Source: an uncultured Bacillota bacterium
GTDB taxonomy: Bacteria; Bacillota_I; Bacilli_A; RFN20; CAG-826
Direction: 5' to 3'
NCBI GenBank assembly: GCA_949287245.1
Contig: CASEFL010000004.1
Span: forward strand, 5,855-41,498
Length of the DNA stretch: 35,644 nt
A program made the position numbers and the translations under genes. The first letter of the stretch is position 1; every line of letters begins with the position of its first letter. The notes beneath the pieces are model-generated. The model was not told where the DNA came from, did not search any database, and was given only the letters and a program-made list of their open reading frames with translations. This document shows positions 1-35,644 of the stretch, one piece after another.

Positions 1-44
1 CGGCCAATACGCCCAAAGCCGTTAATAGCAAGTTTGATTGACAT
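1..44 (-). CDS. gap: glyceraldehyde-3-phosphate dehydrogenase, N-terminal fragment (cut by window edge)
   Basis: The minus strand reads MSIKLAINGFGRIGR from an ATG at 44-42 and runs off the window edge. This is the canonical start of the NAD-binding Rossmann fold of type I GAPDH (xxINGFGRIGR). The enzyme converts glyceraldehyde-3-phosphate, NAD and phosphate to 1,3-bisphosphoglycerate in cytosolic glycolysis. An AGGAGG Shine-Dalgarno lies at 60-55, 10 nt from the start, and a sigma-A-type promoter stands further upstream. Only 14 codons are visible, so activity and cofactor preference cannot be judged. Confidence 0.93.
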   Translation of the reverse strand, partial: MSIKLAINGFGRIG

Positions 45-77
45 TCGGTGATGTCCTCCTTTTAAAACTGCGTGATT

Positions 78-106
78 ATGTTAGCGCGCACGCGTGAGAA
101 GGTAAA
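78..106 (-). promoter_or_regulatory. sigma-A-type promoter for gap
   Basis: On the minus strand TTTACC (106-101) and TAACAT (83-78) are separated by exactly 17 nt. Each hexamer matches its consensus at 4 of 6 positions. The predicted transcript starts near 71 and carries the AGGAGG of gap. No terminator is seen between the XRE gene stop (138) and this promoter, so read-through from the upstream operon is possible. Confidence 0.6.
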
Positions 107-137
107 GACACTTCTTTGATAACCTCGATTTACCGAT

Positions 138-365
138 TTAGTCTTCTATGCAAAAAGAAAGGAGTTCGAAAAGAGAAATTCCTAAGGCAGAAGATATTTT
201 CTTAAGCATAAGAAAAGTCGGATTCATACGCCCAAGTTCTAATTCTGCAAGATAACTTTTAGAAATTCCTGCAACAAGTGAGAATTCTAATTGAGAAAGA
301 TTTTCTTTTTTTCGAAAATCACGAATCGCTTTCCCTAAACAAATGAGAGACTCATTCTTCTCCAT
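138..365 (-). CDS. small XRE-family helix-turn-helix regulator
   Basis: A 75-residue protein that is almost entirely one HTH_3/XRE DNA-binding domain (about residues 10-68), with the typical pattern LGKAIRDFRKKENLSQLEF, then the recognition-helix segment GISKSYLAELELGR. I start it at the ATG at 365-363, because the minus strand carries GAGGTGG just before it; an in-frame ATG six codons upstream has no such site. The start overlaps the 3' end of whiA by 14 nt, which suggests translational coupling and makes this the last gene of the uvrA-whiA operon. It has no ligand-binding or membrane part. The target is unknown; autoregulation or control of the adjacent gap gene is possible but only inferred. 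Confidence 0.8.
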   Translation of the reverse strand: MEKNESLICLGKAIRDFRKKENLSQLEFSLVAGISKSYLAELELGRMNPTFLMLKKISSALGISLFELLSFCIED

Positions 366-1302
366 CCGACCACCTCTTTTCAAAACTACGAAATAAATGA
401 TTAATGTTGCTTCGCGATACCTTTTCCCCTAGTTCAAGCGACAATTCTTCTGCTAATTCATTTAATGTTGCTTCAGGGTTTTTTAGTCGTAAACGTAACA
501 AAAGACGAAGTTTTTCTTTATTAATGGTGTCAATCCCGTACAAACGATCAAATTCTTTAATGCGTTCCACTTGGCGGGAACCACTTTCTAATGTTTTCCG
601 AAAGTTTGCCGCATCTAAATTAAGCATGCGGTTGTCCATATTGGCAAAATCGCGGTCGATACGAATATTTTCAAAATGAAGACATGCTTTATTCGCGTGA
701 ATCAAAATTAAAAAGTTAGAAACTTGGTCGGCTTTTTTTAAATACACCACATATTGATTTCTACGGGCAGTAATTTTGCTTTCAAAAGGATATCCTGCTT
801 TTTTATTTAAAAGGGAAGATAGCCATTTTGCGTATTCTTCACTATCTGCTTTTAATTCAAGGTGGTAGTTTGGTCTTTTTGGATCGTTGACGGAGCCTCC
901 GGCTAAAAAAGAACCAGATAGATAACTAGCAACTTCCTCTTTATCTTGAATAATCTTATTCGGAAAACGGGGAGAAAAATAATCAATTTCTAAATCGTTT
1001 AAAATTTCATCTACGCGTTCTTCTACTAAAACATGAAACAATGTTTTCCCTCGTAAAGAAGTACTTCTTGAATAAGAAAAGCGTGGAGATAAACCATAAA
1101 GATTTTTCATTGCGCGATAAACGGCTTTTGCCGTAGAGGCAAGTTCAGAATGAATGGAGATGGATAATCTCCCATTTACAAGACGATACGCCCCATTTTC
1201 CCTTGCAAGAGAAGACAAAAAGGCTCTTTCTTCTTTTAAAGATCGAAGATTCTTTCCTACTTCTTCTTTTACTTCTTGTGCAAAGGAAATATGTTCGTTC
1301 AT
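352..1302 (-). CDS. whiA: WhiA-family DNA-binding protein
   Basis: 316 residues, the normal length for WhiA. The N-terminal half is the degenerate LAGLIDADG homing-endonuclease-like fold; its conserved block YLSGSFLAGGSVNDP lies at about residues 127-141. The NMDNRMLNLDAANFRKT stretch (about 221-237) and the C-terminal helix-turn-helix (ATLNELAEELSL... SRSNINHLFRSFEK, about 274-308) are also typical. WhiA is a sporulation regulator in Streptomyces; in Bacillus it affects chromosome segregation and cell division. It usually follows rapZ and yvcK; both are absent here and an unknown 182-residue protein stands upstream instead. Only 1 nt separates it from that gene's stop and its own Shine-Dalgarno is weak, so translation is probably coupled. 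It ends with TGA inside the next gene. Confidence 0.93.
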   Translation of the reverse strand: MNEHISFAQEVKEEVGKNLRSLKEERAFLSSLARENGAYRLVNGRLSISIHSELASTAKAVYRAMKNLYGLSPRFSYSRSTSLRGKTLFHVLVEERVDEILNDLEIDYFSPRFPNKIIQDKEEVASYLSGSFLAGGSVNDPKRPNYHLELKADSEEYAKWLSSLLNKKAGYPFESKITARRNQYVVYLKKADQVSNFLILIHANKACLHFENIRIDRDFANMDNRMLNLDAANFRKTLESGSRQVERIKEFDRLYGIDTINKEKLRLLLRLRLKNPEATLNELAEELSLELGEKVSRSNINHLFRSFEKRWSDGEE

Positions 1303-1303
1303 C

Positions 1304-1852
1304 TTATTCTTGCCACTCTACATCAAAAGAATACGAAAAATATTTTAAAAGACTTTCTTTAAAAGAGGAGCAGTCTTTTCCTTCCACAGGAGAAAAAGAA
1401 ATCAAAATGGTTGGATTTTCTTCTCGTATCCTAATGAGATAATCATCTAAAAATCGAATCAAGGGTGAAGAAAGAAGACTCTTTTCCGATAAAGAGAAAT
1501 AAGGAGAAATATCTAACACGACTTTATCATGGATTTGAAAAGAAAAAATTACTCTTGTTCGTAAAGAGGAAAACAAATAAGAACGGATTTTCTTTTCATT
1601 TTCTTTAGGGGAGGAAGAAAGAGAAAGAACATCTTGCCCATATGCATCCTTACTAAGAAGAAGGGAGTATGTGTAATCTTCTTTTAACGTGTTTTTTTCT
1701 TCTCCTAAGAAAAAAGCATTTTCCTCTTCTTGAAAAATCCACTTTTCTTTTCTTTTTTCTTTTAACTCCTTTGCTAAATGAAGAAAAAAGTCTTTATATT
1801 CCTCTTTTAAAGAAGAAGAAAGAAAGCGAAATTCATGAAAGAGAAACGCCAT
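1304..1852 (-). CDS. hypothetical protein between trxB and whiA
   Basis: 182 residues that I do not recognise. It has no signal peptide, no membrane segment and no cysteine motif. The protein is rich in Lys, Glu, Phe and Ser, with an amphipathic helical N-terminal third (about residues 10-50) and a more beta-like remainder. It has no P-loop and no RapZ C-terminal motif, so I cannot call it a RapZ or YvcK remnant although it occupies their usual place beside whiA. The start is supported by GGGAAGG about 7 nt before the ATG. It begins 1 nt after the trxB-like gene and ends 1 nt before whiA, so it is surely co-transcribed and probably real. Function unknown. Confidence 0.7.
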   Translation of the reverse strand: MAFLFHEFRFLSSSLKEEYKDFFLHLAKELKEKRKEKWIFQEEENAFFLGEEKNTLKEDYTYSLLLSKDAYGQDVLSLSSSPKENEKKIRSYLFSSLRTRVIFSFQIHDKVVLDISPYFSLSEKSLLSSPLIRFLDDYLIRIREENPTILISFSPVEGKDCSSFKESLLKYFSYSFDVEWQE

Positions 1853-1853
1853 A

Positions 1854-2753
1854 TTATTTCCTTCCCTTTAAATACGAACGGATGACATTGGAAACAGAGG
1901 CTCCATCATAAGTTGCCGTGACCACTTGTCGAAAAGAAGATACACGAACATCACCAATCGCAAATAACCCAGGAATCTTACTCATAAAATGCGCATCAAC
2001 AGGAATAAAACCTTTTTCAAGCTCTAAAGGCAAAGAAGATAAAAATTGCGTTGCAGATTTTGCACCTAAAAGAGGGAATATTGCCGAACAAGAAAGAGTA
2101 AGAGTTTGATTTTTCGTTTCTACGAGAATTGACTCCACATGATTTTCTCCAAGAATTTCTTTTACTTCCCCTTGAATAATTTCCACATTATCAAAAGAAA
2201 GAAGGGCTTTTTGCAGGGAATTTTCTTCTAACTCACTAGGAGAGATGACGTATAAAGTTTCAACAAGTGGGGCTAAATATAGCGCCTCTTCTAACGCCTT
2301 TTCTCCTTTTCCATATAAGGCGACTTTTTTCTTTTGATATAAAGGGCCATCGCATGTTGCACAATAACTCACCCCTTTATGCAAAAATTGTTTCTCCCCT
2401 TTCGTTTGAGGAATATTCGTTAAGCCTGTTGCTACAACGACAACTTTTGCTTGATACGACTTCATTTGACCATTAATCATAAATTCATCGCCTTCTTTTT
2501 GAATCGATTGAATTTCTTCAAAGGTAACCTCAATCCCTAGTTTTGTTAATTGTTCGACCATTTTTAAGGCTAAATCAACACCAGGTCCTGAAGGAAAGCC
2601 AGGATAATTTTCTAAGGAGGCTATTTCTAAAAGTTTTCCTCCCGGCGCTCCCTTATCAAATAAAAGAAAAGAAATTCCTGCTCTTTTTAAATATAAAGCA
2701 AGAGAAATTCCTGCAGGGCCAGCCCCAACAATAACAACATCACTTTTGTTCAT
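1854..2753 (-). CDS. trxB: thioredoxin-reductase-like flavoprotein with degenerate NADPH site
   Basis: 299 residues, slightly shorter than typical TrxB (about 305-320). The FAD-binding motif GAGPAG lies at residues 10-15, the redox-active CATC disulfide at 131-134, and the second FAD block GLFAIGDVR at about 262-270 followed by the RQVVTATYDGA segment. The family passes electrons to the thioredoxin disulfide. The NADPH domain is unusual. Where most TrxB have GGGDSAxEEA this protein has YGKGEKALEEA (147-157), and the HRRxxxR motif that grips the NADPH phosphate is replaced by YVISPSEL (168-175). It may use another donor, such as ferredoxin or NADH. Its ATG overlaps the TGA of the HAD gene (ATGA), indicating coupling. 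The flavoprotein call is firm; the donor is open. Confidence 0.88.
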   Translation of the reverse strand: MNKSDVVIVGAGPAGISLALYLKRAGISFLLFDKGAPGGKLLEIASLENYPGFPSGPGVDLALKMVEQLTKLGIEVTFEEIQSIQKEGDEFMINGQMKSYQAKVVVVATGLTNIPQTKGEKQFLHKGVSYCATCDGPLYQKKKVALYGKGEKALEEALYLAPLVETLYVISPSELEENSLQKALLSFDNVEIIQGEVKEILGENHVESILVETKNQTLTLSCSAIFPLLGAKSATQFLSSLPLELEKGFIPVDAHFMSKIPGLFAIGDVRVSSFRQVVTATYDGASVSNVIRSYLKGRK

Positions 2754-3385
2754 AATCCTAATTTATCAAAGAAATTCTCATATGAGGTAAGAAAATGCTC
2801 TGCAGCAATATCTTTTTTCTTTCTTCTGCTCCCCCAGGAGCATAAAACAAAAGATACTCCAACATTTTTTGCCGTTTCTGCATCATATTCCGTATCCCCG
2901 ATATATAAGACTTCTTCTTTCTTTAAGGAAAATTGTTCTAATAAACGATAAATTCCTTCTGGATTAGGTTTAGGAGAAACATCCCCTCCTCCGATCACTG
3001 CATCAAAAAGATTATCCATATGCAAAAGATGCAGGGCTTTAAGCGCTAGATCATGCTGCTTATTGGTATGAACGGCTAAAAAATATCCACGCTTTTTTGC
3101 TTCTTTTAAAGTCATAAAACAATAAGGATAACTCGTCAAATATTGTTCATAAAAGGAGGAAGAGATTTTACAAAAAGAAGAAAAACTTTCTTCAATGGAA
3201 AGATGAGGAAATTCCTTTTTTAAAGATTCACGAATCGGTGGACCAGAGAAAAAGAGAATATCCTCCAAATGAGGCTTTTTCTTTGGCGCATAAAGACGAT
3301 AAAGCTCAACCCAAGATAAAACAAGCAACAAATCGGTATCCGCGATGGTACCATCCATATCAAAGATGAGGAGTTTCTTCATCAT
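2750..3385 (-). CDS. HAD-superfamily phosphatase (PpaX/phosphoglycolate-phosphatase-like)
   Basis: About 211 residues with all HAD signatures: the nucleophile motif DMDGTIADTD at about residues 9-18, the Thr motif VHTNK in the middle, the Lys in SPKPNP, and the acidic motif GDTEYDAETAKN. A helical cap sits between motifs I and II, as in the Gph/PpaX subfamily. These enzymes hydrolyse phosphoglycolate or pyrophosphate. In Bacillus, ppaX follows lgt as here, which favours a pyrophosphatase-like role, but substrate cannot be read from sequence. I take one of two adjacent ATGs at 3385 or 3382. A longer in-frame extension back to 3529 would be a hydrophobic shadow of lgt. The start lies 23-26 nt inside the 3' end of lgt, and the stop overlaps trxB, so all three are translationally linked. 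Confidence 0.87.
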   Translation of the reverse strand: MMKKLLIFDMDGTIADTDLLLVLSWVELYRLYAPKKKPHLEDILFFSGPPIRESLKKEFPHLSIEESFSSFCKISSSFYEQYLTSYPYCFMTLKEAKKRGYFLAVHTNKQHDLALKALHLLHMDNLFDAVIGGGDVSPKPNPEGIYRLLEQFSLKKEEVLYIGDTEYDAETAKNVGVSFVLCSWGSRRKKKDIAAEHFLTSYENFFDKLGL

Positions 3386-5252
3386 GAATACTTTCTTCTT
3401 CGCTTTTCTTAATTGAGTGAGAAACGGGCTTCTTTTTCTTATGCTGATGATAAAAATGCTCTCCTGTGTTCCATAAAAGAACACCAGTTGGAAGAAAGGA
3501 AATAGCCAAAAGAAGCGCCATAATGGCAAAGCCGTAAGACAAATTAAAATTTACTTTGCTCATATCTTCCGTTCCAATTGCACTTATTCCGCCATTCCCT
3601 GTTGCCGTAAAAAGAAGAAGGGCACTTAAAAGAGCGCAAACACTGCTCCCATATAAGAAATAAATCCCTATTTTTTCTTTCTTTTTCCCAACAAGTATTA
3701 AGGAAATAACAGAGAAAATAAGGGTCAAAAGAGCGAAAATCCAGGCCGCTAAATCGCCAGGTGCACGGGAAGAAAAGATAATCTGATAACCCATGTAATT
3801 TGCCAAAATTTCATTGGATCCTTTTGTTGCTGTTAAAGAGGTAGCAAAAGGCAAGAAAAGAGAAATAAAGGCAAATAGAAGGCTAATGAAAGGGAAAGGA
3901 AGCAGGGATTTCTTTTCCTTTTGGTGATCATAAAGATGGAAACACAAAATAATCCCAAGCCCAATTAAAATGTAGGCAAGAGAATTAATGACACTCCAAG
4001 CATTGTCGGTACCCATATTAAAGGCGGTATCGCGCAATGGTTCCATAATCGAACGAACAATGCCGTACCAAATAAAATAGGCACCGGCAACATCTCCTCT
4101 TCTCCGCCATTTTAAAAGAAGTTTTCCAACAACCACATAAAGGAAGAAGAAACCAACAATGGATAAAATAGCTTCAATTAAAAACAAAGGAACATGAATT
4201 TCTCCAGGACTTAAAAACCCAGAACCATTATTTTGCCCCATTTGGGCTAATAGCCAAGAAGGAAGGAATCTCCAACCATCAACGGACACGACTTGACCAT
4301 ATACTTCACAGTTAAAGAAATTCCCAATTCTACCAATGGCTTGCGCTAATAAAATAGTAGGAACAATGATATCAATTCCCCAACGAATATCGACTTTTGG
4401 TTGCAATAAACGCGCCGCAATTACCCCACCAACAATGCCAAAGGCAGCACCACCTAAGATTGTTAATCCTCCATCCCAAATGGCAAACATTTGCGTCCAA
4501 TCTGCGTTTGCAAATTCCCGTTCATAATTCCCAACAACATACCACACTCTTGCCCCAATAATTCCACAAAGGAAACCAATGATGGCGATTAAATCAAGCA
4601 TCCCATGACGACCATATTTTTTATAAAAATAATGATCACTAATCCAATAACAAACAAAAACACCAAAAACAATAAAAATGCCATAGAAAGCAACATGCAC
4701 ACCATTGCCATAGGAATGCGTATGGGCAGTAACAAAACCGGGATTATCTCCGCCAAGAACAAATCCAGAAATCAAAGGATAATCCATATAGGGTCCATAA
4801 GAGTTCGTAAATAAAAGAAAACTTAACACTGCTAGAGGAATCGACCCATATAAAAGCCATGAATTAAGTCGTTTGCTCTTATCCTCCCACTCTTCTTTTT
4901 TAAAGTGAAGATAGAAGTTTCCCCATAAAAGCGCAAAAGATAAGGCAAAGACGAAAGAGAAAAGCAAGGCAAGAGAAAGGTTTAAAGCGTAATTCACACT
5001 TTCCCCTGCAAAAACCGTGTTTTCTTTCCAATTTTCAATTTTTGCCCAGTCAGGATTGGCCAAAAATAAGGCGAGGTTACAAAGTAGAAAACCAACAGAA
5101 ATTCCTATAAGCCCAGCAAGAAGAAAAATCATTTCTTTTTTCTTAGGAAATGTAGTCTCTTTTGTATGGGCATAACGATATAACCCAAATCCATAAGAAA
5201 TTACGCCTCCTACAAGGAGAAGTAAGGCAAAAACAAGGCAACAAATATCCAT
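3360..5252 (-). CDS. lgt: prolipoprotein diacylglyceryl transferase, long form
   Basis: 630 residues, more than twice the usual 260-300. The Lgt core spans about residues 175-440. It has HTHSYGNGVHVAFYGIF near its start, the signature GRIGNFFNCEVYG at 307-319 and a catalytic-type RSIMEPLRD at 400-408. The enzyme moves diacylglycerol from phosphatidylglycerol to the lipobox cysteine of prelipoproteins in the membrane. Extra hydrophobic segments flank the core: about four before it (1-160) and about four after it (450-595), then a charged His/Lys/Glu-rich tail. Its substrates include the five lipoproteins in this window. It starts 33 nt after the uvrA stop. Just before the ATG, GGGAG can pair with CTCCC, which may mask the ribosome site. 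Confidence 0.92.
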   Translation of the reverse strand: MDICCLVFALLLLVGGVISYGFGLYRYAHTKETTFPKKKEMIFLLAGLIGISVGFLLCNLALFLANPDWAKIENWKENTVFAGESVNYALNLSLALLFSFVFALSFALLWGNFYLHFKKEEWEDKSKRLNSWLLYGSIPLAVLSFLLFTNSYGPYMDYPLISGFVLGGDNPGFVTAHTHSYGNGVHVAFYGIFIVFGVFVCYWISDHYFYKKYGRHGMLDLIAIIGFLCGIIGARVWYVVGNYEREFANADWTQMFAIWDGGLTILGGAAFGIVGGVIAARLLQPKVDIRWGIDIIVPTILLAQAIGRIGNFFNCEVYGQVVSVDGWRFLPSWLLAQMGQNNGSGFLSPGEIHVPLFLIEAILSIVGFFFLYVVVGKLLLKWRRRGDVAGAYFIWYGIVRSIMEPLRDTAFNMGTDNAWSVINSLAYILIGLGIILCFHLYDHQKEKKSLLPFPFISLLFAFISLFLPFATSLTATKGSNEILANYMGYQIIFSSRAPGDLAAWIFALLTLIFSVISLILVGKKKEKIGIYFLYGSSVCALLSALLLFTATGNGGISAIGTEDMSKVNFNLSYGFAIMALLLAISFLPTGVLLWNTGEHFYHQHKKKKPVSHSIKKSEEESIHDEETPHL

Positions 5253-5285
5253 GGGGAGGATTTTACTCCCTTTTTCTTTATCTTC

Positions 5286-8126
5286 CTATTCTCTTTCTAA
5301 TACTTTTCGAAGATAAATGCCAGTAAAACTCTTTTCTTCTTTTGCCACCTCTTCTGGCGTACCAGAAATTAGAATTTCTCCTCCTTTATCCCCACCTTCT
5401 GGTCCTAAATCGATAATCCAATCCGCTACTTTAATAATGTCTAAGTTATGTTCAATAACGACAACGGTTTCTCCTTGGTCCACTAGTTTTTGTAAAACTT
5501 TGATAAGACGCGAAACATCATCAATATGTAAACCTGTCGTAGGTTCATCAATTAAATAAATCGATTTCCCTGTTGGTCGACGTTGAAGCTCATTAGCAAG
5601 TTTAACGCGTTCTGCTTCCCCACCAGATAAAGTCGTTGCCGGTTGGCCAAGCTTAATATAACCCAAACCAACATCATATAAAGTTTGTAAACGACGTGCG
5701 ATTTGCGGGCGATTTTCAAAAAATTTGAGCGCTTCTTCCACACGCATTTCTAAAACATCATAAATATTTTTCCCGCGATACGTGCATTCTAAAGTCTCAC
5801 GATTATATCTTTTTCCTTCACATTCATCGCATTTTACATACACATCTGGAAGAAAGTTCATTGGGATATAAACAACACCCGCTCCTTGGCACTTTTCGCA
5901 TCGCCCTCCAGGGATATTAAAGGAAAATCGTCCTTTTTCATAACCACGAGCACGAGCTTCCGGAGTTTCAGCAAATAAGGCGCGGATATCATCAAATAAC
6001 TTAATATAGGTCGCAGGATTGCTTCTTGGTGTTCGCCCAATGGGATCTTGTGTTACACGAATCACACGGTCTAAATATTTTAATCCCGAAATACTTTCAT
6101 AAGACCCTGGCGTTTCATCCGCACCATTAAGCTTTTGGGCAAGAATTTTCCCTAATGTTTCGTTAATTAAAGAGCTTTTTCCTGAACCAGATACACCAGT
6201 AATGGCAATGAATTTCCCTAAGGGCAAAGTTAGGGTTACGTTTTTTAAGTTATGACAGGTGCAGCCTTTTAAGGTTAAAAAATTTCCGTTCCCTTTTCTT
6301 CTTTCCTTAGGAACTTCAATTTTCATCTTCCCAGATAAATAAGCGCCTGTAACAGAAGAGGGCGTATTTTCAATGTCTTCTAATGTTCCTGTCGCCACCA
6401 CTTCGCCCCCGTGGATACCAGCTCCAGGACCAATATCTACAATATAATCCGCCGCGCGGATGGTTTCTTCATCGTGTTCTACGACAATAAGAGTATTTCC
6501 TAAATCGCGCATTTCTTTCATCGTTTCAATTAACCGTTCCCCATCTCGTTGATGAAGACCGATAGAGGGTTCATCAAGAACATAAAGAACACCGGATAAC
6601 CTAGACCCAATTTGGGTGGCCAAGCGAATCCGTTGACTTTCTCCCCCAGATAAAGTCATTGCCATTCTCGATAAAGTTAAATAATCTAAACCGACATTTA
6701 AAAGAAATTCTGTTCTTGAAGTAATTTCTTTAATTACCATGGAAGCAATATGTGCTTCATTCTCGCTTAATTTCTTTTCCGTTTCTTTTAACCAAAGGAG
6801 AAATTTATCAATGGATAAAGAGGTTGCTTCATAAATATTTAAACCATTAACTTGAACCGCTAAAGCTTCCTTAGATAATCTTGCCCCATGACAAGTATGG
6901 CAAATTTCATCATGCATAAATGATTCATAATAAGGAAGCATCCAAGGAGAAGTAGATTCTTGATATAAACGTTCAATTTTATCTTGAATGCCTTCTACTT
7001 TTCCTAGGCGTTTGGTTACATTTCCGCTTGAAGAAACCAATTCCCGGGGCAACGCTTTCTCCGATCCATGCAAAATCAAATCCACTTGTTTCTTCGTTAG
7101 TTTTTCAAAAGGAACATCCAAAGGAATTTGATAATATGACAAAAGATAGGCAAAATCTTGCCATTCTAAATTCGAAGTTCCAACAGTGTTTTTAAAATAA
7201 CGAATCGCGCCTTCTTGAATGCTTTTGCTCATATCAGGAACAAGAGCCTTTAAAGAGACACTACGAGATATACCTAAACCTTTGCAGGTAGGGCAATATC
7301 CAAGAGGAGCGTTAAAAGAAAATAGACGTGGCTCGAGTTTGGGAATCGAAAAACCACAAATCGGACAAGTATGATGTGAAGAAAGAATTCTTTCTTCCTC
7401 ACCTGCAAGAAAAGTTAAATATCCATGACCTAAATCAAGAGCTAATTCCACATCTCCTGCTAAACGCGCACGGACCCCTTCTTTTAAAATGAAACGGTCA
7501 ATAACAATATCAATGTCGTGACGTTTATTCTTATCTAAAGGAGCTAAATCCGAAATTAAAGTAATTTCTCCATCGACTCTAATCCGTTCAAAACCTTTTG
7601 AACGAATCGTTTGTAAAGCCTCTTCCTGTCGTCCTTTCTCGTGGCGGACAAAAGGTGCAAATATTAAGACCTTCGTCCCAAGAGGATAACTTAAGATGAG
7701 ATCCGTCATTGCTACAGGAGAAAAAGAAACAATAGGGACATGATGTTCTCTACAATAAGGAACGCCAATTCTCGCATATAAAAGACGAAGAAAATCATAA
7801 ATCTCTGTTACAGTCCCAACAGTTGACCGCGGGTTATGTGAGGTTGTTTTTTGGTCAATAGAAATGGCGGGAGATAACCCTTCAATGGAATCTACATCCG
7901 GCTTTTCCATTCCCCCTAAAAATTGCCTTGCATAAGGAGATAAAGATTCAACATATCTTCTTTGTCCTTCCGCATAAATGGTATCAAAAGCTAAAGTGCT
8001 TTTTCCTGAGCCAGATAAACCCGTAAAAACAGTAAAAGATTCTTTAGGAATAGATAAAGAAATATTTTTTAAATTGTTTTCTCTTGCCCCATTAATAAGA
8101 ATAAATTTACGACTATCATTTTCCAT
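5286..8126 (-). CDS. uvrA: excinuclease ABC subunit A
   Basis: 946 residues, full length for UvrA, the damage-sensing ATPase dimer that loads UvrB in nucleotide excision repair. Visible motifs are Walker A GLSGSGKST at 36-44 and GVSGSGKSS near 640, ABC signatures LSGGESQRI near 493 and LSGGEAERV near 833, zinc cysteine pairs CPIC/CPTC near 253-280 and CEKC/CDEC near 743-768, and Walker B segments VLDEPSIGLH and LIDEPTTGLH. Nothing is missing. It is the first gene of the minus-strand operon. A TATAAT lies 7 nt before the ATG with no room for a Shine-Dalgarno, so the mRNA is probably leaderless. Confidence 0.97.
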   Translation of the reverse strand: MENDSRKFILINGARENNLKNISLSIPKESFTVFTGLSGSGKSTLAFDTIYAEGQRRYVESLSPYARQFLGGMEKPDVDSIEGLSPAISIDQKTTSHNPRSTVGTVTEIYDFLRLLYARIGVPYCREHHVPIVSFSPVAMTDLILSYPLGTKVLIFAPFVRHEKGRQEEALQTIRSKGFERIRVDGEITLISDLAPLDKNKRHDIDIVIDRFILKEGVRARLAGDVELALDLGHGYLTFLAGEEERILSSHHTCPICGFSIPKLEPRLFSFNAPLGYCPTCKGLGISRSVSLKALVPDMSKSIQEGAIRYFKNTVGTSNLEWQDFAYLLSYYQIPLDVPFEKLTKKQVDLILHGSEKALPRELVSSSGNVTKRLGKVEGIQDKIERLYQESTSPWMLPYYESFMHDEICHTCHGARLSKEALAVQVNGLNIYEATSLSIDKFLLWLKETEKKLSENEAHIASMVIKEITSRTEFLLNVGLDYLTLSRMAMTLSGGESQRIRLATQIGSRLSGVLYVLDEPSIGLHQRDGERLIETMKEMRDLGNTLIVVEHDEETIRAADYIVDIGPGAGIHGGEVVATGTLEDIENTPSSVTGAYLSGKMKIEVPKERRKGNGNFLTLKGCTCHNLKNVTLTLPLGKFIAITGVSGSGKSSLINETLGKILAQKLNGADETPGSYESISGLKYLDRVIRVTQDPIGRTPRSNPATYIKLFDDIRALFAETPEARARGYEKGRFSFNIPGGRCEKCQGAGVVYIPMNFLPDVYVKCDECEGKRYNRETLECTYRGKNIYDVLEMRVEEALKFFENRPQIARRLQTLYDVGLGYIKLGQPATTLSGGEAERVKLANELQRRPTGKSIYLIDEPTTGLHIDDVSRLIKVLQKLVDQGETVVVIEHNLDIIKVADWIIDLGPEGGDKGGEILISGTPEEVAKEEKSFTGIYLRKVLERE

Positions 8127-8133
8127 AGTTAAG

Positions 8134-8139
8134 ATTATA
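8134..8139 (-). promoter_or_regulatory. -10 box of a probable leaderless promoter for uvrA
   Basis: The minus strand has a perfect TATAAT, then 7 nt, then the uvrA ATG at 8126. A transcript starting 7-8 nt after the -10 box would begin at or next to the start codon. No purine-rich ribosome site is present in the gap. The -35 region is poor (AT-rich, no TTGACA). The same 7-nt spacing occurs before the first RDD gene at 31636. Confidence 0.6.
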
Positions 8140-8234
8140 CATAACTCATGATTTAAAAATGGAAGAAAGCCCTTTTAAAGCAAAAAAGTAAATGCCTTCT
8201 TCTAACAAAATATAGATATCTTAAAAGAAGAGAG

Positions 8235-8240
8235 TATACT
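8235..8240 (+). promoter_or_regulatory. -10 box for tRNA-Pro
   Basis: TATACT lies 10 nt before the mature 5' end of tRNA-Pro, the normal place for a tRNA promoter -10 box. I do not see a convincing -35 hexamer at 16-18 nt. Confidence 0.45.
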
Positions 8241-8250
8241 AACGCCGCAT

Positions 8251-8327
8251 CGGGACGTAGCACAGCTTGGTAGTGCACTACCTTGGGGTGGTAGGGGTCG
8301 CGAGTTCAAATCTCGTCGTTCCGACCA
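8251..8327 (+). tRNA. tRNA-Pro (anticodon GGG)
   Basis: A 77-nt cloverleaf. The acceptor arms CGGGACG and CGTTCCG pair with one G-T wobble, the D-arm is GCAC/GTGC, and the anticodon stem CTACC/GGTAG encloses the 7-nt loop TTGGGGT, giving anticodon GGG. The T-arm GCGAG-TTCAAAT-CTCGT follows, and CCA is encoded. It reads CCC and CCU codons. It stands alone with its own terminator. Confidence 0.95.
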
Positions 8328-8336
8328 GGAAATATG

Positions 8337-8367
8337 AAACTTGGCGTGAGAATTGCCAAGTTTTTTT
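8337..8367 (+). terminator. Rho-independent terminator of tRNA-Pro
   Basis: A 9-bp stem, AAACTTGGC pairing with GCCAAGTTT around a 9-nt loop, is followed by a T run. It lies 10 nt after the encoded CCA. Confidence 0.88.
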
Positions 8368-8832
8368 GATATGAATAAGGAAATATTGGGAAAATTATAA
8401 ATATTAAATTCAGTTAAAAACGAATCATTTTTGCGAAGATTTTTTAATATAAATAAGTTAATCATGATTTATATTTCATTTTAGTTGTTAAAAATTCTTT
8501 CTTTATACTATAGATAAAAAACGTTTAAAACATTTATACGGATATAAGCACTTGCCTTAAAGAATCTAATTTATAAATTCTAACTATTCTTATACATGTT
8601 TATCGATATTCCTTTATTGAAGTGCGGAAAACTTAGTAATCATCGGTATATTTAATTAATCCTTGCAAAAAGGTGCAATTAATGGAGTGCGCTAACCTGT
8701 AAAAAGGTGCAATTAATGAATAAAAATAAGATAAAAATTACTAAAAGCAACCAATAGTTTCCCCTTATGACAAGTAAAAATGGTAGTGATTCCTTTTTGT
8801 ATTTTTAAAAATATAGGCATGGAGGAAATTGT
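8368..8832. other. AT-rich intergenic region with no gene seen
   Basis: 465 nt between the tRNA-Pro terminator and the XRE membrane regulator. It is very AT-rich and has stops in all frames. The only structure I see is the 18-nt direct repeat at 8667-8718. An antisense reading frame across the tRNA is a shadow. The promoter of the downstream regulator must lie here, but no clear hexamer pair stands out. Confidence 0.6.
8667..8718. repeat. two direct copies of an 18-nt sequence, 34-nt period
   Basis: aaaaaggtgcaattaatg occurs at 8667-8684 and again, identically, at 8701-8718. The 34-nt period is close to three helical turns. The copies end about 115 nt before the XRE-family gene at 8833, so they may be operator sites for that regulator. 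This is inferred from position only. Confidence 0.7.
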
Positions 8833-9435
8833 ATGAACATCATTACCGCTAACCGTCTTATGGAACTTCGCAAAGCTCATGGTTATTCTCAAGAAGAGCT
8901 TGCTTACGCTTTAGGCATTACTCGCCAAGCAATATCAAAATGGGAACGTGCAGAAGCCTCTCCTGACACCGACAACCTTATCGCTTTAGCGCGTCTATAT
9001 AACATGAAACTAGATGATTTATTAGAAGGAGAAAAGTTAAGCGATGAAGAACTGCGTTCGCCTCTTCAGGAAAGAAAAGAAGAAGAGAATATAGAAGAAA
9101 GAAAGCATGATTCTTTTTATCCCTATTTTTGTGGAGGAATTTCTCTTCTTTTGCTTTTTGCTTTTATCCTTGTTGGACTTTTCATTCCCAATGCTTGGAG
9201 TTGGAGTTGGATCTTTCTTTTATTCATACCCGTATGTATTACCTTTTATCTGGCGATTGGGTCGAGAAACCCTAATGTTTTTTGCTATCCCCTTCTTATT
9301 CTTGCTATCTACTGTTTTTTAGGAATTTATTTTCATTATTGGCATCCTTATTGGTGTCTTTTTCTTTCCATCCCTCTTTATTATCTTTTTGCAAGTTGGC
9401 TTTATGAAAAAATAAAAAGAAGAAAAAAATCTTAA
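8833..9435 (+). CDS. XRE-family regulator with C-terminal membrane domain
   Basis: 200 residues. Residues 5-62 form an HTH_3/XRE domain (LMELRKAHGYSQEELAYALGI, then TRQAISKWERAEASPD, the classic recognition-helix block). A short acidic linker (65-92) leads into about four hydrophobic helices (about 95-190, rich in Trp, Tyr and Phe) and a KIKRRKKS basic tail. This layout is common in Firmicutes, where a membrane-tethered regulator senses an envelope or small-molecule signal and acts on a nearby promoter. The start is supported by GGAGG 7 nt before the ATG. It is the only plus-strand protein gene in the window and faces the PFOR gene across a shared terminator. Signal and target are unknown. 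Confidence 0.87.
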   Translation: MNIITANRLMELRKAHGYSQEELAYALGITRQAISKWERAEASPDTDNLIALARLYNMKLDDLLEGEKLSDEELRSPLQERKEEENIEERKHDSFYPYFCGGISLLLLFAFILVGLFIPNAWSWSWIFLLFIPVCITFYLAIGSRNPNVFCYPLLILAIYCFLGIYFHYWHPYWCLFLSIPLYYLFASWLYEKIKRRKKS

Positions 9436-9489
9436 AAAAGAATAAACTTTTGCAAGTATTTTTAAATAATCATTGATTTTTTATAAAGA

Positions 9490-9531
9490 AAAAAAGGTTG
9501 CTCTTCCTTTCCAAGCAACCTTTTCTTTTTT
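9490..9531. terminator. bidirectional terminator between convergent genes
   Basis: An 11-bp stem, AAAAGGTTGCT (9492-9502) pairing with AGCAACCTTTT (9514-9524), has A-rich sequence before it and T-rich sequence after it. It can therefore end transcripts from both the XRE gene (plus) and PFOR (minus). Confidence 0.9.
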
Positions 9532-9546
9532 AATAGAGAAACTCCA

Positions 9547-12500
9547 TTAAGCGCCAAATTTCTTAATCGCTTCCCAACGACGTTTGGCATAAACCTCGCT
9601 CTTAGAGAGAAGTTCTTCTGCATGAGTTGGGTTCACAACAGGAAGTTGCGAGAAACGAGTTTCTTTCATGACAAAGTCACGGAATTTTGTGAAGTCTGGC
9701 TCTTTTGGATTATCAATGGTAAGAGGACTCTTTCCTTCCTCAACTAAACGAGGATCATAACGGAAGCAGGTGAAGTATCCGCATTCCACGGCGTCCTTTT
9801 CTTCCTTAATGGAATTCACTAAACCACCTTTAATACCTTGGTTAACACAAGGGCAGTAACAAATAATCAAAGAAGGTCCATTATAACTTTCTGCTTCTTT
9901 TAAAGCTTTAATCGCCGCCATAGGATTCGCGCCTAAAGAGATTTGAGCGACATAAACATGCCCATACGCCATCGCCATCAAAGCAAGATTCTTTTTCGCT
10001 TCTTTCTTACCAGATGCGGTGAACTTATTAATAGAACCAGTTTGGCTGCTCTTAGAGGCCTGTCCACCCGTATTGGAATAAACTTCTGTATCTAAGACAA
10101 GGACATTAACATCGGCTTCATTGGCCAAAACATGATCAAGTCCACCATAACCAATGTCATAACTCCATCCATCACCACCAACAATCCAAACGGATTTATC
10201 AATTAAGTCGCGATAATATTCACGGAGTTCTTTTACCGGTTCATAAGCACTCTTTTCCACTTCCTCCATTAAAGTGGGAACAAGCCCGCGGACATAAGAT
10301 TTATCTTTTATGTGCTCAAGATAATCTTTTGCCGCTTTAACTAAGCTATCTTCAGCTTTTCCTGAGGCAATGGCGGATTCAAGAATGCGGGCAATTTGAC
10401 TAAGCTTATAGTCTGTAGCAATTCTCATACCAAAGCCATATTCTGCATTATCTTCGAATAAACTATTCGCCCAAGCAGGACCATTCCCCTCTTTATCCGT
10501 GACAAAAGGCGTTAAGGGTGTAGAACCACAATAAATGGAAGAGCAACCTGTGGCATTAGCAACAAGCATATCTTTCCCAAATAATTGGGTAACTAAGCGG
10601 TAATAAGGAGCTTCACCACATCCTGCGCAAGCACCCGATACCTCCATATAAGGCATTAAGAAACCTACACCTTTGGGATTCGTCAAAGGATAACGATCCG
10701 CTTTATAGGTAACATGTTTATAAAGATAATCGGCACCTTCTTGCTCTTTGAATTGGCTTTTTGCCTCAACCATCTTAAGGGCGAAATGATCGTTTCCTAA
10801 TTTGGTTGCGGTCTTATTCGCCATACATTCATTCACACATAAACCACAACCAACGCAGTTCATGGTGGAAACTTGAATTCTAAACTTTAAGCCTTTCGCG
10901 GTTGGTCCCATGGCATCTTTCACACCATTTTTGACAACTTCGGGTGCGGCTTCTAATTCTTTTTCATCAAGTAAGAATGGACGAATGGTTGCATGGGGAC
11001 AAACAAAGGAACATTGGTTACATTGAATACAATATTGAGGATTCCATTCTGGAACCATATCCGCAATCGCTCGTTTTTGACGGAAAGTGATATTGGGCTC
11101 CATCGTACCATCTTCGAGTTCGCTCTTTAAGAAAGCACTTGTAGGAAGTTCATCTCCATCAAGGCGGTCAATCGTCTCAACATAAGAATCAAAATATTCA
11201 TCTTCTCCCGTAGGAACAATTTTCACTACTGGACAAGAAATCCAATCGGGATTGACTTTTACTTCTCTTAAGCCTTCGGTACCCGCATCAATGGCTTTCC
11301 AGTTGAGTTCCACAATCTTTTGGCCTTTTTTCGCATAACTCTTTTCGGCAAACTTCTTCATCCAACTCTTCGCCTCTTCATAAGGCATGATTTGAGAATT
11401 GAGATAGAAGAAAGAGGCTTGAAGAATGGTATTTGTATGACGTCCCATGCCAATTTCACGGGCAATACGATTAGCGTCAATCACATAGAATTTCGCATGC
11501 TTTTTCGCAAGAAGATGCTTCATGCGGTTGGGCATGACCTTCTCTAATTCTTCATCCGACATATCGGTATTTAAAAGGAAAGTTCCCCCATCTTTTAAAT
11601 TCGCGATGATATCAAAACGAAGGATATAAGTATCTAAAGAACAAGAAATGAAGTCCGCATTTTTAACGTAATATTCACTCTTAATTGGTTCTTTTCCAAA
11701 ACGAAGGTGGCTTCTTGTTGTCCCTCCAGCTTTCCTAGAGTCATATTGGAAATAGGCTTGTGCATATTGTCCTGTCGCATCACCAATTATCTTAACAGAA
11801 CTCTTATTGGCAGAAACTGTACCATCCGACCCTAAGCCATAAAATAAACAGGAGGTATAAGCGTGAGGAATGACAAAATTTTCATCAACAGGAATGGATA
11901 AATGAGTGACATCATCATGAATTCCTACCGTAAAGCCGTTCCAAGAATCTTCCTTATCTAAGAAATCATAAATGGATTTCACATCTTTTGGTTGGGTGTC
12001 TTTGGAAGAAAGACCATAACGTCCACCAAGAATCTTATCAAAGTGACGTCCTTCATTAAGAAGAGCAACGGTAACATCTAAATAAAGAGGTTCCCCTTCC
12101 GAGCCGTTTTCTTTCGTACGATCTAAGACAGCAATCTTCTTAACTGTTGCAGGAATGGCTTTGGATAAAAGTTTAGAAGAGAAGGGACGATAAAGATGAA
12201 CTTTAACAAGACCAACTTTCTCTCCTCTCTTTCTTAATTCATCCACAACTTCCTCAGCTGTTTCACAAACAGAACCCATGGCAATAATGACTTTTGTTGC
12301 TTCTTTATCACCATAATAAACAAAGGGAGCGTAATTTCTTCCTGTTAAACGTGAAGCTTCTTTAAAATATTTTTCCGCTACATCAATAACTTTTGCAAAA
12401 TGAGTGTTTTGCGCCTCTCTTGCTTGGAAATAAATATCGTCATTTTCCGCACCACCTCTTGTTACAGGGTGAGTATGAGGATTCAAAGCATTCTTACGGA

Positions 12501-13116
12501 ATTCTTCCACTTTCTCCATAGGAAGAAGCTTTCTCCATTCACTCTTATCGACAAATTCGACTCTTTGGACTTCATGAGAAGTTCTAAAGCCATCAAAGAA
12601 ATGAAGGACAGGAAGGCGAGATTCAATAGCAACTAAATGCGCAACAGGGGCTAAATCAGCAATCTCTTGCACCGAATTAGAACAAATCATTGTCGCACCT
12701 GTTTGCCGGCAAGCATAAATATCCGCTTGATCACCAAAGATAGATAAGGCTCTTGTTGCTAATGAACGGGCAGAGACGTGTAAGACTGCAGGAAGTTCTT
12801 CCCCAACCCACTTATAAAGGTTAGGAATCATTAAAAGTAAACCTTGCGAAGCAGTATATGTTGTGGCTAAAGCGCCTCCTTGAAGAGCGCCATGCACCGC
12901 GCCAGAAGCGCCGGCTTCCGATTGCATCTCCACGACCTTAACCGTGGAATCAAAGAAGTTCTTTTCTCCTTTTGAGGCAAGTACATCCACGTACTCCGCC
13001 ATTGGAGAAGAAGGGGTAATAGGATAAATGGCAGCTACTTCACTAAAATAGTAGCTTTCAATTGCCGCAGCGGTATTTCCATCTACGGACATGAATGATT
13101 TCTTAATATCTGGCAT
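9547..13116 (-). CDS. nifJ: pyruvate:ferredoxin (flavodoxin) oxidoreductase, single-chain
   Basis: 1189 residues, full length for the homodimeric PFOR/NifJ type. It oxidises pyruvate with CoA to acetyl-CoA and CO2 and reduces ferredoxin, the core step of anaerobic sugar fermentation. The N-terminal pyruvate-binding domain starts with SVDGNTAAAIESYYFSEV and includes AIYPITPSSPMAE. The gamma-type domain follows in the middle. Two 4Fe-4S motifs, CIQCNQCSFVCP near 693 and CVGCGLCVNEC near 752, precede the TPP domain with CAGCGE near 830, GDGWSYDIGYGG near 985 and DTEVYSNTGGQASKS. All cluster and TPP residues appear intact. It is monocistronic, with its own promoter and a terminator at 9490-9531. 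Confidence 0.97.
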   Translation of the reverse strand: MPDIKKSFMSVDGNTAAAIESYYFSEVAAIYPITPSSPMAEYVDVLASKGEKNFFDSTVKVVEMQSEAGASGAVHGALQGGALATTYTASQGLLLMIPNLYKWVGEELPAVLHVSARSLATRALSIFGDQADIYACRQTGATMICSNSVQEIADLAPVAHLVAIESRLPVLHFFDGFRTSHEVQRVEFVDKSEWRKLLPMEKVEEFRKNALNPHTHPVTRGGAENDDIYFQAREAQNTHFAKVIDVAEKYFKEASRLTGRNYAPFVYYGDKEATKVIIAMGSVCETAEEVVDELRKRGEKVGLVKVHLYRPFSSKLLSKAIPATVKKIAVLDRTKENGSEGEPLYLDVTVALLNEGRHFDKILGGRYGLSSKDTQPKDVKSIYDFLDKEDSWNGFTVGIHDDVTHLSIPVDENFVIPHAYTSCLFYGLGSDGTVSANKSSVKIIGDATGQYAQAYFQYDSRKAGGTTRSHLRFGKEPIKSEYYVKNADFISCSLDTYILRFDIIANLKDGGTFLLNTDMSDEELEKVMPNRMKHLLAKKHAKFYVIDANRIAREIGMGRHTNTILQASFFYLNSQIMPYEEAKSWMKKFAEKSYAKKGQKIVELNWKAIDAGTEGLREVKVNPDWISCPVVKIVPTGEDEYFDSYVETIDRLDGDELPTSAFLKSELEDGTMEPNITFRQKRAIADMVPEWNPQYCIQCNQCSFVCPHATIRPFLLDEKELEAAPEVVKNGVKDAMGPTAKGLKFRIQVSTMNCVGCGLCVNECMANKTATKLGNDHFALKMVEAKSQFKEQEGADYLYKHVTYKADRYPLTNPKGVGFLMPYMEVSGACAGCGEAPYYRLVTQLFGKDMLVANATGCSSIYCGSTPLTPFVTDKEGNGPAWANSLFEDNAEYGFGMRIATDYKLSQIARILESAIASGKAEDSLVKAAKDYLEHIKDKSYVRGLVPTLMEEVEKSAYEPVKELREYYRDLIDKSVWIVGGDGWSYDIGYGGLDHVLANEADVNVLVLDTEVYSNTGGQASKSSQTGSINKFTASGKKEAKKNLALMAMAYGHVYVAQISLGANPMAAIKALKEAESYNGPSLIICYCPCVNQGIKGGLVNSIKEEKDAVECGYFTCFRYDPRLVEEGKSPLTIDNPKEPDFTKFRDFVMKETRFSQLPVVNPTHAEELLSKSEVYAKRRWEAIKKFGA

Positions 13117-13134
13117 GTTATTTCCGTTTTAAAA

Positions 13135-13144
13135 AGAATATTCT
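13135..13144. promoter_or_regulatory. 10-bp palindrome in the PFOR leader
   Basis: AGAATATTCT is a perfect palindrome 12 to 22 nt downstream of the PFOR -10 box, in the untranslated leader. It could be an operator. An AAGGAG stands just upstream of it, but is 26 nt from the ATG and so too far to serve as the ribosome site. Chance is not excluded. Confidence 0.35.
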
Positions 13145-13156
13145 CCTTACAAAGAA

Positions 13157-13185
13157 AGTATAGGACCATAAAAGGCGTAAGACAA
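13157..13185 (-). promoter_or_regulatory. sigma-A promoter of PFOR
   Basis: On the minus strand TTGTCT (13185-13180) and TATACT (13162-13157) are separated by exactly 17 nt. The first matches TTGACA at 4 of 6 positions, the second TATAAT at 5 of 6. Predicted start is near 13150, giving a leader of about 34 nt. The GC-rich inverted repeat at 13191-13208 ends just 5 nt upstream of the -35 box. Confidence 0.75.
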
Positions 13186-13190
13186 TAGAG

Positions 13191-13208
13191 AGCCCCCTAA
13201 AGGGGGCT
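13191..13208. repeat. GC-rich perfect inverted repeat
   Basis: A 7-bp arm AGCCCCC pairs with GGGGGCT around a 4-nt loop. In the minus-strand transcript it follows the stronger terminator at 13215-13244 and lacks a T run, so it may be a second stop signal, or an operator just upstream of the PFOR promoter. Confidence 0.6.
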
Positions 13209-13214
13209 AGTTTA

Positions 13215-13244
13215 TGAAAAAAGCCCCGCCAGAGGCGAGGCTTT
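13215..13244 (-). terminator. Rho-independent terminator of the 572-residue lipoprotein gene
   Basis: In the minus-strand transcript an 11-bp stem (AAAGCCTCGCC with GGCGGGGCTTT, 3-nt loop, one G-U pair) is followed by a T run. It begins 14 nt after the stop codon region. Confidence 0.92.
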
Positions 13245-13257
13245 AGAAGCGATAGAA

Positions 13258-14976
13258 TTAGGCTTCAATGAAGCTCATTTTTACAAAGTCAATCCCGCCG
13301 TTGTTGGAATTGTCAGTTTTATCAACCCAGAAACGGAAATAGCTTCCGGCAGCCCAACTTTCACCTTCTGTTGGAGTAATGGCTAATTGAAGAATATCCG
13401 TAGATACATCAGCAGCGACAATCTCTACAGAATCAATTGGAGATTCAGGAAGAGTGGTAGTGCCACCTTCAGCAATTGTCGGGAAGGCTTCATCATCAAC
13501 TTGTGCATGGAAAGAAGCAAAAGTCTTATGGAAAGCAAAATTCTTTGTAGAATCATTGTTATCGATTCTTAAATCGAGAACAATCCCTTTCACTGCCGCA
13601 GTTGTTGGGGTTTCTAATTGGAAATATCCATAGGAATCGTCACCAAGTTCAGTATGAAGATTTTTCCCTCCAACACGGAAATAGCCATCTTGTTTTGCGG
13701 CGCCATAAGCAGTGATATTTACATCAGTTACTGCTGCATCACAACCAGTGATAGAAACAGAATGTAAAGCAGAATACCCATTCCCCCAGCCATCAATATT
13801 CTCGCTATTGGCATCTAAAACAATGTTAGCATCGCCTGTTGGAATAGGCTCTGGTTCAGAGGGTTCAGGAATTGGTTGAGGGTCCATTACTGCGTCATAA
13901 AGCTTGAGCAACCAACAATTGTCATATTTATCTAAATTTTCGGCTTTGCTCACGCTAATCGTGTCATAACTTTGGCTACTTCCAAGATAGTAATTAACTT
14001 GGTTTGTCCCTTCAGAAACAACCCCATAGAAATAACCTTTTTCGGTGTTGTAATTCCAAACATAGGGATTGTCGATAATATCGAAATCAATATATTCCCC
14101 ACTAGGAACAATACCTAAATATTTCTCGTGATTTTTACCACCAGTAATTTGGAAAGTATATCCTTCTCCAGAAGAAGTTACGATAACAGAGGCAGCATCA
14201 GCAATATCTCTACTTGTTCCACCGTAATGACCAGCCATTTCACCAGTAAAATAAACTTGGTGCTTTGTGTCGTCATTATAGAGTCCTAAGTGATAACGAG
14301 TGCCAGAAGTGATTGTTGCAGCTGGCTCATCAACAGGATCAGGTACAATTTCAATGGCCTCTGGTTCGGTAATGAACAAACGAGCAATATTATTAGAATC
14401 TAAATATTTTACGTCGGCTAAAGAAATCGTATTGTAACTACCAGAGTTGCCAAGGAAAACTTCGGTATTATCCTCTTTCCCGTCAGCAGTTGTATATTCC
14501 AAGGTTGCATAAAAATAATCTTTTTCAGTATTCCATTCCCAAACAAATGGGTTAGAAGAATATTCAATATTATTATGTACTTTACCGTCGTCACCTAACC
14601 CACGAACACCGGCAACATATCGGCTTCCTACTTGAAGGGTATAACCTTCTCCACTAGCTGTAGCAACAACATCAACAGCATCATTATAGGTCTCGGTTGT
14701 CCCTAGATAATAACCTGACATTTCGCCAGATAACCAAAGCCACTTTTGAAGGGTTTTTTGTTCTAAACCTAATTTATAGGAAGCACCAGAAACAATCTCG
14801 TCCATCCATGGAGTACTAGGATCTGGGTCAACAACAGAAGGTTTGGAAGAGGAAGTTGTAGAAGAATTGGGGCCAGTAGAACTATTGGTATCAATTCCCG
14901 TTTGGTCGCATCCAGCGAGTACCAACGCTCCGCCAGCAAGAAGAATAAGTGGTAATAGAGTACCTTTACGGCTCAT
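13258..14976 (-). CDS. surface lipoprotein with two tandem repeat domains
   Basis: 572 residues, family not recognised. A signal peptide ends in the lipobox VLAGC (Cys23), followed by a low-complexity Ser/Thr/Asn/Pro linker (24-56). Two homologous beta-rich domains follow, about 62-205 and 225-370. Both share GEMxGxYxGT, SGEGYTxQ, NPxVWxxNTEKxYFY and YxLGxSxSYxTIS. A Pro/Glu-rich hinge (about 372-392) leads to a third, different beta-rich domain (about 395-572) that looks like a carbohydrate-binding or adhesion module. It has no catalytic motif that I can identify, so binding of an extracellular ligand is more likely than catalysis. The start is supported by AAAGGAG 8 nt before the ATG. The gene is monocistronic, with a strong terminator and a cre-like site about 100 nt upstream. 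Confidence 0.85.
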   Translation of the reverse strand: MSRKGTLLPLILLAGGALVLAGCDQTGIDTNSSTGPNSSTTSSSKPSVVDPDPSTPWMDEIVSGASYKLGLEQKTLQKWLWLSGEMSGYYLGTTETYNDAVDVVATASGEGYTLQVGSRYVAGVRGLGDDGKVHNNIEYSSNPFVWEWNTEKDYFYATLEYTTADGKEDNTEVFLGNSGSYNTISLADVKYLDSNNIARLFITEPEAIEIVPDPVDEPAATITSGTRYHLGLYNDDTKHQVYFTGEMAGHYGGTSRDIADAASVIVTSSGEGYTFQITGGKNHEKYLGIVPSGEYIDFDIIDNPYVWNYNTEKGYFYGVVSEGTNQVNYYLGSSQSYDTISVSKAENLDKYDNCWLLKLYDAVMDPQPIPEPSEPEPIPTGDANIVLDANSENIDGWGNGYSALHSVSITGCDAAVTDVNITAYGAAKQDGYFRVGGKNLHTELGDDSYGYFQLETPTTAAVKGIVLDLRIDNNDSTKNFAFHKTFASFHAQVDDEAFPTIAEGGTTTLPESPIDSVEIVAADVSTDILQLAITPTEGESWAAGSYFRFWVDKTDNSNNGGIDFVKMSFIEA

Positions 14977-15071
14977 GATTTAATTCTCCTTTTCTATTAC
15001 TCTAGCACTTTAACACATTTTTTGATAATGAGGAAACAAAAAAGCGTGACATTTTGTAAAGAAAAGAGTAT

Positions 15072-15085
15072 AGAAAACGCTTTCG
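15072..15085. promoter_or_regulatory. CcpA-type cre site upstream of the lipoprotein gene
   Basis: AGAAAACGCTTTCG closely fits the catabolite-responsive element consensus TGAAARCGYTTWCW, with the central CG and flanking A and T runs. On the minus strand a TATACT lies immediately downstream (15071-15066), so the site may sit between the -35 and -10 boxes of one possible promoter and repress it. No good -35 partner is present. Compare the perfect palindrome at 27779-27790. Confidence 0.6.
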
Positions 15086-15427
15086 TGAAAAAGATGTTTT
15101 TTCGTTCTTGTCATAACTATCGATAGCCTCTATATTTAAAAGTTACAAAGAAAAGATTTTCTCGATTTTCAGAAAATAGTTATCATTTGTTTTATTTTTT
15201 CGATTTCATAAAACCAATCAATTTCATAAGTGAAAAAACCATCCCATACATATTTTTCAACTAAAACAAAAGTTTTGAAAAAATAGTTTTAAAAGTTTTG
15301 TTAAATAGATAAATAGTTTTTTCTTTATGTATATCTCAATGTATAAAAAGAGTCCGAACCCAAAATACTATTGCGCTATAAACGACCCTAGACATTTCTC
15401 ACTCTTTTCCCTAGTTAATTTCCAAAC
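15086..15427. other. AT-rich intergenic region with no gene seen
   Basis: 342 nt between the cre site and the first pseudogene. It contains A/T runs and several short near-repeats of agttttgaa and agttttaaaag, with stops in every frame. I see no tRNA, no clear terminator and no promoter that I would defend. Confidence 0.55.
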
Positions 15428-15757
15428 CTATCTTTTATCTAGTTTATTGCCTAAAAAACACAAAAATTGAAGAATAGCAGTAGTGACAAGCTTATTAATA
15501 ATTTCCCAATGTCCACTTTTATCAGGACCAATTCTGATTACTTGATCACTGTTCTTTATAATCCTTTGAATCGTTCTTTTTGATATTCCTACCAAAACCA
15601 CCAACTCTTCAAATAAAATCTTAGGATTAAGTCATATGGTGTCAATGCTCCTTCAAATAATATCTTGGATAGATGTTTCATGGACATTTTCATAGACATC
15701 AGGGACAACCGATATATGTTTAATAGAATTTTTAAATTCAAAAACAGAAATGAGGTT
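15428..15757 (-). pseudogene. decayed C-terminal part of an ATP-binding/HTH (AlbA-like) protein
   Basis: The minus strand is open in one frame apart from two TGA codons. It reads NLISVFEFKN..., VYENVHETSIQDII, stop, RSIDTI, stop, then NPKILFEELVVLVGISKRT and IQRIIKNSDQVIRIGPDKS followed by GHWEII. The last part is the winged helix-turn-helix that ends many AlbA_2/AAA_4-type putative transcriptional regulators (pattern GISxRTxQRxIK, then GxxKxGHWEI). The start and the ATP-binding domain are gone. TGA is a true stop elsewhere in this window, so this is decay rather than recoding. A related remnant follows at 16131-16449. Confidence 0.72.
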
Positions 15758-16011
15758 TTACAAAATCACACAAGGATGTGCCCTTCAAATTCGAAAGAAA
15801 AGATTAGTCTCTTTTGATTCCTAAGTTTAAAAATACTTTCTATTCCTACCATATAGTTTTCTACAACTCAAAGTTCAACAAGATTAGGCTTTCTAAAGCT
15901 TTCTCAGAATTAGCCATTCTCTCTTTTTCGTCTAAATTTACCCTTTTAAAATTAATGGAATATAAACGTTTTAGTAATAAAATTAAAACGCAAAATATTC
16001 ATGATTTTATA
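15758..16011. other. AT-rich stretch between two pseudogenes
   Basis: 254 nt with no supported gene. A 73-codon plus-strand frame starting at a TTG (15814) has no ribosome site, a biased Lys/Phe/Ser composition and no recognisable domain, so I do not call it. Confidence 0.5.
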
Positions 16012-16046
16012 AATAAAAAACCTCTAATTATCTAAATTATTAGAGG
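16012..16046 (-). terminator. terminator behind the second pseudogene
   Basis: In the minus-strand transcript CCTCTAAT pairs with ATTAGAGG around a 10-nt loop and is followed by a run of six T. It lies about 85 nt after the stop of the pseudogene at 16131 and probably served the intact ancestor. Confidence 0.6.
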
Positions 16047-16072
16047 CATATTTTCTATAACTTTGTTTGGAA

Positions 16073-16119
16073 AACGCCTTAAATGCCCTCAAAATCGATA
16101 AGCGAACGCCTTTAATGCC
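16073..16119. repeat. imperfect 15-nt direct repeat, 32-nt period
   Basis: aacgccttaaatgcc (16073-16087) and aacgcctttaatgcc (16105-16119) differ at one position. They lie between the pseudogene stop and its terminator. Function unknown. Confidence 0.55.
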
Positions 16120-16130
16120 TAATAAATGAG

Positions 16131-16449
16131 GCTAATCTTCCTTTTTAGAAATTATTTCCCAGTGTCCCGTTTTCGATGCTCCCACGAAATGAATGTCTTT
16201 GGATTTCGATAATTCCCTCTCTATTGTTGCTTTTGACACGCCTATTCGGTCGGCCATTTGTCTTCGTGTTATTCTTGGATTTTCATTTATTAGGTTAATC
16301 ATTTTCTCTCGAATAGAAGATTTTTGAGCATCATATTGAGCCTCATTTTGAGCATCATGGCACCAATTGGACTCAAACTATGCAAAGTGACCATGAAATA
16401 ACTCTTGCTAACATAGAAATCCGGTTGATGTTCTGCGTCTTGATAAACT
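16131..16449 (-). pseudogene. second decayed ATP-binding/HTH (AlbA-like) C-terminus, frameshifted
   Basis: The upstream frame reads VYQDAEHQPDFYVSKSYFM and VTLHSLSP, resembling the end of the ATP-binding part of AlbA_2-type proteins (PDFxVxxxYFxVxL). After about 16380 the match moves to another frame: NEAQYDAQKSSIREKMINLI, then NENPRITRRQMADRIGVSKA, TIERELSKSK, and GASKTGHWEIISKKED before TAG. That is an intact winged helix-turn-helix ending in the family's GHWEI motif. The frameshift and the missing N-terminal domain mark it as a pseudogene. It is similar in layout to the remnant at 15428-15757, which suggests two related copies lost in the same region. Confidence 0.72.
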
Positions 16450-16471
16450 TAAAAATTATCTCCCTATTTAA

Positions 16472-16615
16472 AATAGCATTAATAAATTATCAATTTTTCT
16501 ATGTTCACTTGTTGTGTTGTTTGATTCTGTTTGTAACAATGCTTTTTTAAAAGAAACAAAAGCACGGGGCACTGTCGCTACAGAAATTCAAAGTATTAAA
16601 GCAATTTTGTCATAG
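16472..16615 (+). other. possible gene fragment, 47 codons, plus strand
   Basis: An open stretch without a start codon ends ...NNAFLKETKARGTVATEIQ, then SIKAILS and TAG. The ending has ordinary protein-like composition, unlike the hydrophobic beginning. I do not recognise the family, and the frame is short, so it may be a decayed 3' end or chance. Confidence 0.2.
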
Positions 16616-16725
16616 ATTATATATGTATTTGTTTTAATAATTCAATGATTATTTCTTCACGTTCGTGAGTTCTATTACAAAATTATTTGTGCTCATTTTT
16701 ATTAAGGGCAACGCTATACTTGTTC

Positions 16726-17778
16726 CTATAATTTAACTATTTTAGAATAGAAAGTGCTTCGTCCACTACCGTGTATGGAAATCTCACCACTTTCCACAAG
16801 TTTTTTCAAAGACGCAGCTACCGATGACCTTTCAATCGAGGGACAAAGTTCCATAATTTCACTTCTTGTAAACTTGCCGACTTTTCTTGCGATTGCCTGG
16901 CGCACTTGCTCGATAGCAGGAAGTTTTGTGTCTTTAAGTGCTACTCTATTTTCAAAGTCACGATAAGCCGAAAGGATTACACCCAAAAGATATTTGATGA
17001 ACTGCGTATTGTCCGATTTATCTTCATGCCACCCCACCGATGCGGATTGAAGGGCACCATAATACGCATCCTTTGTCTTTTCGATTTTTTGTTCAAGACT
17101 TATATATCGTCCAACTACATATCCAGAACGATATAACAATAACGTTGTTAACAGCCTGCTCATTCTGCCGTTGCCGTCATTGAACGGATGGATGCATAGA
17201 AAATCATTGATAAAGATCGGAATCAATATCAATGGGTCTACAATTCCATTATCTACCGCGCGATTATAATTCTCACAGATAGAATCTACCGCTTCCGGCG
17301 TTGCGTATGGCGCAAGTGGTTCAAATCGTATTGCTTCAGTTCCGTCACTTCTGATTTCTTGGATATAATTCTGCACATTTTTGAACCTACCCCCTATGCT
17401 GCGCCCTGAATATTGATAAAGGATACCATGTAGTTGCAAGATATAATTGCGATTTATAGGGATATACTCAAAGTTTTGATGTATTGTTTTTAACACTTCC
17501 CTATAACCACTTATTTCTTCTTCATCACGGTTCCTTGGCGTAGTCTTCTCCTCGCATAACTGTTTTATTCTCGTGCTGGTTGTGATGATACCCTCGATTT
17601 TGTTTGATGCCTCAACACTTTGAATTTTGGCAATCTCAACGAGCTTTTCTAAAACCGTGGGTTTTTGAGCCAAAAAAAGCTCTTGTTTTCCTTTGCACTC
17701 ATGTATCTGTGCAACAAGCGATATTATTTCACTATCCCAAGTCTTGTTTGCGTAGGCATCGTAATTAAAAGTTTTCAT
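16726..17778 (-). CDS. Fic-family protein with N-terminal inhibitory motif and C-terminal winged helix
   Basis: 350 residues. The catalytic motif HPFNDGNGR at 197-205 is intact, with the His that activates target hydroxyls and the Asp/Asn/Gly anion loop. Such enzymes usually transfer AMP from ATP to a protein side chain (AMPylation). An (S/T)xxxE(G/N) inhibitory motif, SNKIEG, lies at 58-63 in the N-terminal domain, so this is a class II, intramolecularly restrained Fic with no separate antitoxin. A winged helix-turn-helix (about 290-350, FTRSEIMELCP then SSVAASLKKLVESGEI) follows. I start at the ATG at 17778, supported by GAGG 6 nt upstream; a TTG eight codons earlier has no such site and overlaps a repeat. 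The gene stands alone among pseudogenes, with an operator array over its promoter. Target unknown. Confidence 0.9.
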   Translation of the reverse strand: MKTFNYDAYANKTWDSEIISLVAQIHECKGKQELFLAQKPTVLEKLVEIAKIQSVEASNKIEGIITTSTRIKQLCEEKTTPRNRDEEEISGYREVLKTIHQNFEYIPINRNYILQLHGILYQYSGRSIGGRFKNVQNYIQEIRSDGTEAIRFEPLAPYATPEAVDSICENYNRAVDNGIVDPLILIPIFINDFLCIHPFNDGNGRMSRLLTTLLLYRSGYVVGRYISLEQKIEKTKDAYYGALQSASVGWHEDKSDNTQFIKYLLGVILSAYRDFENRVALKDTKLPAIEQVRQAIARKVGKFTRSEIMELCPSIERSSVAASLKKLVESGEISIHGSGRSTFYSKIVKL

Positions 17779-17876
17779 CCAACACCTCAATTTTTCGTCC
17801 AATTAATACATATTTTTGGACGATTATCAATAAGTTTGGATGATTTTTCGCACAAATAATGCCCTGTTTGGATGAT
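17774..17876. promoter_or_regulatory. operator array: five copies of TTGGAYGA around the Fic promoter
   Basis: Two copies face the gene on the minus strand (17782-17775 TTGGATGA and 17802-17795 TTGGACGA). Three copies are on the plus strand (17816-17823 TTGGACGA, 17836-17843 and 17868-17875 TTGGATGA). Spacing is 20 nt within the minus pair, 20 nt between the first two plus copies, then 32 nt. The arrangement is thus symmetric about roughly 17809. The inner pair forms the inverted repeat CGTCCAA-N13-TTGGACG. The winged helix of the Fic protein is one candidate ligand, but this is inference. Confidence 0.72.
17803..17830 (-). promoter_or_regulatory. promoter of the Fic gene
   Basis: On the minus strand TTGATA (17830-17825) and TATTAA (17808-17803) are 16 nt apart. 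One TTGGACGA repeat lies in the spacer and another at the expected transcription start, an ideal position for repression. The leader would be about 20 nt and carries the GAGG ribosome site. Confidence 0.55.
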
Positions 17877-17879
17877 TAG

Positions 17880-18173
17880 ATATTATGTAAGATGAAAAGA
17901 GTAAGATGAGCGTATAAGCTAGATTTAGTCAAAGTTTTGACTATTTTTAGACTGTAACAGTTTTTTGATACTCGCTAACTCGGAATGATTAACCTATGAG
18001 ATTAGCAATCCTTCCCTCCTATATCCATATTTATAAATTGCGAATGTTCGAACCCGTTGTGCTACTGCGGTGGTTCGAACTTTTAAGGGTATTTTTGACT
18101 GATTTTAGTGCTTGAGATGGGATTCCAAAATTTTAGGATAAGACATAGTGAGCATAAATTGGTAAGATTTGGT
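17880..18173. other. intergenic region with one notable inverted repeat
   Basis: 294 nt between the Fic operator array and the tRNA-Lys terminator. It is AT-rich, with stops in all frames. The one feature I see is the inverted repeat at 18046-18080. Confidence 0.5.
18046..18080. repeat. inverted repeat with 9-bp arms containing GTTCGAAC
   Basis: GTTCGAACC (18046-18054) and GGTTCGAAC (18072-18080) are perfect inverse copies around a 17-nt loop. Each arm holds the 8-bp palindrome GTTCGAAC, which also resembles a tRNA T-loop. It does not form a tRNA and lacks a T run. It may be a protein-binding site or a tRNA-derived scar. Confidence 0.55.
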
Positions 18174-18208
18174 AAAAAAATAACCTATAATGCTTACACA
18201 TTATAGGT
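18174..18208 (-). terminator. Rho-independent terminator of tRNA-Lys
   Basis: In the minus-strand transcript a perfect 10-bp stem ACCTATAATG/CATTATAGGT with a 6-nt loop is followed by TATTTTTTT. It begins 14 nt after the encoded CCA. Confidence 0.92.
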
Positions 18209-18221
18209 GTTTGCCAGAAAA

Positions 18222-18297
<76 letters not shown>

Positions 18298-18306
18298 AGC
18301 GTGGCG

Positions 18307-18335
18307 ATATTATGCTTTTTCTTTCCCCTCGTCAA
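18307..18335 (-). promoter_or_regulatory. promoter of tRNA-Lys
   Basis: TTGACG (18335-18330) and TAATAT (18312-18307) on the minus strand are 17 nt apart. The mature tRNA begins 9 nt after the -10 box. The -35 matches consensus at 5 of 6 positions. Confidence 0.75.
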
Positions 18336-18345
18336 TCTTTTTTAA

Positions 18346-18372
18346 AAGAGGCACCTCAAAGAGGCGCCTCTT
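18346..18372 (-). terminator. terminator of the transporter-nuclease operon
   Basis: A 12-bp stem, AAGAGGCGCCTC with GAGGTGCCTCTT (one G-U pair, 3-nt loop), lies about 40 nt after the last lipoprotein gene. The following T run is short. It separates the operon from the tRNA-Lys promoter. Confidence 0.82.
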
Positions 18373-18410
18373 ACTTATCTTAGATTGTTCTTTTAGAAAC
18401 GACTGGAGGC

Positions 18411-18842
18411 TTACTTTGCTAACATCGACACATTTAGTGTAACCGTCGCGGTAGCGTTGCTATAAGTAATGGTACCGGTGAAGACACTATCAAAAGCTGT
18501 ATCTACTAATGGCTCAGCCGTATAGTAGTTTCCCTTAAGAGTATAAATATCCCAATTTTCACTAGGAGTGGCTGTCCAAGTGATATCAGCGGTAACTTTC
18601 ACGGATTTGCCATCGGACCAAACATCTACTTCCCAAGATTTTAGCAAAAGTAACTCTTGATGCGCGATAGTGTTGCTTTCATCTTCACCAAAGCGTAAAT
18701 GTTGTCCATTATTTAAGACAGCTAGCGATTGTTTTGCTACATAATCCACCACTTCTTGATTGCTTGCAGGTAAACCTTGAGGATTGCCTCCGCAAGAAGC
18801 AAGTAAGAGAAGAGGAAGGGCAAGAATTGCTAATTTTTTCAT
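18411..18842 (-). CDS. small lipoprotein at the end of the nuclease-transporter operon
   Basis: 143 residues, not recognised. The signal peptide ends in the lipobox LLASC (Cys17). The mature part is one small, beta-rich domain with an initial helix (about residues 28-45, NQEVVDYVAKQSLAVL) and alternating strands such as KSVKVTADITWTATP and TGTITYSNATATVTLNVSM. It contains no further cysteines. The start is supported by AAGGAG 6 nt before the ATG. It lies 14 nt downstream of the nuclease gene and just before the operon terminator, so it is probably an accessory surface subunit, perhaps substrate capture or partner binding. This role is inferred from context alone. Confidence 0.82.
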   Translation of the reverse strand: MKKLAILALPLLLLASCGGNPQGLPASNQEVVDYVAKQSLAVLNNGQHLRFGEDESNTIAHQELLLLKSWEVDVWSDGKSVKVTADITWTATPSENWDIYTLKGNYYTAEPLVDTAFDSVFTGTITYSNATATVTLNVSMLAK

Positions 18843-18856
18843 AATATTCTCCTTAA

Positions 18857-20410
18857 TTAAGCCTCGCTCACTTTAAAGACCTGACTAGGCTTGTAATTTA
18901 ATAAGGCAAGTTGGAAGTTATCAAAATAAGGATTTAAGTAAGCCGTTACTTGCCAGGTTTCGCCATCTTTAAAGTCGTTATAGGAAAGACGCGGGAAGGA
19001 ATTGTGATCAATCCGTAAGTTACAAACCACGCGGGTATTGTGGAGATAGGCATAAATGGTCGTTCCACTATTTCCTTCGTTATAGTACTTATTAATACCA
19101 GATTCAATCCAGTTCCCATTTTCATCATATTCCCCACCTTGGGCAATACGAATATCCACTTGTAAAGTGACATATAGGCCACTTAAAGCACTTAACTCTT
19201 CTTTGGTAGAAGGAGCGCGTTCAGGAACAACAGGATCAATGTCGTTATCATATCCAATTAAATCTTGCCATTCTTCCATCTTTTCTTCATAAGTGCCATC
19301 TGCCTCCCAGGCAGTGGGGTTGTAATCAAACTTCACTTCAAACTTATAATCGCCATAGAAACTGGTTTCAATGTCAGATAATTGAATCGTGTCGCTATTT
19401 TTCGGGAACTTTGTCGCCCGGCAGTAAAATTGCACAACATCACCTACATCAACAACCGAAGCTAAAGCACTACCAAAGCCGGCATAAGCATAAATCGAAC
19501 GATATTCCCCATCCTCATCGCCACCGACTTTATCGCCATCCGCATCGCTTTTTACAACATCTCTTAAGACGAGGTTATCGCCAATTAAACCAACCACTAA
19601 AGCGGTGAGACGAAGTCTTTTTCCCGAGGTCCCAGAATCAACATCAATACCAATCTCACTATAGTAATCACGGACATACCAAATGGTTGTTTCGACAACA
19701 TCATCACTATAGTCGTAATCTGGATCATCCACCTTTCCGGGAACGCGAAGTCCTTGCATTTTTGCCTTTTCCCCTGCTTTAAGGAAAGAGTCTAAATATC
19801 CAAGATCACTATCCGTAAATAAGGTATTTTCGGTATATCCTTGTTCTATCATTTCTAAATTAAAACAACGCCAAGGAGATTCTTCTGTCTTTTGATACCA
19901 GAAAAATCCTAAATAACGTGTCCCGTTATTGTCCATTCTTTCATAACCAAGTTCATCGCTTGAGGAAGCACGAACATCCGTTACAATCGCATAATGGGCA
20001 CAATCCGCTAAAAGTTCTGAAGCAAACTTCGAGGCTTTTACACCCCAAGGTTCCACATTTGCCGTACTTTCTGGAGTATTAATCCCTGCCATACGCAAAG
20101 AGGAAGAGGCCTCCCCTGTTCCCAGTTCCGATTTCCAAGAAACTGTGTCACCATCGGTCACCCCCATTAAATGGACTTCCCCATAAATGACCCCGGTTTT
20201 CCCAGAATCAATTTCTTCTTTAAAGTTATGATTCATGTAATCGTCTTTGAAAGCAAACTCTAAAGCATCCGTAATGGGAGTATCCACAGGAAGAAGTTGT
20301 TCTTCTGGAGGAATCTTTGAATATTCTGGGCCAGTATCGCAAGAAACAAGGGGCATCGCGGTTAAAAAGGCCGCGAAGAGTAATGAAAGTAATCGTAATC
20401 CTTTTTTCAT
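18857..20410 (-). CDS. surface lipoprotein nuclease, staphylococcal-nuclease (thermonuclease) family
   Basis: 517 residues. The lipobox is LVSC (Cys24). The SNase domain spans about 70-225: GVTDGDTV (84-91) supplies the metal-site Asp residues, LRMAGINTPE (105-114) supplies the equivalents of Arg35 and Glu43 of S. aureus nuclease, and NGTRYLGFFW near 165 that of Arg87. The usual Asp of DTPE is Asn here (INTPE). These enzymes cut DNA and RNA. The long C-terminal half looks like two OB-fold-like modules (about 262-350 and 400-515, with LVLRDVV and IYAYLHN-type strands), which could hold nucleic acid; that is my reading, not a database match. It starts 3 nt after the upstream binding-protein gene with GAGG in its end. 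It likely feeds the ABC transporter of the same operon. Confidence 0.88.
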   Translation of the reverse strand: MKKGLRLLSLLFAAFLTAMPLVSCDTGPEYSKIPPEEQLLPVDTPITDALEFAFKDDYMNHNFKEEIDSGKTGVIYGEVHLMGVTDGDTVSWKSELGTGEASSSLRMAGINTPESTANVEPWGVKASKFASELLADCAHYAIVTDVRASSSDELGYERMDNNGTRYLGFFWYQKTEESPWRCFNLEMIEQGYTENTLFTDSDLGYLDSFLKAGEKAKMQGLRVPGKVDDPDYDYSDDVVETTIWYVRDYYSEIGIDVDSGTSGKRLRLTALVVGLIGDNLVLRDVVKSDADGDKVGGDEDGEYRSIYAYAGFGSALASVVDVGDVVQFYCRATKFPKNSDTIQLSDIETSFYGDYKFEVKFDYNPTAWEADGTYEEKMEEWQDLIGYDNDIDPVVPERAPSTKEELSALSGLYVTLQVDIRIAQGGEYDENGNWIESGINKYYNEGNSGTTIYAYLHNTRVVCNLRIDHNSFPRLSYNDFKDGETWQVTAYLNPYFDNFQLALLNYKPSQVFKVSEA

Positions 20411-20413
20411 AAA

Positions 20414-21961
20414 TTACCTCACATAATCACGTAAGTCGTTATAGCGATCAGCAATGACAGATTCGGGAGTTGCTCCTTCCCCGAAGAAAAGCATTTGCAT
20501 CACACTATCAACACTATCTCGACATTTTGCTGAACCGACAAAAGGAGCATCGACGAATTTCGTCCAATTGGCTTCTGGATTGACATAATAGCCAGAATTC
20601 ACTTTTGAGGTATTTTGGGCAACAGTATCCCCATAAGTAATGGGAGTTCTTGTTAAGAAATCCTGATAAACTTCTGAATTCTCACTATATTCACAAGAAG
20701 GGAAATATCCCGTATCCGCACAGAATTCCCCGTTATGCCATTTTGTTAACCATTTTAAAAGTTTCCATGCAGCGGCTCTTTCTGCCTCCGTCCCCTTATC
20801 AAGAAGAACTAAATTGGTACCTTGAGAAATGACAAATTTATGATCTTCATCGCGATAAGGAATGGGGGCAACATCAGTTTCAAAACGAGCGCCTGCAGGA
20901 ACACTATGTTTGGTTCCCGCCGTAGAGCCAACATTCATCACCGACATCATTTGGGTAAAGGGTCCCGAACAATAAGAGGTCTCACCAAAGTCGGCAGGAA
21001 TGGCTACCACATCTTCTTCATGAAGTTGCTTCATATAAGTCAAACCTTCGATTACTTCTGGAGAATCAAAACACAGATAGCCTTTTCTTGTTTGGGGATC
21101 TACTTCGGTATATTCTCCCCCCCATTGACGGACAAGAGTAATAAAGAAGTTCGCACCAGAGTCATAACCAAAAGGATGGAAGTTCTCTGCGCTAACACCA
21201 GTAAAATCTAAATATTGACTTCGATCGGCATCTTCAGGAATTTCTTTCCAGTTCGCGTAAGTTTCCCCGTTTGGACCGGCAATTTTATCAAAATAAGTTT
21301 GGTTATTTGAAGCCGCACTTCCCTTTTCTAATAAATCATTAATCGCGTGACCAACCGTCCGTACTTCTTCCCAAGTACTAGGAACTTTAATCGTAGAATC
21401 AAGCTTATTCGCCCATTCAAAGAAGGTTTTGTTATAAGTCATCGCTTCCGTTGATTTATTAAAAGGAATGCCCATCAAATAAGGATCTCCATTCTCATCA
21501 AATTCAACCTCATAGTTTTCTACCATGTAGTCTTCATAGAAGTCATCAGGAGAAATAGCATCGTCTGCTTCATCCGTTTCAATATAGTAATCAAGACGGA
21601 CAATTAAATCGCGGTTTACATAATCGGCCATATGGTCAGGATAGGCTAAAGCAAGATGAGGGAAAGTGCCAGAAGTCGCACTATAACCAATTTGCTCTTT
21701 TAATCCGTCATATCCACTTTTTGCTTCATATTCCACAATAATGCCTGTTTCCTTAGTAAATTCTTCAAGCATCGCTTCTAAGACATTATTGATATCCGCA
21801 CCAAATCCCGTCCAAAACTCAATGGTTGTTCCCTCAGGAATTTCCATATTAATGTCAATGGAATAAGGGTCAAGGCGACTTCCACAAGAAGCAAGAGAAG
21901 CGCCAGTTCCTGCCAAGAGAATACTTAAGGCAAGAGGGGCAATGATTTTTTTCATTTTCAT
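20414..21961 (-). CDS. ABC transporter solute-binding lipoprotein, paralogue 2
   Basis: 515 residues; lipobox SLASC (Cys26) after a Lys-rich start. The fold is that of family 1 extracellular solute-binding proteins (UgpB/MalE type): TIEFWTGFG near 45, a YPDHMADYVNRDLIVRLDYY segment near 110, GIPFNKSTEAMTYNKTFFEW in the hinge region and a C-terminal WKLLKWLT. It is a clear paralogue of the next gene (shared EFWTGFG, SGYD, YPDHMA, GIPFNKSTE, WGGEYTEVDP, IPADFGETSYCS, ISQGTN). Annotation by similarity would say sugar, but the neighbouring nuclease suggests nucleic-acid fragments or nucleotides. The two ATGs at 21961 and 21955 are both possible; AAGGAAG lies about 12 nt before the first. Confidence 0.9.
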   Translation of the reverse strand: MKMKKIIAPLALSILLAGTGASLASCGSRLDPYSIDINMEIPEGTTIEFWTGFGADINNVLEAMLEEFTKETGIIVEYEAKSGYDGLKEQIGYSATSGTFPHLALAYPDHMADYVNRDLIVRLDYYIETDEADDAISPDDFYEDYMVENYEVEFDENGDPYLMGIPFNKSTEAMTYNKTFFEWANKLDSTIKVPSTWEEVRTVGHAINDLLEKGSAASNNQTYFDKIAGPNGETYANWKEIPEDADRSQYLDFTGVSAENFHPFGYDSGANFFITLVRQWGGEYTEVDPQTRKGYLCFDSPEVIEGLTYMKQLHEEDVVAIPADFGETSYCSGPFTQMMSVMNVGSTAGTKHSVPAGARFETDVAPIPYRDEDHKFVISQGTNLVLLDKGTEAERAAAWKLLKWLTKWHNGEFCADTGYFPSCEYSENSEVYQDFLTRTPITYGDTVAQNTSKVNSGYYVNPEANWTKFVDAPFVGSAKCRDSVDSVMQMLFFGEGATPESVIADRYNDLRDYVR

Positions 21962-21978
21962 AGGATTTCATCTTCCTT

Positions 21979-23589
21979 TTATTGATAGTCACGAAGATCC
22001 GCATAAGCCGAATCAATCGCTTGTTGGGCAGTAAGATTATCAATAAACACTTGGTTGGTGATAGTGTCTACACGCAATCTTACCGAAGAAGAACCAGAGA
22101 AACCAGGATCGACGAATTTATGCCATGAGGCATCTTCATCCATATACACATTATTGTTTAATTGAGCCGCATAACGTTGTAAATGATAAGCCTCGGATTC
22201 TCCTACTCCACTAGCGTTTAAGAAGTCTTGATAATCTTCGTCATTTTGTGAAGTTTCACAAGTGGGGAAATAACCAGTCAGCATGGCGAATTTTCCATTT
22301 CCTTGTTGGGTCATATATTTAATGAATTTCCAAGAAGCAACAAACTTCTTATCCGCTTCTTCTTGGGTAGCACCATGCGCTTCAAGCATGATCATGTTTG
22401 TTCCTTGAGAAATCACATATTTATTGTCCGCATCTTGATAAGGAATAGGAGCAATTTTGCTTGTAAAGGCGCTTGTAGCACAGTTAGAAACACCGGCAGA
22501 AGAACCAATATTCATTAAGGATTCGTTGACTTTATAGTGAGCACTACAATAGCTTGTCTCTCCAAAGTCAGCAGGAATACCAATAACATGGGCATCATAA
22601 AGTTCTTTTAAGCGGGTTAAAGCAGCTTTTGTCCCGTCATTATTAAAGACGATTTTCCCTTCCATCGTCGTAGGATCAACTTCGGTATATTCTCCACCCC
22701 ATTGACGGACAGCCGTAATAAAGAAGTTTGCCTGCGAGTCATATGAAAGTGGACGGAAGGCTTCTTCCGTAACCGCATCAAGATTCAAAAGTATATCTGG
22801 AGTTTTTCCTTCTTCATCAACAGGAAGATCAGTTACGGCATCATAAATGGTTCCATCCACCGTAATGACTTTTCCAAACCCATCGCGATTCTTAATCCAA
22901 TTAATGATTTTTGTACCTTCTGTTAATACTTCATCCCAAGTTGTAGGAACTTTAATTCCTGCTTCGACAATTAAAGGATTTTCAAAGAAGGTGGCGTTAT
23001 AAACCATGACTTCCGTCGATTTATTAAAGGGGATTCCTAAGATATAAGGAGTGCCATCATCGCGATACTCAAGCGATTCATTTTCGACAACATAATCGCT
23101 ATAGAAGTCGTCATAATCAAAACTTGGTAGTTCGTTAAAGGTTCCTTCACCAAGAGGGTCCGTGACCGTTCCACTTCTTGTTGCAGGGATGTCTTTATCA
23201 TGTTCAATAAATTGATCAAGACGCATGATAATATCAGAATCACGATAAGAGGCCATATGGTCAGGATAACCAACAGCGACATTCGGATACGTGCTTGTCG
23301 AGGCGCTTAAGTTAATGTTTTTCGCCAGGTTATCGTAACCGCTTTGACTCGTATGATTCACGGTAATGCCTGTTAATTCTTCAAAGTCTTCAATGACTTG
23401 TTCCATTTGTCCAGTCACCGTTTGACCAAAGCCAGTCCAGAATTCAATGGTCACCCCGCGTGTATCAAGACTCATGTCTGGCAAATAATCCGGACCAGAA
23501 CCTCCAACGGTTCCACAAGAGGCAAGAGTAGCTCCCGCGGTAAGAGTGAACACCCCCATCGCCAAGAGAGAAATGACTGATTTTTTCAT
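21979..23589 (-). CDS. ABC transporter solute-binding lipoprotein, paralogue 1
   Basis: 536 residues with lipobox TLASC (Cys25). It shares the whole layout of its downstream neighbour: TIEFWTGFG (about 47-55), YPDHMASYRDSDIIMRLDQF, GIPFNKSTEVMVYNATFFEN, WGGEYTEVDP, GIPADFGETSYCS and ISQGTNMIML. It is about 20 residues longer, mostly in an insertion after the first lobe (GTVTDPLGEGTFNELPSFDY region). It captures substrate outside the membrane and delivers it to the two permeases. Two binding proteins for one transporter imply a widened or split substrate range, or homologous subunits acting together. The start is supported by AAAGGA about 10 nt before the ATG. A small hairpin lies in the 56-nt gap after the permease gene. 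Confidence 0.92.
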   Translation of the reverse strand: MKKSVISLLAMGVFTLTAGATLASCGTVGGSGPDYLPDMSLDTRGVTIEFWTGFGQTVTGQMEQVIEDFEELTGITVNHTSQSGYDNLAKNINLSASTSTYPNVAVGYPDHMASYRDSDIIMRLDQFIEHDKDIPATRSGTVTDPLGEGTFNELPSFDYDDFYSDYVVENESLEYRDDGTPYILGIPFNKSTEVMVYNATFFENPLIVEAGIKVPTTWDEVLTEGTKIINWIKNRDGFGKVITVDGTIYDAVTDLPVDEEGKTPDILLNLDAVTEEAFRPLSYDSQANFFITAVRQWGGEYTEVDPTTMEGKIVFNNDGTKAALTRLKELYDAHVIGIPADFGETSYCSAHYKVNESLMNIGSSAGVSNCATSAFTSKIAPIPYQDADNKYVISQGTNMIMLEAHGATQEEADKKFVASWKFIKYMTQQGNGKFAMLTGYFPTCETSQNDEDYQDFLNASGVGESEAYHLQRYAAQLNNNVYMDEDASWHKFVDPGFSGSSSVRLRVDTITNQVFIDNLTAQQAIDSAYADLRDYQ

Positions 23590-23623
23590 CTTTTGAGATC
23601 CTTTCTTTTCTCAAATATATACC

Positions 23624-23638
23624 AACGGATAAACCGTT
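23624..23638 (-). other. short intercistronic hairpin before the binding-protein genes
   Basis: AACGG pairs with CCGTT around a 5-nt loop in the 56-nt gap between the permease and the first binding-protein gene. No T run follows, so it is not a terminator. Such hairpins often protect the 5' end of a processed mRNA and raise binding-protein levels, but 5 bp may be chance. Confidence 0.35.
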
Positions 23639-23645
23639 AAGGCCA

Positions 23646-24629
23646 TTAACCTTTAATCCCAGAACGAGATACTCCCTTCATAATGAATTTACGGAAGATT
23701 AAGAAGAAGACAAACAAAGGAGCGGTAACGATTACAGAACCAGCAATTCTTACCGTTTGGTGATCTAAGCCCGTATCACTATTCGTAAAGAGGTTCATTA
23801 AACCGTTAGATACAAGCCACATCGACCAGCCTTCCTTTAGTCCAAATAAGCCAGCATTTTTGTATTTTCCATTGGCAACTAAGTTTGGCCACACATAAGC
23901 ATTCCATGAACCCATTAAAGAGAGGATAGCAATGGTAACAATTGTCGGCGAAGCAATAGGAATCATTACACGCCACAAATACTTAAAGTGACCATAACCG
24001 TCCACTTTTGCCGCTAAGAAAAGCTCATTGGGAATTTGTTGGAAAGTTTGCCGTAAATAGAAGATATAGAAGACACTAACCCCGTGGACAAATATTAAAG
24101 CGCTATAAGTATTTTCCCAACCAATCGATTTTACAGTCTGATAGTTGGTAATTACCATCATCTCTCCCGGAATCATCATCGTGGCAAGAAGAATCGTAAA
24201 TAAAAGATTTTTTCCTTTAAATTCACAGCGTGCAAAAGCAAATGCCGCTAAAACGGAGGTCGCAATGGTAAAAATTGTCGACACAAAAGAAACAAAAATC
24301 GTGTTGGCATAATATAAACCAAAGTTAATCGTAGACCCACTTGCGCTTTGGTAAGTAAATACCGTAACAAAGTTATCAATCGTGTAGTTTGGGGCATTTA
24401 AAGCCGCATTCCACCATTCCGGAAATAAAACAAATTGGTGGAAGGCATCTTCGCGATCAAAAGCCTCTGGATTACGGAAACTGGCAATAATCATGTAAAT
24501 AAAAGGAATGACGATGAAAATGCCAACGATGGTTAAAAAGCCATACACCAAAATATTATGAAGGATATGGTTTGCTTTATAGCGACGCATTTGTTTTGCG
24601 GTCGCAAAATATGTCTCGTGCTCTGCCAT
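23646..24629 (-). CDS. ABC transporter permease, MalG/UgpE type
   Basis: 327 residues with six predicted membrane helices; the first is at about 25-48 (LVYGFLTIVGIFIVIPFIYM). The EAA coupling loop is visible as LAAKVDGYGHFKYLWRVMIP at about 208-227, the contact point with the ATPase. It would form a heterodimer with the upstream UgpA-type permease. The periplasmic-type loop between helix 1 and 2 is long. AGGAG supports the ATG. It starts 8 nt after the upstream permease gene. The family is annotated for sugars and glycerol-3-phosphate; here context favours nucleic-acid-derived substrates. Confidence 0.93.
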   Translation of the reverse strand: MAEHETYFATAKQMRRYKANHILHNILVYGFLTIVGIFIVIPFIYMIIASFRNPEAFDREDAFHQFVLFPEWWNAALNAPNYTIDNFVTVFTYQSASGSTINFGLYYANTIFVSFVSTIFTIATSVLAAFAFARCEFKGKNLLFTILLATMMIPGEMMVITNYQTVKSIGWENTYSALIFVHGVSVFYIFYLRQTFQQIPNELFLAAKVDGYGHFKYLWRVMIPIASPTIVTIAILSLMGSWNAYVWPNLVANGKYKNAGLFGLKEGWSMWLVSNGLMNLFTNSDTGLDHQTVRIAGSVIVTAPLFVFFLIFRKFIMKGVSRSGIKG

Positions 24630-24637
24630 ATTATCTC

Positions 24638-25720
24638 CTAATAGTGAACGCGCTTTTTACTAACCACCATTTGTACAATGGTAATTAATAAGATGATGAC
24701 AAGAAGAACCATCGATCCTGCCGCGGCGCGGTCTGGATTTACATCCATTGTTGAATAAATATAACCAACAATGGTCATCCATTCTTGTTTGGTTGTACCG
24801 CCAAAGTCGGTCGCACCACCTCCGAATAAGGAGATAACCTCCGTATACGATTTAAAGGCGCCGATGAAGCTAGTAATCGTGATATATAAAACTTGAGGAG
24901 AAAGAAGAGGAATCGTAATCCTTCTTAAGATGGTGGAACGTTTTGCTCCATCAATTCTTGCCGCGTCATAATATTGCTTATCAATCGAAGCAAGTCCTGA
25001 CATAAAGACAAGAATCTTAAAAGCTAAGCCATTCCATATGGCATAGACAATAATGACAAAGAACATCGCCCAGCGATTCGCGGAAACATCAAGCCAAGCC
25101 ATATTGCCAAGCCCTAAAACAGAGTTAAACAAGCCACCTTTTGAGAAGATTGTTTGGAAAACCATACCTAAAGCAATGGTATTTGTGACATAAGGCAAAA
25201 AGAAGACCGTTTGGAAAAATCCCTGCAAAGGTTTGATGGAATATAAGGCAACCGCTAAAAGAAGGGCAATAATAATGGTTAAAGGAACCGAGAAAACAAC
25301 AATTAAAGCAGTGTTCCCTAAAGACTGTAAGAATAACCGGTCTTCTAAGATATAAGCGTAACTGCCAAAACCAAAAATGGGATCAGGCACGCGGCTATTG
25401 GCTAAAGCCGCTAAATAGTTTGTTAAAACAAAAGATGATCCCGAACCATTCACAAAAGTGAACCCTTCTAAGAAAGACATTAAGAAGGAGTTAATGATTG
25501 GATAAATCATGAAGAGGATAAGGAAAATTAAAGCCGGGATTAAAGCAATCCAAGCTTTTGCCGCTTCGCCAACACGGAAACGCGATGCTTTGCGAACCGA
25601 TAAAGTGGACTTTAAAACATCTTCACAGTGCGCATACTCTTGCGAAGGAAGAGCTTTGCTAAAGGCATAGCGAAGATTTTCTTTTAAAGACACTTTAACG
25701 GATGAACGTACGCTACTCAC
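24638..25720 (-). CDS. ABC transporter permease, MalF/UgpA type
   Basis: 360 residues, GTG start overlapping the TGA of the ATPase gene (GTGA), with GGGGAG about 9 nt upstream. A cytoplasmic N-terminal extension of about 60 residues precedes the first membrane helix ([20 protein letters not shown]). Five further helices follow, and the EAA motif reads [20 protein letters not shown] at about 262-281, then IPLLSP. It pairs with the MalG/UgpE-type permease to form the channel. Extracellular loops between helices 1 and 2 are long. Translation is coupled to the ATPase. Confidence 0.92.
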
Positions 25721-27678
25721 TTGATTCTCTCCCCTTCTTCTTCAAAGACATAGAAACGTTTTGTTAATAAACGAATTTCTTCTTTTCCGGCGATTTTCTC
25801 GCTTAACTCAGAAGGAATGATGATTTTTAATGCATTCTCGGGTTGATCTTTTACTTCACCAACAATAGAGATATCGCGTCCAATATGTTGAAGCATTTCA
25901 ATTTTTACGGGTACCACACCTTTTTTGGCGTTTCCACTTGCTAAAGTAAAGGCTTCCGGACGAACCGCGATTTTTACCTTTCGATCATAAATCGTTTCTT
26001 TATGAGAAGGGATAACTTGCAAGGCAACATCAGGATTTTCTTCAATATCAATTCCTGCATCGACATTTTTCTCAGCAACATCTTCTAACGTTAATACTTT
26101 TCCTTCATAAACGGTCTTTTCATAGGGTTTTTGATAAACAGGATCATCATCAAACACCACACCATTTAAATAAAGTTTCCCGTCTTTAATTTCTCCATCA
26201 AAGACATTAATCGCAGGCGATCCTAAGAATTTTGCAACAAATAAGTTTGCCGGTTCATCATAAACTTCTTGCGGTTTCCCAATTTGTTGAATAATGCCTA
26301 ACTTCATCACAACAATAATGTCAGAAATTGACATGGCTTCTTCTTGGTCGTGAGTAACAAAGACGGTAGTAATTCCTGTACTTCTTTGAATGCGCTTAAT
26401 TTCTTCTCTTGTTTGTAAGCGCAAACGAGCGTCTAAGTTACTTAAAGGTTCGTCAAGCAAAAGAACTGATGGTTTTTTTGCTAAAGCACGAGCAATGGCA
26501 ACTCTTTGTTGTTGACCACCAGATAATTCTTTTGGCTTTCTTGCAAGATAAGGCTCAATATCAACAATTTTTGCCATCTCATGGGCAATGGCAGTTTTTT
26601 CGGCTACCGATAACCGTTTTTTGTTTGTAATCTTTGCTTGGCGAGGATTGGCAATTTTTAACTCATTAAAAGCATCTTTGGCCGCGGCAAGGGCCTCCAT
26701 ACATTCTTGGACACGGCTTTCATAAGTTCCAAGTTTTTCTTGATCCTCAGGAAGTTCTTTTTCAATCCGTTCTAAATCTTCTACAGGTTTTGAAAGAGTA
26801 CGTAAGGCTTTTGTCTTAACTTTTAAATTTTTTAAGGCCATGCGATATCTTTTTCCTGAAGCATCTTCTGGATGCTCCACTTTTAACGTTTCCCAAGCAG
26901 CAAGCGCTTCATCGTTTAACGTTACCGCATTTTCATAAGCCTCTTGAACTTTTAAAAGGGCAGCTTCTTTTCGAGCAATGTCTTCTTTTGTTAAGCGAAT
27001 ATCGTTTTCATCGCCTTCTTCTTTTTCAAGAATTTCGAGTACTTTATGGGCACGAGCGACAACTTTTTCCGCATCTTTTAAATGGGCTAAAGCCATTTTG
27101 ACTTTTTTCCCGGTCTTCTTAACTTTAATTTTTAATGAATAAGTATCCCGAGCCTCATCTAATTCTTCTTTCGCCTTTTCAAGTTCTACTCTTGCTTGCT
27201 CAATGGCTTCATGAGTAGCAAGTTTTCCTTCTGCTTCAATTTTATGAATTTGCGATAAGCGGTTTGAATCCCGGCGAATTTTTCTTTTTAATTCATCAAG
27301 AGCATCTTCTGCAGCGCGCAAAGCATTTTCTTCCGCTCCATAAGCCCCTGGTAACCGTACATTATCCAAAGGGAAAGTGATGTTTTGTTGAACCGTAAAA
27401 TGAGGATATAAAGCGTAGTTTTGGAACACCAAACCAATGCCTCTATTTTCTGGAGGGACGTTGGTAACATCTTCGTCTCCAAAATAAATATGGCCTCCTG
27501 TCGGCTTATGTAGACCAGCAATCATATAAAGAGTGGTGGATTTTCCACACCCTGAAGGACCAAGGAGTCCTACTAATTTTCCATCGGGTATCGTAAAAGA
27601 CATCCGATCGACCGCCGTCATGTGTGAGCCTTTGTGGCTTCGGAAGACCTTTGACAGTTCTTCGATTTTGACTTCCAT
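25717..27678 (-). CDS. ABC transporter ATPase (MalK/UgpC type) with about 250-residue helical insertion
   Basis: 653 residues, against about 360-380 for the family. Walker [10 protein letters not shown] lies at 40-48, the Q-loop VFQNYALYP at 84-92, the signature LSGGQQQRV at 385-393, Walker B VLLLDEP at 405-411, and the H-loop TVFVTHDQ at 438-445. A C-terminal regulatory OB domain as in MalK ends the protein (from about 490). An extra block of roughly residues 110-360 sits between the Q-loop and the signature. It is Lys/Glu/Ala-rich with heptad-like patterns, so probably a long antiparallel coiled coil. Mycoplasma ATPases linked to surface nucleases, such as MG_187, are also long (recalled, not checked here). 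I start at the ATG at 27678 with GGAGG 6 nt before it; a longer frame to 27732 lacks this. Confidence 0.93.
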
Positions 27679-27722
27679 TTTGTTCCTCCAGGAATAGTTC
27701 AGGATAAGTCCCCGTCTTAACG

Positions 27723-27751
27723 AGGATAACACGGCTTTAGAGGTAGCGCAA
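27723..27751 (-). promoter_or_regulatory. promoter of the transporter-nuclease operon
   Basis: On the minus strand TTGCGC (27751-27746) is 17 nt from TATCCT (27728-27723), which is preceded by TGT, an extended -10 (TGnTATnnT). The leader is about 38 nt. The 16-nt inverted repeat TAGCG-N6-CGCTA (27744-27759) covers the -35 box and could be an operator. The -35 match is only 3 of 6. Confidence 0.5.
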
Positions 27752-27778
27752 TATCGCTAGTATCGAACTTTTTGGATA

Positions 27779-27790
27779 GAAAGCGCTTTC
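27779..27790. promoter_or_regulatory. perfect cre-like palindrome upstream of the transporter-nuclease operon
   Basis: GAAAGCGCTTTC is a perfect 12-bp palindrome that fits the core of the CcpA/LacI-family consensus (GAAARCGYTTWC). Its centre lies about 68 nt upstream of the predicted start of the operon promoter, where CcpA can activate in some genes. If another promoter nearer to it is used, it would repress. Confidence 0.65.
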
Positions 27791-27823
27791 CTTTTTTGCC
27801 GTCATTTTAGGGTATTTCCTCTA

Positions 27824-28990
27824 TTATCCTTCTTTTTTAGCCTCTTGTTCAAGTATCTCTTCTCCCGCTTGCCTCATCTTCGCGCCTTTTTCTTCCGCTT
27901 CTTCAATCATTTTCCGCGCTTCCTCTTCTTCTACTTTTGAAGAGTAAATTGTGGAACTTCTTAAATCGATGACATAGCTCGCCGCTAAAAAATCATGAAG
28001 TGCTTGATGAGTAGGGGTAAATAAAGCAAGAGCATAAGAAAGAAGAAGAAGTCCTAATAAGATGGCATAAGCAATCCAGGGACTAGGAAGGAATAAAATA
28101 AGGATAATGGCAAGAAAATACGTAGGGAGACTACGTAAAACAAGTTGACCTTTTAATACACGGTATCCATATTTATTCACTAAACCAATCTTTAGCATGT
28201 ATTTTCCAATGGTCGCCCCTTCTTTAAAAAGCAAAGGGAGGAGTAAATATAAAATGGGATAAGAAATCGCAAAAGAGATCGCTAAAGGATAGGCCCTTCT
28301 TATGGCCTCTTCTTCTCTTAAAGCGCTTTGATAAGGCTCTCCCTCATTTAATAAGGATAAAGCCCGATAATATAAAGAGGGAGAAGCCCCGCTTTCATCA
28401 TAATAAAAAGTTAATAAATCTTTCCTTGCTTCTTCTTTTAAATTGGAAAAAGGCCGCAAATTTCCTTCTTCATCATAGGCACTTCCGGCAAGGAAACAAG
28501 AATCACTAGGAATACCAATTTTCGTTTCATCTCTTGTACCATCTTCCTTCTTTGCCCATTGGAAAAGTTCACTTCCCTCATCACTTGGACTTTCTAAAAC
28601 AAAATAACCATAAACATGATGAAAATCTTCTAATCCTAGTTGATGAACGTTATACCAATAGGCGAAAGGTTGACCTTTTAAATCAGGAATCGCATTTATC
28701 GCTGCAGTTTCTGCTCCTTTTTCATAAAAATACGTAATCAGTTTTTCATATTCTTGATAACTTTCCGCCTCAACAGGAGAAGTCCATTCTCCTTCTATTT
28801 CTATAAATAAGCCCGATGCTTCTTTTAACGAATCCGTATTTTCTTTCGCATTTAAATACCAAGGGGTAATGGCAAAAATGGCTTCTAAAATCGCAAAAAC
28901 ACCAAGAGAAAGAAAAAGAAAAAGGATTGCATCAATAATTGATGCAAAAGCGCGACGATAAGAAGCGGCAAAAGTAATATTTTTATTCAT
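27824..28990 (-). CDS. RDD-family membrane protein, third paralogue
   Basis: 388 residues. The RDD pattern is visible: YRRAFASIIDAILFLFLSLG (residues 11-30) for the first helix, GATIGKYMLKIGLVNKYGYR near 259-278 and LHDFLAASYVID near 330-341 at the end of the last helix. Between helix 1 and helix 2 lies a large outside domain (about 48-235) with no Cys and the motif WYNVHQLGL, shared with the next paralogue (WYNVNVLGL). A charged tail of about 45 residues (EEEARKMIEEAEEKG) follows. RDD proteins are poorly known; some act as cation/proton exchangers, others as chaperones of membrane proteins. The start overlaps the stop of the preceding paralogue by 8 nt. Function is unproven. Confidence 0.85.
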   Translation of the reverse strand: MNKNITFAASYRRAFASIIDAILFLFLSLGVFAILEAIFAITPWYLNAKENTDSLKEASGLFIEIEGEWTSPVEAESYQEYEKLITYFYEKGAETAAINAIPDLKGQPFAYWYNVHQLGLEDFHHVYGYFVLESPSDEGSELFQWAKKEDGTRDETKIGIPSDSCFLAGSAYDEEGNLRPFSNLKEEARKDLLTFYYDESGASPSLYYRALSLLNEGEPYQSALREEEAIRRAYPLAISFAISYPILYLLLPLLFKEGATIGKYMLKIGLVNKYGYRVLKGQLVLRSLPTYFLAIILILFLPSPWIAYAILLGLLLLSYALALFTPTHQALHDFLAASYVIDLRSSTIYSSKVEEEEARKMIEEAEEKGAKMRQAGEEILEQEAKKEG

Positions 28991-30062
28991 TTTCTTCTTC
29001 CTTAGGGATTCCCTTATACACCAAATCTAAAAAGTCTGGCTCATGGGCACGATCACTTGCCCACGCTCTTGTAACAACGGATAAAGCAATATAGTCATGT
29101 AAAGCTCTTCTTTTTGGAGTTAATAAGCCAACGGTTAGACTAATTAAAAACACCATAAGAAGAATCGCTAAAGAAAGAATGAGATCATTAGCAAATAAAG
29201 CACTATAAAAAGTAAGGTATAAAGGAAGTGCCCGTAAAAGCACCATATATCGAGGCAAAGGCAAACCATCAAATCGCAATAACCCTAAACGGAAAATCAT
29301 TTTTCCTGGAGTGTTCCCTCTTTTTGAAAGAAGAGGGAAAAGCACATAAATAGGGAAAAAAGCAAAAAGAATGACCAAACTAAGCATGAAATAATGACCA
29401 TTTTGATAAGAAAGATAGGGTTCTTGATAAAAGGGTTCCGCCACTAAACGCTCTTGGGCAAGCGCATATTGTTCTCGGAAAAAAAGAAGAAGATTTTCTT
29501 TGCTTTCTTTCTTTAAGACAAGTTCCCCGTTTATTTCCTCAAAAAGCGATTGTTTTAATGTGGCTTTTTCTTTTAAGGAAGTATTTCCTTCTTCATCAAG
29601 CCCAAAAGAAAAATAAGGAGAGGTATTAATTCCATCTTCCCTCTCTGGTAAGCCTAAAACATTCACGTTATACCATTCTTCCTTTGCCCATTCTTTATGG
29701 GGATTGGGATTCAAGGATAAATCATCAAGTAATTGATAAGTAAAATAATAAGAACGGATACTCGCTTCATAAACACGATAATCATCGCTTGAAATATCGT
29801 GAACAGGATAAACATTTCCTTTTTCATCTTCTTCTACTTCCATTAAGCCAGAAGAAGCTAGATACCTTTCTATCAAACTCCAATTTTCTTCCATCCCAAT
29901 AGCTTTTCCTAATGTCGGAAAAGAATCATGAGGATAAAGAAAGAAAAAACAAAGAAAAAATAAAATCCCTGCAAAAAAGGCATCAACAATAGAAGAAGCA
30001 CTACGTAAAAGAAGAGGGGCTAAAGGATAGCCTTCCTCTGTTAATTCTTCTCGTAATTCCAT
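28983..30062 (-). CDS. RDD-family membrane protein, second paralogue
   Basis: 359 residues. The first helix starts PLLLRSASSIVDAFFAGILF (about 17-36), where the RDD arginine-aspartate pattern is kept (R21, D28). GNTPGKMIFRLGLL and ALHDYIALSVV mark the later core. The outside domain between helices 1 and 2 (about 48-225) has WYNVNVLGLPE, similar to the third paralogue. Four hydrophobic helices are visible. It follows the first paralogue with a 2-nt gap and overlaps the third by 8 nt, so the three are one operon and probably work together. I cannot tell what it transports or binds. Confidence 0.85.
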   Translation of the reverse strand: MELREELTEEGYPLAPLLLRSASSIVDAFFAGILFFLCFFFLYPHDSFPTLGKAIGMEENWSLIERYLASSGLMEVEEDEKGNVYPVHDISSDDYRVYEASIRSYYFTYQLLDDLSLNPNPHKEWAKEEWYNVNVLGLPEREDGINTSPYFSFGLDEEGNTSLKEKATLKQSLFEEINGELVLKKESKENLLLFFREQYALAQERLVAEPFYQEPYLSYQNGHYFMLSLVILFAFFPIYVLFPLLSKRGNTPGKMIFRLGLLRFDGLPLPRYMVLLRALPLYLTFYSALFANDLILSLAILLMVFLISLTVGLLTPKRRALHDYIALSVVTRAWASDRAHEPDFLDLVYKGIPKEEENE

Positions 30063-30064
30063 GA

Positions 30065-31636
30065 CTATTCGTCCTTATTTTGCTCATCAAGGAAGGAATC
30101 GTCTTCAAAAGAATTGTCCATTATCTCGTCAGAACTCATTTCTTTTTGTGGATTTTCGTTAATTTCATCACTTGTTGAGGAATTTTCTTCCCCATCCTCT
30201 TCTTTTCCTTCCTCGTGTTGTTCCTTTTGTGAAGTTTTATTCAATATTTCTTCTAATCGCGCTTGATGTTTTTCTTCCATTTCCGCTTCAAAATCATCAA
30301 AAGAAGAAATCTTTGAGGCTTCTTCTTTTCTTGCAAATAACGTGCTGGAATCTAAAATAGAAAGTTCGCGTTCAAGTTGAATTTCTTCTGGAGTTTTTTC
30401 TTTCTTATTTTTGCTTTCAGGGTGGGAAGCAAAATAACGTTCCGCTTCTTCTTCGTTTTTAAACCATAAGGATTCACGCGCATCAATAAGAATGGTTCTT
30501 GTTGCTAAATCCTCAAAGGTTTTATGACTACGATGAAGAATCATAAACATGAAATCTAAAAGGGCAAAAAGCATAATAAACATAATGCCAATTGCTAATG
30601 AAGGAAGGAAAGCAAAGGAAAGAAAAATAAACACCATTAAAGGACGAGTAAGACGTTGCCAAAGCTTAATCCTTACTCCTTCTCTTGAGACAACCGATAA
30701 ATGCGTTAAAGCTTTTCCTAAGGTTCTTCCATCCCGCATGAAAACAGGAATGATATAGAAGAAAATCAATAAAAATGGGGCGTAAGCAACCGCAAAAGCG
30801 ACATAAATATAACGATTAAATTCATTATATAAATTGCGATAATACGTTTGAGGAGAGGAACCTGAACCAATCGTCCAGTCCGCTAAAGCGCAATAAACTC
30901 CTTCTCCTACACCATCATTAAAGAAATCGGCTAAAGAAGATACCCATTGAGCGTCACTATTCCCGTTTAATCCTTCTATCGCGCGGCTAGTTAAGGAAGG
31001 GGCAAGAGTAAAGTCGATATACCCATCTTCCCCTAAAGAGTAACGATAAAAACCATTTTCTTCATCTAATTCTTCTTCCCAATTCTCGTGCGTTAAAGAA
31101 AATTCTCCCCAGTTTTGTTCTAATTGGCTTTCGGTTAGTTTAGGAAGACCATAAAACTCTTCTAATAAGTATTTTCCGTATTCTTTAAAAAGAGGATCTT
31201 CTAAAGAAGAAGGTTTTGGAACTTCTTCGCCATCAATCGTTAAAGGAAGCAAACGATCGTCTTCTAAATAAAAGCCTGTCCAGAAATCATAAATGGCCTT
31301 TTCATACATCTTATAGCCATAATCTTCTTGCGTAATGATTGTTACTTCTTGACTGCTAGAATCGACACTGACCGTGCTTTGAGGATTATAAGCGTAACTT
31401 AAATAGGAAGCGCTTAAGGGTTCCCCTTCTTCGTTATATTCAATCGCGAATAAATTTGTTTGACTGGTAAACTCAATCATCTTCTGACTTGCCTTACTTC
31501 CTCCAAGATAATCAAAAAGGAAGGTTGAAGTCACACTAGAATATAAAATGACCGTACAAAAGATTAACAAGGCAAGATCAATAATGAAAGCAACAAATCT
31601 TCGGAAATAATTTGCGGGTTTTAACTTTGCGTCCAT
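30065..31636 (-). CDS. RDD-family membrane protein with acidic cytoplasmic tail, first paralogue
   Basis: 523 residues, first gene of a three-gene operon. YFRRFVAFIIDLALLIFCTV (9-28) is a model RDD first helix; GRTLGKALTHLSVV and FEDLATRTILID are the later conserved blocks. The outside domain lies at about 38-265, and about four helices are predicted. A roughly 145-residue cytoplasmic tail (about 380-523) is Glu/Asp/Lys/Ser-rich and seems disordered, a difference from its two neighbours. The ATG at 31636 is required to include the RDD arginines. It has no ribosome site and lies 7 nt from a perfect TATAAT, so the mRNA is probably leaderless. An extracytoplasmic sensor, transporter or envelope-maintenance role is possible. 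Confidence 0.85.
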   Translation of the reverse strand: MDAKLKPANYFRRFVAFIIDLALLIFCTVILYSSVTSTFLFDYLGGSKASQKMIEFTSQTNLFAIEYNEEGEPLSASYLSYAYNPQSTVSVDSSSQEVTIITQEDYGYKMYEKAIYDFWTGFYLEDDRLLPLTIDGEEVPKPSSLEDPLFKEYGKYLLEEFYGLPKLTESQLEQNWGEFSLTHENWEEELDEENGFYRYSLGEDGYIDFTLAPSLTSRAIEGLNGNSDAQWVSSLADFFNDGVGEGVYCALADWTIGSGSSPQTYYRNLYNEFNRYIYVAFAVAYAPFLLIFFYIIPVFMRDGRTLGKALTHLSVVSREGVRIKLWQRLTRPLMVFIFLSFAFLPSLAIGIMFIMLFALLDFMFMILHRSHKTFEDLATRTILIDARESLWFKNEEEAERYFASHPESKNKKEKTPEEIQLERELSILDSSTLFARKEEASKISSFDDFEAEMEEKHQARLEEILNKTSQKEQHEEGKEEDGEENSSTSDEINENPQKEMSSDEIMDNSFEDDSFLDEQNKDE

Positions 31637-31643
31637 AGGCGCA

Positions 31644-31649
31644 ATTATA
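31644..31649 (-). promoter_or_regulatory. extended -10 of a probable leaderless promoter for the RDD operon
   Basis: TGTTATAAT, a perfect extended -10, ends 7 nt before the ATG at 31636 on the minus strand. A transcript would begin at about the A of the start codon. It lies just beyond the tuf terminator, so the RDD genes have their own transcription. The -35 region (CTTTTC at 17 nt) is weak, which an extended -10 can offset. Confidence 0.7.
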
Positions 31650-31689
31650 ACAACTTCCTATAAATAGAAAAGTTTCTTTCTTTCCTAGA

Positions 31690-31726
31690 AAGAAAAAGAA
31701 AAAGAGGCCGCAAAATGCGACCTCTT
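31690..31726 (-). terminator. Rho-independent terminator of tuf (str operon)
   Basis: In the minus-strand transcript AAGAGGTCGCA pairs with TGCGGCCTCTT around a 3-nt loop (11 bp, one G-U) and is followed by a TTTCTTTTT tract. It lies 18 nt after the tuf stop codon. Confidence 0.92.
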
Positions 31727-31744
31727 AACATTAAGAGAAGAAAA

Positions 31745-32941
31745 TTAGTGAATGATATCGGCAACCGTACCGGCACCAACTGTTCTTCCACCCTCACGAA
31801 TTGAGAACTTTGTTCCCTTTTCAAGAGCAACCGGGTGAATGAGTTTGACCGTGAAGGTAACATTATCACCAGGCATAACCATCTTAATATCGGCAGGAAG
31901 TTTGATATCGCCGGTAATATCGGTGGTATGGAAGAAGAATTGAGGACGATAACCATTTAAGAATGCGGTATGACGTCCACCTTCTTTTTCGGTAAGAATG
32001 TACACTGCTGCTGTGAATTCATCATGAGGAGTGACACTTCCGGGTTTAGCAAGAACTTGACCACGTTCAACTTGATCTTTGTTAATACCACGGAGAAGGG
32101 CACCGATGTTATCACCACCTTGAGCAAAGTCTAAGGTCTTACGGAACATTTCAAGACCAGTGACGACAGTGTTTTGAGTTGGACGAATACCAACGATTTC
32201 CGCAGCGTCATTGACTTTAATCATACCCCGTTCGACACGGCCAGTGACAACCGTTCCACGACCAGAAATGGTGAGAACGTCTTCAATGGGCATAAGGAAG
32301 GGCTTATCCGTGTTCCGTTCTGGATCAGGGATATAGCTATCAAGAGCATCCATGAGTTCAAGGACGGATTTGCAAGCAGGATCATCGATGGTTTTGGCAT
32401 CACATGCTGCACGAGCACTACCGCGGATGACAGGAATTTCATCTCCAGGGAATTCATAAGAGGAGAGGAGGTCACGGACATCCATTTCGACAAGGTCAAC
32501 TAACTCTGGGTCGTCAACAAGGTCGGTTTTGTTTAAATAAACGATGATATAAGGAACACCAACTTGACGAGCAAGTAAAACGTGTTCACGGGTTTGAGGC
32601 ATAACACCATCAGTAGCGGCAACAACAAGAATCGCGGCGTCCATTTGTGCGGCACCCGTAATCATGTTCTTGATATAGTCAGCGTGCCCCGGGCAGTCGA
32701 CGTGAGCGTAGTGACGCTTATCGGTTTCGTATTCGACGTGCGCGGTGTTAATCGTAATTCCACGAGCCTTTTCTTCTGGGTTTGCATCGATATCAGCATA
32801 AGCCATATCCTTTGCCATACCTTTCATAGCAAGGACGTGGGTGATTGCTGAGGTAAGAGTGGTCTTACCGTGGTCGACGTGACCAATGGTACCAACGTTG
32901 ACGTGGACACGGTCACGGTTGAATTTCTCTTTATCTGCCAT
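31745..32941 (-). CDS. tuf: translation elongation factor Tu
   Basis: 398 residues, normal length. The GTPase motifs are G1 GHVDHGKTT (20-28), G3 DCPGHADY (about 82-89) and G4 NKTD (about 137-140). The effector region [15 protein letters not shown] and the C-terminal blocks [13 protein letters not shown] and [12 protein letters not shown] are intact. EF-Tu with GTP brings aminoacyl-tRNA to the ribosome. GGAGG lies 7 nt before the ATG. It follows fusA after a gap of 99 nt that appears to hold a second promoter, so tuf can be expressed above the level of fusA. Confidence 0.98.
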
Positions 32942-32987
32942 TGTTAATCCTCCAAATTTTGGGCTTTTTCTTTTTTGGCGCTTCGAG

Positions 32988-33016
32988 AGTTTAGCGCACC
33001 TTCCTTAGGAAGGCAA
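32988..33016 (-). promoter_or_regulatory. internal promoter for tuf
   Basis: On the minus strand TTGCCT (33016-33011) and TAAACT (32993-32988) are 17 nt apart, in the 99-nt gap between fusA and tuf. The spacer and -35 hold the palindrome CCTTCC-TAA-GGAAGG. Downstream GCGCT and AGCGC can form a hairpin in the leader. Both may be structural or regulatory. Confidence 0.5.
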
Positions 33017-33040
33017 TTTATTCTTCACCAAGAAGAGAGA

Positions 33041-35146
33041 TTATCTTCCTGCTCCTTGGGATTTTTTGATGATTTCATCTTGGATGTAGCGAGGAGTTTC
33101 CCCATATCGATCAAAGGTCATTGTGAAGGTACCTCTCCCCTGGGTCATCGAACGAAGGTCGGTGACATAACCAAACATTTCAGCAAGAGGCACCGAGCAA
33201 GATACAACTTTTGCGTTTCCGCGTTGGCTTTCTTCCTCAACCGTACCTCTACGGCGAGAAATATCTCCAATAACGTCTCCGTAATATTGTTCAGGAACAG
33301 TGATATCCACCTTCATGATTGGTTCTAAGATTACAGGATCGCATTTTCCAGAAGCCGCTTTTAAGGCTAAGGAAGCTGCGATTTTATAAGCAGCTTCTGA
33401 AGAGTCAACATCGTGATATGACCCATCAAATAAAGTTGCTTTGATATCGATGACAGGATAGCCAGCAACTAAACCACGTTGCATAGCTTCTTCTAAACCT
33501 TGTTGAGTTGGTTTAATGAATTCTTTAGGAACGGCACCACCAACGATTGCGTCCACGAATTCAAAGCCTTTGCCAGGATTGGGCTCAAAACGAATCCAAA
33601 CATCACCATATTGACCATGGCCACCGGTTTGTTTGACATAACGTCCTTGAGCTTCTCCTGTTTTACGAATCGTTTCACGGTAGTTAACTTGCGGCGCACC
33701 AACATTAACAACAACGCCAAATTCCCGTTTCATTCTCTCAACAAGAACGTCAAGTTGAAGTTCACCAACACCGCCAATAATGGTTTGTCCAGTTTCTGCA
33801 TTGGTATGGACACGGAATGTTGGGTCTTCTTCCGCAAGTTTTTGAAGAGCAACAGACATCTTTTCCATATCGGCCTTGGTTTTTGGTTCCACGGCTTCTT
33901 CTAAGACGGGTTCAGGGAATTCTAAGCTTTCTAAAACAACTGGTTCGCTTGGATCGGTAAGGGTATCACCAGTTGTGGTATTTTTTAATCCCACAACCGC
34001 ACCGATTTCCCCAGCGTGAAGAACACTCACTTCTTGACGCTTATTCGCATGCATTAACACCAAACGAGAGATTCTTTCTTGATTTCCTTTTGAAGAATTT
34101 AAGATATAAGAACCGCTTTTTAATGTCCCTTGATAAACACGAACGTAGGCAAGTCTTCCAATAAATGGATCAGTAGCAATTTTGAAAGCTAATCCAACAA
34201 AAGGAGCGCTATCCGTTGTTTTGCAAACGTAATCTTCTCCTTTTAAGGTTCCTTTTTCACCAGGAATATCTAAAGGTGAAGGCAAATAGGCAATAACAGC
34301 ATCAAGTAAGAGTTGGACACCCTTATTCTTGAAGGCTGTACCACATAAGACAGGGAAGAATTTTCCTGTGATGGTTGCTTTACGAATAACGGCTTTGATT
34401 TCCTCAACAGAAGGTTCTTCTCCTTCTAAGACTTTCATCATGAAGTCATCATCATAAGCAGCAAGTTTTTCAATAAGGGTTGCGTGATATTTAGCAGCCT
34501 TTTCTTGAAGTTCGCTAGGAATATCTTGCTCCACTGGCGCATCATCTTTGTTATCTTTGTTATAGATATAAGCACGCATCGTAACAAGATCGATTTCCCC
34601 GATAAATCCAGATTCTCTTCCTACAGGAAGTTGAATCGCGGCATAATCAACACCAAGGCGTTCTTTAATTGTGGCTAAACACATTTCAAAGTCTGCACCA
34701 ATGGCGTCCATTTTGTTACAGAAAACAAGACGAGGAACATTATATTTATCGGCTTGTCTCCAAACGGTTTCCGTTTGTGGTTCAACTCCGTTTTTCGAGT
34801 CTAAAACGGTAACTGCACCGTCAAGAACACGTAAGGAACGTTCTACTTCAACCGTAAAGTCGACGTGCCCCGGAGTGTCAATAATGTTAATTCTATGTCC
34901 CTTCCAGAAGCAGGTAGTGGCAGAAGAGGTAATGGTAATGCCTCTTTCTTGCTCTTCTTCCATCCAGTCCATAACGGCGGTACCTTCGTGAACTTCGCCA
35001 ATTTTGTGGGTCCGTCCAGTGTAATAAAGGATACGTTCGGTGGTGGTAGTTTTTCCTGCGTCAATATGGGCCATAATCCCAATATTACGGGTATGAGGAA
35101 GATCGTAAACGCTATCTTCCTTAATCATATTTTCTTCGTTGGCCAT
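33041..35146 (-). CDS. fusA: translation elongation factor G
   Basis: 701 residues, full length. Motifs are G1 [10 protein letters not shown] (about 26-35), the switch I block [12 protein letters not shown]3 DTPGHVDF near 90, G4 NKMD near 144, and the C-terminal domain IV/V blocks GQYGDVWI and [12 protein letters not shown] drives translocation on the ribosome. AAGGAG precedes the ATG at 7 nt. It starts 14 nt after the rpsG stop, as in the standard str operon. Confidence 0.98.
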
Positions 35147-35160
35147 GGGGGTTCTCCTTT

Positions 35161-35631
35161 TTACCAGCGATAATGAGCATAAGCCTTATTGGCTTCTGCC
35201 ATTCTATGGACGTCTTCTTTCTTCTTAATGGAGGCCCCTGTGCCATTCGCAGCATCAATAATTTCTGCAGCTAATTTTTGTTCCATTGTTTTTTCGTTAC
35301 GAAGACGAGCAAAAGTAACAAGCCATCTTAAACCTAAGGTTTGTTTTCTTTCAGGAGATACTTCGGTTGGAACTTGATAGTTGGCTCCTCCCATTCTCCG
35401 TGCCTTTAACTCAACATTAGGCATAATGTTATTAATGGCGGTAGCAAAAACGTCAATTGCGGGCTTTTTTGTTTTTTCTTCAATGATTTTAAAAGCACCA
35501 TAAATGATGGCTTGAGCAGTTCCTCTTTTTCCATCATACATAACCCGGTTAATAAGGCGGGTTACGAGTTTGCTCTTATAAACGGGGTCTGGTAAGACAT
35601 CACGTTTTTCAATTTTACCTTTACGAGACAT
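35161..35631 (-). CDS. rpsG: 30S ribosomal protein S7
   Basis: 156 residues, the standard length. It begins [20 protein letters not shown] and keeps the S7 signature [20 protein letters not shown] and the RNA-binding [16 protein letters not shown] block. It assembles the 3' domain of 16S rRNA in the 30S head. AAGGAGGG lies before the ATG (positions 35633-35640). rpsL would be expected just beyond the right edge of the window. Confidence 0.98.
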
Positions 35632-35644
35632 ATTCCCTCCTTAT

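Follow-up and report, generated by a model that had tools for sequence, protein, structure and literature searches.

Autorepression by a Fic protein has been described for CccR (YPK_0951) of Yersinia pseudotuberculosis, which, like the protein studied here, combines a Fic domain and a class II inhibitory motif with a C-terminal HTH; this HTH binds the repeat AGATAATCAT-N26-ATGATAATCT at its own promoter, and dimerisation is required (PMC9755527). CbFic2 of Coxiella burnetii, a Fic protein with a C-terminal winged helix (wHTH), binds DNA and dimerises on it; its specific operator is not known, random DNA having been used (PMC10628234), whereas the fic gene of our locus has a predicted specific operator. 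According to excerpts of PMC12249575, SoFic and EcSofic, which are single-gene anti-phage Fic proteins, share the domain order of our protein, and movement of the EcSofic C-terminal domain is linked to ATP; no operator is described in these excerpts. For the Fic-wHTH family of our gene, no described operator was found in PMC open-access papers, and subscription journals may hold one.

The locus lies in a stretch of 35,644 nucleotides (the window) from an uncultured Bacillota bacterium. In window coordinates, the gene and the parts of its product are as follows.

16726 to 17778, minus strand: fic gene, 350 amino acids, with a helical N-terminal part, a Fic domain and a C-terminal winged helix (Pfam, PADLOC, AlphaFold2)
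17590 to 17607, minus strand: SNKIEG, class II type inhibitory motif, residues 58-63; S58, N59, I61 and E62 invariant in 65 relatives
17155 to 17190, minus strand: catalytic Fic motif HPFNDGNGRMSR, intact, residues 197-208 (invariant columns)
16741 to 16917, minus strand: winged helix domain, residues 288-346 (AlphaFold2 secondary structure)
16792 to 16830, minus strand: recognition helix, residues 317-329 (AlphaFold2 and relatives)
16816 to 16818, minus strand: residue 321, within the recognition helix, Ala here and Glu in most relatives

The Pfam Fic domain (PF02661) was recognised at residues 108-215 with E=4e-17 and 63 bits against a cut-off of 24. The PADLOC SoFic model, which supplies no cut-off, matched residues 18-344 (E=2.4e-39), and the NCBIfam SoFic equivalog model NF046030 scored 58 bits against a cut-off of 550; by these scores the fic product is homologous to SoFic of NF046030 and is not an equivalog. 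The N-terminal SNKIEG fits the class II motif type [S/T]xxxE[G/N], which was taken from PMC10628234 and PMC9755527. HPFNDGNGR (residues 197-205) conforms to HPFx[D/E]GN[G/K]R and is invariant in 65 relatives, the invariant catalytic columns being H197, P198, F199, D201, G202, N203, G204, R205 and R208. By its motifs the protein is a class II AMP-transferase of the Fic/Fido type, and AMPylation activity is predicted.

The AlphaFold2 model (mean pLDDT 91.6) ends in a predicted winged helix, composed of helices at residues 288-297, 305-311 and 317-329, the last being the recognition helix, and two wing strands at 333-336 and 343-346. PDB entry 7xux, which we take to be CccR, is a distant sequence relation of this protein (E=1e-4). 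The closest solved relative is PDB entry 8uqu, the N-terminal domain of a Bordetella bronchiseptica Fic protein, with 43% identity over 251 residues and a close structural match (Z 34.1, rmsd 1.5). Unlike the Fic protein of the window, the 8uqu structure is without a winged helix, and no paper on the function of this protein was found in the PMC open-access literature.

A preliminary description had reported a symmetric array of five TTGGAYGA copies, one of them in the promoter spacer, one at the expected transcription start and one overlapping the fic start codon. The elements of this region are listed below.

17825 to 17830, minus strand: −35 element TTGATA (TTGACA in a 97% identical relative), by sequence comparison
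17802 to 17807, minus strand: −10 element ATTAAT (TATAAT in most relatives), with a spacer of 17 to the −35 element
17783 to 17788, minus strand: ribosome-binding site GAGGTG, from the sequence
17775 to 17782, minus strand: half-site 1, TTGGATGA, exact copy, overlapping the ATG at 17776-17778
17795 to 17802, minus strand: half-site 2, TTGGACGA, exact copy, promoter-proximal arm of the core dyad, immediately past the −10 element
17816 to 17823, plus strand: half-site 3, TTGGACGA, exact copy, second arm of the core dyad, in the −35/−10 interval
17836 to 17843, plus strand: half-site 4, TTGGATGA, exact copy, 20 nt outside the dyad, mirroring half-site 1
17868 to 17875, plus strand: half-site 5, TTGGATGA, exact copy, 32 nt past half-site 4, mirror copy absent

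All five copies proved to be exact, and they occupy 17775-17875, within 101 nt upstream of fic. The reported spacings, 20 nt between the members of an oriented pair and 32 nt up to the fifth copy, were confirmed, and the coordinates agree with the reported placement, one copy being at the −10 and transcription start. As for the symmetry, four copies are exactly mirrored about base 17809, and the fifth has no counterpart. Toward the gene, the elements follow one another as TCATCCAA (17868-17875), TCATCCAA (17836-17843), the −35 element, TCGTCCAA (17816-17823), the −10 element, TTGGACGA (17795-17802), GAGGTG, and TTGGATGA over the start codon (ATG, 17778-17776). The inner pair is an inverted repeat whose 8-bp arms match perfectly across a 13-nt spacer, and the next pair is mirrored 20 nt farther out on both sides. 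Both promoter elements are weak here, and a consensus promoter scan did not list them; the corresponding elements are TTGACA and TTTAAT in the 97% identical relative, and TTGACW and TATAAT in most relatives. The position and geometry of the array are established by these coordinates.

TTGGAYGA occurs nine times in the 35.6-kb window against 3.3 expected, a count reached in 0 of 100 shuffles. Among all 8-mer classes with one purine/pyrimidine position allowed, the densest within 101 nt anywhere in the window was the array itself with its five copies, while the top cluster in 12 dinucleotide-shuffled versions of the window had three copies (eleven times) or four (once). Pattern searches of the organism's own 1.1-Mb genome found the inverted pair, and likewise the 20-nt pair, nowhere but at the fic locus when 0 mismatches were allowed. 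When up to two mismatches were allowed, three weak inverted pairs appeared elsewhere in the genome, and the reversed control pattern gave one match.

Relatives of the locus were drawn from the genus, order and class, from one scan of 84,980 species genomes and another of viral contigs, and from plasmid records. The expectation that orthologues carry the same repeats was borne out for the geometry, which is kept in 76 of 101 Fic-wHTH relatives, and not for the exact letters, which recur at few. In these 76, a count whose score included promoter position, an inverted repeat with 8-bp arms and a 13-nt spacer brackets the −10 element, with its centre about 35 nt upstream of the ATG, one arm amid the −35/−10 interval and its partner immediately after the −10 element. 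At least 7 of 8 bases were paired at this arm and spacer length in 67 of the 101 distinct upstream regions, against 8.0 in shuffles (maximum 15), and perfect dyads were present in 25 of them, against 0.28 (maximum 1). A promoter-blind dyad search gave centres concentrated at −34/−35 from the ATG, far above other positions. In the final, wider set the dyad was found at 110 of 144 non-redundant loci. These results establish that the geometry is conserved.

The letters of the half-sites are clade-specific, among them TCGTCCAA, TCGCCTAA, TCTCCTAA, TCCCTTAA, TCTCCCAA, TCTCGTAA, TCGCATAA, CTGCATAT and others. The exact TTGGAYGA array was rejected as a family motif, since just 2 of 224 family genomes contain its exact inverted pair. 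Because the letters vary by clade and the architecture is constant, the absence of the exact repeats from orthologues would be a misleading refutation. A locus's own half-site was repeated directly 20 nt outside the arms at 10 and 8 of 65 loci on the two sides, compared with 1.1 and 0.5 of 65 when half-sites of other clades were used as a control, and a second dyad was found upstream at 12-13 of 65 loci. A minority of the relatives have the 20-nt flanking copies, so the feature shared across the family is the core dyad alone; judged by this comparison, the window's array with its five copies elaborates a common plan.

Repeated half-sites were also seen by eye, unscored, before more distant Fic-wHTH genes, namely TTGGGGTA/TACCCCAA on an Acidovorax plasmid (L281), and ATATCATTTT and GGTATCA on Bacilli plasmids (L278 and L279, respectively). 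From these plasmid relatives, the operator plan may extend beyond the clostridial group.

The preliminary description had suggested that Fic, which ends in a winged helix, may bind its own promoter, and that AMPylation state might thereby be coupled to expression. When the operator was compared with the recognition helix given the Fic domain, the partial Mantel correlation was 0.33 (0 of 2000 permutations), against 0.004 for flanking DNA. When every 9-residue stretch of the protein was scanned without bias, the six best-ranked ones began at residues 314-319, which is the recognition helix. The covariation of operator and helix is thereby established, and part of it is shared descent, because operator identity also goes strongly with the protein as a whole (for the Fic domain, r=0.76). 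Held-out nearest-neighbour prediction showed a small gain for the helix (0.72) over the Fic domain (0.69), with 0.60 at random. Mutual information computed column by column for the protein as a whole was dropped, as shared descent dominates it and the top pairs were scattered over the Fic domain; only its sum over bases singled out R317. Since mutual information is dominated by descent, two other analyses were relied on, the partial Mantel scan and the tree mapping of residue 321.

Most relatives have Glu at residue 321, the fifth of the recognition helix, and base 4 of the arm is then C. The eight genes without Glu321 carry Ala (the window gene and L004), Gly (L041), Leu (L170, L181, L131 and L134) or Gln (L236), and base 4 is never C in them, with 0 exceptions among 109 scored. 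On a tree of the Fic domain only, parsimony placed four independent losses of Glu321 and four losses of C at base 4, and the leaves concerned were the identical 8 of 109; Fisher's test on the uncorrected table, which ignores relatedness, gave p=1.4e-6. For the tree, a gene was scored as C when either arm had C at base 4. Three loci (L005, L143 and L246) were dropped from the count because their automatic dyad calls were judged misregistered or AT-rich false, and L131 and L134, whose 12-nt spacer was overlooked by the dyad finder, were included by eye. The pattern was first seen in L001, L004, L041 and L170, and the four later cases all agreed with it. A contact between glutamate and cytosine is chemically ordinary. 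The helix would set the letters of the half-site such that, for instance, Arg317 without Glu321 goes with TCGTCC, and Lys or Arg317 with Glu321 goes with TCGCCT.

A search of 395 genomes with the DNA pattern only gave four matches, three of which are Fic promoters: the window, the 97% identical relative, and a new fic gene. The new protein is 60% identical, and its helix sequence RSSIL has Arg317 and Leu321 with no Glu, as predicted. The fourth match (L180) was a chance site without a Fic gene. Scans of the viral collection with the TCRTCCAA, TCGACCAA and TCGCCTAA operators yielded 45 stretches, 0 of which had a detectable Fic relative; the bare operator pattern is therefore poorly specific in 2.9 million viral contigs. 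With the geometry conserved, the letters covarying with the helix and the paired site unique to the locus, the predicted binding of its own promoter by the Fic winged helix is well supported by comparison.

Several genomes carry more than one member of the family. In G080 a second fic, with CTGCATAT, lies 271 bp past the 97% identical relative, which has TCGTCCAA; in this tandem Fic-wHTH pair (L234, G080:C3:127500-131700) each gene has its own dyad operator. The members in G169 have the half-sites TCTCGTAA, TTAACTAA/TTGCCTAA and CTGCATAT, and those in G062, G257 and G187 likewise differ in their half-sites. Such per-paralogue half-sites suggest selection for separate circuits.

The fic module and its promoter have a 97% identical counterpart in a different genus of the family, in blocks at about 16554-17950 and 18093-18220; the 143 nt or so between them (17950-18093) are missing from the relative. 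Homology ends 2 bp from the 3′ end of a tRNA-Lys (18222-18297), and the relative lacks a tRNA at the corresponding place. This arrangement looks like a recent transfer of the fic module beside a tRNA; no convincing direct repeats marking att sites of the module were found. Fic-wHTH relatives are present on plasmids, viral contigs and prophages. No downstream partner gene is conserved among the relatives. Of 64 loci in which an ORF closely follows fic, six have phage portal-like proteins there; apart from these, the only shared families are one cluster of three and one of two, and fic therefore behaves like a single-gene module.

In several viral or prophage loci (L047, L120, L127, L143, L145, L146 and L277), fic stands immediately before what is, by our own reading of the sequences, presumably a portal-like gene, and in L277 it stands immediately after the gene for the terminase large subunit. 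This placement is possibly an accessory-gene (moron) hot spot for Fic modules. In the window, the 1.7 kb downstream of fic is gene-poor apart from two short winged-helix protein remnants on the minus strand (15428-15604 and 16132-16302), which have a common GHWEII ending; the latter matches HTH_24 (E=3e-6). They are probably debris of earlier mobile modules. Elsewhere in the window, tandem similar genes for extracellular sugar-binding-like lipoproteins (20414-21961 and 21979-23589) adjoin a transporter permease gene, an ordinary arrangement.

On the basis of these comparisons, the array is very probably the autorepressor operator of a single-gene, SoFic-like module, and its five repeats are most likely docking sites through which Fic would shut off its own synthesis. 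A Fic dimer, or a higher oligomer, would place two winged helices on the inner TCGTCCAA arms, whose starts lie 21 bp from each other on the same face of the DNA. Occupancy of the arms would occlude the −10/−35 region and block RNA polymerase, so that fic represses itself. Further protomers would occupy the half-sites that flank the arms at 20 nt and reinforce repression, and a separate antitoxin or repressor gene would be unneeded. Derepression might be coupled to nucleotide, for which the domain movement of EcSofic and the DNA-stimulated activity of CbFic2 serve as analogies. Physical binding, repression as the sign of regulation, the oligomeric state and the inducing signal are what we infer in this scheme.

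Eight-base words are short, and a cluster of them could arise by chance or from a simple repeat without function. We count this explanation as refuted, since shuffles yield three to four copies at most, relatives keep the geometry with different letters, and the four losses at residue 321 and base 4 coincide. Control in trans is common among promoters, and the array itself is silent on its binder, which would also suit occupancy and control of fic by a different host DNA-binding protein. The letters of the half-sites, however, follow the helix encoded by the downstream gene itself, across many genera and prophage copies. One motif per genome would be expected of a host regulator, yet paralogues within a genome carry different half-sites, and a single host regulator is therefore disfavoured; we consider such control highly improbable.

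Fic on the array might instead act mainly as an activator or a scaffold, its AMPylation activity and not transcription being altered by DNA binding, as CbFic2 becomes more active on DNA (PMC10628234). The arms, however, bracket the −10 element and overlap the ATG, which is the classical placement for a repressor, and repression and toxicity are separable in CccR (PMC9755527). We regard this role as unlikely to be the main one; the repressor and the activator or scaffold functions are not mutually exclusive.

Most winged-helix Fic proteins are annotated without a known DNA site. Here a predicted site can be read from the sequence in more than 100 gut and environmental bacteria, and it shifts with a few residues of the helix. 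This joint change of the sites and the DNA-reading helix would amount to an unusually readable protein-to-DNA code, testable residue by residue. Autorepression would explain how dose might be controlled in a single-gene Fic module without an antitoxin gene, and the site gives a handle on control of repression by AMPylation state or ATP. More tentatively, and with the balance somewhat against it, the mobile Fic-wHTH modules on plasmids, in prophages and beside a tRNA could form operator "immunity groups" akin to those of temperate-phage repressors. If so, a resident Fic would repress incoming modules that share its half-site, selection for independent circuits would lead to repeated joint switching of recognition helix and operator, and the residue-to-base code would remain readable, Glu321 with arm base 4 being its clearest entry.

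Among known systems, repeated inverted sites in its own promoter and cooperative repression are likewise reported for the AbiEi antitoxin; AbiEi is an unrelated protein, and its system has separate toxin and antitoxin, unlike the Fic of the window. The likeness to CccR is closer. Both genes have an inverted repeat over their own −35/−10 region with no separate repressor, binding and repression being shown in CccR and predicted here. The preliminary description knew of no such operator, a statement to be corrected in view of CccR, which as a Fic-HTH protein autorepresses through an inverted repeat of a different geometry. CccR has 10-bp arms and a 26-bp spacer (36 bp between half-sites), compared with 8-bp arms and a 13-nt spacer (21 bp) here; a 26-bp half-site spacer was not found, the spacer being 13 in the window and its relatives. 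CccR uses one dyad, against the four- to five-copy array of our locus, and is also a secreted effector. The system of the window most likely works like CccR with a different geometry and helix. Autorepression by a Fic-HTH protein was already known from CccR, and what is new is a variant of its geometry, with 8-bp arms and a 13-nt spacer.
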